The position numbers and the translations under genes were made by a program. Positions 1 through 64,000 of a DNA stretch of 64,000 nt are shown one piece after another (within the stretch, counting starts at the first letter, position 1; the number at the start of each line of letters is the position of its first letter). The notes under the pieces were generated by a model. That model was not told the origin of the DNA. It saw only the letters and a list, made by a program, of their open reading frames with translations, and made no database searches. This stretch comes from Natrinema saccharevitans (GTDB lineage Archaea; Halobacteriota; Halobacteria; Halobacteriales; Natrialbaceae), in the NCBI RefSeq assembly GCF_001953745.1, contig NZ_LWLN01000001.1, positions 2,790,001 to 2,854,000 of the forward strand, written 5' to 3'.

Positions 1-417
1 GAACAGGCCGTAGGTGACGGTCGCGCCGACCGCGTGGCCGCTGGGAAAACCGTAGCCGCCGGCGGTGGCGACCGAGTAGTACAGCGGCTCGAGCAACCGC
101 GGGAGAAACGCCGGCTCGACCGTCGCGAGGTCGGGACGCGGCAACGCGAAAAAGTGTTTCAACGTCGTCATCACCGCCAGCCCGCCGACGATGACCGCGA
201 GGATCCAGGGACCGTCGGCCCGACTAGTGGGACGGCCGGCTCCGGACCGATGATCGGGATGACGTGGCCGTCGCCACGCGATCGCCCACGACGCGCCGAG
301 TCCGAGCGCGAGGAGCCACCAGCCGTCGCCGAGCTGGGTCGCGACCGCGGCGAGGACCACGCCCCAGTCGGGGACGAGATCGCGGATACCGTCGAGAACG
401 CGGGCACCGCTGAACAC
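1..417 (-). CDS. PAP2-type phosphatase (3' part beyond window)
   Basis: Membrane-associated phosphatase of the PAP2/acid phosphatase superfamily, expected to hydrolyse lipid or isoprenoid phosphates at the membrane. Two of the three family motifs are visible: K-x6-RP (KHFFALPRP) and the PSGH motif (GFPSGHA) close to the window edge; the third motif (SRxxxxxHxxxD) would lie outside. Hydrophobic stretches before the first motif fit membrane helices. A TGA stop lies just upstream in frame, leaving a GTG at 417 as the only start. The carboxyl end is cut by the window. Family is clear; the substrate is unknown. Confidence 0.8.
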   Translation of the reverse strand, partial: MFSGARVLDGIRDLVPDWGVVLAAVATQLGDGWWLLALGLGASWAIAWRRPRHPDHRSGAGRPTSRADGPWILAVIVGGLAVMTTLKHFFALPRPDLATVEPAFLPRLLEPLYYSVATAGGYGFPSGHAVGATVTYGLF

Positions 418-570
418 ACGAGCGGCCTTTCACGGCACCGCGGATAACGCTCGCCCGGGAACTTGCAGGCCGGTCTTTTTCGCCTCGAGCGCCGCGTCAC
501 GCTCCCCGCGACAGCGGTCGACTACGCTTCCATCGCGGGTTTCATATCTCCGGGGTCGGCATACTCCGCC

Positions 571-1308
571 ATGGATCTCACGACGGCGACGTGGACGGAC
601 GTTCGGGATCTCGAGACCGACCTCGCGGTCGTTCCCGTCGGGAGCACGGAACAGCACGGGCCACACGCCCCACTCGGGACGGACGTGGCGACCGCCGAGG
701 CGGTCGCCGACGCCGGGGTCGACCGCTGTGAACGCAAGGTCGTCCGCGCCCCGGCGATCCCGGTCGGTGTCGCCGAGGAACACCGCCAGTTCCCGGGCAC
801 GATGTGGGTCTCCGCGGACACGTTTCGGGACTACGTCGGCGAGGCCGTCGCGAGCCTCGCCGACCACGGCTTCGATCGCGTCGTCATCGTCAACGGCCAC
901 GGCGGCAACGTCGACGCCCTCCGGGAAGTCGGCGGCCAACTGACGCGAGACGGCGACGCCTACGTCGTTCCCTTCACCTGGTTCGAGGCCGTCGACGACC
1001 ACAGCGCCGACATGGGCCACGGCGGCCCCCTCGAGACGGCCCTGCTACGCCACTGCGATCCCGACTCGATCCGGGAAGAGCGCATCGTCGAGGCCAGAGA
1101 CGGCGCTGCCGACGGCTGGGGCGAGTGGACGAGTCACGCTAATCTGGCCTACGACGCGGCCGAATTTACGGAGAACGGAGTCGTCGGTGATCCGACCGAG
1201 GGCGACGCTGCTCGCGGCGCGGAACTGCTCGATCTCGCCGGCGACGCGCTGGCCCGCCTCCTCGAGGCAGTCGCCGAACGCGACGTCTCGCGGCCGGCGG
1301 ACCGATAG
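571..1308 (+). CDS. Creatininase family amidohydrolase
   Basis: Creatininase-superfamily protein of 245 residues. Metal-binding motifs are present in order: E in GSTEQHGPHAPLGTD, a histidine in EEHRQFPGT, NGHGGN, and a glutamate in HGGPLETAL. Archaeal members include the formamide hydrolase ArfB of riboflavin and F420 biosynthesis; haloarchaea carry several paralogues and the substrate cannot be assigned from sequence. An in-frame extension to 463 exists but has no family similarity, so ATG 571 is chosen. It diverges from the PAP2 gene and converges on the DUF5790 gene. Confidence 0.8.
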   Translation: MDLTTATWTDVRDLETDLAVVPVGSTEQHGPHAPLGTDVATAEAVADAGVDRCERKVVRAPAIPVGVAEEHRQFPGTMWVSADTFRDYVGEAVASLADHGFDRVVIVNGHGGNVDALREVGGQLTRDGDAYVVPFTWFEAVDDHSADMGHGGPLETALLRHCDPDSIREERIVEARDGAADGWGEWTSHANLAYDAAEFTENGVVGDPTEGDAARGAELLDLAGDALARLLEAVAERDVSRPADR

Positions 1309-1331
1309 GGAGCGATGGGGGCGGCGACCGA

Positions 1332-1784
1332 TTACTCCTCGTCTTCCGCGTCGTCCCCGGCGTCGGCCGACTCGTCGTCTGCGTCGTCCGCGGGACCGGC
1401 GTCCTGCAGTGTTCCCCGAAGCGCCGGAATCGTCGAGGTGAGTTCGCCGACCTGTTCGCCGGCCTCGGCGATATCCGTCATCGCGTCCTCGAGGGCCTCG
1501 ATGTCGGCCTCGAGGTCGTCGGCGTCGTCGAAGGCGTCGGCGCGTTGGCCCATCGTGAACCACTTCTTCGCGTCGCGGAGGTGGTCCTCGGCGTCGCCGA
1601 CCTCCAGCGCGGAGTTGAGCCCGTTGAGCGCGCCCAACACGTTGTCCGCGTCGGTCTCCCAGACGTCGTCGGCGTCGGGCAGGGCCGACCAGGCGTCCGC
1701 GAGCGAGGACTCGACGTCCTCGCGCATCTCGTTGGCGGCTTCCCCGAACAGTTCCTCGTCGTCGCCGAGCGTCGCTTGGCTCAT
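1332..1784 (-). CDS. DUF5790 family protein
   Basis: Acidic helical protein of 150 residues that I recognise as the haloarchaeal DUF5790 family. The conserved amino end MSQATLGDDEELFGEA sets the start at ATG 1784; in-frame codons further upstream are not conserved-looking. The central part is predicted coiled coil, and the tail is a run of Asp, Glu and Ala. No catalytic motif is visible and the function is unknown. The gene diverges from the dihydroneopterin aldolase-type gene across a 273-bp gap that must hold both promoters. Confidence 0.75.
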   Translation of the reverse strand: MSQATLGDDEELFGEAANEMREDVESSLADAWSALPDADDVWETDADNVLGALNGLNSALEVGDAEDHLRDAKKWFTMGQRADAFDDADDLEADIEALEDAMTDIAEAGEQVGELTSTIPALRGTLQDAGPADDADDESADAGDDAEDEE

Positions 1785-2057
1785 GTCACCGTCTTTGCGG
1801 CCACCGGGGTTAAAAGATAGCCCGAAAGTGAAAGTGAAATCGGTCGCGAGCGGATCGATAGCGGTCGAACGGCGACGCGATTTCGAAAGGGAGGTCCTCT
1901 GGCTTCGGTCGGACCGCTCGAGTCCGGCCCGTTCGGGACAGCGGACCGACGATCGCTCCGGACGGACGGGCAGACGCGAGCCGCGTGACCGGGACACCGA
2001 GATCGTGGCTCCAGTCACATCGGAATCCCCTTCCCGACCGCCGGCGAGCGTTCATTC

Positions 2058-2417
2058 ATGCCAGCAGACGAAACGCCGACCGACGCCGAGACGGCCTGTT
2101 TCGAGGCCGGCATCAAGTTCGGCTCGCTGTATCACCAGTTCGCCGGCACGCCCGTTTCACCTGAGAGCGCGCCAGACCTCGCCACGGCGATGGAGGAATC
2201 GATCGAGAACCAGCCCCACTGTCGCGCGGTCACCGTCGACGTCCGAACCGCCGAACTCGAGGCCGAACTCGCCGAGTCGACGGCCGACTACACCGAACTG
2301 ACGGGGCGGTTCCTCGAGGTCGAGATCGTCGTCGACTACGAGGGCTGTACAGTCGTCACCCGCATGGCGATGGAAGACGGCTATCCGCTGATGCGACTCG
2401 AGTCGGTTCGAGAGTGA
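2058..2417 (+). CDS. Dihydroneopterin aldolase family protein (MptD-type)
   Basis: A 119-residue protein of the archaeal MptD family (PF04038 type), which converts 7,8-dihydroneopterin to 6-hydroxymethyl-dihydropterin in archaeal folate and pterin synthesis. The signature FEAGIKFGSLYHQF carries the glutamate and histidine associated with catalysis in methanogen MptD. Length is normal for the family. It is followed after 85 bp by azf on the same strand, but nothing links the two functionally. Haloarchaeal members are not individually characterised as far as I know. Confidence 0.72.
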   Translation: MPADETPTDAETACFEAGIKFGSLYHQFAGTPVSPESAPDLATAMEESIENQPHCRAVTVDVRTAELEAELAESTADYTELTGRFLEVEIVVDYEGCTVVTRMAMEDGYPLMRLESVRE

Positions 2418-2502
2418 GGCGGTCGACGGGCGTGTGACATCACCGAGCGCATGCCCGGCAAACCGCATGGTACTTATCGACGCTTTCCCTTCCACCGAAC
2501 GA

Positions 2503-3276
2503 ATGGTACAGTCAGTCCTGCTCACCGGGGCTGCGGGGCGGGTCGGAAGCGCCATCCTCGGCGGCCTCGCGGACGACTACGAGTGGCGATTACTGGATCG
2601 GGAGCCGTCGACCGACGACCAGCCGGGCGAGTTCGTCGTCGCGGATATCACCGACGCCGAGACCGTCCGGGAGGCGATGGACGGCATCGACGTCGTAATC
2701 CATCTCGCGGGCGATCCGCGGCCGGAAGCGCCGTGGAACAGCGTCCTGACGAACAACATCGACGGGACGCAGACGGTCTTCGAGGCAGCCGTCGACGCCG
2801 ACGTCGAAAAAGTCGTCTTCGCCTCCTCGAACCACGCCGTCGGTAACTACGAAACCGACGAGCGAACGCCCGAGATGTATCGCGAACACGACGACTACCT
2901 GCTCGACGGGACCGAACTGCCTCGACCGAGCAACCTCTACGGCGTCTCTAAGGCTGCTGGCGAGACGCTGGGTCGGTACTATCACGACGAACACGACCTC
3001 TCGGTCGCCTGCGTTCGCATCGGGAACCTCACGCAGGGTCACCCGCCGATCGGCTACGAGCGCGGACAGGCGATGTGGCTCTCCTACCGCGACTGCGCGC
3101 ACCTGTTCGACCGCTGCATTCGTGCGGACTACGACTACGAGATCGTCTACGGCATCTCCGACAACGACCGCAAGTACTACTCGATCGCGCGCGCTCGAGA
3201 GGCGCTTGGCTACGACCCGCAGGACAACTCCGCGTACTACGACGGCGAGGAGCGGGTCGTCGAGCCGGACGCCTGA
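2503..3276 (+). CDS. azf: Glucose-6-phosphate dehydrogenase (NAD), Azf type
   Basis: Extended short-chain dehydrogenase of 257 residues strongly resembling Haloferax Azf, the archaeal NAD-dependent glucose-6-phosphate dehydrogenase that starts the oxidative pentose phosphate pathway. The Rossmann motif TGAAGRVG is at residues 8-15, followed by LLDREP at the NAD-specificity strand; the catalytic pair Y146/K150 lies in YGVSK. The segments ERGQAMWLSYRDC and YGISDNDRKYYS match what I recall of Azf. Start ATG 2503 gives the family amino end; the 23-codon upstream extension is discarded. Confidence 0.85.
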   Translation: MVQSVLLTGAAGRVGSAILGGLADDYEWRLLDREPSTDDQPGEFVVADITDAETVREAMDGIDVVIHLAGDPRPEAPWNSVLTNNIDGTQTVFEAAVDADVEKVVFASSNHAVGNYETDERTPEMYREHDDYLLDGTELPRPSNLYGVSKAAGETLGRYYHDEHDLSVACVRIGNLTQGHPPIGYERGQAMWLSYRDCAHLFDRCIRADYDYEIVYGISDNDRKYYSIARAREALGYDPQDNSAYYDGEERVVEPDA

Positions 3277-3340
3277 CCGGAGCCGGCAATCGATTCGGCC
3301 GAGCCCCGATTTTTAGTCGGTTCCCATCGGAGCGAACCCT

Positions 3341-4312
3341 ATGGAGTATACGACGCTCGGCTCGACTGGTATGACGGTCAGTCGAATCTGTCTCGGTTGC
3401 ATGAGTTTCGGCACGGGGCGGGAGTGGATGCTCGACCCCGAGGAGAGCGAGGCGCTGATCGACCGCGCGATCGATCTCGGTATCAACTTCTTCGACACCG
3501 CGAACGTCTACTCCACGGGCGAGTCCGAGGAGATCCTCGGCGACGCGCTCGCGGGCTACGACCGCGACTCGCATGTCGTCGCGACGAAGGTCTTCGGCGA
3601 GATGGACCCCGACAACCCGAACGCCAGCGGCCTCTCCCGCAAAGCCATCGAACAGGAACTCGAGGCCAGCTTAGAGCGGCTCGGGATGGACACCATCGAC
3701 CTCTACCAGACCCACCGCTGGGACTACGAGACGCCGATCGACGAGACCCTGCGGGCGCTGGACGACGCCGTCCGACGCGGGCGGGTGCGCTACATCGGCA
3801 CCTCCTCGATGTGGGCCCACCAGTTCGCCGATGCCCTCCGGACCAGCGACACGCTCGGCCTCGAGCGGTTCGCGACGATGCAGAACCACTACAACGTCCT
3901 CTATCGCGAGGAGGAACGCGAGATGCTGCCGCTTTGTGACAAGGAAGACATCGGCGTGATCCCGTGGTCGCCGCTGGCCCGCGGCGTCGCGACCCGCCCC
4001 CACGAGGAGATCGAGTCGACCACGCGGGGACGGACCGACCAGTACCTCGAGCAGATGTCCTATCTCCAGGGCGGCGGCGAGAAGATCAACGAACGGATCG
4101 GGGAACTGGCCGCCGACCGGGGCGTCTCGATGGCCCAGATCTCGCTGGCCTGGCTGTTGCACAAGGACTGGGTCGACGCGCCGATCGTCGGCACGACCAG
4201 CGTCGAACACTTAGAGGACGCCGTCGAGGCCCTCGAGATCGATCTCTCGGAGTCGGACGTGGCGTATCTCGAGGAGCCCTACGAGCCATTACCGGTAGCC
4301 GGGCACGAATAA
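3341..4312 (+). CDS. Aldo/keto reductase
   Basis: NADP-dependent aldo/keto reductase of 323 residues with a complete catalytic tetrad: Asp in FFDTANVYS, Tyr in the same motif, Lys in VVATKVF and His in YQTHRWD. The carboxyl-terminal region SMAQISLAWLLHKDW is the usual cofactor-binding segment. The type resembles the L-glyceraldehyde 3-phosphate reductase group (YghZ-like), but the substrate cannot be fixed. It follows azf by 64 bp on the same strand and is convergent with the LLM enzyme, with only one base between the stop codons. Confidence 0.88.
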   Translation: MEYTTLGSTGMTVSRICLGCMSFGTGREWMLDPEESEALIDRAIDLGINFFDTANVYSTGESEEILGDALAGYDRDSHVVATKVFGEMDPDNPNASGLSRKAIEQELEASLERLGMDTIDLYQTHRWDYETPIDETLRALDDAVRRGRVRYIGTSSMWAHQFADALRTSDTLGLERFATMQNHYNVLYREEEREMLPLCDKEDIGVIPWSPLARGVATRPHEEIESTTRGRTDQYLEQMSYLQGGGEKINERIGELAADRGVSMAQISLAWLLHKDWVDAPIVGTTSVEHLEDAVEALEIDLSESDVAYLEEPYEPLPVAGHE

Positions 4313-4313
4313 G

Positions 4314-5186
4314 CTATAACAGATCGGTCTCGTCCAGTACCTCGGCGACCCGCTCGAGGTGGGCCGTATGCTCCGCCCCCTCGAGGCCCTGATACATCGT
4401 CGTGATCGAGAGGTAGTCGGCCCCCAGCTCCCGCCAGGCCTGTGCGCGCTCGATCCACTCGTCTTCCTCGTCGGGCACGGCGTACATCCGACCGCCGAGT
4501 CCGATGTCGTCGGGATCCCGGCCCGCCTCCTCGGCGTACTCGGCGAGGTCCGCGAGATGGGCCTCGGCGTCGTCACCGGGCTGAAACTGGGGTAACCAGC
4601 CGTCCGCGAGCCGCGCGACCCGTCGCTTGACCGGCTCGGCCATCCCGCCCATCCAGAGCGGGATCGGTCGCTGGACTGGTAGCGGCCGGATGCCGGCGTC
4701 GGGAATCTCGTGGAACTCCCCGTCGAACTCGACGAGTTCGTCGGTCCACAGGGACCGCAGGACCTCGACCTGTTCCTCGATGCGTTGTCCCCGTCGAGAG
4801 AAGTCCTGGCCGAGCCCGACGTACTCGGGCTCGTTCCAGCCGACGCCGACCCCCATCCGGAACCGCCCGTCGGTAAACCGGTCCAGCTGGGCGGCCTGTT
4901 TCGCGACGAGCGCCGTCTGGCGTTGCGGGAGGACCAGAATCCCGGTAATGAAGGTCAATTCCGCCGTCTGTCCGGCCAGATAGGAATAGGTCGTCAGCGG
5001 CTCGTGGAACGTACTCTCGTAGTCGTAGGGACCGTCCCACCCCTCCCGGTCCGGATTCACGCCGAGAACGTGATCGTAGGCCAGCAGGTGTTCGTACCCC
5101 GATGACTCGACTCGCCGTGCGTAGTCGGCGATCGTCTCCGGGTCGTGACCGATCTCGAGTTGTGGTAACACGGCACCAATTTCCAT
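4314..5186 (-). CDS. LLM class flavin/F420-dependent oxidoreductase
   Basis: Luciferase-like monooxygenase superfamily enzyme of 290 residues, probably using F420H2 or FMN. Visible features are the amino end MEIGAVLPQLEIG, the motif LAYDHVLG and the TIM-barrel segment RFRMGVGVGWNEPEY typical of TIGR03619-like F420 oxidoreductases, plus PLWMGG near two thirds of the length. The substrate is unknown. It is convergent with the aldo/keto reductase. A second LLM enzyme (41469-42452) lies in this window but belongs to another subgroup. Confidence 0.85.
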   Translation of the reverse strand: MEIGAVLPQLEIGHDPETIADYARRVESSGYEHLLAYDHVLGVNPDREGWDGPYDYESTFHEPLTTYSYLAGQTAELTFITGILVLPQRQTALVAKQAAQLDRFTDGRFRMGVGVGWNEPEYVGLGQDFSRRGQRIEEQVEVLRSLWTDELVEFDGEFHEIPDAGIRPLPVQRPIPLWMGGMAEPVKRRVARLADGWLPQFQPGDDAEAHLADLAEYAEEAGRDPDDIGLGGRMYAVPDEEDEWIERAQAWRELGADYLSITTMYQGLEGAEHTAHLERVAEVLDETDLL

Positions 5187-5325
5187 ACCCGGCGTTCGGA
5201 CGGGGCGAACTTGAAGCTCCGGCCGTCGGCGAACGACGGCGGCTATCGGTCCATCGACAGGACAACGAGAGGCTCCGAACGAACGCGTGACGAACCCCGG
5301 CCGAGCGTCGAGTGCCGACGCTCGA

Positions 5326-5940
5326 TCAGAACAGTTCCTCGACGTCCTCCTCGCGGGCCCGCCGCCGGCCGACGTGGTCAGTCAGGCGCTGATAGATGAT
5401 TCCCCGATGCTCGTCTTCTCGGACGAAATCGAACACCAGCGTGATGAACCGACTGTCGTCCTCGCCGGCCGCGAGGGCCGCTTCGGCGTACTCCCGTGCC
5501 CGTGCGACCGGCTCCGGGTCGTAGCCGAACTCCTCGGCGAAGACGACCGCCGCGATCGCCGTCGGCTCGAACGCGAGCCCCGAGGGCGAGGGGGTGTCCC
5601 CCTCGTGTTCGATCGGGACCGGCGGTCCTCGCTCGATCCGTTCGGGATCGGCCGCGAGTTCGGACAGCGCGGTTCGGATCGAATCGAGCCCCAGATCGCG
5701 ATAGTCCGCGGGCAGCCCCGCGAGGTACTCGCCGCCGCTCTCGGCGAGGCCGACCGCACCCTCCCAGTTGTGTTCACCGGCGTGGTGGACCGCCCCGCTG
5801 TACTGGATGAGACCGTGGAGCAACCGCTCGTCGTGGCTGCCGGACTCGAGGTCGAGCCAGCGGTCCTCCCAGGCGTCGTGAGCGGCGTGGTAGTGGCCGG
5901 CGTTGAAGATCGCCGCTCCCGCTCGAAGGTGGTCACGCAT
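5326..5940 (-). CDS. DUF309 domain-containing protein
   Basis: A 204-residue protein with a DUF309 helical domain in its amino half: the pattern HAAHDAWEDRW followed by LLHGLIQYSGAVHH is the family signature. The carboxyl half is variable and acidic. No catalytic residues are known for the family. Start ATG 5940 (MRDHLRAGA) begins directly at the domain; the open frame continues upstream but lacks similarity. The role is unknown. Confidence 0.75.
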   Translation of the reverse strand: MRDHLRAGAAIFNAGHYHAAHDAWEDRWLDLESGSHDERLLHGLIQYSGAVHHAGEHNWEGAVGLAESGGEYLAGLPADYRDLGLDSIRTALSELAADPERIERGPPVPIEHEGDTPSPSGLAFEPTAIAAVVFAEEFGYDPEPVARAREYAEAALAAGEDDSRFITLVFDFVREDEHRGIIYQRLTDHVGRRRAREEDVEELF

Positions 5941-6261
5941 AGCCGTGGTTAGGGCTCGATACTCGAGAGCGTGACGAAAACGGTGACGCCGGATACTCCA
6001 GCGGGGAGACCGGGACCGTTCCGGGAGCGAACGATCCCGCCGCCCCGCCGGCGCGCAACCGCCTCCGGCAGGGCGGGCAGACGACTGTGGGCGGGTCGAT
6101 TCCGGGACGTGTGATCCCAACCGGTTACTGGCCGCCACCGGTGGGGCGGTATTCGGTGCGAGTGGTACCGTACGGATTAGTATGGGACGGCTTCCGGCGT
6201 TTCCGAGCGCGCTCGAGGATCGTAAGCACTCCCTACGGCCCGTCATCTCGCGCGTTTCGTC
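5941..6261. other. Intergenic region 5941-6261
   Basis: A 321-bp gap between the starts/ends of two minus-strand genes. It contains the promoter area of the DUF309 gene and GC-rich inverted repeats around 6100-6185 (including GGTACCGTACGG), faintly like the palindrome family found at 30362, 31455 and 51164 but too divergent to call. I see no gene or RNA here. Confidence 0.4.
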
Positions 6262-7359
6262 TCAGGCATCGAACCCGTCCTCGAACCGAAAGACGCCGTT
6301 TCGCTGGACGACCTCGCCGTCGATCTCGAGGCGGGAGTCCTCGTCGACGTCGGTGATCAGGTCGACGTGGACCGCCGAGTCGTTGCCCGGTTCGCCGTCG
6401 GGGAGACAGGCGTCGTACGCCCGACCCAGCGCCAGGTGGACGGTATCGCCCATCTTCTCGTCGAAGAGGATGTTGTCCGTGTAGCGGTCGATGCCGCGGT
6501 TCATCCCGATCCCGAGTTCGCCCAGCCGGCGCGCGCCGTCGTCCGTCTCGAGGACGTCGCCGATCACGTCGCCGCCCTGTTCGGCGTCGTAGTCGACGAC
6601 CGCGCCGTCCTCGAAGGCGAGGCGGACGTTCCGGACGGACTCGCCCCGGATCGTCATCGGCACGTCGAAGGTCACCTCGCCCTCGGTCGCGTACGGCGCG
6701 GTGAAGACCTCGCCGCTGGGCAAGTTGTGGGAGTCGTAGGCCACGGAAGCGGCGCTGTTGACCGCCGTTCGGCCCTCGATCGACATCGTGAGATCGGTAT
6801 CGCTCGAGACGAGTCGGACCTCCGAACCCGCGTCGAGGAGATCCTTCAACTGGGCCATCTCGTCGGCCAGCGACTCCCAGTCCCGCAAGATTGCGTCGTA
6901 GGCGAAGTCCCGATACTCCTCGTAGGCCATATTGGCCTGCTGGGCCAGCGAGCGCGTCGGCTGGACCGTCGACACCCAGCGGGTCCCTAGTCGCGTCTCC
7001 CGGATCTCGCTTCTGGCCTCGGTGTACGCCCGCCGGCGCTCGCCCGGCACGTCCGCCGTCGCGCTCGTGTTTCGCCCGCCGCCCAGCGAGAGGTAGACGT
7101 CGGCGTTCTCCACGAGTGCGAGTTCGTGGGCGGGGTTCTCGTCGAACGCGTCGTCGTGGGCCTGCAGATAGGCGCGCGTGATCTCGCCCGAACTGTACGT
7201 CGCGAGCAGGTTTGCGCCCCGCTCGCCGAGTTTCTCGGCGACGGCTACGGCCAGTTCGTGGGCGTCCGGCCCGACCGAGACGACCACGTCGTCGCCCGCC
7301 TCGACTCGCGCGCTCCAGTCGACCAGTACCTCGGCGTGTTCGCGGACCCGTTCGTCCAT
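6262..7359 (-). CDS. Aminopeptidase (M29 family)
   Basis: A 365-residue M29-type metallo-aminopeptidase. Conserved metal-ligand segments appear in order: NLPSGEVF, a glutamate in GELGIGMN, the histidine in EKMGDTVHLALG, and VHVDLI near the end. The family hydrolyses amino-terminal residues with a two-metal centre and is usually cytoplasmic. Start ATG 7359 gives the normal amino end (MDERVREHAEVLVDW); the longer open frame upstream overlaps the next gene on the same strand and is rejected. Assignment to family is firm, substrate preference unknown. Confidence 0.86.
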   Translation of the reverse strand: MDERVREHAEVLVDWSARVEAGDDVVVSVGPDAHELAVAVAEKLGERGANLLATYSSGEITRAYLQAHDDAFDENPAHELALVENADVYLSLGGGRNTSATADVPGERRRAYTEARSEIRETRLGTRWVSTVQPTRSLAQQANMAYEEYRDFAYDAILRDWESLADEMAQLKDLLDAGSEVRLVSSDTDLTMSIEGRTAVNSAASVAYDSHNLPSGEVFTAPYATEGEVTFDVPMTIRGESVRNVRLAFEDGAVVDYDAEQGGDVIGDVLETDDGARRLGELGIGMNRGIDRYTDNILFDEKMGDTVHLALGRAYDACLPDGEPGNDSAVHVDLITDVDEDSRLEIDGEVVQRNGVFRFEDGFDA

Positions 7360-7448
7360 ACGCTCCCCTCTCGAGCGGGCTACTAAACGCTCCCCGTTCG
7401 GACCGAAAACTCCGGGGCTGTGAGAGAGTGACTGCGAGCCGTGAGCGA

Positions 7449-8174
7449 TCAGGCGGTACTTGCATCCTCGGCCGGGATCTCCTCGTGCGAGCGCACGAGC
7501 GAGACGATAGCGTAGACGATCGGGGTGTCCAGGAGGGCGATCGCGAGCTTCAGCAGGTACTGCCCGGCGATCAACGAGAGCAGGAGGTCGGGCTTGAGGA
7601 CCGTACCGACGCCGAGGACGGCGGGTGCAACGGCGAACGCGACGACGACGAAGATGACGGTGTCGATCGCCTGACTGGTCGCCGTCGACCCGATGTTCCG
7701 AAGCCAGAGCTTCTCGGGGCCGGTGTACTCGCGGATCCGATGGAAGACGAGAACGTCCCAGTTCTGACTGACGACGTAGGCCAGGAGGCTCCCCAGTACC
7801 ACGTTCGTCGACGCCCCCAGCGCGGTCTCGAACGCGCCCGGATCGACGCTCGTGGGGGCCGCCGGCGCGGCAATCGTCGACCAGACCAGCGCGAGGACGA
7901 CGAAGTTCAGGAGAAAACCCACGTTGACGACCACCTGTGCGGCGCGGCGACCGTACAGTTCGGTGAAACAGTCGCTCGCGAGAAACGTCAGTGCGTAGGC
8001 GAGCGCGGCCCCCGGCAACGCGAGTTGTGCCCCGGTAATCGGGAGCGCGATGGGGAGTTCGAAGGCCAACACCTTCGAAGCGGTCAACTGTGCGGTCACC
8101 AGCGCCGTCACGAAGAGGCCGATCAACGCGACCTGGGCGGCCGTTGGGACGCCCGCGGATCGTTCCTGGCTCAT
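7449..8174 (-). CDS. VUT family transporter (queuosine/archaeosine precursor type)
   Basis: A 241-residue integral membrane protein of the VUT/YhhQ family with about six hydrophobic segments. Family marks are LTASKV in the first helix region, the SDCFTELYG motif and NWDVLVFHRIRE. Bacterial members import queuosine precursors; in archaea the plausible substrate is the deazapurine precursor of archaeosine in tRNA. It lies 89 bp upstream of the aminopeptidase on the same strand, with no obvious functional link. Confidence 0.85.
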   Translation of the reverse strand: MSQERSAGVPTAAQVALIGLFVTALVTAQLTASKVLAFELPIALPITGAQLALPGAALAYALTFLASDCFTELYGRRAAQVVVNVGFLLNFVVLALVWSTIAAPAAPTSVDPGAFETALGASTNVVLGSLLAYVVSQNWDVLVFHRIREYTGPEKLWLRNIGSTATSQAIDTVIFVVVAFAVAPAVLGVGTVLKPDLLLSLIAGQYLLKLAIALLDTPIVYAIVSLVRSHEEIPAEDASTA

Positions 8175-8630
8175 GCCGCCGCGTATCCGTCGGACTCACC
8201 TAAACGATGCTACTTCGCCGCCGCGACCTCGTCCGTCACCTCGAACGGCGATCGGATTCACCGGCGGCGATCTGCGTTCACTGTTCGATCACCCGTCGAA
8301 CGCACGTCCTCGAGACGAAAGCGACCTGAAGGCGTTCTTGACGGACGGTCACCCCGATTCGAATCAGGCCTAGCGATATCGACGGTATCACGAACGCTCG
8401 GGCCGGATCTAACGAGCGACGACGGGCATAGTGCCGGATCGAACCCGATTCTCGAGCCGTTCCGGCGGTTCCGGTCCAATTTCGCTTTACGCCTCCTCGA
8501 GAAAAACAGTTTCACCCGTTTCTCGGCTATTCGTTTATCACCCGTCCCACATTGTAGCACATTATTTTCCTTTCGATGGCGGAATAATTGCACAACTGTT
8601 ATACGCATCGCGGATCTCTCTGGAATTGCA
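8175..8630. other. Intergenic region before cold-shock gene
   Basis: A 456-bp gap between divergent genes. The last 170 bases (about 8460-8630) are markedly AT-richer than the surroundings and hold the cold-shock promoter. Open frames crossing this stretch on both strands are Arg/Ser-rich and look like noise; I find no further gene. Confidence 0.5.
8598..8602 (+). promoter_or_regulatory. TATA-like box of cold-shock gene
   Basis: GTTAT starting 33 bases before the ATG at 8631. The second cold-shock gene (ATG 56700, minus) has GTTAT at exactly the same distance and both have CGGAT a few bases downstream, which argues for a conserved promoter with a very short leader. Confidence 0.55.
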
Positions 8631-8825
8631 ATGGCGAAAGGAAACGTTGATTTCTTCAACGACACAGGCGGCTACGGTTTCATCGAGACTGACGACGCGG
8701 ACGATGACGTTTTCTTCCACATGGAAGACGTTGGCGGTCCGGACCTCGAAGAAGGCACAGAGATCGAATTCGACATCGAACAGGCCCCCAAGGGCCCCCG
8801 CGCCACCAACGTCACCCGCCTGTAA
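8631..8825 (+). CDS. Cold-shock protein, CspA family
   Basis: A 64-residue single cold-shock domain. RNP1-like GGYGFIE and RNP2-like VFFHMED are intact, so single-stranded nucleic acid binding and RNA chaperone activity are expected. It starts at ATG 8631 with a leader of only a few bases judging from the TATA-like box. A near-identical paralogue is at 56506-56700, differing mainly around FIETDD/FISTED and the last residues. Strong acidity is typical of haloarchaeal Csp. Confidence 0.93.
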   Translation: MAKGNVDFFNDTGGYGFIETDDADDDVFFHMEDVGGPDLEEGTEIEFDIEQAPKGPRATNVTRL

Positions 8826-9151
8826 TACGGCTACTTGCGTTCGGTAACGGGTTTCACAGTTCGAACACCATTCTTCGGAACGCAGACACCTCGAGCGACT
8901 GCGCTCTCCCCTCGCGACGAGACTCGTCCTCTAACGGATCCGGAGCGCTCGCGTCCCCGCTCCGAGACACTCCCGTTCGTCGACGCGGTCGGAGCCGTCC
9001 TGCTCGATCCCTCGACATAGTCAGTCGTTACCGAGTGAAATCGGAATCATCACTTCGAGAGTCTCAGTTAGTTACCCGAAACGACTGTGGAACGGTTGAT
9101 ACGAAATCGATAACAAATAGTCGGATTCCCGTTCGTCCACCCGAGTACACA

Positions 9152-9427
9152 ATGGACGATCTGACTGGGTTTCAACGAGACCTTCTGTACGTAATCGCGG
9201 GGGCCGATCAGCCGTCCGGCCAAGACGTCAAAGACGAAGTCGAGACGTACTACAACAGCGAGATCAACCACGGACGGTTGTATCCGAACCTCGATACACT
9301 CGTCAACAAAGACCTCGTCGAGAAGGGCCAACTCGATCGCCGAACGAACTACTACGAGATCAGCGACCACGGCCGGCAAGCCATCGAACAACGCCGCGAA
9401 TGGGAACAACAGTATATCACCGATTAG
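9152..9427 (+). CDS. PadR family transcriptional regulator
   Basis: A 91-residue winged-helix protein of the PadR family, DNA-binding domain only. The order is helix FQRDLLYVIAG, a recognition region with INHGRLYPNLDTL, and the wing LDRRTNYYEIS, as in PadR proteins. Start ATG 9152 (MDDLTGFQRD) is chosen over 9035 because the extension is unrelated sequence. Haloarchaeal genomes have many such short PadR proteins; the target is unknown. It stands alone, with gaps of over 300 bp on both sides. Confidence 0.88.
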   Translation: MDDLTGFQRDLLYVIAGADQPSGQDVKDEVETYYNSEINHGRLYPNLDTLVNKDLVEKGQLDRRTNYYEISDHGRQAIEQRREWEQQYITD

Positions 9428-9872
9428 TCTCGGCCGACCACCGCTCGAGTTGCACGTGGCCGACACCAAGAGGCCCACCACGTCGGCAACCGCCGACTCC
9501 ACGAGTACCGAACAGCCCCTCGTCTCCGACCGCCCCGCTCGGCCCAGTCAGCGCCGCTGCGAGTCGCGACCTAGACACGCGTGATAGCTCCCCCGTCACG
9601 TCTCCGGCTTCCAACTCCCACTGTCACCGGTTCCCGTCTCGAACGGACCCCGATCGATCGCTCCCTTGCTCGCTGAAACCCGGGGCTACTTACGTCGGGA
9701 GAGCCGTTGCTATACTATCCGAAAAAGGCGCTGTCCGTGGCGCAGTCGAGGCCGGACATCGATTCGGCCGCCCGAGACGTGATCCAAGCCGGTTCTCGCC
9801 GTGCAGCATATCCGTCCGGCGGCCGTTCTGGCCGCGTGACTGTCCACAGGACTGCTCTGATCGGTCCCACCA
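9428..9872. other. Intergenic region before RNase J gene
   Basis: A 445-bp gap. It contains a TATA-like CTATACTATCC near 9709-9720, far from the RNase J start, which could mean a long leader. Predicted frames are Arg/Ser/Pro-rich noise. No RNA gene is recognised. Confidence 0.4.
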
Positions 9873-11219
9873 ATGGAAATCGAAATTGCGACGATCGGCG
9901 GTTACGAGGAAGTCGGCCGACAGATGACGGCTGTCCGCGCTGGCGACGACATCGTGATCTTCGACATGGGTCTGAACCTGTCGAAGGTACTCATTCACGA
10001 CAACATCCGAACCGAAGGGATGCACAGTCTCGATCTGATCGACATGGGTGCCATCCCCGACGACCGGATCATGAGCGATCTCGAGGGCGACGTGCAGGCG
10101 ATCGTACCGACCCACGGCCACCTCGACCACATCGGTGCGATCAGCAAACTCGCACACCGGTACGACGCCCCCATCATCGCCTCCCCGTTCACGCTCGAAC
10201 TGGTCAAAGGCGAACTCGAGGAGGAAGGCAAGTTCGACGCCGACAACGAACTGATCGCGATGGATCCCGGCGAGACGACGTCGATCGGCGACAGCGGCGT
10301 CCTCGATCTCGAGTTCGTCAACGTCACCCACTCCATCGTCGACGCGATCAACCCGGTCCTCCATACCCCCGAAGGTGCCGTCGTCTACGGACTGGACAAG
10401 CGCATGGACCACACCCCCGTCATCGGCGATCCGATCGACATGGAGCGATTCCGCGAGATCGGCCGTGAGGGCGAGGGCGTCCTCGCCTACATCGAGGACT
10501 GTACCAACGCGAACAAGAAGGGCCGAACACCCTCCGAGAGCGTCGCCCGCGAACACCTGCGCGACGTCCTCTACAGCATGGAGGACTACAACGGCGGCAT
10601 CGTCGCGACGACGTTCTCGAGTCACATCGCCCGGGTGAAGTCGCTCATCGAGTTCGCCCGAGATATCGGCCGACAGCCGATCCTGCTGGGCCGCTCGATG
10701 GAGACGTATTCCGGTACTGCGAAACAGATCGGGATCGACTTCCCCTCCGACGTCGAGATGGTCGGCTACCGCCAATCCATCGAGCAGACCTTCGAGCGGA
10801 TCATGAACGAGGGCAAGGAGAACTTCCTCCCAGTCGTTACTGGGCATCAAGGCGAGCCGCGCGCGACCCTCACCCGCATGGGCCGCGGCGAGACGCCCTA
10901 CGAACTGGAAGACGGCGACAAGGTCGTCTTCTCGGCCCGCGTGATCCCGGAGCCGACAAACGAGGGCCAGCGTTATCAGGCCGAGAAACTCCTCCGCATG
11001 CAGGGCGCGCGCATCTACGACGATATCCACGTCTCGGGACACCTCTGTCAGGAAGGCCACTACGAGATGCTCGATGCGCTGCAGCCCGAACACGTGATTC
11101 CGGCCCACCAAGACATGAGCGGCTTCTCCGGATACGTCGATCTGGCATCCAATCGCGGATACAAGCTCGGACGTGATCTCCACGTCACTTCGAACGGAAA
11201 CGTCATTCAGTTAGTCTAG
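9873..11219 (+). CDS. rnj: Ribonuclease J
   Basis: A 448-residue metallo-beta-lactamase/beta-CASP ribonuclease of the archaeal RNase J group, a 5' to 3' exoribonuclease acting on RNA in the cytoplasm. The metal site is THGHLDHIG with H81, H83, D85 and H86; further ligands lie in VTHSI and near YGLDKRMDH. The beta-CASP part includes [10 protein letters not shown], and the carboxyl end has the motif [13 protein letters not shown] followed by IPAHQD. Length is normal for the short archaeal form. It converges on the rRNA operon. Confidence 0.92.
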
Positions 11220-11232
11220 GCCGAAGCGACTA

Positions 11233-11247
11233 CGGCTATTTTTCTTT
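11233..11247 (+). terminator. T-rich terminator after RNase J gene
   Basis: The sequence GGCTATTTTTCTTTC lies 14 bases past the RNase J stop codon. Such a T-tract without a strong hairpin is the usual archaeal termination signal. Confidence 0.55.
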
Positions 11248-11283
11248 CGACCGAAATAGCGACTAGCGACGAGGCTCGCTGGT

Positions 11284-11324
11284 GAATAAATACGAAAACC
11301 CACACAGCAGTTGCTGTGTGGGTT
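11284..11324 (-). terminator. Hairpin terminator of rRNA operon
   Basis: Downstream of the distal 5S gene on the minus strand is a perfect 13-bp inverted repeat (AACCCACACAGCA and its complement at 11297-11324, two bases between the arms), followed by the T-rich tail TTCGTATTTATT. This looks like an intrinsic-type terminator, unusually strong for an archaeon. Confidence 0.75.
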
Positions 11325-11336
11325 ACAGTATGAGTG

Positions 11337-11457
11337 GGAGCGGCGAATCGGGGTTCCCAGAGGGTCGCCCACTCCAGTACTGACCGAAACGTAGGCGAGC
11401 TTATCTTCCGTGTTCGGGATGGGTACGGGAGGTACCTCGCCACTGTGGCCGCTGTAA
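11337..11457 (-). rRNA. rrf: 5S ribosomal RNA, distal copy
   Basis: About 121 nt. On the minus strand it carries the 5S core CCCATCCCGAACACGG and the downstream segment AGTACTGGAGTGGGCGA. It is nearly identical to the proximal 5S copy at 11527-11648, with a few substitutions such as in GGTACCTCCCG. The ends are placed by comparison with the other copy. It is the last gene of the operon. Confidence 0.92.
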
Positions 11458-11507
11458 TGCCGACCGGCGGAATCGAACCGCCGTCAGACCACTGTCGGGA
11501 GATCGGC
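11458..11507 (-). other. tRNA-like processing element before distal 5S
   Basis: Directly upstream of the 5S gene is a T-arm-like hairpin: stem GGCGG/CCGCC with loop TTCGATT, followed by GGTCGGC, which can pair with GCCGATC upstream to form an acceptor-like stem. In Haloferax volcanii, tRNase Z has been shown to generate the 5S 5' end at a tRNA-like precursor structure; this element is its likely counterpart. Confidence 0.65.
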
Positions 11508-11526
11508 CGTATCGGCCGATATGAAT

Positions 11527-11648
11527 GGAGGCGGCGAATCGGGGTTCCCAGAGGGTCGCCCACTCCAGTACTGACCGAAACGCAGGCGAGCTTATCTTCC
11601 GTGTTCGGGATGGGTACGGGAGGCACCTCGCCGCTATGGCCGCCGTAA
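11527..11648 (-). rRNA. rrf: 5S ribosomal RNA, proximal copy
   Basis: About 122 nt, beginning TTACGGCGGCCATAG on the minus strand and containing the 5S core CCCATCCCGAACACGG. The terminal helix is formed by GGCGGC at the 5' end and GCCGCC near the 3' end. It follows 23S by about 120 bp and precedes the second 5S copy by 69 bp. Confidence 0.94.
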
Positions 11649-11649
11649 C

Positions 11650-11690
11650 GCCGACCGACGGACTCGAACCGTCGTCAAACCCTAATCGGT
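11650..11690 (-). other. tRNA-like processing element before proximal 5S
   Basis: T-arm-like hairpin with stem GACGG/CCGTC and loop TTCGAGT, followed by GGTCGGC that can pair (with two wobble pairs) with ACCGATT upstream. Compared with the distal element, the second stem pair changes from A-T to G-C on both sides, a compensatory change that supports the structure. Confidence 0.65.
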
Positions 11691-11711
11691 GTCTGTCCAA
11701 GACCGAGTGTA

Positions 11712-11742
11712 CGTGTAGTCCAGTTTGCGTCCGGACCCGTTC
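11712..11742 (-). other. 23S processing stem, 3' half (bulge-helix-bulge)
   Basis: Complementary to 14739-14769 on the other side of 23S. The paired blocks CGTGTAGTCCAG, GCGTCC and GGACCCGTTC are separated by three-base bulges on opposite strands, the layout cut by the archaeal splicing endonuclease to release pre-23S. Confidence 0.7.
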
Positions 11743-11769
11743 GCGCGTCACGGATCCAATGCGATGTAG

Positions 11770-14692
<2,923 letters not shown>

Positions 14693-14738
14693 GTTCATCG
14701 GATCGGCGTTGCGACAGAGTCGCAACATCGTGACCCGG

Positions 14739-14769
14739 GAACGGGTCCAGTGGACGCCTGGACTACACG
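14739..14769 (-). other. 23S processing stem, 5' half (bulge-helix-bulge)
   Basis: Pairs with 11712-11742 across the 23S gene. Blocks GAACGGGTCC, GGACGC and CTGGACTACACG match the partner, with the AGT bulge here and an AAA bulge (on the paired strand) opposite, defining a bulge-helix-bulge motif. Confidence 0.7.
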
Positions 14770-14919
14770 TACACACGGTCTCATCTGCACGCCGGTAGAC
14801 GGCCGGCCTGCATTGACCCTTCCCACCCACGCTTTCGCGGGGTGGTGCATCGGTTCGTTCGGATTAGACCGAAATCGTCTGCCCCACTTAAGGGGCACGA
14901 TTCGGTCCAACCCGAGCCA

Positions 14920-14991
14920 TGGACCCACAGGGATTCGAACCCTGGGCATCCTCCTTGCAAAGGAGGCACTCTACCACTGAGCTATGGGCCC
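14920..14991 (-). tRNA. tRNA-Ala (TGC)
   Basis: A 72-nt tRNA in the 16S-23S spacer, its standard place in haloarchaea. Acceptor stem GGGCCCA/TGGGTCC with discriminator A; anticodon stem-loop CTCCTTTGCAAGGAG gives anticodon TGC; T-arm AGGGTTCGAATCCCT. CCA is not encoded, so the CCA-adding enzyme at 18843 is needed. It is released from the operon transcript by RNase P and tRNase Z. Confidence 0.96.
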
Positions 14992-15025
14992 ACGTCCGCC
15001 ACAAAGGCGGACAGCGGGAGTAGGT

Positions 15026-15065
15026 GTTAGCCTTGGTAGTTCAAAGGTGCCCGATCGGCCACGAC
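15026..15065 (-). other. 16S processing stem, 3' half (bulge-helix-bulge)
   Basis: The block GTTAGCCTTGGTAGTTC is the exact complement of 16728-16744 upstream of 16S. After a three-base AAA bulge, the core helix CCGATCGG continues and then ACGAC pairs again, giving a bulge-helix-bulge motif for excision of pre-16S. Confidence 0.75.
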
Positions 15066-15143
15066 GTGGGTCGATCGAACGTGGACTGCGTGGCGCTACG
15101 CGCCACGACTTTTGGGCCGGGGCGACGCCCCGGTCCCGGTCTG

Positions 15144-16616
<1,473 letters not shown>

Positions 16617-16702
16617 GCTATTTGATCTCCCCAGTTGGGGAGAGTCTGTTGGCGGTGAATGTTGGTACACACTCACACATGGGTCCACGTTCGCTGACGC
16701 CG

Positions 16703-16744
16703 GTCGTGTGACCGATCGGGCGTCACCGAACTACCAAGGCTAAC
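16703..16744 (-). other. 16S processing stem, 5' half (bulge-helix-bulge)
   Basis: Partner of 15026-15065. It holds GTCGTG, the three-base bulge TGA, the core helix CCGATCGGG and then GAACTACCAAGGCTAAC, which is perfectly complementary over 17 bp. This is the canonical archaeal pre-16S stem. Confidence 0.75.
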
Positions 16745-16816
16745 ATCAGATCCCATCTGTACGGCGGACCGCAGGGGTGGAATCCTCATTTCCTTCGGAT
16801 GTATTCGTACGCCGTC

Positions 16817-16827
16817 TGGGGTACATA
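16817..16827 (-). promoter_or_regulatory. rRNA promoter box (TTATGTACCCC)
   Basis: On the minus strand TTATGTACCCC is preceded by TCCGAAGGGA and followed about 25 bases later by GCGTACGAATAC. It resembles the Halobacterium rRNA promoter with TTATGTACCCC and a GCGAACG-like start region. It lies about 200 bp upstream of mature 16S. Confidence 0.6.
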
Positions 16828-16913
16828 ATCCCTTCGGACTCGAGCCATCCGCGGTGGCGGAGTGAGTTACGCACGCCGCCTCCTTCTTCGTATATATTCA
16901 CAATCGCTGGTTA

Positions 16914-16923
16914 CTACTTAAGG
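16914..16923 (-). promoter_or_regulatory. rRNA promoter box (CCTTAAGTAG)
   Basis: CCTTAAGTAG on the minus strand, with GCGATTGTGAATA about 25 bases downstream as a probable start region. It resembles the CTTAAGTA promoters described upstream of haloarchaeal rRNA operons, suggesting at least two tandem promoters here. Confidence 0.6.
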
Positions 16924-17417
16924 CCTGCGAACCGATATTTCACAGAGAGGGAGTACCACACACGATTGCCTGACGATATTCCAATTATCCCCCCGATATG
17001 ACAGTTTCATATGGCAAGTGCCGGTTCGAACATCGTAGACCACTCGCATTCCTCATCAGCCTGCTCCGGCCCGCTCGCGTTAGCTCGCAACGCTCCGCGG
17101 GTCGTGTGCCAGTTGAAATGCTCTGCCATCGCCGAAGTCAAAGCGCTGCATAAGATATGAGTGGATACCAAGTGACCGTAGCTCGCCTCGAGCCAGTGGC
17201 CGACTATCGTACTGAATCGAGGGCAGTTTGGGAACGTTGCAACCCCCTCGCAGTCCGGAAACTCGATGCTGTCGGTAGCCGGTAGCCACGACAATATCCG
17301 ACGCCTAGCCTTCGGTTCAGCGACTCGTTCGTTCAAAATAGAAAACGATCTGTTCGACCTGTTCAGGGCACCCCCAAAGCCGAATCGCTTTCGGCCACAG
17401 TTCGGGCGTTCCGCGAA
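16924..17417. other. rRNA operon upstream region
   Basis: About 490 bp between the rRNA promoters and tRNA-Ile2. AT-rich patches (17000-17020 and 17325-17345) include a T-rich stretch just downstream of tRNA-Ile2 on the minus strand that could end its transcript. More distal rRNA promoters could lie here, but I cannot point to another clear box. The minus-strand frame through this area also crosses the tRNA and is rejected. Confidence 0.4.
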
Positions 17418-17492
17418 TGGGCCCTGACGGATTCGAACCATCGACCACTCGGTTATGAGCCGAGCGCTCTTACCAGACTGAGCTAAGGGCCC
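17418..17492 (-). tRNA. tRNA-Ile2 (CAT, probable agmatidine type)
   Basis: A 75-nt tRNA with acceptor stem GGGCCCT/AGGGCCC, discriminator A, anticodon loop CTCATAA (anticodon CAT) and T-arm GATGGTTCGAATCCGTC. The body matches the archaeal isoleucine tRNA that reads AUA after modification of C34 to agmatidine; it lacks the initiator features and differs from the usual elongator Met acceptor. A TATA-like CGTTAATTAGC lies about 25-34 bp upstream. Met(CAT) remains a less likely alternative. Confidence 0.88.
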
Positions 17493-17516
17493 TTCGATCG
17501 GGACCAATCGCGCGCG

Positions 17517-17526
17517 CTAATTAACG
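17517..17526 (-). promoter_or_regulatory. TATA-like box of tRNA-Ile2
   Basis: CGTTAATTAG on the minus strand, 25-34 bp upstream of the tRNA 5' end, the expected distance for an archaeal TATA element. It overlaps the stop codon of the coding remnant described next. Confidence 0.55.
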
Positions 17527-17663
17527 TTTGCTGTCTGGTCCGCTCGAGAGAAGGGTATGGGACCCGACGACGCCGTCAGCGCGTCGAGTTCTGCGTCGGT
17601 CAGCTCGGCCTCGAGGTCCACCCGACTGTGGGATTCGCGGATCCCCGCACACGCGCTTGGGGG
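17517..17663 (-). pseudogene. Possible carboxyl-terminal coding remnant
   Basis: An open frame of 48 codons bounded by stops and without an ATG reads like the acidic tail of a haloarchaeal protein: VDLEAELTDAELDAL followed by GPIPFSRADQ. The composition is coding-like, unlike the Arg/Ser-rich alternative frame on the same strand. It may be the 3' remnant of a gene deleted next to the tRNA, or a 34-codon gene starting at a GTG. The family is not recognised. Confidence 0.3.
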
Positions 17664-17902
17664 TCAAGTTCGGCGATGGAGTCGAGGTGGGGGCACATCG
17701 AAATCGGACCAACGGACGTGGCGTCAATAACGGCTGTAGTAGCCACTGCAAGCCATAGGACACCCGAGCGGAGATAGCGTTGCGACCGCTGGAAATAGTG
17801 TCAGCTACTCTAGGCGGGGCTCGAGCAGTTCGCCACGGAACGTGCGGTCGCTGCCGGTTTCGAGTCGACGGCGCGTCGGAACTGCCGGCGAACATGGGCC
17901 GG

Positions 17903-18487
17903 CTACTCGTCCCGATACTCCGCGAGCGTCTGGTCGCTCGTCCCGGAACGGTGACGCGTCGCCAGCCCCGCGAGGTGCGGTGTTTCGGGGACGATCAGTT
18001 CCTCGCAGGCAGTTTCGCAGGCGCTTTTGCTGCCGGGCAGACAGAAGACCGGCGTGTCGACCGCGATGCCCGCGGTCGCGCGCGATGCCATCGCTCGCGT
18101 GCCGACTTCGTCCCAAGAGAGCGAACGGAACAGTTCGCCGAAGCCGGGCAGTTCGCGTTCGAACAGGGACGATGTCGCCTCCGGCGAGACATCGTCGACG
18201 GTGACGCCGGTCCCGCCGGTGGTACAGACGACGTCGATGTCCTGACGGGCGACCAGTTGCCGGACGGCGGTTTTGATCGCCGAGTAGTCGTCTCGAACCA
18301 GCAGTCGCGCTCGGACCTCGTGGTCATCGGCCTCGAAACAGTCCTGGATGGTGTCGCCGCCCGGATCGTCAGGGTCGTCTTCGCGCGCGCGCGAACTCGA
18401 GACGGTAACGATGCCGACGTGAAGCGGGTCGATGACGTCGTGACCGTGGTCGTCAGTACTCCGGCGCTCGTCGTGATCGGTGGTCAT
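17903..18487 (-). CDS. moaB: MoaB/Mog family molybdopterin protein
   Basis: A 194-residue protein of the MoaB/MogA family, which adenylylates molybdopterin before metal insertion in molybdenum or tungsten cofactor synthesis. Motifs are CTTGGTGVTVDDVSPEA in the middle and LPGSKSACETACEEL near the end. The amino tail of about 18 His/Asp-rich residues is typical haloarchaeal decoration. No other cofactor genes are next to it. Start ATG 18487 fits the family. Confidence 0.88.
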   Translation of the reverse strand: MTTDHDERRSTDDHGHDVIDPLHVGIVTVSSSRAREDDPDDPGGDTIQDCFEADDHEVRARLLVRDDYSAIKTAVRQLVARQDIDVVCTTGGTGVTVDDVSPEATSSLFERELPGFGELFRSLSWDEVGTRAMASRATAGIAVDTPVFCLPGSKSACETACEELIVPETPHLAGLATRHRSGTSDQTLAEYRDE

Positions 18488-18674
18488 GGCTACACATCAC
18501 TGGCGAAGGTGGTTAATCCCTCCCCCGAAAGCGGGGTCGAACGCGACCGGCCTCGGAGCGGCTACTGTGAGCAGTGGAGCGTGTCGGTTGGGGAAGTACA
18601 TGCGCCGTCCATCGATCGGTAACTGAGGACGGAAACAAAAGGACGGAGCTATCGAATGTAGCGTCGGGAGAAGA

Positions 18675-18747
18675 CGCCGAAGCCAGGACTCGAACCTGGG
18701 ACAACCTCGTTAACAGCGAGGTGCTCTACCATCTGAGCTACTTCGGC
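18675..18747 (-). tRNA. tRNA-Asn (GTT)
   Basis: A 73-nt tRNA with acceptor stem GCCGAAG/CTTCGGC and discriminator G (usual for Asn), anticodon stem-loop CTCGCTGTTAACGAG giving GTT, and T-arm CCAGGTTCGAGTCCTGG. CCA is not encoded. It lies head-to-head with the CCA-adding enzyme gene. Confidence 0.95.
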
Positions 18748-18765
18748 TTATCCTCCGATAATCGG

Positions 18766-18778
18766 GTGTATTTGATAG
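18766..18778 (-). promoter_or_regulatory. TATA-like box of tRNA-Asn
   Basis: TATCAAATACACC on the minus strand, starting about 31 bp and ending 19 bp upstream of the tRNA 5' end, fitting an archaeal TATA element. Confidence 0.5.
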
Positions 18779-18842
18779 GGCTTTCGTTTTGCCTGCATCG
18801 GGTTCGACACCCTTTCACGCACCGCTCGAGTACGCTCGGTCG

Positions 18843-20243
18843 ATGAGCGAGGAGGACGCCGACCGCGACGGGCCCGAGGATGGAGACGGTAACCGCGATC
18901 TCGAGGCGGTACTCGCCGAGGTTCGTGATCGCGTGACCCCCGACGAGGCGGAACGGACGCGGCTTCGCGAGGTCGCAGAGCGACTAATCGACCGCGCCGA
19001 GGCCGCGGCGACCGAGCGCTGTGACGGGGCCGACGTTTTACAGGTCGGCTCGACCGCCCGGAACACCTGGATCGCCGGCGACCGCGATATCGACATCTTC
19101 GTTCGGTTTCCGTCGGAACTCGACCGCGAGACTCTCGAGGAGTACGGCCTCGCGGTCGGTCACGAGACGCTGCCGTCGGGCCACGAGGAGTACGCCGAAC
19201 ACCCCTACGTCAAGGGCGAGGTCGAGGGGTTCGACGTCGACGTGGTCCCCTGTTTCCGGCTCGAGTCCGCGACGGAGATTCGATCGGCCGTCGACCGCAC
19301 GCCGTTTCATACCCAATACCTCAAGCGACGGCTCGACGACGAGCTTGCCGGAGACGTTCGGCTCACGAAGCAGTTCCTCAAGGGGATCGGGGTCTACGGG
19401 AGCGACCTCCGAACGCGCGGGTTCAGCGGCTATCTCACGGAACTGCTCGTCTGCGAGTACGGCGGCTTCCGACCATTGCTCGAGGTCGCAGCGGACTGGC
19501 GGCCGCCGGTGGAACTCGATCCCGAGGATCACGGGACGAAGGCGTTCGACGATCCGCTAGCCGTTATCGATCCGACCGATCCCGAGCGCAACGTCGCCGC
19601 CGTCTGTTCGGCGGCGAACGTCGCCCGGTTCCAGCACTACGCCCGGGCGTTCCTCGAGTCGCCGCGGCCGGCGTGGTTCGAACCGGAGACGACCGAGCCG
19701 CTGACCGAAACGGAACTGCGCGGCCACCTCGAGCGCCGGGGGACGACCCCCGTCGCCGTTCGCTTCGACGCCCCTGACCTCGTCGAGGACCAACTCTATC
19801 CGCAACTCCGGAAGTCCCTGGACGGGATCACGCGAGGGCTCGACGATCGCGAGTTCGACGTCTTCCGCGCGACGGCGATGGCCGACGGGGCCGCCGTCGT
19901 TTTCGTCGAACTCGCGGTGAGCGAGCGGCCCGGGGTCGAGCGCCACGAGGGGCCGCCGGTCCACGTCCGCGATCACGCCGACGGATTCTACGACGCCTAC
20001 GCGGACGATCCCGATGCGTACGGGCCGTTCATCGAGGACGACCGGTACGTCACCGAGCGCGAGCGGGAGTTTACGACCGCCCGCGAGTTCCTCGAGAGCG
20101 ACCGGCTCTTCGACGTGGGGCTGGGAACACACGTCGAGACGGCGCTCGAGGACGGCTACGAGGTGCTGGTCGGTGACGACATCACTGCGTTGCTCGGAGA
20201 GTTCGGGGCGGAACTTGCAGCCTATTTCGAGCCCCGGCCCTGA
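18843..20243 (+). CDS. cca: CCA tRNA nucleotidyltransferase (archaeal class I)
   Basis: A 466-residue archaeal CCA-adding enzyme that builds or repairs the CCA end of tRNAs; none of the tRNAs in this window encodes CCA, so it is needed. The nucleotidyltransferase signature is GS at residues 69-70 and the metal-binding pair D82 and D84 in DRDIDIF, with a third acidic residue in GFDVDVVPCF. The central and tail domains (PFHTQYLKRR; VTEREREFTTAREFL) match class I enzymes. Start ATG 18843 is chosen; the frame upstream runs toward the tRNA-Asn promoter. Confidence 0.93.
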   Translation: MSEEDADRDGPEDGDGNRDLEAVLAEVRDRVTPDEAERTRLREVAERLIDRAEAAATERCDGADVLQVGSTARNTWIAGDRDIDIFVRFPSELDRETLEEYGLAVGHETLPSGHEEYAEHPYVKGEVEGFDVDVVPCFRLESATEIRSAVDRTPFHTQYLKRRLDDELAGDVRLTKQFLKGIGVYGSDLRTRGFSGYLTELLVCEYGGFRPLLEVAADWRPPVELDPEDHGTKAFDDPLAVIDPTDPERNVAAVCSAANVARFQHYARAFLESPRPAWFEPETTEPLTETELRGHLERRGTTPVAVRFDAPDLVEDQLYPQLRKSLDGITRGLDDREFDVFRATAMADGAAVVFVELAVSERPGVERHEGPPVHVRDHADGFYDAYADDPDAYGPFIEDDRYVTEREREFTTAREFLESDRLFDVGLGTHVETALEDGYEVLVGDDITALLGEFGAELAAYFEPRP

Positions 20244-20252
20244 GCCGGAGCG

Positions 20253-20337
20253 CTGTAGTAGCTCTTGAAAGTCAATGCACGCCCGATCGCAGGACAGCGT
20301 TGTGTCGGTGTGTGAATCGTTTCAAGAGCTACTATAG
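20253..20337. repeat. 85-bp imperfect palindrome (element A)
   Basis: Perfect 15-bp inverted arms (TAGTAGCTCTTGAAA at 20256-20270 and its complement at 20320-20334) flank a 49-bp core that can itself pair partly (CCGA with TCGG, and GCACG with the G/T-rich right side). It sits between the convergent cca and histone deacetylase-like genes, and its right arm supplies the last codons and TGA stop of the latter. I recall similar elements in other Natrialbales genomes but cannot verify this here. Confidence 0.7.
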
Positions 20338-21368
20338 TAGCAGTCGTCCAGTTCGACATCGAGGTCGTGTGCTTCGAGGACATCTTCGAGGGTCGATTCG
20401 GCGTTGTCGTCGGGCTCGTCGTCGGGCTCGATCGGTTCACGGCCGTCGAAGGTCTCGTGGACCATCGCGACGCTGTCGGCGAGGACGTCAAGCCCGTAGC
20501 CCCCTTCGAGGATAAAAGCGAGCGCGGCGTCGGTCTCTTCCGCGAGGGTTCGAACCCGGTCGCTCAACAGGGCGTAGGCCTCCGTCGAGAGTCGGATCCG
20601 CGAGATGGGGTCGTGACGGTGGGCGTCAAAGCCCGCGCTGGTCAACAGGAGATCGGGATCGAAGTCGGTGAGCGCGGCGGCAATCGGGCCGTCGACGGCG
20701 GCGAGATACTCGCTGTCGTCGGTGCCGGCCGGCATCGGGATATTCATCGTCGTCCCCTCGCCGTCGCCCTCGCCGGTCTCGTCGATATCGCCGGTGCCCG
20801 GATAGAGCCCCTGTTCGTGCAGCGAGACGAAGAAGACGTCACCGCGGTCGTAGAAGATGTCCTGCGTGCCGTTGCCGTGGTGGACGTCCCAGTCGAGGAT
20901 CGCGACCCGATCGACGTCGTAGGCGTCGTGATCGAGTGCGTGTTGGGCGGCGACGGCGACGTTGTTGACGAAACAAAACCCCATCGCGTTGTCGTAGACC
21001 GCGTGATGGCCCGGCGGACGGCCGATCGAGAAGGGTGTTTCGCGGCCCGTTGCGCCCTCGAGAGCCGTTTCGGCGGCCCAGCAAGCCAGCCCCGCACTTC
21101 GGGCGGCCGCGTCCCACGTTTCCTCGACGGCGGTGGTGTCGGGATCCCAGCTGCCGCCGCCGTCGGCACAGAACTCCCGGACCGACTCGAGGTAGTCGCG
21201 CTCGTGGACGGTCGCCATCGCGTCGAGGTCGCAGGGGTCGGCCTCGACGTACTCGACGCCGTGTTTCTTCTGGAGCCGCTTGCGGATCGCCCGTAGCCGG
21301 TCCGGCGACTCGGGGTGGCGCGAACCGGGATCGTGTGCGAGACAGACCTCGCTGTAGCCGAACTGCAT
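20322..21368 (-). CDS. hdaI: Histone deacetylase family protein
   Basis: A 348-residue class II-like histone deacetylase/acetylpolyamine amidohydrolase. The catalytic site is complete: RPPGHHA (His dyad), DWDVHHGNGTQ with zinc ligands Asp and His, and the zinc Asp in TSAGFDAHRHDP; GGY near residue 300 is the tyrosine motif. It could deacetylate proteins or small amines; proximity to a histone gene is suggestive but haloarchaeal histones lack acetylatable tails. The last five codons and the stop come from palindrome element A. Confidence 0.88.
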   Translation of the reverse strand: MQFGYSEVCLAHDPGSRHPESPDRLRAIRKRLQKKHGVEYVEADPCDLDAMATVHERDYLESVREFCADGGGSWDPDTTAVEETWDAAARSAGLACWAAETALEGATGRETPFSIGRPPGHHAVYDNAMGFCFVNNVAVAAQHALDHDAYDVDRVAILDWDVHHGNGTQDIFYDRGDVFFVSLHEQGLYPGTGDIDETGEGDGEGTTMNIPMPAGTDDSEYLAAVDGPIAAALTDFDPDLLLTSAGFDAHRHDPISRIRLSTEAYALLSDRVRTLAEETDAALAFILEGGYGLDVLADSVAMVHETFDGREPIEPDDEPDDNAESTLEDVLEAHDLDVELDDCYYSSS

Positions 21369-21372
21369 CTGC

Positions 21373-21804
21373 TCACTCGAACAACGAGAAGTAGGTCTCG
21401 ATGTCGTCGTCGGTGATCGTTCGCCGGTCGGCGTGGCGTGCGAGGATCGCCGCCGCGCGGGCGACGTTGTCGGCGTAGTCCTCGAGGATGTCGGCCAGTG
21501 CCACCCGGGCGTCCATCGAGACGCGATATCGGTCGTCGATCTCGAGTCGCGCGATGCGGTCGACCGGTGCGACCGGCAACTCGAGGTCGTCCTTGTCGAC
21601 GACCGTCCCGACGCCGAAGTCCTGGGCCATCAGCGTCTTGCGACCGTCCGCCGTCGCCTCCTCGGCGGCGTCGATCGCGAGGTCGCTCCCGTGTTCCTGG
21701 ATCCGCGTTGCGAGTTCCTTCGACGCGTCGGCACTCACCCGAAGATCGCCCGCGTTCCGCCGGATGATCGTATCCACCGGGGCGAACGGGAGTTCGACGT
21801 TCAT
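21373..21804 (-). CDS. hstA: Archaeal histone, doublet
   Basis: A 143-residue protein made of two histone folds in tandem (about residues 1-70 and 75-143), as in haloarchaeal histones such as Haloferax HstA. Each fold begins with a similar segment (LPFAPVDTIIRRNAG and LPVAPVDRIARLEID). There is no amino- or carboxyl-terminal tail. The gene ends 4 bp before the start of the deacetylase-like gene on the same strand, suggesting cotranscription. Confidence 0.93.
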   Translation of the reverse strand: MNVELPFAPVDTIIRRNAGDLRVSADASKELATRIQEHGSDLAIDAAEEATADGRKTLMAQDFGVGTVVDKDDLELPVAPVDRIARLEIDDRYRVSMDARVALADILEDYADNVARAAAILARHADRRTITDDDIETYFSLFE

Positions 21805-21870
21805 ATAATCATAGGCGAAGCTAACTCCCTTAACGCTTTTCCTAGGCGGCCGATGAGGTTGCTCGCGACC

Positions 21871-23334
21871 TCAGAACACGTCGTTTGCCTCGAGACGACC
21901 GTCGCGGACGACCCCTCGGGCGGTTACTTCTTCGCCGAGACCGACGTCGACGTCGGTCGCGACGCTCATCGTCGTCTCTCCATCGTCCAAAACGACCGGG
22001 CTGCCGGCCTGCACGACGACGCCCGTAAACTCGAGTTCTTCGCCGTCGGCCGGCTCGCCGGATTCGGCGGCAGCGCCGTCAGCGGCAGCGGTTTCGGCCG
22101 CCGAATCGCCGTCGCCGGTCGAGTCCGTCGTGCCGGTACCGTCGGCCGCGCTCCCGTCGCCGGCGAACGCGGACAGGCCGGCGTTCTCGTCGCTCGAGCT
22201 GTCAGCACCCCCCTCGCCGGCCGCCCCCGAGTCGGACTCGAGGACCGTCACCGTCGACTGCCAGCCCGCGGAGGCCTCGAGGTCGTCCTGCCAGCCGTCC
22301 TGGATCTCGACGTCGCCGAGCGCGACCTCGTCGCCGGGCCCGATATCGATGTCGGCTTTCTCGCCCCACAGCGCCACGCGGATGTCGTCCGTCGCGTCCT
22401 GGACGCGGATGTTGCGAACCTGACCCTCCGAGCCGTCGTCGCGGTCGAAGGTCCGCTTGGGGTCCGCCGAACGGACGACGCCCGCGAGGTCGACCGTCTG
22501 GTCGATCTCGACGTCTTCGATCGGCGTACTCTCGGGGACGTATTCGACCTCCTCGTCGACTTCCTCGACCGCACCGCGGTTGCCGACGTGTAACTCGAGT
22601 TGGCCGTCGCGTTCCTTGACGTAGCCGTCGACGACCTCGACGGTCGTCCCGGCCTCGAGTTCGGTCGCGAGGTCGGCCCGTTCGTCCCACAGCGTGACGC
22701 GGATCCGGCCGGTCGAGTCCCCCAGCACGAGGTTCGAGACCTTCCCCTCGGAGCCGTCGTCGCGATCGAAGGTGCGGACGCTGTCGGTGTCGAGCAGCAG
22801 GCCGACGAGGTTGACGTTCGAGAGGCCGAGCGAGAGGTCCTCGATCGCGTAGGTGTCCGAGACCTGCACCTCGACCTCGGTGTCTTCGTCCGGTTCGACG
22901 TCGTCGACGCTGATCTCGACGCCCGAAAAGCCCTCCTTGGGGCGGCCCTTGATCCGGAGGACCTGTCCCTCCTCGAGTTCCCCGATCGCAGCTTCGGCGT
23001 GGTCGTCCCAGAAGGCGGCCCGCACCGAGCCGGTCTCGTCGGCGACCTCGACGTTGACGACCTGGCCGTCCTCGTCCTCGCCGTCACGTTCGAAGGTGCG
23101 CTTCTCACCGATCGAGATCACCTTGGCGACGAACTTCGCCTCCTCCATGCCGGGCTCGATGTCGGCGATTCCGCCGACCTCGCTCTCGCCGATCTCGTGA
23201 GCGATGAGCATCGCCGCCGTCTCCTCGTCCGCGAGCCCACCCATCTGCTCGACTTTCGCCTCGACGGCCTCGCGAAACTCCTCGAGGGAGACGTCGGCCT
23301 CGAGGTCCTCGTATACGCCCTCGATGTCGCTCAT
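21871..23334 (-). CDS. rpa2: Single-stranded DNA-binding protein, RPA type
   Basis: A 487-residue protein with tandem OB folds, resembling haloarchaeal Rpa2, which coats single-stranded DNA in replication and repair. Three related OB units are visible through repeats of KRTFERDGEDEDGQV / VRTFDRDDGSEGKV / KRTFDRDDGSEGQV, each followed by RVALWGEKAD-like sequence. A low-complexity Gly/Ala/Ser/Asp linker (about 370-430) precedes a last OB-like segment. Start ATG 23334 (MSDIEGVYEDL) is preferred over the ATG ten codons upstream. It is upstream of the histone gene, 66 bp away. Confidence 0.88.
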   Translation of the reverse strand: MSDIEGVYEDLEADVSLEEFREAVEAKVEQMGGLADEETAAMLIAHEIGESEVGGIADIEPGMEEAKFVAKVISIGEKRTFERDGEDEDGQVVNVEVADETGSVRAAFWDDHAEAAIGELEEGQVLRIKGRPKEGFSGVEISVDDVEPDEDTEVEVQVSDTYAIEDLSLGLSNVNLVGLLLDTDSVRTFDRDDGSEGKVSNLVLGDSTGRIRVTLWDERADLATELEAGTTVEVVDGYVKERDGQLELHVGNRGAVEEVDEEVEYVPESTPIEDVEIDQTVDLAGVVRSADPKRTFDRDDGSEGQVRNIRVQDATDDIRVALWGEKADIDIGPGDEVALGDVEIQDGWQDDLEASAGWQSTVTVLESDSGAAGEGGADSSSDENAGLSAFAGDGSAADGTGTTDSTGDGDSAAETAAADGAAAESGEPADGEELEFTGVVVQAGSPVVLDDGETTMSVATDVDVGLGEEVTARGVVRDGRLEANDVF

Positions 23335-23580
23335 TCTATGCTCGTGCATGGGTAGCCCGCGCATAAGCGTTATCCATTCGGCGTCCGCTCCGACGAGAGC
23401 CGTCGGTCACAAATCCGGTTCCGTCGGGCGGTTTCGGCCGCGTCGAACCGCCGCAGTCGGCCGCTCGCTCGAGGGGATGCCAGTGGGGAGTCACGCCCTC
23501 GACTGGCCGCGGTTCTGTATTTAAATCTTCACGTCCAGACCGTGTGAATCAGGGACGACGACGGGTGCCTTTCGAAAGGG

Positions 23581-23588
23581 CTTTAATG
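23581..23588 (+). promoter_or_regulatory. TATA-like box of tRNA-Arg
   Basis: CTTTAATG starts 31 bp upstream of the tRNA 5' end, the correct place for an archaeal TATA element. Confidence 0.6.
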
Positions 23589-23611
23589 TTCACCGGGGTA
23601 TGAAGAGATGA

Positions 23612-23684
23612 GTCCTGATAGGGTAGTGGACTATCCTCTTGGCTTGCGGAGCCAGGGACCGGAGTTCAAATCTCCGTCAGGACG
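23612..23684 (+). tRNA. tRNA-Arg (GCG)
   Basis: A 73-nt tRNA with acceptor stem GTCCTGA/TCAGGAC and discriminator G, anticodon loop TTGCGGA (anticodon GCG, reading CGC and CGU) and T-arm CGGAGTTCAAATCTCCG. CCA is not encoded. Its 3' end is repeated exactly about 180 bp downstream, a pattern left by tRNA-targeting integrases. Confidence 0.94.
23664..23684 (+). repeat. att-like repeat, tRNA-Arg 3' end (copy 1)
   Basis: The last 21 bases of the tRNA gene. They recur exactly at 23863-23883, and their last 13 bases recur at 23972-23984. Confidence 0.7.
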
Positions 23685-23862
23685 TTTCTCTTCAGCACAA
23701 CACTGCGAGCGCAGCGAGCAGTCTGTGCTGAAGGAAACACCAACACGGAGATTTGAGCAGACGAGTCGCAGCCAGCGAGGGATCGAAGATTCCTCGAGCA
23801 GTCGGCGCGAAGCGCCGACGACCGGGAGCGAACGACGTGAGCGACCCGGAACGTCTCGGCGT

Positions 23863-23883
23863 GTTCAAATCTCCGTCAGGACG
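23863..23883 (+). repeat. att-like repeat (copy 2, 21 bp exact)
   Basis: Identical over 21 bp to the tRNA-Arg 3' end, including the discriminator base, and followed by unrelated sequence. It fits an att core left behind by an integrated element. Confidence 0.7.
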
Positions 23884-23971
23884 CTCACTTATCGCGAGTG
23901 CTTCACGTCGTTCAGCACTCGCTCTTGCGTTCGGTCCTGACGTGCCCAACGCTCACTTCGTTCGCGTTGGA

Positions 23972-23984
23972 CTCCGTCAGGACG
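23972..23984 (+). repeat. att-like repeat (copy 3, 13 bp)
   Basis: CTCCGTCAGGACG, identical to the last 13 bases of the tRNA gene. Shorter and less certain than copy 2. Confidence 0.5.
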
Positions 23985-24057
23985 CATCTACCGACACCAA
24001 ACCGTGAGCGAAGCGAGCGGCTGATGTCGATGAAACGTGTCCGCGGAAATTGGCGAA

Positions 24058-24453
24058 TCAACTCGAGCGAACCGTCCGATAGCCGTCGACGGCTTCAGTC
24101 AGGACGTAGCCGACGATCATCACGCCGATAACGGCCCGTCCGATTGTCCTGAGTTCGATCGTTGCGATGGTCTGCTCACCGGTAACGGCGAGTGCAGCAC
24201 CTGCGACGAGGAGGATGATGAGAACCGCGAGATATCGCCATCGTACAGACGGTGGCACGTCGCTGCCCCCGTTTCGGAGCGCGAGGTACAGATGGCCGCC
24301 GCCGAGTGCGATCCCGTAGAACACGAGCAACATTGCGATCTCCACCATGTCTGAGTTGAACTCGAGGACATACGCCACAAAACCAGCTACGAGTACCCCC
24401 ACGAACGCCAGCAGTATGGCCCCGAGATAGACGACGACTTCGCGGCTGTTCAT
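24058..24453 (-). CDS. Uncharacterised four-helix membrane protein
   Basis: A 131-residue membrane protein with four hydrophobic segments: residues about 7-28, 35-57 (with LLVFYGIALGGGHLYLAL), 68-85 and 95-118. I do not recognise a named family. It shares architecture and short motifs with the 130-residue protein at 42610-43002 (LYLAL then a charged loop then a third helix; EAVDGYRTV compared with EGVAGYRAA near the end), so the two look like distant paralogues. Start ATG 24453 is chosen because upstream codons are noise. Confidence 0.7.
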   Translation of the reverse strand: MNSREVVVYLGAILLAFVGVLVAGFVAYVLEFNSDMVEIAMLLVFYGIALGGGHLYLALRNGGSDVPPSVRWRYLAVLIILLVAGAALAVTGEQTIATIELRTIGRAVIGVMIVGYVLTEAVDGYRTVRSS

Positions 24454-24534
24454 ATTAGAACCGAGCGTGACAGCGAATATATGACTTTTGTCGGAGGTTT
24501 CTGCGAGGATAGCGGCCGCTCGAGTACAAAATTG

Positions 24535-25018
24535 GGTGAGAGGAGTAAGCCCCCTTCTGTTCGGCCCGGCATTCGGCTGAGCGTCCGCGCCGTCCGCGGC
24601 GGTGCCGCGGGGCGTTCGGGCTACCACGGCGCGGACTTGCACCGGTGAGGGTTCGCCGTTCCATCGGTCCTCGGCCGTCCGTGTGCGGTCGATCACGGCG
24701 AGCGTGACCCGCGGATTCGAACCACGGTTTGACGACCGCACGCGGCTCGCGGCGGTTGCCGCTCGCCGGTTCGGCGGCTCGCGCCGCCTCACGTTTCGCG
24801 GTCCGGAGGACCGCGCAACCCTCTGCGGGTCAACTCCCCTTCCTCTCGGTCGGGTTCGCACGCGTCATCGGTCGGGCCGAGACGTGTCGTTTCTGTTCCA
24901 GAGCCAGCGGTCTCCCGCTCCGGACTTGCGTCCGGTCACCTGCCCGAACAGGTGGGGGGACTTTCCTCGCGAGCGTTGCGCGTCCCGGAGGGACGGGCAA
25001 CGTTATAGCGTGACACAT
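24535..25018 (-). ncRNA. rnpB: RNase P RNA
   Basis: Archaeal type A RNase P RNA, the catalytic subunit that matures tRNA 5' ends. On the minus strand the universal CR-I block GAGGAAAGTCCCCCC lies at about 24953-24967 and its partner AGAAGGGGGCTTAC near the 3' end at about 24546-24560; these form helix P4. The P3-type hairpin with CGTTGC/GCAACG arms precedes CR-I. A TTTTG tract follows the 3' end. Boundaries are approximate, length about 480 nt. Frames on either strand across it are noise. Confidence 0.9.
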
Positions 25019-25199
25019 CCCGAGGGGATGGCTCACGTGAGGTGGTCGTACCGTCGCCGGTGCGACCATCGCGGCGGCCGGGCTCTCTCTCCCACTCGAC
25101 GTAGGCTCGTGGGGCGAATAAGTCCCTCGGTCGGGGACTCAAAAACCACCCAGCGACGAATGGAAGCGTTTTAGGACGACTATCCCCTTGTCCATCTGT

Positions 25200-25799
25200 A
25201 TGTCCCAGCGACAGGGCGTCGACCTCTCCTACGAAGACGGGGCTCGCGCGGTCGAACTCGCGCGCGAATCCGTCGAATCTTACGTACAACACGGGCAACG
25301 AGAACAACCGGGCAGCATGCGCGAGGCCTTCTACGAGCGGACCGGCGCGTTCGTCCGCCTCGAGTCGACTCGCGGCCGGGGGAGCCTGCGGGGCTGTGCG
25401 GGGGGCTACCACTCGGACGACCAGCTCGGCCACGTCATCGTCGACGCGGCGATCGAGGCCGCCAGCGAGGACTCCTGTGGCTCCGAGGTCAGCCCCTCGG
25501 AGCTGCCGAACCTCACGGTGTCGGTCTGTACGGTCAAGAACGTCCTGCTGACGGACGATCCGCTGGCCGACCTCGAACTCGGTACCCACGGCGTCGCCAT
25601 CGACGGCGGCGAGGGCGGCTGGCTCTACCCGACGGTGCCCGTCGAGAACGACTGGAGCGCTCGCGAGTACCTCGACCGCACGTGTCGGAAGGCGAAGCTC
25701 GCACCGGGGGCCTGGCAGAACGACGACGTCGTCGTGACGCTGTTCGAGGGCCAGGTCTTCCGCGAGCGCGAGGCCGACGGCAGCATCGAAGAGATATAG
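25200..25799 (+). CDS. AMMECR1 domain protein (TIGR00296 type)
   Basis: A 199-residue AMMECR1 family protein. The hallmark LRGCAGGY appears at about residue 63 (consensus LRGCIG), with further conserved parts in LTVSVCTVKNVL and GWLYPTVPVENDW. The family is universal in archaea and eukaryotes, and its biochemical function is not settled. Start ATG 25200 is four codons inside the longest frame and fits the family. It diverges from the RNase P RNA gene. Confidence 0.88.
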   Translation: MSQRQGVDLSYEDGARAVELARESVESYVQHGQREQPGSMREAFYERTGAFVRLESTRGRGSLRGCAGGYHSDDQLGHVIVDAAIEAASEDSCGSEVSPSELPNLTVSVCTVKNVLLTDDPLADLELGTHGVAIDGGEGGWLYPTVPVENDWSAREYLDRTCRKAKLAPGAWQNDDVVVTLFEGQVFREREADGSIEEI

Positions 25800-25861
25800 A
25801 GCCGCGTCGTTTTCCGACGATCGATCCGTCTCGAACGCGAAGCGACGGCTGTCGCCCGGAA

Positions 25862-27025
25862 CTACTCCTCGAGTGCCGGGTCGAAGTCGACGGCAGCGGC
25901 GTCCGCCAGACAGCGATCGGTCGCCGCCTCGAGGTCGAACTCCCGGACGACCTCGCCGTCCCGGAGTAGCGGCTCGAGCAGCGACTCGCCCTCGTCGGGG
26001 CCGTCGCGGTCGGCCAGTGCGACGTGGTGGCCGCCGTCAGCGGTCCGATAGACGTCCTTGACCCCCGAGAGCTTGCCCCGTTTGGAGATCGGGTCGCCCT
26101 CTATTTCGACGATGTCGAGGCTGAAATCGACCGAATCGGCGCCCGTGATGTGGCTGCCGACGCCGAAGCCGTCGGCGACGGTACGTAGATCGCGGATCGT
26201 GTCGGGTGTGAGCCCGCCGCTACAGAAGATGTCGACGTCCTCGTGGCCGCGGGCGTCGAGTTCCCAGCGGACCTCGCGGATGATGTGTCGGAAGTCGCCC
26301 CGTCGGGATCCGGTGGTGTCGATCCGGACGCCGTCGAGATCGTCGCCGAGCGTCTCGGCGGCCAGCAGGCTCTCGCTTTTCTCGTCCCAGAAGGTGTCGA
26401 CCAGCGCGATGCGGGGCACGTCCGCGCCGACGGCCTCGTCGAAGGCGGTCCAGGCGTCGGCCTGGTTGCCCTCGCCGAAACAGAACATGAGCGCGTGGGG
26501 CATCGTGCCGCCGGCCTCCCGGTCCAGGATCTCGCCGGCCGCGACGTGGGAGAAGCCGTCCAGTCCGGCCAGCAGCGCGGCCCGCTCGACCGTCGACGCG
26601 ATCGAGGGGTGGACGTGGCGCGCACCGAACGAGAGGACGAGCGACTCCGGCGCGGCCAGCCGCGCCTCGAGCGCGGCCGTCGCGAAGCCGCTGGGCTGTG
26701 AGCAGAATCCGAGCAGCGAGGTCTCGAGTTCGGCGAACTCGAGGTAGGGACCTTCGATCCGGCAGACGGGGCCGCCGTCGAACAGCTGGCCGTCGGGGAG
26801 CGCGTCGACGTCGACGTCGCGACCCTCGAACAGCGTCGCGACGTCTTTCACACCGGTGAAGACGTCGAACTCGCCGGTCGGAAACTGGTCGGCGGTGACT
26901 TCGGCGACGACGTGTGGGTTCTTGTCCGCGTGTTCGAGCGTCGCTCGCGTGCGCTCGAAGTAAGCGTCGGTGGCCTCCCCCTCGAGAATCGCCTCGGGGA
27001 GAACGGTTCCGAACGGATTTGACAT
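25862..27025 (-). CDS. pncB: Nicotinate phosphoribosyltransferase
   Basis: A 387-residue type II phosphoribosyltransferase that makes nicotinate mononucleotide from nicotinate and PRPP. The segments FGARHVHPSIA, FCFGEGNQADAW, RIDTTGSRRGDF and FCSGGLTPDTI, the last a phosphate-binding loop, mark the family. Together with the nicotinamidase-like protein (30579-31151) it would complete the nicotinamide salvage route, and nadA, nadB and nadC lie 8-15 kb away. It converges on the AMMECR1 gene. Confidence 0.87.
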   Translation of the reverse strand: MSNPFGTVLPEAILEGEATDAYFERTRATLEHADKNPHVVAEVTADQFPTGEFDVFTGVKDVATLFEGRDVDVDALPDGQLFDGGPVCRIEGPYLEFAELETSLLGFCSQPSGFATAALEARLAAPESLVLSFGARHVHPSIASTVERAALLAGLDGFSHVAAGEILDREAGGTMPHALMFCFGEGNQADAWTAFDEAVGADVPRIALVDTFWDEKSESLLAAETLGDDLDGVRIDTTGSRRGDFRHIIREVRWELDARGHEDVDIFCSGGLTPDTIRDLRTVADGFGVGSHITGADSVDFSLDIVEIEGDPISKRGKLSGVKDVYRTADGGHHVALADRDGPDEGESLLEPLLRDGEVVREFDLEAATDRCLADAAAVDFDPALEE

Positions 27026-27063
27026 ATCGTCGGTTTCCCGCGGGAGACAAAAAAGCTGCCCGT

Positions 27064-28524
27064 CTACGGCGCCGCGACGGGGTCCGGCGTCACCGGTGTC
27101 GGGGCCGGCGGGCCGGCCGACAGCGGTCGGCTCGCCCCCTCGAGCGCCGCCGGTGGCTCACGTGCGTCCGCCTCCGCGGGACGGATCGCCGCGAGGGCGT
27201 CGACGGTCGGCGCGCCGACGATCTCGACGCGATCACCGGTGACGGTAACGCGATACGTGCCGGCGAACGACTCGCCGTCGGGAATGCGGTAGACGCCCTC
27301 ACCCGCGGCTCGGATTCGTTCGGCTCCCCGGTTCTCGAGGAGTCGCCGATAGGCGTCGGCGAACTCGCGCGCGTCGGCCGAATCCTCCCACGCGAGTCGC
27401 CAGACGTGCCCGGTCCGGTCGGTGCCGTCGGTCGCCCGGTACACCTGTAACCCGTCGCCGGCCCAGCCCGCGGTGGCCGGATGGGTGTAATTGTACGGCG
27501 ATAGCGCGCCCGCACCGCGGGTGAGCGGCCGGTCGACGACGCCGTTTTCCCACAGCGTCGCGAACAGCGTCGCCTCGCCGATCGTCTCCGTCCGCGGTTC
27601 GCCGCCGTCCGTGACGGGCTCCCAGCCGTCGCTCGAGCGGTCTCCCAACTCGACGGCGACCGGCTCGGTCTCGGGATACCGCTCGGGGTGAAGCAACTGT
27701 GCGGTACTCCGGGGCGGGTCGTCGTGGGCGCGATCGATCGCGTCCCAGCCGCCCCGATCGTGGAGATCGGCGGCGAACGGCGGTCCCGCGGCGTAGGGGG
27801 CGTAGATCGAGAGGAAGAGCCCGGCGGTGAACGACCGCTGGGTGAGCGCCTCGCCGCTGGCCGCCGGCGGCTGTGGATCCGGCAGACACTGCCACTCCCC
27901 GCTACAGCGGCGATCGTACCGAGTGGGGACGTACCCCGCCTCCCCCTCGAGCAGGCCGTTCTCGGCGCGCAGACCGTCGATCGTCTCGCTCTCGCGACCG
28001 ATGCCGAAGTGCTGATCCTGGAGGGCGTGGGTCAGTTCGTGGACCAGCGTCCGCCGATCGATCCGGACCTCGTCGGTGTCGTCGGCGATGATAACGATCC
28101 GATCGTTCACGTAGTAGCCCTGAATCGAATCGGCGTAGAGGTCGTCGAACACCCGGTCGACGTCGGTCCCGCCGTCGACGAGGAAGGCACCGCGCCAGAC
28201 CTCGTTCCGGAACGCCGAGCCGTTCCCGCGGCTCGCCGCCCGTTGCGCGCGGTACTCGTCCCGGGAGACGATCTCGATGTCGACGTCGCGTTCGTACTTG
28301 AGCCCGCGGACGACCTCGATCCGGGCCATCGAGCGGTACGTGACGGCCTCGAGTTGGGACTCGGTGAGGCCGTCGCCGGTCTCGAACGCGAAGACGTCGT
28401 CGTGGGCGTAGCCGTCGACGTAGCCGAGGTCGCGGTCGGTGTCGAACCCGTCGGACGCGCCGGGCGCGGCACAGCCCGAGAGGACGACGAGCGCGAGGAC
28501 GGCGAACAGCCGCACTCGAGGCAT
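27064..28524 (-). CDS. Hvo_1808-type surface lipoprotein with HExxH motif
   Basis: A 486-residue predicted lipoprotein: signal segment with lipobox LSGC (Cys18), then an ectodomain. It belongs to the family annotated as Hvo_1808 surface proteins. It contains HELTH (H162, E163, H166) followed by E193 in NGLLEGEA, the layout of a gluzincin zinc protease, although the family is not described as such to my knowledge. Paralogue of the next gene (shared YRSMAR, HALQDQ, RRC..W.CL and GWAGD motifs). Start ATG 28524 puts the signal peptide at the amino end. Confidence 0.82.
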   Translation of the reverse strand: MPRVRLFAVLALVVLSGCAAPGASDGFDTDRDLGYVDGYAHDDVFAFETGDGLTESQLEAVTYRSMARIEVVRGLKYERDVDIEIVSRDEYRAQRAASRGNGSAFRNEVWRGAFLVDGGTDVDRVFDDLYADSIQGYYVNDRIVIIADDTDEVRIDRRTLVHELTHALQDQHFGIGRESETIDGLRAENGLLEGEAGYVPTRYDRRCSGEWQCLPDPQPPAASGEALTQRSFTAGLFLSIYAPYAAGPPFAADLHDRGGWDAIDRAHDDPPRSTAQLLHPERYPETEPVAVELGDRSSDGWEPVTDGGEPRTETIGEATLFATLWENGVVDRPLTRGAGALSPYNYTHPATAGWAGDGLQVYRATDGTDRTGHVWRLAWEDSADAREFADAYRRLLENRGAERIRAAGEGVYRIPDGESFAGTYRVTVTGDRVEIVGAPTVDALAAIRPAEADAREPPAALEGASRPLSAGPPAPTPVTPDPVAAP

Positions 28525-28593
28525 TGGGTAGCTATTCGGCGACGCGATCAAAGAGCCATCGGTCGGGCAACCGGATCGGTACTCGCGCGAAGG

Positions 28594-30261
28594 TCAGTTC
28601 CGTCCGCGGCCGGCGGCGACGCGGGCGACGACCGCCGCCAGCGCGAGCGCGATCGCCGCGACCCCGACGCCGAAGCCGGGAACGGTCTCGGCTCCCTCCT
28701 CGAGGGTCAGCAGTTCGCCGTCGCCCTTCGGCGCGGCACCGGCCTCGACGTTCGGCAGTTCCGCGACCGACGGCGCGCGGACGATCGTCACCGTGGTCCC
28801 GTTTCGCTCGAGGTAGTACGCGCCGGCGTAGCCGCCGTCCTCGATGACGGCGGTGTCCTGGCGACCATCGACTGATTCCGCGCCGTGGGTCGCGAGCAAC
28901 TGCCCGTAGGCGTCGACGAACTGTTCGGTGTCGTCGGCCGTGTCCCACTGCGTTCGCCACACGTAGCCGGCGTCGCCGGCCGCTCCGGGGCCGCTGCCGG
29001 CGTCGGCGTCGTCGTTCGTGTAGACGACCAGTTGGTCGCCGGCCCAGCCGTCGGTGGCTGGCTGGTCGTAGTCGTACTCCCCGAGGTCGGCGCCGAAGAA
29101 GTCCTCGGCGCTGATCACCGACTCGCGGTTCCGGTCGACCGCGCCGGCGGCGAACATCGCGACCACCCCCGCCTCGCCGACGGTGTCGTTTGCCACCTCG
29201 CCGTCGACCTGGAGCTGTCGCCAGTCCTCGCTCGAGCGGTCCGGCACCGGGACGGTCGCCGGCTCGCGCTCGGTTCCGGGGTTGATCACCGCCGACGTGG
29301 TCGTCGGCGGGTCGTCGTAGGCGGCGTTGACCGCGGACCAGCCCGGCCCCTGCTCGCGCAGGTGGTCGACGTAGGCGGGCCCGTCGCTGTAGGGCTGGTA
29401 GATGCTGAAGTAGATCCCCCAGTTGACGTCGCCGACGTCGCCCTGCCCGTCGCTACCGCTGGGCGTGAGACAGTCCCAGTCGGTACCACACCGGCGCTCG
29501 TACTCGTTTTCGACCCAGCTGGCGTCGCCCTCGACGAGACCGTTTTTCGCGGTTTCGCTGTCCTGGGTCGTTCCCTCGAGCGACTCGAGGTCGAACCGCT
29601 GATCCTGGAGGGCGTGGACGAGTTCGTGACCGAGCGTGAGTTCGTCCAGTTCGGGCGTCTCGGGGTTGTCCGAGACGATGACGATCTCGTCGGTTTCGGG
29701 ATCGTAGTAGCCGGCGACGGCACCGCCGTAGACCGACCGCATCGAGTCGATCGCGTCGGTGTCACGGTCGACCATGAACAGCGCCTCGTACCCGACGTTC
29801 CCCTCGAGACGGTCGGCATCGGTGACGTTGGTAAACCGCTCCTCGTTGGTGTCCCGGTACTCCGAGCGGGAGACGACGTCGACGTCGACGCCCTCCTCGA
29901 AGGTCAGGTTCCGGATCTTTTCGACGCGGGCCATCGACCGGTAGACGACGGCGTCGAGTTCGGACTCGTCGACGACGGCGTCACCGCGGTCGTCGACCGG
30001 CAGCTCGTCGTCGTACCAGTAGCCCTCGACGTAGCCGACGGTGTCCTCGGTCGAGGGGTCGGCGGGACGATCGGTTTGCGTTCCCGTCGCCGCGCTCGAG
30101 GCGGCGAGCGACTCGGCGGCGGGCGAGGCGTCGATCGCTGTACTCGAGTCGGCGGTCGGGGCCGTCGCCACGACCGGTCCGGCGATCCCGCCGGTTACCA
30201 ACACTGCGGCGAGGACGACTGCGAAGAGGGCGACGGACGAACGGGCGGAGGTCGATCTCAT
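28594..30261 (-). CDS. Hvo_1808-type surface protein, PGF-CTERM anchored
   Basis: A 555-residue exported protein: signal peptide at residues about 8-34, a Ser/Thr/Ala-rich stalk, the ectodomain, and a carboxyl-terminal VPGFG motif followed by a hydrophobic helix and RGRN, a PGF-CTERM signal for archaeosortase and lipid anchoring. HELVH (H212, E213, H216) with E244 in NGLVEGDA again fits a zinc metallopeptidase. It is 69 bp upstream of its lipoprotein paralogue on the same strand, so a two-gene operon made by duplication is likely, with different anchoring modes. Confidence 0.84.
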   Translation of the reverse strand: MRSTSARSSVALFAVVLAAVLVTGGIAGPVVATAPTADSSTAIDASPAAESLAASSAATGTQTDRPADPSTEDTVGYVEGYWYDDELPVDDRGDAVVDESELDAVVYRSMARVEKIRNLTFEEGVDVDVVSRSEYRDTNEERFTNVTDADRLEGNVGYEALFMVDRDTDAIDSMRSVYGGAVAGYYDPETDEIVIVSDNPETPELDELTLGHELVHALQDQRFDLESLEGTTQDSETAKNGLVEGDASWVENEYERRCGTDWDCLTPSGSDGQGDVGDVNWGIYFSIYQPYSDGPAYVDHLREQGPGWSAVNAAYDDPPTTTSAVINPGTEREPATVPVPDRSSEDWRQLQVDGEVANDTVGEAGVVAMFAAGAVDRNRESVISAEDFFGADLGEYDYDQPATDGWAGDQLVVYTNDDADAGSGPGAAGDAGYVWRTQWDTADDTEQFVDAYGQLLATHGAESVDGRQDTAVIEDGGYAGAYYLERNGTTVTIVRAPSVAELPNVEAGAAPKGDGELLTLEEGAETVPGFGVGVAAIALALAAVVARVAAGRGRN

Positions 30262-30361
30262 ACGATGTGATAGGTATCCGTTGGAACAGGAATGTAAAAA
30301 GGACAATGGTTACGCCGCATGCCCCACCCGCGGCGAGCGACAGTCGGACGAATCGCCGTCC

Positions 30362-30457
30362 GTCTCATACGGTTTGCTGTGCCGACGTCCCGGTGGGACT
30401 ACAGAGCGGTCGCGGTTCCACCGGCACTGACCGACAGCGGTCCGTCTGACGGGAGAC
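30362..30457 (+). repeat. About 90-bp palindromic element B, copy 1
   Basis: Outer arms CATACGGTTTGCTGT and ACAGCGGTCCGTCTG are imperfect inverted repeats; inner arms CCGGTGGGAC and GTTCCACCGG pair over 10 bp around a loop. Related copies lie at 31455-31541 (inverted) and 51164-51250. This copy lies in the intergenic region between divergent genes. No open frame; it looks like a non-autonomous mobile or structural repeat. Confidence 0.7.
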
Positions 30458-30578
30458 CTCGCAGTCGGTATCGAGCGGGGCGAATCCGACCGACTGCCGC
30501 ACTGGCGATCGCGGTCGACGACCCCCTCGAGACCGGCACGAACGTTTTCACGATCCCGCACGTACCGTCGGCATAGCC

Positions 30579-31151
30579 ATGCAACTCGAGCCGAATCGCA
30601 CGGCAGTCGTGGTCGTCGACATGCAAAACGGGTTCTGTCATCCGGACGGCTCGCTGTACGCGCCGGGCAGCGAGGCGGTCATCGAGCCGATCGCCGATCT
30701 CCTCGAGCGCGCCCGCGAGGCCGGGACGCAGGTGATCTTCACCCGCGACGTCCACCCGCCGGAGCAGTTCGACGACGCCCACTACTACGACGAGTTCGAC
30801 CAGTGGGGCGAACACGTCCTCGAGGGCACCTGGGAGGCAGAGATCGTCGACGAACTGACCGTCGAAGACGGGGATCACGTGATCGAGAAACATACCTACG
30901 ACGCCTTTTACAACACCGAACTCGAGGGGTGGCTGAACGCCCGCGGGATCGGCGATCTGGTGATCTGTGGCACGCTCGCGAACGTCTGTGTCCTCCACAC
31001 CGGCGGTAGCGCAGGGCTGCGGGACTTCCGGCCGATCATGCTCGAGGACTGCATCGGCGCGATCGAAGACGGCCACCGCGAGTACGCGCTGGATCACGCC
31101 GCGTGGCTGTTCGGCGAGGTCGAGCCGAGCGCGGAGATCGCGTTCGCGTGA
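30579..31151 (+). CDS. Isochorismatase family hydrolase, nicotinamidase-like
   Basis: A 190-residue cysteine hydrolase of the isochorismatase superfamily. The triad is D14 (VVVDMQNGF), K104 (IEKHTYDAF) and C137 (TLANVCVLHT); the metal site of nicotinamidases is suggested by D57-x-H59 in RDVHPP. Conversion of nicotinamide to nicotinate is likely, especially with a nicotinate phosphoribosyltransferase gene 3.5 kb away, but related enzymes act on other amides. It starts at ATG 30579. Confidence 0.8.
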   Translation: MQLEPNRTAVVVVDMQNGFCHPDGSLYAPGSEAVIEPIADLLERAREAGTQVIFTRDVHPPEQFDDAHYYDEFDQWGEHVLEGTWEAEIVDELTVEDGDHVIEKHTYDAFYNTELEGWLNARGIGDLVICGTLANVCVLHTGGSAGLRDFRPIMLEDCIGAIEDGHREYALDHAAWLFGEVEPSAEIAFA

Positions 31152-31216
31152 TCGTCCGTCGACGGCTGCTCGCCCGGGCCCTCGCCTTTTCACGGCCGTC
31201 GGTCCAAGGGACACCC

Positions 31217-31297
31217 ATGAGAGACGCGCGATCGCGACTCGACGGCGGGTCGAACGGTCCGCCCCTCGAGTCGGCGACGGACGGTGATGGCACGTGA
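31217..31297 (+). CDS. 26-codon leader ORF of cassette 1
   Basis: Short frame of 26 codons (MRDARSRLDGG...) whose TGA stop overlaps the GTG start of the next gene by four bases (GTGA), an arrangement typical of translational coupling. An equivalent 26-codon frame with the same kind of overlap (ATGA) precedes the paralogous gene at 31749. Peptide sequences are only weakly similar (RS-x-L near the start, S19). It may be a regulatory leader rather than a functional protein. Confidence 0.45.
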   Translation: MRDARSRLDGGSNGPPLESATDGDGT

Positions 31298-31458
31298 ACC
31301 GGCGGCGACTGCGCCCGCTGTATCTGATCGGCATCGCGCTCAACGCCGTCGCGTTCACCTACGCCGTGACGAACGGCACGTGGCTGTACGCCGGCGCGTT
31401 CGCCGTCGTCGCGGGTTATCTCGTCGTTCGGCTGCGGATGGTATCCGCCGACGGCTGA
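31294..31458 (+). CDS. 54-residue two-helix membrane protein, copy 1
   Basis: Starts with GTG inside the overlap with the upstream 26-codon frame. Two hydrophobic helices (about residues 9-25 and 30-46) are separated by a short turn, ending in RLRMVSADG. Paralogue of the 54-residue protein at 31749: both share MN-x-RRL-x-P-x-YL-x-G at the start and RLR followed by AD at the end. The TGA stop lies inside the terminal arm of palindromic element B copy 3. Function unknown. Confidence 0.6.
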   Translation: MNRRRLRPLYLIGIALNAVAFTYAVTNGTWLYAGAFAVVAGYLVVRLRMVSADG

Positions 31459-31541
31459 TACGGTCTCCCGTCCGTCGTTGTCGGTGGGACCGCGAGCCGC
31501 TCTGAGTCCCACCGGGATCGGGATAGTACACCGTACGAGTC
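31455..31541 (-). repeat. Palindromic element B, copy 3 (inverted)
   Basis: On the minus strand it reads CTCGTACGGTG...CCCGGTGGGACT...GTCCCACCG...ACCGTATCAG, matching copy 1 closely in the central part. Inner arms CGGTGGGAC and GTCCCACCG are perfectly complementary over 9 bp. It separates the two 26/54-residue cassettes and overlaps the stop codon of the first. The rest of the gap to 31671 shows nothing else except the upstream sequence shared by both cassettes. Confidence 0.68.
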
Positions 31542-31671
31542 CGCTGCACCGCCGAGAGCCGAGGACCCGCTCATCGCTCCCGGCGAGAACGCGACCGTCC
31601 TCGAGCGGACGGAGATCGGCCGCCGGCCGCCGATCCGAAGCTGTTTCCCACAGTCGGTCGAACGCACGGGC

Positions 31672-31752
31672 ATGTGCGGAATTCGATCGGCGCTCGCGAC
31701 GACCGCGGGCCGCTCGAGCGGCGGGTCGACGGCGGGGGGAGCAGCCGAATGA
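31672..31752 (+). CDS. 26-codon leader ORF of cassette 2
   Basis: Exactly 26 codons (MCGIRSALATT...), ending in an ATGA overlap with the next gene, just as in cassette 1. About 30 bp upstream of the ATG are shared with cassette 1 (TTTC, GTCGGTC, AA, AC at similar spacing), supporting a duplicated promoter-leader unit. Confidence 0.45.
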   Translation: MCGIRSALATTAGRSSGGSTAGGAAE

Positions 31753-31913
31753 ACGAACGGCGGTTACTGCCGGTGTACCTGCTCGGTGCGGCGGGCAGCG
31801 CGTACGCCTTCTGGTACTACGTCTCGGCGAGTGCGGTCCTGCCGGCGCTCGCCTTCGGGCTCGTGACCGTCGCGTTCGTCGCCCGACTGCGGATACTGAC
31901 CGCCGACTCGTAG
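31749..31913 (+). CDS. 54-residue two-helix membrane protein, copy 2
   Basis: Paralogue of 31294-31458 with the same length, a MNERRLLPVYLLG start, two hydrophobic helices and the ending ARLRILTADS. It begins in the ATGA overlap with the 26-codon leader. Conservation of length, ends and gene overlap argues that both copies are real genes. Small size suggests a subunit, a regulator or a membrane-active peptide; no family recognised. Confidence 0.62.
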   Translation: MNERRLLPVYLLGAAGSAYAFWYYVSASAVLPALAFGLVTVAFVARLRILTADS

Positions 31914-31974
31914 GCGCGCCGATCGGCAGTCGGATCGGAAAGAGCGAGAGAACAGCCGACGGTCGAAACCGGGA

Positions 31975-32466
31975 TCAGTCGCTCCGGAACACCCGGTACG
32001 CGCCCTGCCCGATCGCGACCTCGTGGGCTTCCCCGTCGGGCGTCGTACTCTCGACGACGATCTCGCTGACCCCGACGCTGCCGCCGACACGGACGACGTC
32101 CGCCGTCGCCACGAGATCCCCCGTCGCCGGCCGGAGGTAGTTGAGGTTCAGGTTGATCGTCGCGATCCGCGCGCCGAAGGGGTCGTCCATGGCCGTCCGC
32201 AGGCAGAGCCCGCCGACGGTGTCGATCAGCGTCGCGGCGACGCCGCCGTGCATGTCCGCCCGTTCGTCGTCGGCGGCGTTGGGCCGCGTGTTCGTCAGTT
32301 TCTCGTCGTAAGGGATCGACATCGTCATCGTCCCGTCGCCGACGTGGTCGATGCTCGTCCCGAGCCACGAGAGGAACTCCTGGTTCTCGTCGAGGAAGTA
32401 CTGCAGCATGCTCTCCCGGTCGTCGAACTCCTCGAGCATGTCCTCCGTCGGCGCGTCTTCGGTCAT
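31975..32466 (-). CDS. PaaI family thioesterase
   Basis: A 163-residue hotdog-fold acyl-CoA thioesterase of the PaaI type. The catalytic-helix motif is MHGGVAATLIDTVGG, followed by ATINLNLNYLRPA, the usual second conserved strand. It probably hydrolyses aryl- or acyl-CoA in the cytoplasm. The substrate is not predictable and no phenylacetate genes are nearby. Start ATG 32466. Confidence 0.86.
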   Translation of the reverse strand: MTEDAPTEDMLEEFDDRESMLQYFLDENQEFLSWLGTSIDHVGDGTMTMSIPYDEKLTNTRPNAADDERADMHGGVAATLIDTVGGLCLRTAMDDPFGARIATINLNLNYLRPATGDLVATADVVRVGGSVGVSEIVVESTTPDGEAHEVAIGQGAYRVFRSD

Positions 32467-32565
32467 GACCGTCCGTCGCTCGGCGACGCTCTTGACAGCT
32501 ACGTTTCCAGGCCGCCCCGTTGTCCGCCGTTGATTCGTGGGCCGGTGATCGGAGACGGCCGCCGA

Positions 32566-33459
32566 TCAGCACTCGGCACTCGAGCGGACCCGCACCCGAA
32601 CGTCCGCACCGACCGCGAGGGGGAAGTCGGGACGGATCAACTTCGCGCCGAACGCGCCGTCGCGGGCACAGAACAGCGACAGCCCGGCGATCGGCTCGTC
32701 GTTTACCGTGACGGTCACGTCGTCCCACGCGATCGTCCGGCCGGTCGCGACGCCGAGTCGGTCGCCGTTCAGCGAGACGACGGTTTCGGTCGGCTCGTCG
32801 ACCTCGAGGGACTCGCCGTGCTCGAGCAGTCCGCCGCCGTCGTAGTGTGGAAGTCCGCCGTCGAGGACGCCGCCATCGTCGGCCTGGACGCCGGCGAATT
32901 CCGCGCCGGGGTTCGGATGCACCGGCGAATCGAGGATCGCGTAGGTCGCCCCTGTCGAGACGACCCGGCCGGTGCCGTCCCACTCGAGCGGCCGGACCGA
33001 TACCCCGAGTTCGATCGGGAGCGACCCCGACGCCCGGTAGGGGTTCTGGTCCGGCCCACGGAACCCGACGTGCAGGTGATTGTCGACCCACGGTGCGAAA
33101 AAGCCCGCGCGGACGAGCCGTCCCAGCGAGTCGCCCCGCTCGACGCGATCGCCGGCCGCGACGGCGGGCTCGACGTGGAGGATTCGAACCGTGAGGCCGG
33201 CCAGCGGGCTCGAGGCCGCGGGCTCGAGCAGGATCAGGTGGTCGTGGTCGGGCGCGTAGGGTTTCGGCGGTGCGCGGACGGTGCGGGTCTCCCGGACGGT
33301 GCCGGCGATCGGGCTCGGCGCGGCGGTCGTCCGCCCGTCGGAACGCGTCCCGGGATAGCAATCGATCGCACAGCCGCCGTCGTGGGCGGGGTACGGCGAG
33401 TTGTACAGCGAGACGCGCTCGTACTGGTTCAGGACTGCTGCGGGGAGCGTGACGACCAT
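32566..33459 (-). CDS. M23-like metallopeptidase-fold protein
   Basis: A 297-residue protein with traits of the M23/LytM duplicated hybrid fold: AHDGGCAID (H26, D33) resembles the HxxxxxxD zinc motif, GTVRETRTVRAP resembles the first hairpin, GDRVERGDSLGRL the typical central turn, and NHLHVGF gives the HxH motif. Archaea lack murein, so the substrate would differ or the fold is non-catalytic. No signal peptide is visible. The second half has no recognised domain. It diverges from the lipoate ligase-like gene 57 bp away. Confidence 0.6.
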   Translation of the reverse strand: MVVTLPAAVLNQYERVSLYNSPYPAHDGGCAIDCYPGTRSDGRTTAAPSPIAGTVRETRTVRAPPKPYAPDHDHLILLEPAASSPLAGLTVRILHVEPAVAAGDRVERGDSLGRLVRAGFFAPWVDNHLHVGFRGPDQNPYRASGSLPIELGVSVRPLEWDGTGRVVSTGATYAILDSPVHPNPGAEFAGVQADDGGVLDGGLPHYDGGGLLEHGESLEVDEPTETVVSLNGDRLGVATGRTIAWDDVTVTVNDEPIAGLSLFCARDGAFGAKLIRPDFPLAVGADVRVRVRSSAEC

Positions 33460-33516
33460 CGATCGTCCGACGCTGGGTGGCGTGACCGTTTAGACCCACC
33501 GAGTCGAACGACCGGT

Positions 33517-34227
33517 ATGCGCGTGCTTCGCGGACGGGCCGACTCGATCGACGCCGATCGCGACGCGACCCGGCGACTGCTCGCGAGCGCCGCCGACGAC
33601 GAACCCGCCGTCCGGGTCTGGGTTCCCCACCGACAGGTCGCGTTCGGTCGTCGGGACGCCGAACGCGAGGGCTACGACCGCGCCCGGGAGGCGGCCGACG
33701 ACCGGGGCTTCCCGCCGATCGAGCGGTCGGTCGGCGGGCGGGCGGTCGCCTACGACGGCGAGACGACGCTGGCTTTCGCCCGCGCGGAGCCGGTCGAGGA
33801 GTATCGGCGGGGGACGACCGACCGCTACGAGCGCGCCACGGCCGCCGTCGAGCGCGCGCTCGAGGGGCTGGGCTGTGACGCGGTCAGGGGCGAGCCCGAC
33901 GACGCGTTCTGTCCCGGGACCCACTCGCTGTCGGCCGCGGACGGGACCGAGGGCGGGCGACGGAAACTCGTCGGGATCGCCCAGCGGGTCCGGCAGGACG
34001 CCGCGCTCGTCGCGGGCGTCGTCCTCGTCGCGAACCGGTCGGCGCTCGCGGACGTTCTCGAAGGCGTCTACGACGCCCTCGACCTCTCGCTCGAGCCGGC
34101 GTCGGTCGGTACCGTCACGGGGGCGGGCGGGCCGGCCGATCCCGGCCCCGTTCGGGCGGCGCTCGAGGACGCGCTGGTCGGCGATGCGACTGTCGGTTCG
34201 GTCGACGACGTGCAGTCCGGACCGTGA
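33517..34227 (+). CDS. Lipoate-protein ligase A family protein
   Basis: A 236-residue BPL/LplA fold protein. Family motifs are RSVGGRAVAYDGETTLAFA (lipoyl-AMP binding), FCPGTHSLS, and RKLVGIAQRV with the conserved lysine. It may attach lipoate or octanoate to 2-oxoacid dehydrogenase or glycine cleavage proteins; haloarchaea have several divergent members of uncertain role. Start ATG 33517 is deep inside a longer frame that is antisense to two other genes. Confidence 0.8.
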   Translation: MRVLRGRADSIDADRDATRRLLASAADDEPAVRVWVPHRQVAFGRRDAEREGYDRAREAADDRGFPPIERSVGGRAVAYDGETTLAFARAEPVEEYRRGTTDRYERATAAVERALEGLGCDAVRGEPDDAFCPGTHSLSAADGTEGGRRKLVGIAQRVRQDAALVAGVVLVANRSALADVLEGVYDALDLSLEPASVGTVTGAGGPADPGPVRAALEDALVGDATVGSVDDVQSGP

Positions 34228-34254
34228 CGGAGCGAGTCGACCGTCCGCGTCTGG

Positions 34255-34524
34255 CTACGGTTTCAGCGGGAGGACCCCCCGACCGTCGTTTCGCATGAAC
34301 TCGCGGTTCCGGTCGGGCCAGGCCAGCAGCCGTTCCCTGAGAGGGTCCCCGTCGGCCGTCTTCGGGTCGGGGCCGCCGAGTTTCGCGAGCAGCGTCAGGA
34401 CGGCCCAGCCGCCGTAGCCGACCACGACCGTCACGCCGGTCAGGACGACGATCGAGACGCCGAGTTCGGCCAGTCGTCTCGGAAACGGTTTGCGCTCGTT
34501 TCCCGAGTCATCACGGGCGGACAT
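34255..34524 (-). CDS. Uncharacterised single-helix membrane protein
   Basis: An 89-residue protein with a charged amino end, a hydrophobic helix at about 22-46 (VSIVVLTGVTVVVGYGGWAVLTLL) here cited only in part, and a tail rich in charged residues (DPLRERLLAWPDRNREFM). I do not recognise the family. Start ATG 34524 is set by the end of noisy upstream sequence. It converges on the lipoate ligase-like gene and diverges from the next gene. Confidence 0.6.
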   Translation of the reverse strand: MSARDDSGNERKPFPRRLAELGVSIVVLTGVTVVVGYGGWAVLTLLAKLGGPDPKTADGDPLRERLLAWPDRNREFMRNDGRGVLPLKP

Positions 34525-34656
34525 ACGCGTCGGTTCGACGCGCCGGTTCGTAATAATTCCCCGATCGACACGACGGCTGCCGAAGTGAGGTAACGTTTTT
34601 CGTCTCCGTGTCGTTTCCCCAGGCATGACGACACGAACGCGACCGGAGGGGCGGCG

Positions 34657-35181
34657 ATGACGGCGGACGGCTCGGAGTCGGCCGGCGGATCGGCGGGGAC
34701 GGACGCCGCCTGGGACGACCTCCTCGAGGACGCGGCCGAAATCGCCGAGGAGTACCGCGAGGAAGGGTGGGACGCCGTCGTCCTCGAACCGGCCGACGTC
34801 TCGCCGGTCGAGAGCGACGACCGAACCGGACTCGACGTCGCGGTCTCGCAGTCGGCGTACGAACTCGTCGAGGGCCTGATCGAGGACGGCGACGTGACGA
34901 TTGCCGCGGCCGACGTCTACTACCGGCCCCTCGAGGAGGGGGACGGCGACCGGCGGGTGGCGCTCGCGGTCGAACGCGACGAGGAGACCGAGACGGCCGT
35001 CCTCGTCCCGCTGGTTTACGATATCACGGCGTGTCGGTCCGTCTTCGAAACCGCGCTGCTCGAGGCGGAACTGCTGGTTCACGTGGCGGCCGACCCCGTC
35101 GCGGGCCGGGTGACCTTCTCCCACGACGATCCCTCGCTCTTTCTCGAGGAGTCGGACGTACAGGCCTGGAGCGAGGAGTAA
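34657..35181 (+). CDS. Uncharacterised haloarchaeal protein
   Basis: A 174-residue acidic cytoplasmic protein with patterns I associate with a haloarchaeal DUF (possibly DUF7529): WDDLLEDAAEIAEEYREEGWDAVVLEPADV at the start (cited in part), a middle VALAVERDEETETAVLVPLVYD and an end FSHDDPSLFLEES. No catalytic motif. Upstream, an 11-codon frame starting at 34625 ends in an ATGA overlap with this ATG. It converges on nadC. Confidence 0.7.
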   Translation: MTADGSESAGGSAGTDAAWDDLLEDAAEIAEEYREEGWDAVVLEPADVSPVESDDRTGLDVAVSQSAYELVEGLIEDGDVTIAAADVYYRPLEEGDGDRRVALAVERDEETETAVLVPLVYDITACRSVFETALLEAELLVHVAADPVAGRVTFSHDDPSLFLEESDVQAWSEE

Positions 35182-35188
35182 GCGGGCG

Positions 35189-36004
35189 TCAGGTTCCGGT
35201 TCGGAAGGAGAGATCCAGCGACGGCGCCGAGTGAGTCAGCGACCCCATCGAGATCACGTCGACGCCGGTGGCGGCGTAGTCGGGCACGTCCGCGACGGTG
35301 ATCCCGCCGCTGGCCTCGGCCAGCACGCCGTCGTAGTCGGCGAGTTCCGCGACCGCGTCCCGCGTCCGGTCGGGCGTCATGTTGTCCAGCAGGACGATAT
35401 CGGCACCCGCTGCGGCCGCACGCGGGGCGTCCGCGACGCGCTCGACCTCCACGTCGAGTTTCGTCGCGAACGACGTTCGCTCCTCGAAGTGAGCGATCGC
35501 TTCTTCGAGGCCAAGCTCGGCGACGTGGTTGTCCTTGACCATGACCATGTGGGAGAGATCGAGCCGGTGGGTGTCGCCGCCGCCCGCGACGACCGCCCGT
35601 TTCTCGACCCCGCGGAGGCCGGGGGTAGTCTTGCGGGTCGCGGCGACGGCGACGTCGTCGGCTTCCGACCGCGCGGCGGTGACTGCCTCGCGCGTCCGCG
35701 TCGCGATCCCCGACGCGTGGCCCGCGAGGTTCACGGCGACGCGTTCCCCCCGCAACACGTCCCGTGCCGGTCCGTCGACCCGGCAGAGTTCGTCGCCGGG
35801 TTCGATCTCGGTTCCGTCCTCGAGGCGGTCGGTCACGGTCACGTCGAGGTAGTCGAATACGGCTTCGGCGGCCTCGAGGCCGGCGGCAACGCCCGACTCC
35901 TTCGCGACGAGTCGCCCGGTCGTCTCGCCGGGGACACGATTGGTCACGTCGTGGTGGCCCACGTCCTCGCGGAGCCAGCGTTCGACCTGCGCGTCGGTGA
36001 TCAT
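35189..36004 (-). CDS. nadC: Nicotinate-nucleotide pyrophosphorylase
   Basis: A 271-residue quinolinate phosphoribosyltransferase that makes nicotinate mononucleotide from quinolinate and PRPP, the third step of de novo NAD synthesis. Motifs: ATRKTTPGLR (quinolinate binding), GGGDTHRLDL, MVKDNH, and ASGGITVADV followed by GVDVISMGSLTHS. Start ATG 36004 (MITDAQVERWL). It lies downstream of an MFS transporter and nadBA on the same strand, so the pathway cluster is interrupted by one gene. Confidence 0.92.
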   Translation of the reverse strand: MITDAQVERWLREDVGHHDVTNRVPGETTGRLVAKESGVAAGLEAAEAVFDYLDVTVTDRLEDGTEIEPGDELCRVDGPARDVLRGERVAVNLAGHASGIATRTREAVTAARSEADDVAVAATRKTTPGLRGVEKRAVVAGGGDTHRLDLSHMVMVKDNHVAELGLEEAIAHFEERTSFATKLDVEVERVADAPRAAAAGADIVLLDNMTPDRTRDAVAELADYDGVLAEASGGITVADVPDYAATGVDVISMGSLTHSAPSLDLSFRTGT

Positions 36005-36090
36005 ACGGGAGTCTGTGAGCGCCCGGCAAAAAAGCGATCCGCTCGGCGCGATTCGGACTCGAGACCGACCGGTTCGCCGCGATCCACTGA

Positions 36091-37257
36091 CTACTCGGGG
36101 AGCCGGCCCGTCCGCTCGAGGGCGACGAGGGCCGCGATCGTGGCGGCGAGAACGAGCGCCGCGGCGGCGAAGACGGCGTCGTAGGTGTACCCCCGCTCGA
36201 TGAACAGCCCCAGCGCGGACGAGCCGAGTGCCTGCGTGAGCATCCACGCGGAACTGAACACGGCGTAGGCGCTACCGCGCGCGGAGTCGGGGAGCGTGTC
36301 GAGGAGATACGTGTCCGTGGCCGGGAACAGCGTGTGGATGACGAACCCGATGACCGCCGAGAGCGCGACCAGCACGACCAGTCCGTCGACGGCGGTGAGC
36401 GCGAGCAGGCAGGCGGCGAAGGCACCGACGATCCCGAGCAGGAACGGGACCTTCGGGAGCCGGTCGGCCAGGTCGCCGCCGAAGAAGAACGCGGGCACCC
36501 CGGCGGCGAAGACGACCGTGAGCATCGTCCCCGCGGCGCGGTCGGAGAGCCCCTTCGACTGCATGTAGAGTTCGTAGAAGTTGAACACGCCCTGCCAGAC
36601 GAACGACGCAGCGCCGACGATGGCAAGCGCCGTCACGATGATCCGCCACTCCGAGAGCGCGCCGGCGACGAAGTCGCGGTCGTCCCGTCCCGCCGCCGGC
36701 ATCTCGGTCCCGCTCGCGGCGTACCACGCGTAGACCGTGACGACCGCCGCGCCAACGGCGATCGCCCACAGCGAGAGCCGCCAGTCGACGAGAACGGCGA
36801 GCGCGACGAACGGGGCGGCGACCACCGCGGCGAGCTGGCTGGCGGCCCCGTGGATACCCATGACGCGGCCGATCCGCGTGGGGTACAGCTCGCTCAACAG
36901 CGGGTTCGCCGAGACGAAGTACACCCCGGAGGCGATCCCCATGAGGAACGCGCCGATCATGAGGTGACGGACCGTCGTCGCGGTCGCGGCGAGTCCGGAC
37001 GAGACCGCGAGGATCGTCCCGGCGGCGATCACGACGTGGTGTCGCGGGACCTTCGTGAGCAGCCACCCGGTGGGCAGTCGGGGCGAGGCGCTCCCGACCC
37101 ACGCGAGCGTCACGATGAGGCCGGCCGTCGCCTCGCCGATCGCGAACTCACCGATGAACACGTCGAGCAGCGGTGCGAAGACGATTCTGGCGAGGTTGAC
37201 GAAGAAGACGAGTCCACAGAGGGAGGCGAAGAGTCGAGCGCGGGCCACGCTCGACAT
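36091..37257 (-). CDS. MFS transporter
   Basis: A 388-residue major facilitator with about 12 hydrophobic segments in two halves joined by a charged loop (GTEMPAAGRDDRDF). The motif between helices 2 and 3 (GWLLTKVPRHHV) is present. Located between nadB and nadC on the same strand, it could move a pyridine precursor, but gaps of 112 and 86 bp to its neighbours leave separate transcription possible. Substrate unknown. Confidence 0.82.
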   Translation of the reverse strand: MSSVARARLFASLCGLVFFVNLARIVFAPLLDVFIGEFAIGEATAGLIVTLAWVGSASPRLPTGWLLTKVPRHHVVIAAGTILAVSSGLAATATTVRHLMIGAFLMGIASGVYFVSANPLLSELYPTRIGRVMGIHGAASQLAAVVAAPFVALAVLVDWRLSLWAIAVGAAVVTVYAWYAASGTEMPAAGRDDRDFVAGALSEWRIIVTALAIVGAASFVWQGVFNFYELYMQSKGLSDRAAGTMLTVVFAAGVPAFFFGGDLADRLPKVPFLLGIVGAFAACLLALTAVDGLVVLVALSAVIGFVIHTLFPATDTYLLDTLPDSARGSAYAVFSSAWMLTQALGSSALGLFIERGYTYDAVFAAAALVLAATIAALVALERTGRLPE

Positions 37258-37369
37258 TCTCCACAGGTGATTTCAAGGGTTCCGAAAGCGGAACGGGCAC
37301 TGGTAGCAGTGGCCGTCCGACTCGTCGACGACGGCCGCCGGTGGTCGACCCGTGCGACCCCTCGTCCGG

Positions 37370-38935
37370 TCAGGCTCGAGGCGGTCGCTCCTCGTCGACG
37401 ACGTAGTGACAGCCGACCGACTCTGTGTTCTCGCTCGCCGCGCGCGCGATCAACAGCGCGACGACGCTTGCGTTGCGCAGTTCGTAGAGGCTGCGTGTCG
37501 TCCGGGTGCGGACGTAGGCGTCGACCTCGCCCTTGAGCCGCCGGAGGACGGCGCTCGCGCGGGCGATCTCCGCGGGGTCGCGCTCGAGGCCGAGGTACTC
37601 GTCCATCGTCCGCGTGAGTCGAGTGAACTTCTCGGCGGCGAACCGGTCGGGCAGGTCGGGATCGCGGTTCCGGAGTTCGGGCGCCTCGACGGGCTCCGGA
37701 TCGAATCCGGTCGCATCTTCACCCGCACGCAATCCCCAGACGAGCCCCTCGAGCAGGCTCGTACTGGCCAGCCGGTTCGCGCCGTGAACGCCGGTACGGG
37801 CACACTCCCCGGCGGCGTAGAGCCGGTCGAGCGACGTGCGGCCGCGGTCGTCGACGGCGATCCCGCCACACAGGAAGTGTTCGCAGGGCGCGACGGGGAT
37901 CTCGTCGCCCTCGATGCCCCGATTCCGGCACTTCTCGGCGATGGCGGGATACTCCGCCTCGAACTCGAGGGGGCTCACGTCGAGGACGACCGCGCCGGTT
38001 TCCTCGCGTTCCGTTTCGACGGCGCGAGCGACGACGTCTCTGGGTGCGAGATCGCCCTGCGGGTGGTAGTCCTCCATGAACCGCTCGCCACCGGAAGACT
38101 CCGTCTTCCGAGCCTCCGAGTCGAAAGACTCGGAGACACCGCCGTTGCGAAGCACTGCGCCCTCGCCGCGCAGGGCTTCCGAGAGCAGGAAGGGGTCGTC
38201 GCCGTCGTACGCCGTCGGGTGGAACTGGACGTACTCCATGTCCTCGACGTCGGCCCCCGCGAGGGCGGCCATGGCGATCCCGTCGCCGGTCGCGCCCTCG
38301 GGATTCGTCGATCGGCCGTAGAGCGCGCCGATCCCGCCCGTCGCCAGCACCGTCGCGCCGGCGTAGATCGGGTGTCCCTCGGGTTCCGCGTCGCTTACCA
38401 CGCCGTGAATTCGGCCCTCGGCGGTGATCAACTCGAGCGCCGCCGTGTCCTGGCGGACCTCGATGCGCTCGTGATCGTCGATATAGTTGAGGAACGGCCG
38501 CAGGATATGCGTGCCGGTGGCGGCGTCGACGTGGAGGATGCGGTACTCGGAGTGGGCCGCCTCGCGCGTGTAGTCGAAGCCGCCGTCCTCGCCCTCGTCG
38601 AAGTCGACCTCGAGAGTGTCGACGAGGACGTCCTCGACGGCGTCGGCCGCGTTCTCGACGAGCGTGTCGACGGCGTCGGGATCGGCGGTGCCGTCGCTGG
38701 CGTCGATGATATCGTCCTTGAGCGAGTCGGGATCGCCACGGGTCGTGGAAATTCCCCCTTGCGCCCAGTCGGTGCTGGCGTCGTCGGGTTCGGTCGCTTT
38801 CGTCAGGAGCAGTACGTCCGCGCCCTCCCGGGCGGCCGACAGGGCGGCCGCACAGCCCGCGATGCCGCTGCCGACGACGAGGACGTCCGTGACCTCGCCG
38901 TCGGTCGTCGCCGTGCTGGTGTCCGTTTCGGTCAT
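37370..38935 (-). CDS. nadB: L-aspartate oxidase
   Basis: A 521-residue FAD enzyme oxidising L-aspartate to iminoaspartate, first step of de novo NAD synthesis. The FAD motif GSGIAGCAAALSA is near residue 22, TDWAQGGIS and HVDAATGTHILR follow, and the active-site loop HPTAYDGDDPFLLSEALRGEG is cited here as HPTAYDG and SEALRGEG. The tail carries the helical succinate dehydrogenase-like domain. Its ATG lies one base beyond the nadA stop, so the two are surely cotranscribed and probably coupled. Confidence 0.93.
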   Translation of the reverse strand: MTETDTSTATTDGEVTDVLVVGSGIAGCAAALSAAREGADVLLLTKATEPDDASTDWAQGGISTTRGDPDSLKDDIIDASDGTADPDAVDTLVENAADAVEDVLVDTLEVDFDEGEDGGFDYTREAAHSEYRILHVDAATGTHILRPFLNYIDDHERIEVRQDTAALELITAEGRIHGVVSDAEPEGHPIYAGATVLATGGIGALYGRSTNPEGATGDGIAMAALAGADVEDMEYVQFHPTAYDGDDPFLLSEALRGEGAVLRNGGVSESFDSEARKTESSGGERFMEDYHPQGDLAPRDVVARAVETEREETGAVVLDVSPLEFEAEYPAIAEKCRNRGIEGDEIPVAPCEHFLCGGIAVDDRGRTSLDRLYAAGECARTGVHGANRLASTSLLEGLVWGLRAGEDATGFDPEPVEAPELRNRDPDLPDRFAAEKFTRLTRTMDEYLGLERDPAEIARASAVLRRLKGEVDAYVRTRTTRSLYELRNASVVALLIARAASENTESVGCHYVVDEERPPRA

Positions 38936-38936
38936 C

Positions 38937-40070
38937 TCAGATCTCGAGCATGCGGTCGAGCGCCACTTCCGCGAGTTCCTTCTCCTCGGGGGCGACCTCG
39001 ATCACGTTGTGTTCCCGGCCTCGAGCGAGCTCCTCGAGGACCCAGGTGAGGTAGTTCGGATCGATCTGGCGCATGGCGTTGCAGTCCATGCAGGCGTCGC
39101 CACAGAGCGGGAGGACGTTCACCTCGGGGTGCCAGCGCTGGAGGTGGTTCGTGAGGTGGATCTCGGTGCCGATGGCCCACGTCTCGCCGGGGTCGGCGTT
39201 TTCGACGGTCTCGCAGATCGTACTCGTCGAGCCGACTCGATCGGCGGCCTCGACGACCTCGCGGCGACACTCGGGATGGACGACGACCTTCGCGTCGGGG
39301 TGATCCGCGCGGATCTCGGCGATGTGGTCGGCGGTGAACCGCTCGTGGACCTGACAGTAGCCGTCCCAGAGGACGATGTCGCTCTCCGCGACCTCGTCGG
39401 CGTCTTTCCCCGCTGGATCCCAGGGGTCCCACTCGGCGATCTCGTCTTCCATGCCCAGCCGGTGGGCCGTGTTCTCCCCGAGGTGTTTGTCTGGCAGGAA
39501 CAGGACCTTGTCGCCCCTGTCGAAGGCGTACTCGAAGGCCTCGTGGGCGTTCGAGGAGGTGCAGACGAGCCCGCCCTGGCTCGCACAGAAGGCCTTCAGG
39601 TCCGCGTAGGAGTTCATGTAGGTGATCGGGATGATCTCCTCGTCGGGCGCGGCCGCCGTGATCTCGGCCCACGCGCTGTCGACCTGCAGGGCCTCGGCCA
39701 TTCCCGCCATCGGACAGGAGGCCTCCATGCTCGGAAGGATCACGGACTGGTCGTCGTCCGTGATGATGTCCGCGCTCTCGGCCATGAACGTCACGCCGCC
39801 GAAGATCACGTACTCGGCGTCCGCGTTCGCCGCTTCTTTCGAGAGTTGGTAGGAGTCCCCGATGAAGTCGGCGTGTTCGACGATCTCGCGTCGCTGGTAG
39901 TTGTGCCCCAGAATCACGACGTCGTCGCCCAACTCGGAAAGCGCCGCCTCGATCCGGTCCGTTCGTTCCGACTCCGACAACTCCCGATACTGGGGCGGCA
40001 ACTGCTCCAGATTGTCGTATTTGAACAAACTCAGGTCAGTTTCCAGCTCCGCCGTTTCCATGTTAGCCAT
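38937..40070 (-). CDS. nadA: Quinolinate synthase A
   Basis: A 377-residue [4Fe-4S] quinolinate synthase that condenses iminoaspartate with dihydroxyacetone phosphate. Cysteines in SCPMAGMAE, LVCTSSNAH and the CGDACMDCNAM cluster near the end provide the cluster ligands; ILGHNYQRREIVEHADFIGDS is cited in part as ILGHNYQR. It is the first gene of the nadAB operon. Upstream are a TATA-like AAGTTATTCAATAATG near 40106-40121 and a small inverted repeat, TGAGT-N7-ACTCA at 40084-40100, that could be an operator. Confidence 0.94.
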   Translation of the reverse strand: MANMETAELETDLSLFKYDNLEQLPPQYRELSESERTDRIEAALSELGDDVVILGHNYQRREIVEHADFIGDSYQLSKEAANADAEYVIFGGVTFMAESADIITDDDQSVILPSMEASCPMAGMAEALQVDSAWAEITAAAPDEEIIPITYMNSYADLKAFCASQGGLVCTSSNAHEAFEYAFDRGDKVLFLPDKHLGENTAHRLGMEDEIAEWDPWDPAGKDADEVAESDIVLWDGYCQVHERFTADHIAEIRADHPDAKVVVHPECRREVVEAADRVGSTSTICETVENADPGETWAIGTEIHLTNHLQRWHPEVNVLPLCGDACMDCNAMRQIDPNYLTWVLEELARGREHNVIEVAPEEKELAEVALDRMLEI

Positions 40071-40274
40071 CCTGGGTCACCTGTGAGTAACGACAACTCA
40101 GAGGGCATTATTGAATAACTTTTTCCTTCGATATGGCGTTCCGAGGGAATACCATCGGCTGGTGGAACGATCGAAAACGAGCCGTCGGTTGTTCAGCGGT
40201 ACCGATCGGTGCGAGTTCGAGACAGTCCGCGATCCGGACACTGGAGCCTTTTCGCTCGCCGTCGTAGCGACGGT

Positions 40275-41345
40275 ATGGCACTCGAGGACGCCTTCGCGGA
40301 CTTCACGCGACGGGACTGGGAGCGCGAGGCGGCGACGGGCGCGGTTCGACTCGCCGTCGTCGGGGTCGGCGGCTTCGCACGCCGGCGCGCGCTGCCGGCG
40401 ATCGCCGAGGGAACGTACTGCGAGACGACGACGCTGGTGACGAGTTCCCCCGACGACGCCAGCGACGTCGCCGAGACCTACGACGTCGAGGCCGTCGTCG
40501 ACTACGACGCCTTCCTCGCGGGCGAGGACGCGGCCGCCTACGACGCCGTCTACGTCGCGACCCCGAACGCGACCCACGGACGGTACGCGATCGCAGCGGC
40601 CGACCGCGGCAAGCACGTCATCTGCGAGAAGCCCCTCGAGACGACCGTCGACCGCGCCCGCGAGGTCGTCGACACCTGTGCCGACACCGGCGTGACCCTG
40701 ATGACGGCCTACCGGCTCCAGACCGAGCCGACGGTTCGGCGCACGCGGGATCTCGTCCGCGAGCGCGCCATCGGCGACGTCGTCCAGCTCCACGGCTGCT
40801 TCTCCAACCCGCTGCTCGAGACCGCGGGGCCCGAGACGTGGCGGCTCGATCCCGACCTCGCCGGCGGCGGCGCGCTGGTCGATCTCGGGGTCTATCCGCT
40901 CAACACGATCCGGTTCCTGCTCGATCGCGAGCCGACGGGCGTGTACGCGACCACGCACTCGAGCGGCGACCCCTTCGCGGCCGTCGACGAACACGTCGCC
41001 GTTCAGCTCGAGTTCGACACGGACGCGACGGCCTCGTGTACCGCCAGTTTCGACGCCCACGCCACCAGCCGGCTCGAGCTGATCGGCACCGACGGGACGG
41101 TCAACATCGAGTCGCCGTTCGGCGGCGTCGTCCCACAGGAGATGGTCGTCGAGAGCGGGGACGTCTGCATGGAGTACACCGGCCCCTCGGTCGACGAGGT
41201 CCGCGAGGAGTTCGACTACTTCGGCTACTGCGTGCTGACCGGTACCGCTCCCGAACCCGACGGCGCGGACGGGCTGGCGGACCTGCGCGTCATCGAGGCC
41301 GCCTACGAATCGGCCGAGACCGGGTGTCGAGTGGGGCTCGAGTAG
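40275..41345 (+). CDS. Gfo/Idh/MocA oxidoreductase, D-xylose 1-dehydrogenase type
   Basis: A 356-residue Gfo/Idh/MocA dehydrogenase resembling the haloarchaeal D-xylose 1-dehydrogenase (Gfo6/XacA type), which oxidises D-xylose with NADP. Features: Rossmann motif VVGVGGFARRRALPAI near residue 27, catalytic EKPLE motif, and the second-domain segment GGGALVDLGVYPLNTIRFLL, cited partly. The other xylose pathway genes are not here, so specificity is uncertain. Start ATG 40275. A 32-bp palindrome follows the stop. Confidence 0.8.
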   Translation: MALEDAFADFTRRDWEREAATGAVRLAVVGVGGFARRRALPAIAEGTYCETTTLVTSSPDDASDVAETYDVEAVVDYDAFLAGEDAAAYDAVYVATPNATHGRYAIAAADRGKHVICEKPLETTVDRAREVVDTCADTGVTLMTAYRLQTEPTVRRTRDLVRERAIGDVVQLHGCFSNPLLETAGPETWRLDPDLAGGGALVDLGVYPLNTIRFLLDREPTGVYATTHSSGDPFAAVDEHVAVQLEFDTDATASCTASFDAHATSRLELIGTDGTVNIESPFGGVVPQEMVVESGDVCMEYTGPSVDEVREEFDYFGYCVLTGTAPEPDGADGLADLRVIEAAYESAETGCRVGLE

Positions 41346-41377
41346 CGGACCGACGACGGACGTCCGTCGCCGGTCCG
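41346..41377. terminator. 32-bp palindrome after Gfo6-type gene
   Basis: CGGACCGACGACGGAC is followed by its near-perfect inverted copy (one A/C mismatch), beginning right after the stop codon. It can form a 15-bp hairpin and probably ends or stabilises the transcript. No T-tract follows. Confidence 0.45.
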
Positions 41378-41468
41378 AGATAGCGGTCCTCGCGGTCGCT
41401 GGTCAGCGTCGACCGCCGGATCGCGCGACCGCTCGAGTCGCGGGAGGTCCGTCCCGCCCTCGAGCCGT

Positions 41469-42452
41469 CTACAGCCGGTCGGGCGCGAGTTCCCGAATCG
41501 TCGCCTCGGCGACGTCGTCGGAAGCGGGCTCGGGGACGACGACGATCGGGTGGTCGATCCCGGTCTCGGCGACCAGGTCCCGGAGTCGCTCGCGAGCCGT
41601 CTCGGGGGTGCCGGCCACCCCCAGCTCCGAAAGCATCGCGTCGGTCACTGCGGCCGACGCCGCGCTCTTCTCGCCCGCCCGCCAGGCCTCGGCGACCCGG
41701 TCAGCCTCGTCGGGGAACGCGGTCGCGACCGCCCGGCGGTACCCCTCACCGCTGCCGACGTAGTAGGCGACGTGTCGGCGCAGCGTCTCGCGAGCCTCGT
41801 CGGGGTCGTCGCTGACCGCCGACGGCACGTACGGCGCGATCTCGATCGCGTCGGGATCGCGATCGCGCTCCCGCGCGGCCGCCGCGACCTCCTCGAAGGC
41901 CGTTTCGAGCCGCGAGAACGGGACGTTGTGCGGGATCCAGCCGTCGGCGAGTCGGCCGACGACCCGGCGGTTGGCCGGGCCGAGCCCGGCGTGGTAGATC
42001 GGGACCGAGACCTCGATCGACGGGAACGCCGACGACTCGAGCAGTTCGCCCTCGTAGTCGACCGGATCGCCGGTGCCCGCGGTCAGTTCGCGGACCAGTT
42101 CGATCGTCTCGTGGGCGCGTCGCACCGGTCGGTCGAACGCCATGCCGTGGAGTCCCTCGACGGCGGCCGCGGTACTCGTTCCGAGGCCGAGCGTGAACCG
42201 ACCGTCCGAGACGTCCTGGAGCGAGGCGGCGGTCATCGCGAGGACGGCCGGCGTCCGCGAGTAGACGTTCACGATCGCGGTCCCGACGTCGATCTCGTCG
42301 GTCCGACAGGCGATCTCGGTCGCCTGCACGACGCTGCTTGTCCCCCAGAGTTCGCCGAGCCAGACGGCGTCGTACCCGCTGTCCTCCGCGCGGACGGCCA
42401 CGTCCGCGAGATCGGTGTCACCGAAGTCCGTCACCATGAGTCCGACGTCCAT
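41469..42452 (-). CDS. LLM class flavin/F420-dependent oxidoreductase
   Basis: A 327-residue luciferase-like enzyme resembling F420-dependent methylene-tetrahydromethanopterin reductase relatives. The amino end MDVGLMVTDFGDTDL, the segment GLGTSTAAAVEGLHG and the PIYHAGLGPANRR motif mark the family. Substrate unknown; haloarchaea use related proteins in folate reactions and unknown redox steps. Start ATG 42452 is supported by loss of similarity upstream. Differs in subgroup from the enzyme at 4314-5186. Confidence 0.82.
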   Translation of the reverse strand: MDVGLMVTDFGDTDLADVAVRAEDSGYDAVWLGELWGTSSVVQATEIACRTDEIDVGTAIVNVYSRTPAVLAMTAASLQDVSDGRFTLGLGTSTAAAVEGLHGMAFDRPVRRAHETIELVRELTAGTGDPVDYEGELLESSAFPSIEVSVPIYHAGLGPANRRVVGRLADGWIPHNVPFSRLETAFEEVAAAARERDRDPDAIEIAPYVPSAVSDDPDEARETLRRHVAYYVGSGEGYRRAVATAFPDEADRVAEAWRAGEKSAASAAVTDAMLSELGVAGTPETARERLRDLVAETGIDHPIVVVPEPASDDVAEATIRELAPDRL

Positions 42453-42609
42453 GCTCCCGTCCTTTCCCTCCAGCGACAAAAATCGACCCCCTCGAGCGGT
42501 CCCGCGGGTCGGCGGTGCGGGACCCGACTCGCCCGCGACTGCGACGCCGTCAGTCGCCGAAACTGCAACCGAGCGCAACGTTGACCCGGCTCCGCGTTGA
42601 CCGCCCGGT

Positions 42610-43002
42610 ATGATCGATCGCGAAGGCCGCGTTCTCTTCGGCTCGCTGCTGGTGTTCGTCCTCGCGGTCGCCGTCTCGGTCGTCCTCGAGGGGCAGTTCG
42701 GCACCTCGCTTCGTGACGGGCCGGTGATCGCGGTACTGCTGTTCGCCGGCGTCGCCGTCGCCGTCCCGCAGCTGTATCTCGCGGTCACCGATACGGCGAT
42801 CAGCCCCCGAAGCAGGCTCCGGTTCGCCGCGCTCGCGACGGCCGTGTTCGCGGTCTCGTTCGCCGCCGAGGCCGAGGGGCTCCGGGAACTCGTCATCGCC
42901 ACGATCGGGACCGGCGCGCTGTTGGCGCTGGTCTGTTACGAGGGGGTCGCGGGGTATCGCGCCGCTGGCGGCGACCTCTCGCTCGATCTCGGCTCCGACT
43001 GA
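42610..43002 (+). CDS. Uncharacterised four-helix membrane protein
   Basis: A 130-residue protein with four hydrophobic segments (about 9-27, 38-60, 72-90 and 96-116) and a short acidic tail. The second segment ends in PQLYLAV and the last in YEGVAGYRAAG, close in position and type to the protein at 24058-24453, hence a likely distant paralogue. No family name known to me. It is followed 51 bp later by hmgA on the same strand. Confidence 0.68.
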   Translation: MIDREGRVLFGSLLVFVLAVAVSVVLEGQFGTSLRDGPVIAVLLFAGVAVAVPQLYLAVTDTAISPRSRLRFAALATAVFAVSFAAEAEGLRELVIATIGTGALLALVCYEGVAGYRAAGGDLSLDLGSD

Positions 43003-43053
43003 AGCCGCGGCCAATCAGCAACTGTTAGGGGCCGGCCCCGTCTCGGCCTACCC

Positions 43054-44280
43054 ATGACAGATCCCGAGACCCTCGCCGACCGGGTTCAGGAGGGGGACCT
43101 CCGGCTTCACGAACTCGAAGACCACGCCGACCACGACACCGCGGCCGCGGCCCGGCGGCTGCTGGTCGAACGCGAGTCGGGGACCGACCTCGAGGCGATC
43201 GGCGACTACGCCTTCGACGCCGAGCGAGCGGAGCCGAACATCGAGAACATGATCGGCGCGGCACAGGTGCCGATGGGCGTCGTGGGGCCGGTCCCCGTGT
43301 CGGGCGGCGCGGCCGACGGCGACCACTACCTGCCGCTGGCGACGACCGAGGGGGCGCTGCTGGCGTCGGTCAATCGCGGGCTGGGCGTGATCCGGTCCGC
43401 GGGCGGTGCCGACGCCCGCGTGACGAAAAACGGGATGACCCGCGCCCCGGTGTTTCGGGTCGCGGGCGTCGCCGAGGCGGCCGAGACGGTCGACTGGGTC
43501 TCTCAGAATTTCGAGGCGCTGGCCGCGGCCGCCGAGTCCACCACGAGCCACGGCGAACTGCTCGACGTCGAGCCCTACGTCGTCGGCGACTCCGTCTACC
43601 TGCGCTTCGCCTACGACACCAAGGACGCGATGGGGATGAACATGGCCACGATCGCCACCGGCGAGGCCTGCGAACTCGTCGAAGCCGAAACCCCTGCCTC
43701 CCTCGTTGCACTCTCCGGAAACCTCTGTTCGGACAAGAAGCCCGCCGCGATCAACGCCGTCGAGGGACGAGGCCGCTCGGTCACCGCCGACGCCGTGATC
43801 CCCGGCGAACTGGTCGAGGAGCGCCTCCACACGACCGCCGACGCCATCGCCGAGGCCAACACCCGCAAGAACCTCGTCGGCAGCGCCAAGGCCGGCAGTC
43901 TGGGCTTCAACGCCCACGCCGCCAACGTCGTCGGCGCGGCCTTCCTCGCGACCGGCCAGGACGAGGCACAGGTCGTCGAGGCCGCCAACACGATCACGAC
44001 CATGGACGCCCGCGAGCGCGAGGACGGCACCACCGACCTCTACGCCAGCGTCTCGCTGGCCTCGCTCGAGGTCGGAACCGTCGGCGGCGGCACGAAACTC
44101 CCGACCCAGGCAGAAGCGCTGGAGATCCTCGGGCTTCGCGGCGGGGGCGATCCGCCCGGCTCGAACGCCGACGCGCTGGCGGAGATCATCGCCGTCGGCG
44201 CGCTCGCCGGCGAACTCTCCCTGCTTGGCGCGCTGGCGTCGAACCACCTCGCCAGCGCCCACGAGGACCTCGGTCGGTAG
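43054..44280 (+). CDS. hmgA: HMG-CoA reductase (class I)
   Basis: A 408-residue NADPH-dependent 3-hydroxy-3-methylglutaryl-CoA reductase making mevalonate, the committed step for archaeal isoprenoid lipids. Catalytic elements are seen in order: Glu in ENMIGAAQVPMG, Lys in SDKKPAAIN, Asp in TGQDEAQ and His in LASAHEDL near the end; the NADP-binding DAMGMNM motif is intact. Haloarchaeal HmgA is the classic mevinolin target. Length fits the soluble archaeal form. Confidence 0.95.
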   Translation: MTDPETLADRVQEGDLRLHELEDHADHDTAAAARRLLVERESGTDLEAIGDYAFDAERAEPNIENMIGAAQVPMGVVGPVPVSGGAADGDHYLPLATTEGALLASVNRGLGVIRSAGGADARVTKNGMTRAPVFRVAGVAEAAETVDWVSQNFEALAAAAESTTSHGELLDVEPYVVGDSVYLRFAYDTKDAMGMNMATIATGEACELVEAETPASLVALSGNLCSDKKPAAINAVEGRGRSVTADAVIPGELVEERLHTTADAIAEANTRKNLVGSAKAGSLGFNAHAANVVGAAFLATGQDEAQVVEAANTITTMDAREREDGTTDLYASVSLASLEVGTVGGGTKLPTQAEALEILGLRGGGDPPGSNADALAEIIAVGALAGELSLLGALASNHLASAHEDLGR

Positions 44281-44301
44281 GCCGGCACCGCGACGGGAGA
44301 C

Positions 44302-44826
44302 TCACAGCAGCCGATACCGGCCGCGGCTCTCGCTGACGACGCCCCGGTGCGTCAGCTTCTCGAGGGCGTCCCGAACGTACTCGGGCCCGACACCACGTTC
44401 AGCAGCGTAATCGACGATCTCGCCCTCGGTCGGCTCCTCGAGCGCCTCGAGGGCCCGTTCGACGATCTCGCGTTTGCTCCCGCTGCGGGTCGGTCCGCGC
44501 GGGTCGCGCTCGCCGGCGGCGTCGACCGCGTCGACGTCCAGTCCGGACTCCTCGAGGTACGCCTCGTCGTCGACGACGCCGTCGGCGACCGCGTCCTCGA
44601 GGGCGTCGAAGGAGTCGAGTTCGGCGAAGGCCTCGCCCTCGCCCTGCCGGTTTGCCAGCATCGACGCGCGCACGTCGCGGGCGTGGGCCGCGTCGTCGGT
44701 CTCGACGAACTTCTTGCGCTTCTCGTAGGCCGTGCGCGTGCCACAGCGGGGACACTGTGTCGTCTCGGAGCGGCCCTCGATGATCCAGAGGTTCGAACAC
44801 TCGCTACAGCCGACGACGGCGTACAT
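44302..44826 (-). CDS. DUF5817 zinc-ribbon protein
   Basis: A 174-residue protein with a rubredoxin-like zinc ribbon at the start (C7, C10, C25, C28 in VGCSEC and CPRCG), a helical middle and a winged-helix-like tail (EIVDYAAERGVGPEYVRDALEKL, cited in part, then RGVVSESRGRYRLL). This matches the haloarchaeal DUF5817 family. A nucleic acid-binding or regulatory role is plausible from the domains. It converges on hmgA. Confidence 0.8.
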   Translation of the reverse strand: MYAVVGCSECSNLWIIEGRSETTQCPRCGTRTAYEKRKKFVETDDAAHARDVRASMLANRQGEGEAFAELDSFDALEDAVADGVVDDEAYLEESGLDVDAVDAAGERDPRGPTRSGSKREIVERALEALEEPTEGEIVDYAAERGVGPEYVRDALEKLTHRGVVSESRGRYRLL

Positions 44827-44889
44827 GGCTCACAGTGGCCGCTCGGGACAGTTGAAGCTTCGCCACGCGCGGCGAAAGTGGTCCGTCGG

Positions 44890-45235
44890 CCCGCTCGGCG
44901 GCCTCGGTGGGCGGCCACGTCCGAGACGACGTTGAGACAGTAGACGCCGGCGAGGACGAGTCCCATTCCGACGACGGTCGCCCAATCGAGGCGCTCGCCG
45001 AAGACGGTGCGCCGATCGACGCGACGCCCACGATCCCGAGTGCTGCCCACGTCGCGTAGACGAGCCCGATCGGCAGTTCCTCGAGGGTCAACGAGAGGAG
45101 AGAGAAGGCGACGCCGTAGCCGAGCAAGACGACGAGACTCTGGAGCGGGCGCGAGAACCCCTCGGAGAGTTTCAGCGCCGTCGTGCCGACGAGGTCCGAC
45201 AGGATCGCCCCGGCGAACAGTACGTACGAATTTAT
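44890..45235 (-). pseudogene. Decayed SMR multidrug efflux gene
   Basis: Remnant of a small multidrug resistance (EmrE/QacE type) transporter. The first three helices read in one frame (NSYVLFAGAIL, LVGTTALKLSEGF, LPIGLVYATWAALG) and the last in another (RTVFGERLDWATVVGMGLVLAGVYCLN, cited in part), so there is a frameshift after GIVGVASIG. The expected start codon position reads ATA instead of ATG. Both defects point to a recent pseudogene. The 3' end is approximate. Confidence 0.75.
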
Positions 45236-45369
45236 GTTTTTACCATATGTGGTTGAAATGTGTTCCGATTGCGAGCCGTCGTCGGCACACTCGTCTCGCC
45301 TCGAGCGGCGCTCGCTCGAAGCGATCGGAACCCGTGAAATTATGTAGGAGATCGTCGTTCGACGGGCGT

Positions 45370-45762
45370 ATGGAACGCGTCTCTCTGACCGACCGCGAAC
45401 CGGCCGAGGCCGCCGACGGCGTCCATCTGGCGCTGCTTGCCGGCACCGACTCGATGAACGTCCAGCACTTCGCGATCGAACCCGGCGCGGTCGTCGAGGA
45501 ACACAGCCACCCCCACGAACAGACCGGGTACATCTGCGCGGGGGAACTGACCTTCCTCGTCGACGGCGACGACCGCGACGCGTCGGGCGATCGCCAGTCG
45601 GCGGGCCCCGCCGGGCGAAAGGAGATCGTCTGCGGTCCGGGCGACTCCTACGCGATTCCGGGCGGCCAGCCCCACGCCGCGGAGAACCGCGGCGACGAGG
45701 TGGTCCGCGGCGTCGACATCTTCAGTCCGCCGCGGGAGAACCCGAACTGGCGCGGGGAGTGA
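45370..45762 (+). CDS. Cupin domain protein
   Basis: A 130-residue single-domain cupin. Motif 1 is EEHSHPHEQTGYICAGEL with three His and one Glu for metal binding; motif 2 is GDSYAIPGGQPHAAEN. The middle loop is rich in Asp and Arg. Small cupins may be dioxygenases, isomerases or binding proteins, and no partner gene points to one. Start ATG 45370 is chosen inside a much longer noisy frame. Confidence 0.82.
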   Translation: MERVSLTDREPAEAADGVHLALLAGTDSMNVQHFAIEPGAVVEEHSHPHEQTGYICAGELTFLVDGDDRDASGDRQSAGPAGRKEIVCGPGDSYAIPGGQPHAAENRGDEVVRGVDIFSPPRENPNWRGE

Positions 45763-45853
45763 CGGGCCACCGCCGTCGGTCGTTCCAGTGACCCCACGTC
45801 GTACTCGATAGCGGTTCGACGGACCGCCTCGAGCGTCCCCGGCCAGTCCGCCG

Positions 45854-46012
45854 CTACATCAGCAGCGTCGTCACGACCTCGAGGAAGACGACGACTCCGA
45901 GCCAGGTGACGGCGGCTGCGGCCGCAAGCGGGAGGACGATTCGGCCGGTCGTTCGCAGCCTCGCCAGCGTCGTCTCGGGGCCGGTCGCAGGGACGTAGCT
46001 GTCTCGTTGCAT
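45854..46012 (-). CDS. 52-residue single-helix membrane protein
   Basis: A short frame, MQRDSYVPATGPETTLARL, followed by a single hydrophobic helix (IVLPLAAAAAVTWLGVVVF, about residues 30-48) and a TAG stop. Coding-like codon usage and a clean start suggest a real small membrane protein typical of haloarchaea. No family is recognised. Confidence 0.55.
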   Translation of the reverse strand: MQRDSYVPATGPETTLARLRTTGRIVLPLAAAAAVTWLGVVVFLEVVTTLLM

Positions 46013-46125
46013 AGCTCCGATGGCCACGGCCGTGCCCTTGAAACTCAGTCAGACGGACGGCCGACGAGGACGCAACGAGCCCGCTCGCTCGAGCCCGGCG
46101 GACGGACGGCTGCGGTCCCGCGGCG

Positions 46126-46569
46126 TCACGCCAGCGACTTGCGCATCTCGACGTGAGGAATGCCCGCCTCCTCGAACACCGACCCGCGGCGCTCGTAGCC
46201 GAGTTCGCGGTAGAAGTCGGCCGCGCGGGTCTGGGAGTGCAGTTTCAGCGTCGTGAGCCCCTCGTCGGCGGCCCGACGCTCGAGGGCGTCCATCAGCGCG
46301 CGACCCACGCCCTCATCGCGGTGGGACTCGAGGACGGCGACGCGTTCGACCTTGCCGACGCCGTCCTCGTACTCGCGAAGGCGAGCCGCGCCGATCGGCT
46401 CCGCGCGGTCGTAGGCGACGAAGTGGGTCGCCGTCTCGTCGTGGTCGTCGTACTCCAGTTCCTCGTCGACGCCCTGTTCCGCGACGAACACCTCCCGTCT
46501 GACCGCGAAGGCGTCCTCGCGTTCTCGGTCGGCGTCGGCGATCCGGACTTCGAGCGGTCGATCGGTCAT
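46126..46569 (-). CDS. GNAT family N-acetyltransferase
   Basis: A 147-residue acetyltransferase with the acetyl-CoA motif HRDEGVGRALM and the preceding strand VERVAVLES, and a late motif AADFYRELGYERRG. This subgroup (YjcF/ElaA-like) acetylates unknown amines. ATG 46569 is preferred to the GTG one codon upstream. Confidence 0.86.
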   Translation of the reverse strand: MTDRPLEVRIADADREREDAFAVRREVFVAEQGVDEELEYDDHDETATHFVAYDRAEPIGAARLREYEDGVGKVERVAVLESHRDEGVGRALMDALERRAADEGLTTLKLHSQTRAADFYRELGYERRGSVFEEAGIPHVEMRKSLA

Positions 46570-46695
46570 CACCGGCCGTAGGCGAGCCGGCCGGGAGAGC
46601 GTTGCGGCCCGCCGACGGGATCGACGGCCGCGAGGGCCGGCGCTGGTCGGGATCGACGGCAGAAAGAAATCGAGGGAACCGAGTGTTGAAGGGGC

Positions 46696-47973
46696 CTACG
46701 CCAGGTCTTCGATCGTCGCGACGATCTCGTCGGTGTACTCGCTGGTGGCGAGCTTCTCCGCGTCCTCGAGCTGGCGCTCGAGGTCGTAGGTGACCTTGCC
46801 CGAGGAGATGGTCTCCTCGACGGCGTCGCGGATCAGGTCGGAGGCGTCGTCCCAGCCGAGGTAGTCGAACATGAGACGGCCGGAGAGGATCATCGCGGTC
46901 GGGTTGGCCATGTCCTGGCCGGCGCGCTTGGGCGCGGAGCCGTGGACGGGTTCCGCGAGCATGCGACCCTTACCGAAGTTGCCGCCGGGTGCGATGCCGA
47001 GGCCGCCGATCTGCGCGCCGGCGGCGTCGGAGAGGTAGTCGCCGTTGAGGTTCGGCATCGCGAGGACGTCGAACTCGTCGGTGCGAAGCTGCATCCACTG
47101 CAGCATCGCGTCGGCGAGGCGTTCCTCGACCATGACGGCGTCCTCGGGGATGTCGACCTCGTCCTGGGTCTCCCACAGGGAGTCGGGCGCCGCGAAGACC
47201 TCCTCGTCGGGGTACTCCTCGTCGGCGACCTCCATACCCCAGTCACCGAACTGTCCTTCGGTGAACTTCATGATGTTGCCCTTGTGGACGAGGGTGACCT
47301 TGTCGCGGTCGTTCTCGATGGCGTAGTCGATAGCCTCGCGGACCAGTCGCTTCGAGCCCTTCTCGGTGATCGGCTTGATGCCGATACCGACGGGGCCCTC
47401 GTGGATCGTCGAGTCGAAGCCCATGTCCTGCTCGACGAAGTCCCGAACCTGCTCGACCTCGTCGGTGCCGGCCTCCCACTCGATGCCGGCGTAAACGTCC
47501 TCGGTGTTCTCCCGGAACGTGACCATGTCCATCTCCTCGGGCGCTTTCATCGGCGACGGGACGCCGTCGAGGTAGTAGGTCGGTCGGACGTTGGCGTAGA
47601 GGTCGAGCGTCTGTCGGAGCGCGACGTTCAGCGAGCGGAAGCCGGCGCCGACGGGCGTCGTCAGCGGCCCCTTGATCGCGACGCGGTGTTCCCGGATCGC
47701 GTCGACGGTCTCGTCGGGCAGGTTGACGTCTTCGCCGTACTCTTCGCGTGCGGACTCACCCGCGTAGACGCGCATCCAGCTAATCTCGCGACCGGTCGCT
47801 TCGGCGGCGGCCTCGAGTACCTTCTGTGCGGCGGGACCGACGTCCTTCCCGATACCGTCGCCGTGGATGATCGGGATGATCGGGTTGTCGGGCACCTCGA
47901 TCTCGTCCTCGGAACCCTCTTTCAGCGTGATCTGCTCCCCGTCTTCGGGGACTTCGATCTTGTCGTAGCTCAT
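46696..47973 (-). CDS. icd: Isocitrate dehydrogenase (NADP)
   Basis: A 425-residue isocitrate dehydrogenase of the citrate cycle. The signature NLNGDYLSDAAGAQIGG, substrate segment FRSLNVALRQ and cofactor loop HGSAPKRAGQD are present; Lys in the last motif favours NADP, in agreement with the Haloferax enzyme. The amino end MSYDKIEVP at ATG 47973 is typical; in-frame codons further upstream are not. Isolated from other citrate-cycle genes. Confidence 0.94.
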   Translation of the reverse strand: MSYDKIEVPEDGEQITLKEGSEDEIEVPDNPIIPIIHGDGIGKDVGPAAQKVLEAAAEATGREISWMRVYAGESAREEYGEDVNLPDETVDAIREHRVAIKGPLTTPVGAGFRSLNVALRQTLDLYANVRPTYYLDGVPSPMKAPEEMDMVTFRENTEDVYAGIEWEAGTDEVEQVRDFVEQDMGFDSTIHEGPVGIGIKPITEKGSKRLVREAIDYAIENDRDKVTLVHKGNIMKFTEGQFGDWGMEVADEEYPDEEVFAAPDSLWETQDEVDIPEDAVMVEERLADAMLQWMQLRTDEFDVLAMPNLNGDYLSDAAGAQIGGLGIAPGGNFGKGRMLAEPVHGSAPKRAGQDMANPTAMILSGRLMFDYLGWDDASDLIRDAVEETISSGKVTYDLERQLEDAEKLATSEYTDEIVATIEDLA

Positions 47974-48453
47974 CTCGTCTAGACGGTTCTTCGACGGGGC
48001 TAAAAGGTCTACCATTTCCGTCCGGCGCGTCGGACAGTCTTTTCGTATCGCCCCGGTCACGGCCCCGATTCTGCAGAAAACAGGGGACTGAATCCGTCAG
48101 ACGCGAAATCCACACGTTCGATCGTTATTATCGTTTCGTCGAACGATACGGAGAGGCTCGTCGATCGTCGTTTCGGACGCGGTACGGCCGTCGTTTCCAC
48201 CCCGTACCGAAACGCGCGGTCGCGGGGCCGCCGTCGCGAGCCCGGGGGTCCGCCCGCCGCTGATCGTCGCGGCCGTGAGCCCGCGGCCGAGAGCCCCGAC
48301 TCGAGCGGCCGTGGCGTCCCTCACGTCGGTCGGATCCGGATCGACTCGCGATCCGAGGGGGTCGGCCCCGGCAACGGATACCGTCTTCGGTTAGTCCTAT
48401 TTCGACGATCGTCGTGAAGTGGTTTTATTATCGACGTATCCCTCTGGGGAACC
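47974..48453. other. Intergenic region between icd and zinc-finger gene
   Basis: A 480-bp gap between divergent genes. It contains the icd promoter area, several CG-rich short palindromes (such as TCGTTTCGTCGAACGA near 48130 and CGGATCCGGATC near 48330) and the TATA element of the next gene. Nothing gene-like is seen on either strand. Confidence 0.45.
48423..48430 (+). promoter_or_regulatory. TATA-like box of small zinc-finger gene
   Basis: TTTTATTA lies 24-31 bp before the ATG at 48454, implying a leaderless or nearly leaderless transcript. Confidence 0.55.
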
Positions 48454-48576
48454 ATGCTCCGAGTACCACAGCACGCGCGCCGGCAGTGTCCGCGGTGTGA
48501 GTTGCCGCTGGCGAACGTTCAGGGCCTCGCGACCTGTCCCGACTGCCAGTGGGTCGCCGAGCGAGCGGATCGCTGA
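48454..48576 (+). CDS. 40-residue zinc-finger mini-protein
   Basis: A tiny protein with two CxxC knuckles: CPRC at about residues 14-17 and CPDC at about 30-33, forming a zinc ribbon. Such mini-proteins are common in haloarchaea and several affect growth or stress behaviour in Haloferax, but I do not recognise this one. It is preceded by a good TATA box and lies 74 bp upstream of the methionine aminopeptidase gene on the same strand. Confidence 0.65.
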   Translation: MLRVPQHARRQCPRCELPLANVQGLATCPDCQWVAERADR

Positions 48577-48649
48577 CCCCGGGTCCGGCCGACACCGCGG
48601 TCGGTGGAGAGACGGAACCTCTTTTTGTCGACCGGTACAACCCCGGTGC

Positions 48650-49546
48650 ATGGCCGAATCCGAGGTGGACCTCGAGTCCGAAAAGTACGAGAAACACCGC
48701 GAGGCTGGCGAGATCCTCGCGCAGGTGCGCGCGGAGGCCGCCGAGCGCGTCGAGGTCGGCGCGAGCCACCTCGAGGTCGCGACGTGGGCCGAGGATCGCA
48801 TCCGCGAACTGGGCGGCGAGCCCGCCTTCCCCGTCAACATCTCCGTCGACGAGGAGGCGGCTCACGCGACGCCGTCGATCGACGACGAGACGACCTTCGG
48901 CGAGGAGATGATCAACTTAGACATCGGCGTCCACGTCGACGGCTGGCTGGCCGACACCGCCGTCACCGTCGACCTCTCGGGCAATCCGGAACTCGCCGAG
49001 GCCTCCGAACAGGCCCTGGAGGCCGCGCTCGATATCGTCGAACCCGGCGTCGGGACCGGCGAGATCGGGGCCGAGATCGAGGACGTCATCGACGGCTACG
49101 GCTACAACCCGGTCGTCAACCTCACCGGACACGGGCTGGGCCACTGGGAGCAACACACCAGTCCGAACATCCCCAACCGCGCCGTCTCGCAGGGGACGAC
49201 CCTGGAGGTCGGCGACGTCGTCGCGATCGAGCCGTTCGCGACCGACGGCGGCGGCAAGGTCTCGGAGGGCGCGAGCGAGGAGATCTTCTCGCTCGAGCGC
49301 GAGGGCACCGTCCGCAACCGACAGGCCCGCGACGCCCTGGAACAGATCACCGAGGAGTTCCGGACGCTGCCCTTTGCGACCCGGTGGCTCGAGACGGACC
49401 GACCGGAGATGGCGCTGCGACGGCTCAAGCGCAACGATATCGTCCACGGCTATCCGGTCCTCAAGGAAGACGACGGCTACCTCGTCAGCCAGAAAGAACA
49501 CACGGTCATCGTCACCGAGGACGGCTGCGAAGTGACGACCAAGTAA
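48650..49546 (+). CDS. map: Methionine aminopeptidase (type II)
   Basis: A 298-residue type II methionine aminopeptidase removing initiator Met from nascent proteins. The five metal ligands appear in their usual settings: Asp in NLDIGVHVDGW and WLADTAVTVD, His in LTGHGLGHW, Glu in AIEPFAT and Glu in SQKEHTVIV. Start ATG 48650 is chosen inside a longer frame that covers the zinc-finger gene. Confidence 0.94.
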   Translation: MAESEVDLESEKYEKHREAGEILAQVRAEAAERVEVGASHLEVATWAEDRIRELGGEPAFPVNISVDEEAAHATPSIDDETTFGEEMINLDIGVHVDGWLADTAVTVDLSGNPELAEASEQALEAALDIVEPGVGTGEIGAEIEDVIDGYGYNPVVNLTGHGLGHWEQHTSPNIPNRAVSQGTTLEVGDVVAIEPFATDGGGKVSEGASEEIFSLEREGTVRNRQARDALEQITEEFRTLPFATRWLETDRPEMALRRLKRNDIVHGYPVLKEDDGYLVSQKEHTVIVTEDGCEVTTK

Positions 49547-49648
49547 CACGGTGGGTCTCGAGCCGAAATTGGCGTCGGCTGGGCCGAAACGGCGATTCGT
49601 GGAGGGAAAGAAACGGGAGACCGGGCGCTTGCTGTCGTGATCGGGGTT

Positions 49649-49849
49649 CTACGCGTTGTTCATCCGCTGACTCGAGCGGTTGCCACAGCGCTGGCACTCG
49701 CTCACGCGGTACGGTTCGCGGGAGAACTGTGCGTTCTCCTGTTTGATGCTCTCGGTTCTGATCTGGACCGATACCTCGTGAAGCGTTTCCAACCCGCACT
49801 CCTCACAGTGTTCGGTCATCCCGTTAAAGGAGTCGTCAGTCGTTGCCAT
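49649..49849 (-). CDS. Small zinc-ribbon protein (DUF7835-like)
   Basis: A 66-residue protein with two zinc knuckles, CEEC (about residue 15) and CQRC (about residue 53), separated by a basic/polar strand region (VSVQIRTESIKQEN). It resembles the haloarchaeal DUF7835 beta-ribbon family. A TATA-like GTTTAAGA lies about 25-32 bp upstream of the ATG at 49849. Function unknown; nucleic acid or protein binding is likely. Confidence 0.75.
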   Translation of the reverse strand: MATTDDSFNGMTEHCEECGLETLHEVSVQIRTESIKQENAQFSREPYRVSECQRCGNRSSQRMNNA

Positions 49850-50102
49850 TACCTGATTACTTGCAGTAGTCCCATCTTAAACCCACGCTTCATTTTGAGG
49901 TCTGAGTCGTAAAAATCGCAAGACGGCGTTACCCTTCGCTGAAAGACTGGACGAGAGGGTCCTATTTCGTTTATCGACAACTCTCATCGAGTTACAAGGA
50001 GTTTCCACCAGTCCAACGGTCAGAAAGAGGCAACATAGTCCGCTACGTCGCCCCGAAACGCGGGACTGAAACGCTTTAGGCGCGCCTCGAGTGGTATCCG
50101 AC

Positions 50103-50642
50103 ATGGAGCAGGTGTTCGCACCGTGGCGGATCGAGTGGATCGAACGCGAGGACAAAAACGCCGATATCGAAGGCTGCGTTTTCTGTGAACTGCCGGAACA
50201 GCGTTCAGATCGAGAGAATTTAATCGTTGCGCGGAACGAACACGCGTTCGTCATGCTGAACAACTATCCGTACAATCCGGGCCACGCGATGGTGATCCCT
50301 CACGTCCACAGCGGCGAGTATGCAGCCCTTGAAGACACGGTACTGCTCGATCACGCCCGCTTGAAACAGCGAACCTTCGACGCGCTCGAGGGAGCGCTCG
50401 AGCCGGACGGGTTCAACGCCGGCTTGAACCTCGGTGACGGGGCCGGCGGCTCCATCGACGACCACCTCCACACCCACGTCGTCCCGCGATGGCAGGGCGA
50501 CACCAACTTCATGCCGGTCATCGGCGACACCTCGGTGATCGTCGAGGCGCTCGAGGAAACCTACGACCGCGTGCGCGAGGTCTTCGCTGCACAAGAGGGA
50601 GCGACCGTCGCCGGCGAGGACGACGCGATCGTCTTCGAGTAG
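50103..50642 (+). CDS. HIT family hydrolase
   Basis: A 179-residue histidine triad protein: HLHTHVVPRW provides the catalytic H-x-H-x-H, and CVFCEL near residue 22 with the upstream YPYNPGHAMVIPHVH segment (cited in part) matches HIT enzymes acting on dinucleoside polyphosphates (Ap4A-type). A TATA-like CGCTTTAGGC lies about 30 bp before the ATG at 50103, so the leader is very short. Confidence 0.9.
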   Translation: MEQVFAPWRIEWIEREDKNADIEGCVFCELPEQRSDRENLIVARNEHAFVMLNNYPYNPGHAMVIPHVHSGEYAALEDTVLLDHARLKQRTFDALEGALEPDGFNAGLNLGDGAGGSIDDHLHTHVVPRWQGDTNFMPVIGDTSVIVEALEETYDRVREVFAAQEGATVAGEDDAIVFE

Positions 50643-50744
50643 CGACGACGGCTCGAAGGCGATCGCGGACGGGCGCTCCCGGAGAGCCAGCAATCCGTGC
50701 GGGACGACCGGACGCTTTTGGTCCCGGTCGTGCCATACGGTGGC

Positions 50745-51149
50745 ATGGACTACGAAGTTGTCCACACCGACGACGTCCCGATGACCGACCTCTCCGAGGT
50801 CGAGGAGATTCCACCGGACCTGCGGATCCGTGCGCTCGATGAGTTCTTCGACACCGACGCGGTCAATCTAAAGCTCTGGTACTTCGAGCCCGGCGAGGAG
50901 ATCCAGTATCACGCCCACGCCGAACAGGAGGAACTCTACTACGTCCTCGAGGGGGAGTTCTCGCTCAAACTCGGTCGCTCGGGCGAGGAAGAGTACGTCG
51001 ACGCAGGGCCCGGAACGTTCTGGGTCGCCAAACCGGAGGTCGGCCACGGCCACCGCAACGTCGGCGACGAGGAAGGGGCCGTCCTCGCGATCGGCGCGCC
51101 CGCGGTCGAGGACCCGGGGCTGGATCCCCACGGACTCGACGAGGAGTAG
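50745..51149 (+). CDS. Cupin domain protein
   Basis: A 134-residue cupin with motif 1 YHAHAEQEELYYVLEGEF and motif 2 TFWVAKPEVGHGHRN. Metal ligands (two His and Glu, plus His) are all present. It follows the HIT gene by 102 bp on the same strand. The role is unknown. Palindromic element B copy 2 begins 15 bp after its stop. Confidence 0.82.
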   Translation: MDYEVVHTDDVPMTDLSEVEEIPPDLRIRALDEFFDTDAVNLKLWYFEPGEEIQYHAHAEQEELYYVLEGEFSLKLGRSGEEEYVDAGPGTFWVAKPEVGHGHRNVGDEEGAVLAIGAPAVEDPGLDPHGLDEE

Positions 51150-51163
51150 CGCGCTCGGAGACG

Positions 51164-51250
51164 GCTCATACGCGCTGTTGTATCGATTTCCCGGTGGGGC
51201 CGCAGGACGGTACGGTTGCACCGGCAACGACTGACAACGGTCAGTCTCAG
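51164..51250 (+). repeat. Palindromic element B, copy 2
   Basis: Shares CTCATACG, CCCGGTGGG, CACCGGCA, GACA-x-CGGTC and GTCT with copy 1 in the same order and spacing. Ends are imperfect inverted repeats. It lies between convergent genes, and its right end contains the TGA stop codon of the glutaredoxin-like gene. Confidence 0.7.
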
Positions 51251-51483
51251 GCGTAGGTCGCGTCAACGAAGTCGACGATCCGCTCGGACTCGGCCATCGT
51301 GACCCCGCGGTCCTCGTCGACGATGACCGGGACCTGTCGCTGGCCGGAGACGCGTTTGACCTCGTTGCGCTTCGAGTGGAGCCCCTCGACCCAGACGCTG
51401 TCGTACTCGACGCCGAGTTCGTCGAGGCGGTCGGCGACGAGTTCGCAGTACGGACAGCCCTCGAGTTGGTAGAGCGTAAGCAT
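51247..51483 (-). CDS. Glutaredoxin-like / GST N-domain protein
   Basis: A 78-residue thioredoxin-fold protein with a CPYC active site at residues 10-13, the cis-proline segment RQVPVIVD and the TMAESERIVDFV motif that in glutaredoxins and GST N-domains binds the thiol partner. Haloarchaea use gamma-glutamylcysteine rather than glutathione. Probably a cytoplasmic thiol-disulfide oxidoreductase. Start ATG 51483 is set by the conserved amino end MLTLYQLEGCPYC. Confidence 0.85.
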   Translation of the reverse strand: MLTLYQLEGCPYCELVADRLDELGVEYDSVWVEGLHSKRNEVKRVSGQRQVPVIVDEDRGVTMAESERIVDFVDATYA

Positions 51484-51650
51484 GCGTCGTGATACGGTAT
51501 AGACCGGCAAAAGAGTACGCCTCGCTCGAATGGGGAACGTGTTCAGTTCGGATGGAATCGAGGTTCGGCCGGCCGTCACCACCATCACCACCTCGCGGAG
51601 GTCCATGGTTTGGCACAATACCTAAGATTCGTCGTGGCAAGACAGTATCG

Positions 51651-53603
51651 ATGAAGGCGACCTCGTATCGCGAAGCACTGTACGACGTTTTCGTCGATAC
51701 GGACCGCGACGTCGAGGCGCGGGTCGCCCGCGCCCTCGAAATCGGGACGAAGTATTTCGATCTCCCGATCGGATTTCTCACTCGGGTCGAGGACGGAACC
51801 CAGACGATCGTGCAGGCGACCGGCTCGCACGAACTGATCCAGCCCGGCGAATTCTGTCCGCTCGAGGAGGCGTACTGCCGTCGGACCGTCGAGACCGACG
51901 CGCCGCTTGCCGTCCAGCGGGCCTCGGCGTCGTCGGACATTTCGGAGACCGCGCTCGAGACGTTCGATCTGGGAACGTATCTCGGCAGCAAGGTCGTGGT
52001 CGACGGCGATCCGTACGGAACGGTCTGTTTTGCCGCCGAGACGGAACGCGACACCCCGTTTTCCGAGGTCGAAGAAACGTCCCTCGAGCTACTGACGAAA
52101 CTGATCGGACAGGCGCTCGAGCGACGCGCCTACGAGCGCGAACTCCGGGAGCGAAACGAGCGACTCGAACGGCAGAAACAGCGGTTCGAAGGGATCGCCG
52201 AGACCAGCTTCGACATTCTGTTCCGCGTGGGACTCGAGGCGGAATTCACCTACGTTTCGTCGGCGGTCGAGCGCGTCCTGGGGTACGAGCCCGAAGCGCT
52301 TGTCGGCCGACCGATCACCGAGTTCGTCGCACAGTCTTCGACCGAAGCGGCGATAACGGGCTATTCGCGGATAATCGAGGGCGACCCGGTCGAAAATCTC
52401 GAACTCGAGTTCGTCGACGCGGACGGCGACCTCGTCGTGCTCGAGGTGAACGGGACGCCGATCGTCGACGAGGGCGACGTTTGCGGGGTGCAAGGCGTCG
52501 GCCGAGACGTGACGGCTCGGAAAGACCGCGAACGGGAACTGCGGATCAAAACCCGCGCGATGGACGAGGCGCGGATCGGGATCTCGATTGCGGACGCTCG
52601 GCGACCCGACGAACCGCTCGTGTACGTCAACGAGGGGTTCGAACGGGTGACCGGATACGATGCGGCCGACGCGCTCGGGCGGAACTGTCGCTTCCTACAG
52701 GGCGAGGCGACGGATCCGGAGACCGTCGCCACGCTCCGCGAGCGTATCCACACAACCGAACCGGCGTCGGTCGAGATCCTCAACTACCGGGCCGACGGAA
52801 CGCCGTTCTGGAACCAGGTTCGGGTCAGCCCGGTCGAGAACGACGACGGCGACGTGACCCACTACGTCGGCTTTCAGACCGACATCACCGAACGCAAACG
52901 AACCGAACAGCTCGTGCGACTGCTCAACCGGGTACTCCGGCACAACCTTCGCAACGACATGAACGTCCTCTTCGGATTGGGCGACCGGATCGGCGACGGC
53001 GAGACCGACGACGCCGCGGCCCTGGGGGATCAGATCTCCGACACCGCCGCGGCACTGATCGAACTGAGCGAACAGGCCCGCGACCTGGAACGATACACCC
53101 GGCGCGAGCGCGACCCGCAACGGCTCCCGCCCGAACCACTCCTCGCCGACGTTGCGGCCGCCTATCGCGAGCGATTTCTGTCGGCGACTATCGACGTGAC
53201 CGTCGACACCGACCGCCGGTTCTGTGCCGGCCCCGAACTCGAGCGGGCGGTGGCCGAACTCGTCGAGAACGCGCTGAAACACAACCCCGCGCCCGAGCCG
53301 TGGGTGGGGCTGTCGGTCGACGATGACGGCGACCGGATCGTCTTGACCGTCGACGACGACGGTCCCGGAATCGCCGAGATGGAGACCGCCGTCATCGCTA
53401 CCGGCCAGGAGGAGGCTCTGGAACACGGCTCCGGGCTCGGCCTGTGGCTGGTCAACTGGATCGTTACCCGCTACGGCGGCTCTTTTCAGATTCGGTCGAC
53501 GGACGACGGCGAGGGTTCCGTCGCGATCGTCCGACTGCCGGGCATCGGCCCCGACGACTCGCTCGAGGCCGTCGCCCAGCGCCCGACGGTCCTCTTTCGG
53601 TGA
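51651..53603 (+). CDS. Histidine kinase, GAF-PAS-LOV
   Basis: A 650-residue soluble sensor kinase without membrane helices: GAF (about 20-155), PAS (175-290), a second PAS of LOV type (300-415), H-box HNLRND with H431, N-box with N540, DDGPGI at 569-574 and GSGLGLWL at 593-600. The LOV signature GRNCRFLQ carries C346, the residue that forms the flavin adduct in photoreceptors, with matching NYRADGTPFWN and YVGFQTDIT. Blue-light or redox sensing through FMN is therefore likely. No response regulator is adjacent. Confidence 0.9.
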   Translation: MKATSYREALYDVFVDTDRDVEARVARALEIGTKYFDLPIGFLTRVEDGTQTIVQATGSHELIQPGEFCPLEEAYCRRTVETDAPLAVQRASASSDISETALETFDLGTYLGSKVVVDGDPYGTVCFAAETERDTPFSEVEETSLELLTKLIGQALERRAYERELRERNERLERQKQRFEGIAETSFDILFRVGLEAEFTYVSSAVERVLGYEPEALVGRPITEFVAQSSTEAAITGYSRIIEGDPVENLELEFVDADGDLVVLEVNGTPIVDEGDVCGVQGVGRDVTARKDRERELRIKTRAMDEARIGISIADARRPDEPLVYVNEGFERVTGYDAADALGRNCRFLQGEATDPETVATLRERIHTTEPASVEILNYRADGTPFWNQVRVSPVENDDGDVTHYVGFQTDITERKRTEQLVRLLNRVLRHNLRNDMNVLFGLGDRIGDGETDDAAALGDQISDTAAALIELSEQARDLERYTRRERDPQRLPPEPLLADVAAAYRERFLSATIDVTVDTDRRFCAGPELERAVAELVENALKHNPAPEPWVGLSVDDDGDRIVLTVDDDGPGIAEMETAVIATGQEEALEHGSGLGLWLVNWIVTRYGGSFQIRSTDDGEGSVAIVRLPGIGPDDSLEAVAQRPTVLFR

Positions 53604-53656
53604 CACGAGAGGCCCGCTACGCCGAGGTTTTAGTACCCGCGCGAACATCCTCGCGT

Positions 53657-54136
53657 ATGCCACCGACCGAGGGCGACACCGTCGCCGATTTCGAGGCGCT
53701 GCTGTGTGATGGCGAGACGTTTCGCTCGACGACGCTTGCCGAGGGCCTCGACGCTCGAGGGGGCGTCGTCGTCTGTACCGGCTTCGCGTTCAGCGCGATC
53801 GCACAGAACTGGTGGAAACAGTTCGTCCGCGCCGGCTGGGGCGAGTTCGAGGACGTCGCCATCCTCGGCGTCAGTCGGGACGGTCCGTACGCGCAAAACG
53901 AGTTCCTCCGCTGGCTGGACGAGCCGGCGTTTCGATTCTTCGCGGACGTCAACGGCGACGTGAGCGAGTCGCTCGAGTTGCTGGCCGACCGCGACCACAT
54001 GGCGAACGTCTCGACGCCGTGGCGGTCGGCGTTCGTCCTCGACGCGGATCGCGAAGTCCGGTACGCTTTCGTCGCGGACGACTGGATCTCGCCGTTACCC
54101 CGCGAAGAGATCGAGGCCGCCGTCGCGGAGCTGTAG
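53657..54136 (+). CDS. Redoxin-like protein lacking the peroxidatic Cys
   Basis: A 159-residue AhpC/TSA-like thioredoxin fold. The region that in peroxiredoxins reads F-S/T-P-V-C-T is here FSAIAQ, with Ala49 at the cysteine position, so a peroxidase reaction through the usual cysteine is not possible. The later PWRSAFVLD segment and VADDWISPLP tail are typical of the haloarchaeal redoxin-domain group. A redox partner, chaperone or degenerate role is possible. It overlaps the convergent HTH gene by 42 bp. Confidence 0.75.
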   Translation: MPPTEGDTVADFEALLCDGETFRSTTLAEGLDARGGVVVCTGFAFSAIAQNWWKQFVRAGWGEFEDVAILGVSRDGPYAQNEFLRWLDEPAFRFFADVNGDVSESLELLADRDHMANVSTPWRSAFVLDADREVRYAFVADDWISPLPREEIEAAVAEL

Positions 54137-54382
54137 GGCCGTCAGACCGGCTGCTGTCCCGTCTCCGACCCCCTCCAGGCGCTCGACCTTTCGATAGGCC
54201 GTCGACTGCGGGATATCCAGCGCCTCGGCGATCTCGTTTACCGTCGTCGGCTCCTCGGCGTACAGATACGCCGCTCGAGCGTCGTCGTTGCGCAGGTCCA
54301 TGACCCGTCGGGGGTCACACCCCATCACGCCGTCCCGTCCCTTCCGGGGACAGCGGGTCGGCCGCTCGGCTGACTCGTTCAT
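54095..54382 (-). CDS. Short HTH protein, possibly truncated
   Basis: A 95-residue frame with a clear winged-helix core (AAYLYAEEPTTVNEIAEALDIPQSTAYRKVERLE, cited in part as TVNEIAEALDIPQSTAYRK). After the recognition helix the sequence departs from the family pattern (GVGDGTAAGLTALQLRDGG) and ends inside the 3' end of the convergent redoxin gene. Full-length relatives continue for another 80 or more residues, so this may be a 3'-truncated regulator. Start ATG 54382. Confidence 0.55.
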   Translation of the reverse strand: MNESAERPTRCPRKGRDGVMGCDPRRVMDLRNDDARAAYLYAEEPTTVNEIAEALDIPQSTAYRKVERLEGVGDGTAAGLTALQLRDGGLDLFAG

Positions 54383-54475
54383 ACCCGTCGATACGGCCCG
54401 GAAGTACTTTGCTCCTACAGCCGGCTCCCGGCGACTGAGGATCGGTCTGCGTAAGTTGGGCCCGATACCGACTCG

Positions 54476-55729
54476 CTACACGGGCTCGCCGAAGGCGTAC
54501 ATCGTCTCGTGGGCCGTGATCGCGAGGTCGACGAAGTCGCCGGGATCTAGGCCGTAGTCCCCGGCGTTTTGGACGATTATCTGCCGGTAAGCCGAGTCGC
54601 GACACTTCACCGAATCGGCCGTTCCGTCCTCGACGACGAGACAGTCCTCGCGGACCTCGCCGACCATGTCGGCGTAGGCCTCGCCGACGATCTCGCGTTT
54701 GAGTTCGCTCATCTCCTTCGAGCGTTCCTTCTTGATCGTCCCCCCGAGTCCCTTCATCTCGGCGGCGTCGGTGCCGGGTCGCTTCGAGAAGCGCGTGACG
54801 TTGACCTTCTCGGGACGGGTCTCGCGAAGCAGGGCCATCGACTGCGCGTGGTCGCGGTCCGTCTCCGTCGGGAAGCCGACGATGAAGTCCGTCGACAGCG
54901 TCCAGTAGTCCAGAGAGGCGTCGAACGTCTCGACGACCTCGAGATACTCCTCGACCTGGTGCTGGCGGCGCATGTCCCCGAGAACGTCGTCGCTGCCCGA
55001 CTGGACGGGCGCGTGCAGGAAATCGTAGAGCTCGTCGTTTTCGGCGAAAACGTCGGCCAGTTCCTCGCGGATGCCGTGGACGCCCTTCGGGTTGGCCATC
55101 CCCACCCGAACGCGGAAGTCACCCTCGATCTCACAGATTTCCTCGAGGAGGCGGTGGAGTTTGCGCTCGCCCTCGTCCCAGCCGTAGACGCCGGTGTCCT
55201 GCCCGGTGATCCGGATCTCCTTCGCGCCGGCGTGGATCAGCGCGCGGGCCTTCTCGACGTTGTCCTCTATCGGGGGCGAGTCGATCTTGCCGGTGGCCTG
55301 CTTGGTGATACAGTACGAGCAGTCGGACATACAGCCCCGCGCGATCGGGAGGATACCCACGACGCCGTCGAGAATCGGCTCGGCGTCGGGGGTCGTCGTC
55401 GGACACTCGCCGTTGGTGACCGCTTCGGGGACCTCGTCCCAGTGGAGGACCTGGCCGTCGACGTCGGCCCGCGCGAACTCCTCGCCCTGGGCCAGGGCCA
55501 TACAGCCCGTGATGAAGAGATCGGCCGTCTCCTCGGCCAACTCCTCGGCCCGACGGAGCATGTTGCGCTCGGTCTTCTCGACGACGGTACAGGTGTTGAG
55601 GATGGCGACGTCGGCTTCCTCGACGCCGTCGACTCGGTAATGGCCCGCGTCGCGGAGCCGCCGCTCGATCTCGCGGCTCTCCCCGCGGTTCGACGTGCAG
55701 CCGTAGGTCTCGATGTGATACCGGGCCAT
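54476..55729 (-). CDS. tRNA t6A37 methylthiotransferase
   Basis: A 417-residue radical SAM methylthiotransferase of the e-MtaB/Cdkal1-like group, converting t6A37 to ms2t6A in tRNAs reading ANN codons. The amino-terminal cluster cysteines are in ETYGCTSN, LNTCTVVE and ITGCMALA; the radical SAM motif is CMSDCSYC; the end carries a TRAM-like domain. Start ATG 55729 begins at the conserved MARYHIETYGC. Confident at the family level. Confidence 0.93.
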   Translation of the reverse strand: MARYHIETYGCTSNRGESREIERRLRDAGHYRVDGVEEADVAILNTCTVVEKTERNMLRRAEELAEETADLFITGCMALAQGEEFARADVDGQVLHWDEVPEAVTNGECPTTTPDAEPILDGVVGILPIARGCMSDCSYCITKQATGKIDSPPIEDNVEKARALIHAGAKEIRITGQDTGVYGWDEGERKLHRLLEEICEIEGDFRVRVGMANPKGVHGIREELADVFAENDELYDFLHAPVQSGSDDVLGDMRRQHQVEEYLEVVETFDASLDYWTLSTDFIVGFPTETDRDHAQSMALLRETRPEKVNVTRFSKRPGTDAAEMKGLGGTIKKERSKEMSELKREIVGEAYADMVGEVREDCLVVEDGTADSVKCRDSAYRQIIVQNAGDYGLDPGDFVDLAITAHETMYAFGEPV

Positions 55730-55977
55730 TCGTTCGATAATCGATCGGGCGCGCGAGGGCAAAAGCCCGACGGATCCCGGCCGGCACGCCCTCGAGACCG
55801 GTTCACACGGTCTCGCCCCGACAGGTACGCGTCCTCCCGGGTATCGGCCGCGGTGACCGCCGCTCGATGGAGCCAAACGGCCGCGAGTCGCTCGAGAACG
55901 GCGTCGACGTGGTCGGCCGCGCGATCGAGCCGTAGACGGAGCGACTGACGCGGTCGCGGTACGGATCCGACGGGTTT

Positions 55978-56325
55978 CTAATCGTCGAACCCGGCGGCTC
56001 GGCTGTCACCGGCCGTGCCGCTCCGATAGACCGCATAGAGGAGGAAAAGTGCGATCAGGAAGTCACAGCCGTGTTCGACGAGGTGATGTACCGTCATCGG
56101 GACGAGCCCGAAGACGGTCCCCAGTCCGGTCACCGACCGGAGGACCAGCACCCCCAGTACGACCGTGATGAGACAGTACCGGACCGTCCGACGCCGGGCG
56201 TAGGCGACGACGCTGACGACGAACAGCGTGGTGGTCCCGATCGTGGCCAGAACGATGATCGCGATGAGGACGGGCGCGAACTGTGGGTCGAGCCACCCCT
56301 CGGCGACCGACATTGCAGGCACCAT
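55978..56325 (-). CDS. Four-helix membrane protein (DUF7471-like)
   Basis: A 115-residue membrane protein with four hydrophobic segments (about 16-42, 50-66, 68-80 and 86-101) and an HHLVEHGCDF motif between the last two. It resembles the haloarchaeal DUF7471 family. ATG 56313 (MSVAEG) is an alternative start four codons downstream. It lies beside the second cold-shock gene and a winged-helix regulator. Confidence 0.7.
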   Translation of the reverse strand: MVPAMSVAEGWLDPQFAPVLIAIIVLATIGTTTLFVVSVVAYARRRTVRYCLITVVLGVLVLRSVTGLGTVFGLVPMTVHHLVEHGCDFLIALFLLYAVYRSGTAGDSRAAGFDD

Positions 56326-56505
56326 GCGATCGATACCGATACTCGGGGAGACGGCTACCTATTCGCTTCGGTGTCGTACGCGAGTCGGTTCCGCGCCGTC
56401 GGACCGGCGCTCACCCAGCAAACTGGGGGTGTCACGGCTCGATACGTTGCGTCTCGAGAAACGGAATCGTCGTACAGCGCCGTCGAACCGACACTGACGG
56501 CGAGG

Positions 56506-56700
56506 TTAGTTGCGGACGACGTTCGTCGCGCGGGGACCCTTGGGGGCCTGTTCGATGTCGAACTCGATCTCGGTGCCTTCCTCGAGGTCCGGGCCGCCGA
56601 CGTCTTCCATGTGGAAGAACACGTCATCGTCCGCATCCTCAGTCGAAATGAAACCGTAGCCGCCTGTGTCGTTGAAGAAATCAACGTTGCCTTTCGCCAT
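56506..56700 (-). CDS. Cold-shock protein, CspA family (second copy)
   Basis: A 64-residue cold-shock domain nearly identical to that at 8631-8825, with RNP motifs GGYGFIS and VFFHMED intact. The promoter arrangement is also shared (GTTAT 33 bases before the ATG). Two such close paralogues in one chromosome suggest dosage or differential regulation; the divergent wHTH gene upstream is a possible regulator. Confidence 0.93.
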   Translation of the reverse strand: MAKGNVDFFNDTGGYGFISTEDADDDVFFHMEDVGGPDLEEGTEIEFDIEQAPKGPRATNVVRN

Positions 56701-56867
56701 TACGAACAAACGTATATCCGAGGCGGACATAACCCTTCCGAGAGTCGTGGTACCACGACCGTCGGGTCGATCGAACCGAGAGTCGGCGGCGGTTCTCGGC
56801 GGCTGGGAACGCGATCGACCCGTTATATGTCCTACGGCGCTAGTCGAGCCAGAGACGGGGGACCAGT

Positions 56868-57392
56868 ATGACGGACACGCGACAACGAATTCGGGCACAC
56901 GTCCACGAAAACGCCGGCGTTCACTTCAACGAACTCGTGCGGGAGTCGGCGTTCGCGCCGGGACAGGTACAGTATCACGTCCGCCGGCTGCTCGAGGACG
57001 AGCGGCTCGTCCGCGAAGAGTTCTACGGCCGGACCCACTACTATCCGCCGACCTACGACGAGTGGGAGCGGGCCGCACTGGCGCTGTTTCGCCGGGAAAC
57101 CGCCCGCGAGATCGTCGTCGCCCTGATCGAGAACGACGCCGCCGCGCCGGCCGATATCGCCGACGACCTCGGGATCGCACGCAGCACCCTCGAGTATCAC
57201 GTCGATCGGCTGGTCGCTCACGACATCGTCGAGAAACGCTACGACGACCGGAACCGCGTCGTCCTCCACCTCGCCGATCCCGAGGCGACGGGACGACTTC
57301 TGACGGCGGTGACGCCGACGGTTCCCGATCGGCTCGTCGACCGGTTCACGCGGCTCGTCGACGATCTTCTCGCGGGCGCTGGCGAGCCGTAG
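56868..57392 (+). CDS. Winged-helix transcriptional regulator, two wHTH domains
   Basis: A 174-residue regulator with two winged-helix units: residues about 1-55 (VHFNELVRESAFAPGQVQYHVRRL, cited in part) and about 80-135 (PADIADDLGIARSTLEYHVDRL, cited in part), each with an YHVxRL recognition helix. This tandem layout is frequent in haloarchaea. It diverges from the second cold-shock gene by 167 bp and could control it or itself. Confidence 0.86.
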   Translation: MTDTRQRIRAHVHENAGVHFNELVRESAFAPGQVQYHVRRLLEDERLVREEFYGRTHYYPPTYDEWERAALALFRRETAREIVVALIENDAAAPADIADDLGIARSTLEYHVDRLVAHDIVEKRYDDRNRVVLHLADPEATGRLLTAVTPTVPDRLVDRFTRLVDDLLAGAGEP

Positions 57393-57414
57393 CCCGTCGA
57401 TCGCGGGCCAGTCC

Positions 57415-58440
57415 TTACTGCATCCCGGGTTCGTTCTCGAGGCGGTCGTAGTGGTCGTTCATCACGTCGAGGACTGCGATCAGCGCGCCGAGGACGACGG
57501 GCCCGTAGAACAGCCCCATGACGCCGAACGCGTAGACGCCGCCGAGGACCCCGAGGATGATCACGGCGGGGTTGAGTTCCGCGTACCGATCGACGAGGAT
57601 GGGCCGGAGGTAGTCGTCGGACAGGCCCACGACGATCGTGCTGTAGACGAACAGCGCGACTGCAAGCAGCGGCTCCTCGATCAGGAAGAGATAGGCCACG
57701 GCCGGCCCCCAGACCATGAACGACCCGATCAACGGGATCAGCGACAGGATGATCATGATCGCCGTCCAGAACGCCGCGTTCGGGACGCCGGTCGCCAACA
57801 GCCCCAGCCCCGCGATGGTCCCCTGAATGATCGCGATCATGACGTGGCCGGCGAGGACGGCCCACATGACCTCGTCGAGCGCCTGATAAAAGTCGTCCTG
57901 GACGTCGTCGGGTAGCGGCGTCAGCTCCCGCATCCACGCCAGCAGATCGCTGCCGTCCTTGAGCAGGTAGTACAGCAGGAAGATCGCGAGCCCGAGCCCG
58001 ATCAGCGTGTGGGTGATCGCACTGAACCACTCGGTCGAACTCTCGAGGACCATCGTCCCGACGTTCTGTGCCGCGTCGGCCAGTGCCGACGGGAGATCGA
58101 CCGACTGCCCGGTCTGTTCCTCGATGGCGCGCTCGAGTTCGCCGAGCTGGATGGAGTCGGCGTTGGCCTGCTCGAGGAGCCGCCGGGCGTCGCTGGCGAT
58201 CGCGGCGACGATGACGAAAAGCGGAACGACGAAGCCGGCAACCGCAAGTCCAACGAGCGCGAACGCGGCGATCGGGGGCGCGACCTGCTCCTCGAGGCGT
58301 TGCTGGAGGGGGTACAGAACGTACGCGACGAGGATGGCTCCGAGGACGTACTGGGAGAACGGCAACACGAGCAACAGGGAGAGATAGGCGAAGAGCCCGA
58401 TGAGAACGAGCAGAAATCCCTTGCTGATATTCACGCCCAT
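57415..58440 (-). CDS. AI-2E family transporter
   Basis: A 341-residue PerM/AI-2E exporter-family membrane protein with about eight hydrophobic segments. Family marks are the LSLIPLIGSFMVWGPA segment and the later LRPILVDR and ELNPAVIILGVLGG motifs, cited partly. In haloarchaea the substrate is unknown; some relatives act as Na+/H+ antiporters. Start ATG 58440 (MGVNISKGF) is selected; longer frames run into untranslated-looking sequence. It converges on the wHTH gene. Confidence 0.86.
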   Translation of the reverse strand: MGVNISKGFLLVLIGLFAYLSLLLVLPFSQYVLGAILVAYVLYPLQQRLEEQVAPPIAAFALVGLAVAGFVVPLFVIVAAIASDARRLLEQANADSIQLGELERAIEEQTGQSVDLPSALADAAQNVGTMVLESSTEWFSAITHTLIGLGLAIFLLYYLLKDGSDLLAWMRELTPLPDDVQDDFYQALDEVMWAVLAGHVMIAIIQGTIAGLGLLATGVPNAAFWTAIMIILSLIPLIGSFMVWGPAVAYLFLIEEPLLAVALFVYSTIVVGLSDDYLRPILVDRYAELNPAVIILGVLGGVYAFGVMGLFYGPVVLGALIAVLDVMNDHYDRLENEPGMQ

Positions 58441-58551
58441 TATTTCTTCGTTTGTTGGTATAAAACCACGGCATGAACGTATCGCCACTCTGGACTGTCG
58501 TAGCAAGGCGTCACACGGCTTCAAGAGGCTGGTACGTGTATTTATAGCCGA

Positions 58552-59289
58552 ATGTCGACCCAGCTCGATCCCCTTTCCCTCTCGGCCGATCTCCTGTATA
58601 CGGTCAAGACCGAGGGCGACGTCGAGCCGTTGCGAGACCACCTCGCGACGATCGATCGGTCACGGCTGGAGCGGGCGCTGTCCAGCCGCGAGGGGAAACT
58701 CGCGTTCTGGCTCAACTGTTACAACGCCTACGCCCAGCTCCTGCTGGAAGCGGAGGAGCCGAATCTCCAGGAGGGTGGGCTGCTCGAGGCGTGGAAGTTC
58801 TTCGCCCGCGATCGAGTCCCGGTCGGCGGCGTCTGGCTGAGTCTCAACGACATCGAACACGGGCTGCTCCGGAGTTCGAAACTGCCGTGGGGAATGGGCT
58901 ATCTCCCGCGCCCGTTTCCCTCCTCGTTCGAACGGCAGTTTCGCCTCGAGGAGTGCGATCCCCGGATCCACTTCGCGATCAGTCACGCGACGGATCACTG
59001 TCCGCCGATCGCGGTCTACTCGCCCCAGGACGTCGACGAGGAACTCGACATCGCCATCGAGTGGTTCTTGGAGGAAAACGTCAGCTACGACCGGGAAACC
59101 GAGACGGCGACGGTCCCCCGACTCTTCCGGCGATACCGCGGCGACTTCGGCGGCCGCCGCGGCATCGTGGCGTTCCTCCGCGAGTACAACGCGGTCCCGG
59201 CCGACGCTGGTCCCTCGCTCGAATACGAACGGGTCGACCACACCGCCGAGTTGGACGTCGATCTCGAGGCCGACGAGGTCCGGCGGTAA
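58552..59289 (+). CDS. DUF547 domain protein
   Basis: A 245-residue DUF547 protein: KLAFWLNCYNAYA at the start of the domain, WLSLNDIEHGLLR, and HFAISHATDHCPPI with the conserved His and Cys pair that resembles a papain-like site. The biochemical function is not established. Divergent from the AI-2E transporter with a 111-bp gap containing TTTATAG near 58541 as a likely TATA element. Confidence 0.86.
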   Translation: MSTQLDPLSLSADLLYTVKTEGDVEPLRDHLATIDRSRLERALSSREGKLAFWLNCYNAYAQLLLEAEEPNLQEGGLLEAWKFFARDRVPVGGVWLSLNDIEHGLLRSSKLPWGMGYLPRPFPSSFERQFRLEECDPRIHFAISHATDHCPPIAVYSPQDVDEELDIAIEWFLEENVSYDRETETATVPRLFRRYRGDFGGRRGIVAFLREYNAVPADAGPSLEYERVDHTAELDVDLEADEVRR

Positions 59290-59349
59290 CCGGCCGGCAC
59301 CCGGTAGACGCGTTCGGCCGAGACTCGAGCCGGTCGGCGGTCGGCCCGC

Positions 59350-60000
59350 TCACTCGAGGCGTTCTATCGTCGCGTTCGGCGCGATTCGCATCACGCTTCT
59401 GGCCGCGCGTTCGGCGTTGGACCGCGAGGCGTACCCCTCACCGCTGTCGGCGACGATGTTGCCGTTCCAGTGGACGAGCCGCCAGCGCCACTCGCCGCCC
59501 CTGTCCTCGTAGACCTCGAACCGGCTCGTCCGGCCGGTCTCGCCCGTCTCGTCGGTATCGTCCGTGTCGGCTCCCGCGGCCGTCACCGGCGTCTCGGCCG
59601 TCCCGCCGTCCCCCGTCGAGCCGTCGCCGGCGAGCCCCTCGAGGGGCATCACCGCCGCCGCGGGGTCGACGTCGGTCGCGGTCTCCCCCGCCCGATCGTC
59701 GCCCTCGGTGGCGTCGGCGACGCGATCGGTGACTCGCACGCTCGAGCCGTCCGGATCGTCCCACTCGAGTTCGATCTCGAGTTCGCCGACCGGAGGTTCG
59801 TCGGCCCCGAGTTCGGCCTCGAACGCCGCGACGACCCGCTCGGGAACGGCGATCCCGACGCTGCGTTCCTCGCCGTTCAACCGGACCGGGCGGCCGGACT
59901 CGAAGGCGGTCGCGAACTCGCGGAAGACCGCCGCCAGCGCCGTCCGATCGTGTGCGCGCTCGAGTGCGAACCCGTCGTCGGTCTCGTCGGAATCGACCAT
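59350..60000 (-). CDS. Amphi-Trp and DUF1508-type (HVO_2922) fusion
   Basis: A 216-residue protein joining two haloarchaeal modules: an amphi-Trp-type domain (about residues 12-82, with LAAVFREFATAFESGRPVRL cited in part) and, after an acidic linker, a DUF1508/YegP-like unit (about 162-216) with WRWRLVHWNGNIVADSGEGY cited in part and the ARSVMRIAPNA end. The modules are more often found as separate short proteins. Function unknown. Start ATG 60000. Confidence 0.75.
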   Translation of the reverse strand: MVDSDETDDGFALERAHDRTALAAVFREFATAFESGRPVRLNGEERSVGIAVPERVVAAFEAELGADEPPVGELEIELEWDDPDGSSVRVTDRVADATEGDDRAGETATDVDPAAAVMPLEGLAGDGSTGDGGTAETPVTAAGADTDDTDETGETGRTSRFEVYEDRGGEWRWRLVHWNGNIVADSGEGYASRSNAERAARSVMRIAPNATIERLE

Positions 60001-60044
60001 ACCGACGTGTACGGGAGGCGACGGGTTAGTGTTTCCCACACGCG

Positions 60045-60914
60045 ATGGCGGCCGATTCACTTGGACTCCCTGTCGGTGCGTTTTTGTCGACGCCCTCCCT
60101 TCGCTCGCTCGTGACTGCACGCGACTGGCACGCCGATCGGGAGGCCGTCTTCGATCGCGACGCGCGGACCTGTCGACACTGCGGGACCGCCGACGACGCC
60201 GAGGCGCTCCGAGCCACCCCCGTCGGCGACGTGCCCCTCGAGGGAGAGGTCCACGAGAGCGCGCTCGTGACCGTCTGTGCGGACTGCTTCGAGACGCTGT
60301 CGGCGTCGCCGTCCGCGACGTCGATCGACGCCGAGGAGCTGTTTCACCGCGTCCGCGAGACGACCCGCATCCAGGGGGAGACGATCTCGACGGTCGCCTC
60401 GTTCGCCTCCGTCGCGACCTCGCTCCCCGGCGACCTCGAGTCCGCACTCGACGACGACGGCGAGGACGCCGCCCTCGAGGAATCGATCGCACGGTACCGA
60501 CGACACCGACGCGACGTGTTGCTCGCGATCGACGTCGTCGACGCCCGCCTCGATCGACTGACCGCGTTCGAGGGCGACGCCGACGAGCCGGAGATCGGGG
60601 ACGCCCTCGAGGCGTTCGTCGAGACCGCGACCGAACTCCAGTCGGCGCTTCGCGAGGTCGTGGCGCTGAGCGAAACGGTCGCGACCGGCCTCGAGCGCTG
60701 TCACGGCTGTTTCGACGCCCTCGAGTCGGGGCCGACCTGTGCCACCTGCGGGCTCGCGGTCCGCGAGACGGCCGACTGGGAGGCCGACGACGGGACCCTC
60801 GCGTTCGATCGACTGTTCGCGACTATCAACGACCGACTGCAGGCGGCCTCGACGACGACGGAAACGCTGACCGATCGGACGACGACGCTGGCGGAACGCT
60901 TGACCGCCGAGTAG
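60045..60914 (+). CDS. HNH-like zinc protein
   Basis: A 289-residue protein beginning with an HNH-endonuclease-like zinc unit: WHADREAVFDRDARTCRHCG (cited in part) followed by LVTVCADCFETL. Structural cysteines are kept, but the position of the last HNH histidine is Phe (CADCF), so nuclease activity is doubtful. The remainder is helical, with a second zinc pair set CHGC / CATCG near residues 225-245. Such proteins are common, uncharacterised haloarchaeal HNH paralogues. Confidence 0.72.
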   Translation: MAADSLGLPVGAFLSTPSLRSLVTARDWHADREAVFDRDARTCRHCGTADDAEALRATPVGDVPLEGEVHESALVTVCADCFETLSASPSATSIDAEELFHRVRETTRIQGETISTVASFASVATSLPGDLESALDDDGEDAALEESIARYRRHRRDVLLAIDVVDARLDRLTAFEGDADEPEIGDALEAFVETATELQSALREVVALSETVATGLERCHGCFDALESGPTCATCGLAVRETADWEADDGTLAFDRLFATINDRLQAASTTTETLTDRTTTLAERLTAE

Positions 60915-60956
60915 CGCCCTCGTTCTTTTTGTCGTCTCGAGCATAGAGACGCCCGA

Positions 60957-61844
60957 ATGACCGGTTCAACGGCCGATCCCGACGGCTCGAGCGAGTACCG
61001 CGTGCTGGTCCCGCTGGCCAACCCCCGCACGGAGCAGTCCCTGATCGAACTGGCCAGCACGCTCGCGGCCGAACGCGACGGCGTCGTCCACGCGGTCCAC
61101 ATCGTCCAGGTCCCCGACCAGACGCCGCTGGACCGCGGTGCAGAGCAACGCGAGCGGATCGACGCCGGGTCCGCGAAACTGCTCGAGCGGGCCCGCGACC
61201 ACGCCGCGGACTACGACGCGCCGCTCGAGACGACGACGATCGTCTCGCATCGCTCGTTCGAGGAGATCTTCGACGCCGCACGAACCCACGACGCCGATCA
61301 GGTCGTCATGGGCTGGGGCGGCGACCCGCCGTGGGCGGCGGGCCGCGCCGAAGGACCGTTCGACGAAGTCGCCCACGACCTCCCGTGTGACTTTCTCGTG
61401 CTGAAAGACCGCGGGTACGACCCCAGTCGGATCCTCCTGCCGACCGCCGGCGGGCCCGACTCCGATCTCGGCGCGGAGGTCGCGCGGACGCTGCGCTCGG
61501 CGACGGGGGCGTCGATCGACCTGCTCCACGTCGTCGACGACGAGAGCGAGCGCGAGGCCGGGGAACGGTTCCTCACCGAGTGGGCCGCCGACCACGACAT
61601 CGGCGACGCCGCTCTCACCGTCGACACCTCGGGCGACGTCGAGGGCGCGATCGTCCGCGAGGCCGCCGACGAGACGTTGGTCATCCTCGGCGCGACCGAG
61701 CGCGGCCTGCTCTCGCGGCTCGTCCGCGGCTCGCTCGTCTTCGACGTCGTCGACGATCTCGAGTGTTCCGTGCTGCTGGCGGAACGCCCGACAGAGCGGT
61801 CGCTTCGCGAACGGCTATTCGGTCGCTCGACAGACGAGGAGTAG
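60957..61844 (+). CDS. Universal stress protein, tandem UspA
   Basis: A 295-residue protein with two UspA domains (about 12-145 and 155-285). The second domain retains the nucleotide-binding G-x2-G-x9-G-S pattern in LGATERGLLSRLVRGS; in the first it is less regular (VVMGWGGDPPWAAG). A role in stress response is typical of the family. It follows the HNH-like gene by 42 bp on the same strand. The TTTTTGTC stretch between them may be a terminator or TATA element. Confidence 0.85.
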   Translation: MTGSTADPDGSSEYRVLVPLANPRTEQSLIELASTLAAERDGVVHAVHIVQVPDQTPLDRGAEQRERIDAGSAKLLERARDHAADYDAPLETTTIVSHRSFEEIFDAARTHDADQVVMGWGGDPPWAAGRAEGPFDEVAHDLPCDFLVLKDRGYDPSRILLPTAGGPDSDLGAEVARTLRSATGASIDLLHVVDDESEREAGERFLTEWAADHDIGDAALTVDTSGDVEGAIVREAADETLVILGATERGLLSRLVRGSLVFDVVDDLECSVLLAERPTERSLRERLFGRSTDEE

Positions 61845-61858
61845 CGCCGGTGCGGCCG

Positions 61859-62587
61859 CTACAGTTCGGTCGCGGCCTCGAGCGCGATATCGATCGCGCG
61901 GCCGACGTTGTTCTTGGCCTTGTCCGGGAGTTCGTCGTCCTCGGTGTCGGTGCCCTTCTGGGTGCCCTCGACGAGGTTCCCGTCGACGGTACAGATCGCG
62001 CCGGCGGCCAGCCCCTTGCGGCGGGCCAGCGAGAAGACGGCGGCGGCCTCCATCTCGACCGCCAGCAGGCCGGCGGCCTCCCAGTCGTCGACGGCGTCGT
62101 CGGTCTCGGCGTAGTAGGCGTCGTCGGAGGCGATCGGGCCGACGTGAACGTCCTCATTGTTGGCTTCGGCCGAGTCCACCAGCGCCGACAGCGCGTCGTA
62201 ATCGGGTACCGCGGGGTACTCGACAGCTTCGTAGCGCTTCGAGGTCCCCTCGTTTTTCGCCGCGCCGGTCGCGACGATCATGTCGCCGATCTCGATCCCA
62301 GACTGGAGCGCGCCGGTCGTCCCGACCCGGAGGAACGTCTCGACGCCGACGTTGGCCATCTCTTCGATCGCGATCGCCGCGGAGGGACAGCCGATCCCCG
62401 TCGAACAGATCGTCAGCTCCCGCCCCTCGTAGGTGGCGTTGACGACCTTGTACTCGCGATTGCGCGCGATCGTCTCCGACTCGTCGCAGTGGTCGGCGAT
62501 GCGATCGACCCGGCCGGGGTCGCCCGGGAGCAGTGCGATATCCGTCAGGTCGCCGTCGTCGACCAGCAAGTGTGGCTGCGTCGCCAT
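61859..62587 (-). CDS. udp: Uridine/nucleoside phosphorylase
   Basis: A 242-residue nucleoside phosphorylase of the Udp type. Motifs: LLPGDPGRVDRIADH (phosphate binding), STGIGCPSAAIAIEEM, and MEAAAVFSLARRKGL with the Glu-Met-Glu ribose site. It cleaves uridine or related nucleosides with phosphate, feeding the haloarchaeal nucleoside degradation route. The PfkB kinase at the window edge could act on ribose products, but this is only a possibility. Start ATG 62587. Confidence 0.9.
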   Translation of the reverse strand: MATQPHLLVDDGDLTDIALLPGDPGRVDRIADHCDESETIARNREYKVVNATYEGRELTICSTGIGCPSAAIAIEEMANVGVETFLRVGTTGALQSGIEIGDMIVATGAAKNEGTSKRYEAVEYPAVPDYDALSALVDSAEANNEDVHVGPIASDDAYYAETDDAVDDWEAAGLLAVEMEAAAVFSLARRKGLAAGAICTVDGNLVEGTQKGTDTEDDELPDKAKNNVGRAIDIALEAATEL

Positions 62588-62733
62588 ACTCTCGCGTTCC
62601 GCGGGCGGCGAGAAAAAAGGTTCGAGGAAGGGTCGAGAAGCGATCGATTCGTCTCGGCAGTCCTCGACGCCACCCCTTCCCGGCCCGACGGCGTCTCGTC
62701 CGGACGGCTGTCGGTTACAACCGGCAGCCCGTC

Positions 62734-63036
62734 TCAGTCCGTCGGGCGCACTTCGACGCAGTCGGGCCGAATCGTGACCGTCGCGCCGTCGGCCTCGAAC
62801 TCGACGATCCCCGTCGCTCGAGCGTCGCCGCGATTGGTGTCGGCGAACAGTTCGTCGAGCGCGTCGGGGTCGACGTAGTCGTACAGCTGCGTGCCGGCCG
62901 CCGTGACTTCGTGACCGTGGTAGCGGGCCAGGGCGGTCGCAGCGGCGATACTCGGCGGTTCGTCAGCGTCTCGGTCGTACTGGATGCGCCGTCTGAGGCC
63001 GCATCCGTTGGACTCGGTTACCCTTCCTTCCGTCAT
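62734..63036 (-). CDS. HalOD1 output domain protein
   Basis: A 100-residue protein consisting of a HalOD1 domain, the haloarchaeal output module seen in signalling proteins. Pattern: AAATALARYHGHEVTA, LYDYVDPDALDELF and VTIRPDCVEVRP. Stand-alone HalOD1 proteins are numerous and uncharacterised; they may work with histidine kinases or response regulators. Start ATG 63036. Confidence 0.86.
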   Translation of the reverse strand: MTEGRVTESNGCGLRRRIQYDRDADEPPSIAAATALARYHGHEVTAAGTQLYDYVDPDALDELFADTNRGDARATGIVEFEADGATVTIRPDCVEVRPTD

Positions 63037-63169
63037 GTCTCTCAGTCACGGGATCGTGACTGTTCAGTCGAGTGGCCAACGGCCCGGCCTATATACCTAC
63101 CGTCAGACGACACCGGGTGAGAACCACACGGCGGCGACGTACCGGATCGCGATCGGTTGCCCCGCCTTT

Positions 63170-64000
63170 TCAAGGGCGGCGCTCGAGGAGCGTCTCGAGT
63201 TCCGCGTCGGTCGGCGCGCTCCGGGCACCCTCGCGGCTCGCGATCACGGCCCCGCAGGCGTTGCCGGTCGTCAGCGCCCGCTCGAGGTCGCGGTCCGCGA
63301 GCCAGCTCGCGAGGAAGCCGGCGGCGAAGGCGTCGCCCGCACCGGCGGTGTCGACGGGGTCGATATCGAACCCCGCGTGAACGACGGTTTCCGACGGCGC
63401 GTACGCTTCCGCGCCGTCGGCCCCGCAGGTGACGACGACGATCCGGTCGTCGGTCGCCCCGTCGGGGCCGCCGTCGAACAGGGCGGCGGCCTCCCGGTCG
63501 GTCACGAAGACGACGTCGGCGAGCGCGAGCGGCTCGCCGTACTCGCGGTCGGCGAGTCGCCGGCCGGGATCGAAGCTGATCCCGACGCCGGCCTCGTCGG
63601 CGATCCCTGCGATCGCGGCGGCCGTCGCCGGTCGCTGTCCGGTGAGATGGACGTGGTCGACCCGCCGGATCCGGGACGGCTCGAGGTCCGCCGGTTGGAC
63701 GGCCTCGTTGACGCCGTCGTTACCGAGAACCGCGACCTCGCCCTCGTCGTCGACCAGCAGGTACTTTACCGCCGTCGCGTCGTCCTCGACGACGCGGACG
63801 CCCTCGAGGGAGACGCCGGCGGCCTCGAGTTCGCGGCGGGCGAGCAGGCCGTTGTCGTCGTCGCCGACGCTGCCGATCAGGCCGACCTCGACGCCGCGGC
63901 CGGCCAGCGCCGCGGCGACGTTGGCCGCGCTGCCGCCGCCCGACTGGCGTTGCGAGCGGATCGACGCCTCGCCGTCGCTCTCCGGCAGTCTGTCGACGCG
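63170..64000 (-). CDS. PfkB family carbohydrate kinase (5' part beyond window)
   Basis: A ribokinase-fold sugar kinase running past the window edge, so the amino end is missing. The first PfkB signature (GGGSAANVAAALAGRG) lies near 63900-63945 and the second (DPVDTAGAGDAFAAGF, with the catalytic Asp) near 63290-63340. HVHLTGQ and VFVTDREAAAL fit the family. The substrate may be ribose, a nucleoside or a sugar acid such as 2-keto-3-deoxygluconate. The nearby nucleoside phosphorylase would fit ribose or nucleoside use. Confidence 0.88.
   Translation of the reverse strand, partial: RVDRLPESDGEASIRSQRQSGGGSAANVAAALAGRGVEVGLIGSVGDDDNGLLARRELEAAGVSLEGVRVVEDDATAVKYLLVDDEGEVAVLGNDGVNEAVQPADLEPSRIRRVDHVHLTGQRPATAAAIAGIADEAGVGISFDPGRRLADREYGEPLALADVVFVTDREAAALFDGGPDGATDDRIVVVTCGADGAEAYAPSETVVHAGFDIDPVDTAGAGDAFAAGFLASWLADRDLERALTTGNACGAVIASREGARSAPTDAELETLLERRP

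Follow-up and report, generated by a model that had tools for sequence, protein, structure and literature searches.

Conserved coupling of a variable short leader frame to a two-helix membrane microprotein suggests a leaderless bicistronic relay in haloarchaea

The closest precedent for the locus described here comes from mycobacteria, in which leaderless small open reading frames (ORFs) are coupled to a following gene by an RTGA overlap, and in which this linkage is conserved while the encoded peptide is not (Shell et al. 2015, PMC4633059). That system uses bacterial promoters and ribosomes and has the support of ribosome profiling. Termination-reinitiation at 4-nt overlaps has been described in the haloarchaeon Haloferax volcanii (Huber et al. 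2019, 2023; PMC6728339, PMC10666635), with an ATGA overlap and an SD motif inside the upstream frame. In the Haloferax pairs that were tested, translation of the downstream gene strictly requires that of the upstream one (PMC6728339), and a distance of about 20 nt almost abolishes reinitiation (PMC10666635). At a 5'-UTR tested in the same organism, an SD motif failed to bring about de novo initiation (PMC3986360). A leaderless bicistronic design in Corynebacterium glutamicum also starts from a leaderless promoter and needs both fore-cistron translation and an SD motif for its strength, but it is synthetic and bacterial (PMC10367133). Short ORFs of 15 to 31 codons are known before genes of H. 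volcanii (Babski et al. 2016, PMC4983044); these were searched only in UTRs of 150 to 250 nt, and the accessible part of that study does not report a coupling overlap or neutrality. In the same study, 72% of protein-coding transcripts in Haloferax are leaderless. Together with the failure of the tested SD motif to initiate, this raises the question of how genes with an apparent 5'-UTR are translated. The mechanism proposed below is known piecewise, as reinitiation in Haloferax and as leaderless coupled ORFs in mycobacteria, and in the literature searched we found no archaeal description of a leaderless leader relay.

The analysis began from a 64,000-nt stretch of Natrinema saccharevitans (Natrialbaceae; assembly GCF_001953745.1, contig NZ_LWLN01000001.1, positions 2,790,001 to 2,854,000), referred to here as the window. 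It contains a tandem pair of units, each made up of a 26-codon ORF and a gene for a 54-aa membrane protein (Table 1). A preliminary description had reported these two successive units, and its coordinates, all four lengths (26, 54, 26, and 54) and both overlaps were right. Its view of the two proteins as paralogs also held (26 of 54 residues identical; E = 2.4e-7), as did the likeness it had noticed over about 30 bp upstream: 19 of the 31 nt 5' of the leaders match, against a mean of 8.6 and a maximum of 17 in 2,000 shuffles. Judged from its sequence, this upstream likeness appears to be that of a core promoter. The two leader peptides are unalike, with 7 of 26 residues identical.

Table 1. 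Features of the two units and of their surroundings, in window positions.
Feature	Position	Strand	Basis
TATA-like box of unit 1, TTTT, 30 nt 5' of leader ATG	31187..31190	+	T-runs concentrated at -28 to -30 (81 leaders, ATG chosen by frame only)
AA at -11/-10 of unit 1, fits haloarchaeal WW -10 element	31206..31207	+	Sequence; consensus in PMC4983044
Leader cistron 1, 26 codons + TGA, putative leaderless start	31217..31297	+	Frame kept at 20 lengths; leader pN/pS ~1
SD-like GGTGA, 6 nt 5' of protein 1 start	31283..31287	+	SD-like motif in 75/82 leaders
54-aa membrane hairpin protein 1 (predicted), GTG start, GTGA overlap	31294..31458	+	114/125 family genomes; pN/pS 0.28; AlphaFold2
Degenerate TATA-like box of unit 2, TTT, 28 nt 5' of leader ATG	31644..31646	+	Close relatives have GTTTAC
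AA at -11/-10 of unit 2	31661..31662	+	Sequence
Leader cistron 2, 26 codons	31672..31752	+	ORF call, relatives
SD-like GGAG before protein 2 start	31738..31741	+	Sequence
54-aa membrane hairpin protein 2 (predicted; paralog), ATG start, ATGA overlap	31749..31913	+	ORF call, homolog search
Isochorismatase-family hydrolase, own reading frame, usual upstream neighbor	30579..31151	+	PF00857, 3.5e-52; upstream of 92 copies
Hotdog thioesterase, convergent neighbor	31975..32466	-	TIGR00369, 1.6e-22; synteny
Second independent candidate relay leader, 11 codons (MTTRTRPEGRR), ATGA overlap	34625..34660	+	Layout in 30/30 fetched relatives, 9-14 codons
DUF7529 protein, putatively served by second leader	34657..35181	+	PF24373, 1.6e-31

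The membrane protein was found in 114 of 125 genomes of Natrialbaceae, including Natrinema, Natronorubrum, Haloterrigena, Halobiforma, and other members of the family, and a class-wide sample of 391 genomes yielded only five matching genomes outside it. Natrinema genomes mostly carry the tandem pair and other genera mostly a single copy; in the assembly studied here the only two clear copies are those of the window. The copy of eight single-copy Natrinema genomes resembles unit 2, and the copies of other genera resemble unit 1. Comparison of these sequences suggests a duplication in Natrinema followed by the loss of unit 1 in the single-copy genomes. The earlier statement that the protein belongs to no described family was upheld, as no Pfam or NCBIfam model scored above its cut-off; this is a new family of conserved membrane microproteins, undescribed in Pfam and NCBIfam. 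A sequence search of the PDB gave a single match, at an E value of 0.44. AlphaFold2, run with the window and locus sequences, placed two helices at residues 3 to 27 and 30 to 53 (mean pLDDT, 91.6), and the predicted fold is a two-helix membrane hairpin. Both ends are probably cytoplasmic, because basic residues flank both helices. Residues Y10, G13, A33, F36, and R46 are invariant in a broad alignment. We also looked for a partner by neighborhood; the isochorismatase and thioesterase genes are usual neighbors without being universal, and no function follows from them. In some genera (five relatives) the convergent neighbor looks, from a reading of its sequence, like NosL and not like a thioesterase.

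The overlap of the leader's stop codon with the start codon of the next gene is weak evidence when taken alone, because any ATG followed by A contains TGA; the test must therefore come from relatives. The membrane gene lies downstream of the isochorismatase gene in 92 syntenic copies, of which 87 keep an ATGA, GTGA, or TTGA start. Upstream ATGs were picked in these copies without use of the reading frame, as those 22 to 35 nt after a TTTT, TTTA, or ATTT run. Eighty-one of the ATGs chosen in this way lie in the coupling frame and three in another (that of L100 and secondary ATGs of L110 and L130). The second copy in the window, in which the TATA box is reduced to TTT, was added by hand, giving a total of 82 leaders. 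The layout is kept in 82 of 92 syntenic copies. The equal length of 26 codons, which recurs in most Natrinema copies, does not hold generally: in relatives the leader has anywhere between 9 and 49 codons or still more, and lengths of 17, 22, 25, and 32 codons occur within the same genus. The 82 orthologous leaders come in 20 lengths of 12 to 47 codons that vary in steps of three, and nearly all of them stop exactly in the ATGA, GTGA, or TTGA overlap, the exceptions ending slightly inside the gene. Counting each distinct length as one event, our own arithmetic puts the chance of the frame being kept 19 times at about 3^-19; parsimony on the isochorismatase tree gives 33 changes of leader length, losses included. 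Of the other two frames of the real leaders, one has stops in 56 of the 82 and the other in 50; after shuffling, 57% of leaders remain open. A control distance, measured between the end of the isochorismatase gene and the ATG, falls into each of the three phases (28, 25, and 12). What goes beyond chance, in this comparison, is that the promoter-proximal ATG keeps the coupling frame while the leader takes 20 different lengths.

Some relatives depart from this layout. Four of them lack the leader, and there the membrane protein itself starts at the promoter-proximal ATG; the leader is also missing from L009 copy 1, L019, and L094. In two frame slips the leader still overlaps the gene, with a stop at +5 in L100 and at +7 in L084. 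Non-syntenic homologs in several genera are without the leader layout. In three relatives of one genus, the GTG start of the homolog overlaps (GTGA) a long upstream coding frame that is not a leader. In L057 the leader ATG of an otherwise similar unit is replaced by ACG, a natural loss variant. The loci thus supply natural variants of several kinds: leaders with lengths between 9 and 49 codons, units that have lost the leader, slipped frames, and an ATG-to-ACG change.

Selection was compared between the two parts of the unit by using 25 nonoverlapping close pairs, with the same pairs serving for the leader bodies and the membrane gene. The membrane gene is constrained, with a pN/pS of 0.28 and differences by codon position of 62/49/172. 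For the leader bodies the corresponding values are 1.03 (bootstrap, 0.79 to 1.36) and 58/64/62. The divergence of the leader bodies (0.127) is close to that of the third positions of the gene (0.134), and GC3 is 0.68 in the leader versus 0.84 in the gene. The leader ATG shows zero differences in close pairs, although an ATG was required when the leaders were chosen. The amino acids of the leaders are slightly off shuffled composition, with more E, D, and T. A search of the 82 copies for conserved codons or residues in the leaders found none. The linkage is accordingly better conserved than the leader peptide sequence, a property by which an RTGA-coupled leaderless leader cistron is recognized. 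By these measures it appears to be the relay that is conserved and not the peptide, which evolves neutrally; selection would be for a frame that stays open all the way between a leaderless ATG and the start codon of the following gene. The preliminary description had taken the constancy of the layout as a sign of selection on a coupled leader and a tiny membrane protein, and had proposed a comparison of substitution rates. The part that concerns the coupling and the membrane protein is supported; the idea that constant length indicates selection on the leader itself is not supported.

These data bear directly on two other roles that the leader might have. A micropeptide with a function of its own, whether exerted in trans or through binding to the membrane protein, would be in keeping with a leader that is open in 82 of 82 copies and with the length shared by most Natrinema copies. 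We rejected it on account of the neutral pN/pS, the flat codon positions, and the variable length; the GC3 and the genera in which the membrane protein starts directly also speak against such a peptide, and we regard it as very improbable. Alternatively, the leader may be a regulatory attenuator in which stalling or slow codons switch the membrane gene on or off, as its position in front of the gene and a termination overlap that would permit control might lead one to expect. Yet the lengths vary widely and the leaders lack conserved codons or residues, and the folding of the window leader RNAs is unremarkable (z scores of 0.64 and -1.31), apart from a single sub-window of 66 nt in unit 2, which scores -2.30. 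An RNA switch in the leader was rejected on these folding scores, and attenuation in general seems to us quite unlikely.

In 81 copies whose leader ATG was chosen by frame only, TTTT and TTTA runs are most frequent 28 to 30 nt before that ATG. In the window, unit 1 has TTTT at -30 and unit 2 has TTT at -28, and both have AA at -11/-10. TATA and WW elements are described for haloarchaea (PMC4983044), and the spacing in the window matches them. Because this spacing points to the leader ATG, that ATG is expected near the transcript start; the mRNA is probably leaderless, starting at or close to the leader ATG. Of the 82 leaders, 75 have an SD-like motif of at least 4 bases toward their end and 37 have GGTGA, both raw counts without a shuffled background; the remaining 7 leaders have no clear motif. 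With such a motif before the start in most copies, the frame could be fortuitous: the mRNA could be leadered and the membrane gene could use an SD of its own, independently of the leader. Against this stand the frame kept at 20 lengths, the TATA spacing, and the inability of an SD motif to drive initiation in the Haloferax 5'-UTR where it was tested (PMC3986360), and we give a fortuitous frame hardly any chance of being correct.

We consider it very likely that each unit is a natural leaderless bicistronic relay, in which the leader's only job is the delivery of ribosomes. The comparison supports such a relay through promoter spacing, conservation of the frame, a neutral leader peptide, and a constrained membrane protein, and from these we infer where the transcript starts, that the leader is translated, and that reinitiation follows. 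The frame slips that keep the overlap and the four relatives in which the membrane protein starts at the promoter-proximal ATG also speak for it. Counting against it are the copies without a leader or with ACG for its ATG, the 7 leaders with no clear SD-like motif, the slight deviation in leader amino acids, and the non-syntenic homologs that lack the layout. The transcript would begin at the leader ATG or a few bases away from it, and ribosomes would load on its leaderless AUG, translate 26 dispensable codons, and terminate at the TGA inside RTGA. They would then reinitiate on the overlapping start codon, probably aided by the SD-like motif at the end of the leader, and the product that matters would be the 54-aa two-helix membrane protein. 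Since the downstream genes of the tested Haloferax pairs strictly need upstream translation, reinitiation is limited by distance, and a tested SD motif fails to initiate, ribosomes would get in at a leaderless AUG from which a short frame leads into RTGA. The overlap of two frames might also permit frameshifting that joins the leader and the membrane protein into one longer protein; given a neutral leader peptide and the start codon kept in nearly all syntenic copies, this has a practically negligible probability. Many copies have an in-frame stop three codons before the start, which excludes a plain N-terminal extension in them. The proposed relay shares the short, here probably leaderless ORF, the RTGA overlap, and the conserved linkage with the mycobacterial case but differs from it in having an archaeal promoter, in the more than 80 orthologous copies and pN/pS values available, and in being known from sequence comparison. 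It differs from the native Haloferax gene pairs in that the first gene of those pairs stands on its own and the leader here looks disposable.

The same layout occurs at other genes. The leader of the DUF7529 gene in the window keeps it in all 30 fetched relatives; in L209 the frame has slipped and still runs into the gene. An RNA methyltransferase-like gene has a 44-codon leader with an ATGA overlap (L222, from 456 on). A promoter-proximal frame of 17 to 49 codons is present in 14 of 30 of its relatives, and all 14 of these leaders stop within a few bases of a candidate gene start. As these are two unrelated genes with the same layout, the relay looks general. With a confidence only a little above even, we favor the idea that disposable leaderless leader cistrons are a general haloarchaeal device for starting translation, by which a gene that has no leaderless start itself would obtain one by way of a short frame with a meaningless peptide, now annotated as untranslated 5'-UTR. 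Part of the apparent 5'-UTRs may be leader cistrons kept only for ribosome delivery. The frequency of the layout was sampled in 20 stretches of 20 kb plus the window, 464 kb in all. Four of 28 promoter-proximal short frames ended in an RTGA overlap with a coding frame, which are small numbers, compared with 59 of 2,416 short frames without a T-run, a conservative control as it includes the ends of ordinary genes. The frame before the RNA methyltransferase-like gene is one of the four. Two further cases were seen: a 21-codon leader joined by ATGA to a coding frame of 222 aa (minus strand of L215, at 1097) and a 20-codon promoter-proximal frame that ends at the start of a 406-aa gene in a GGTGATG context (L225 at 2403).
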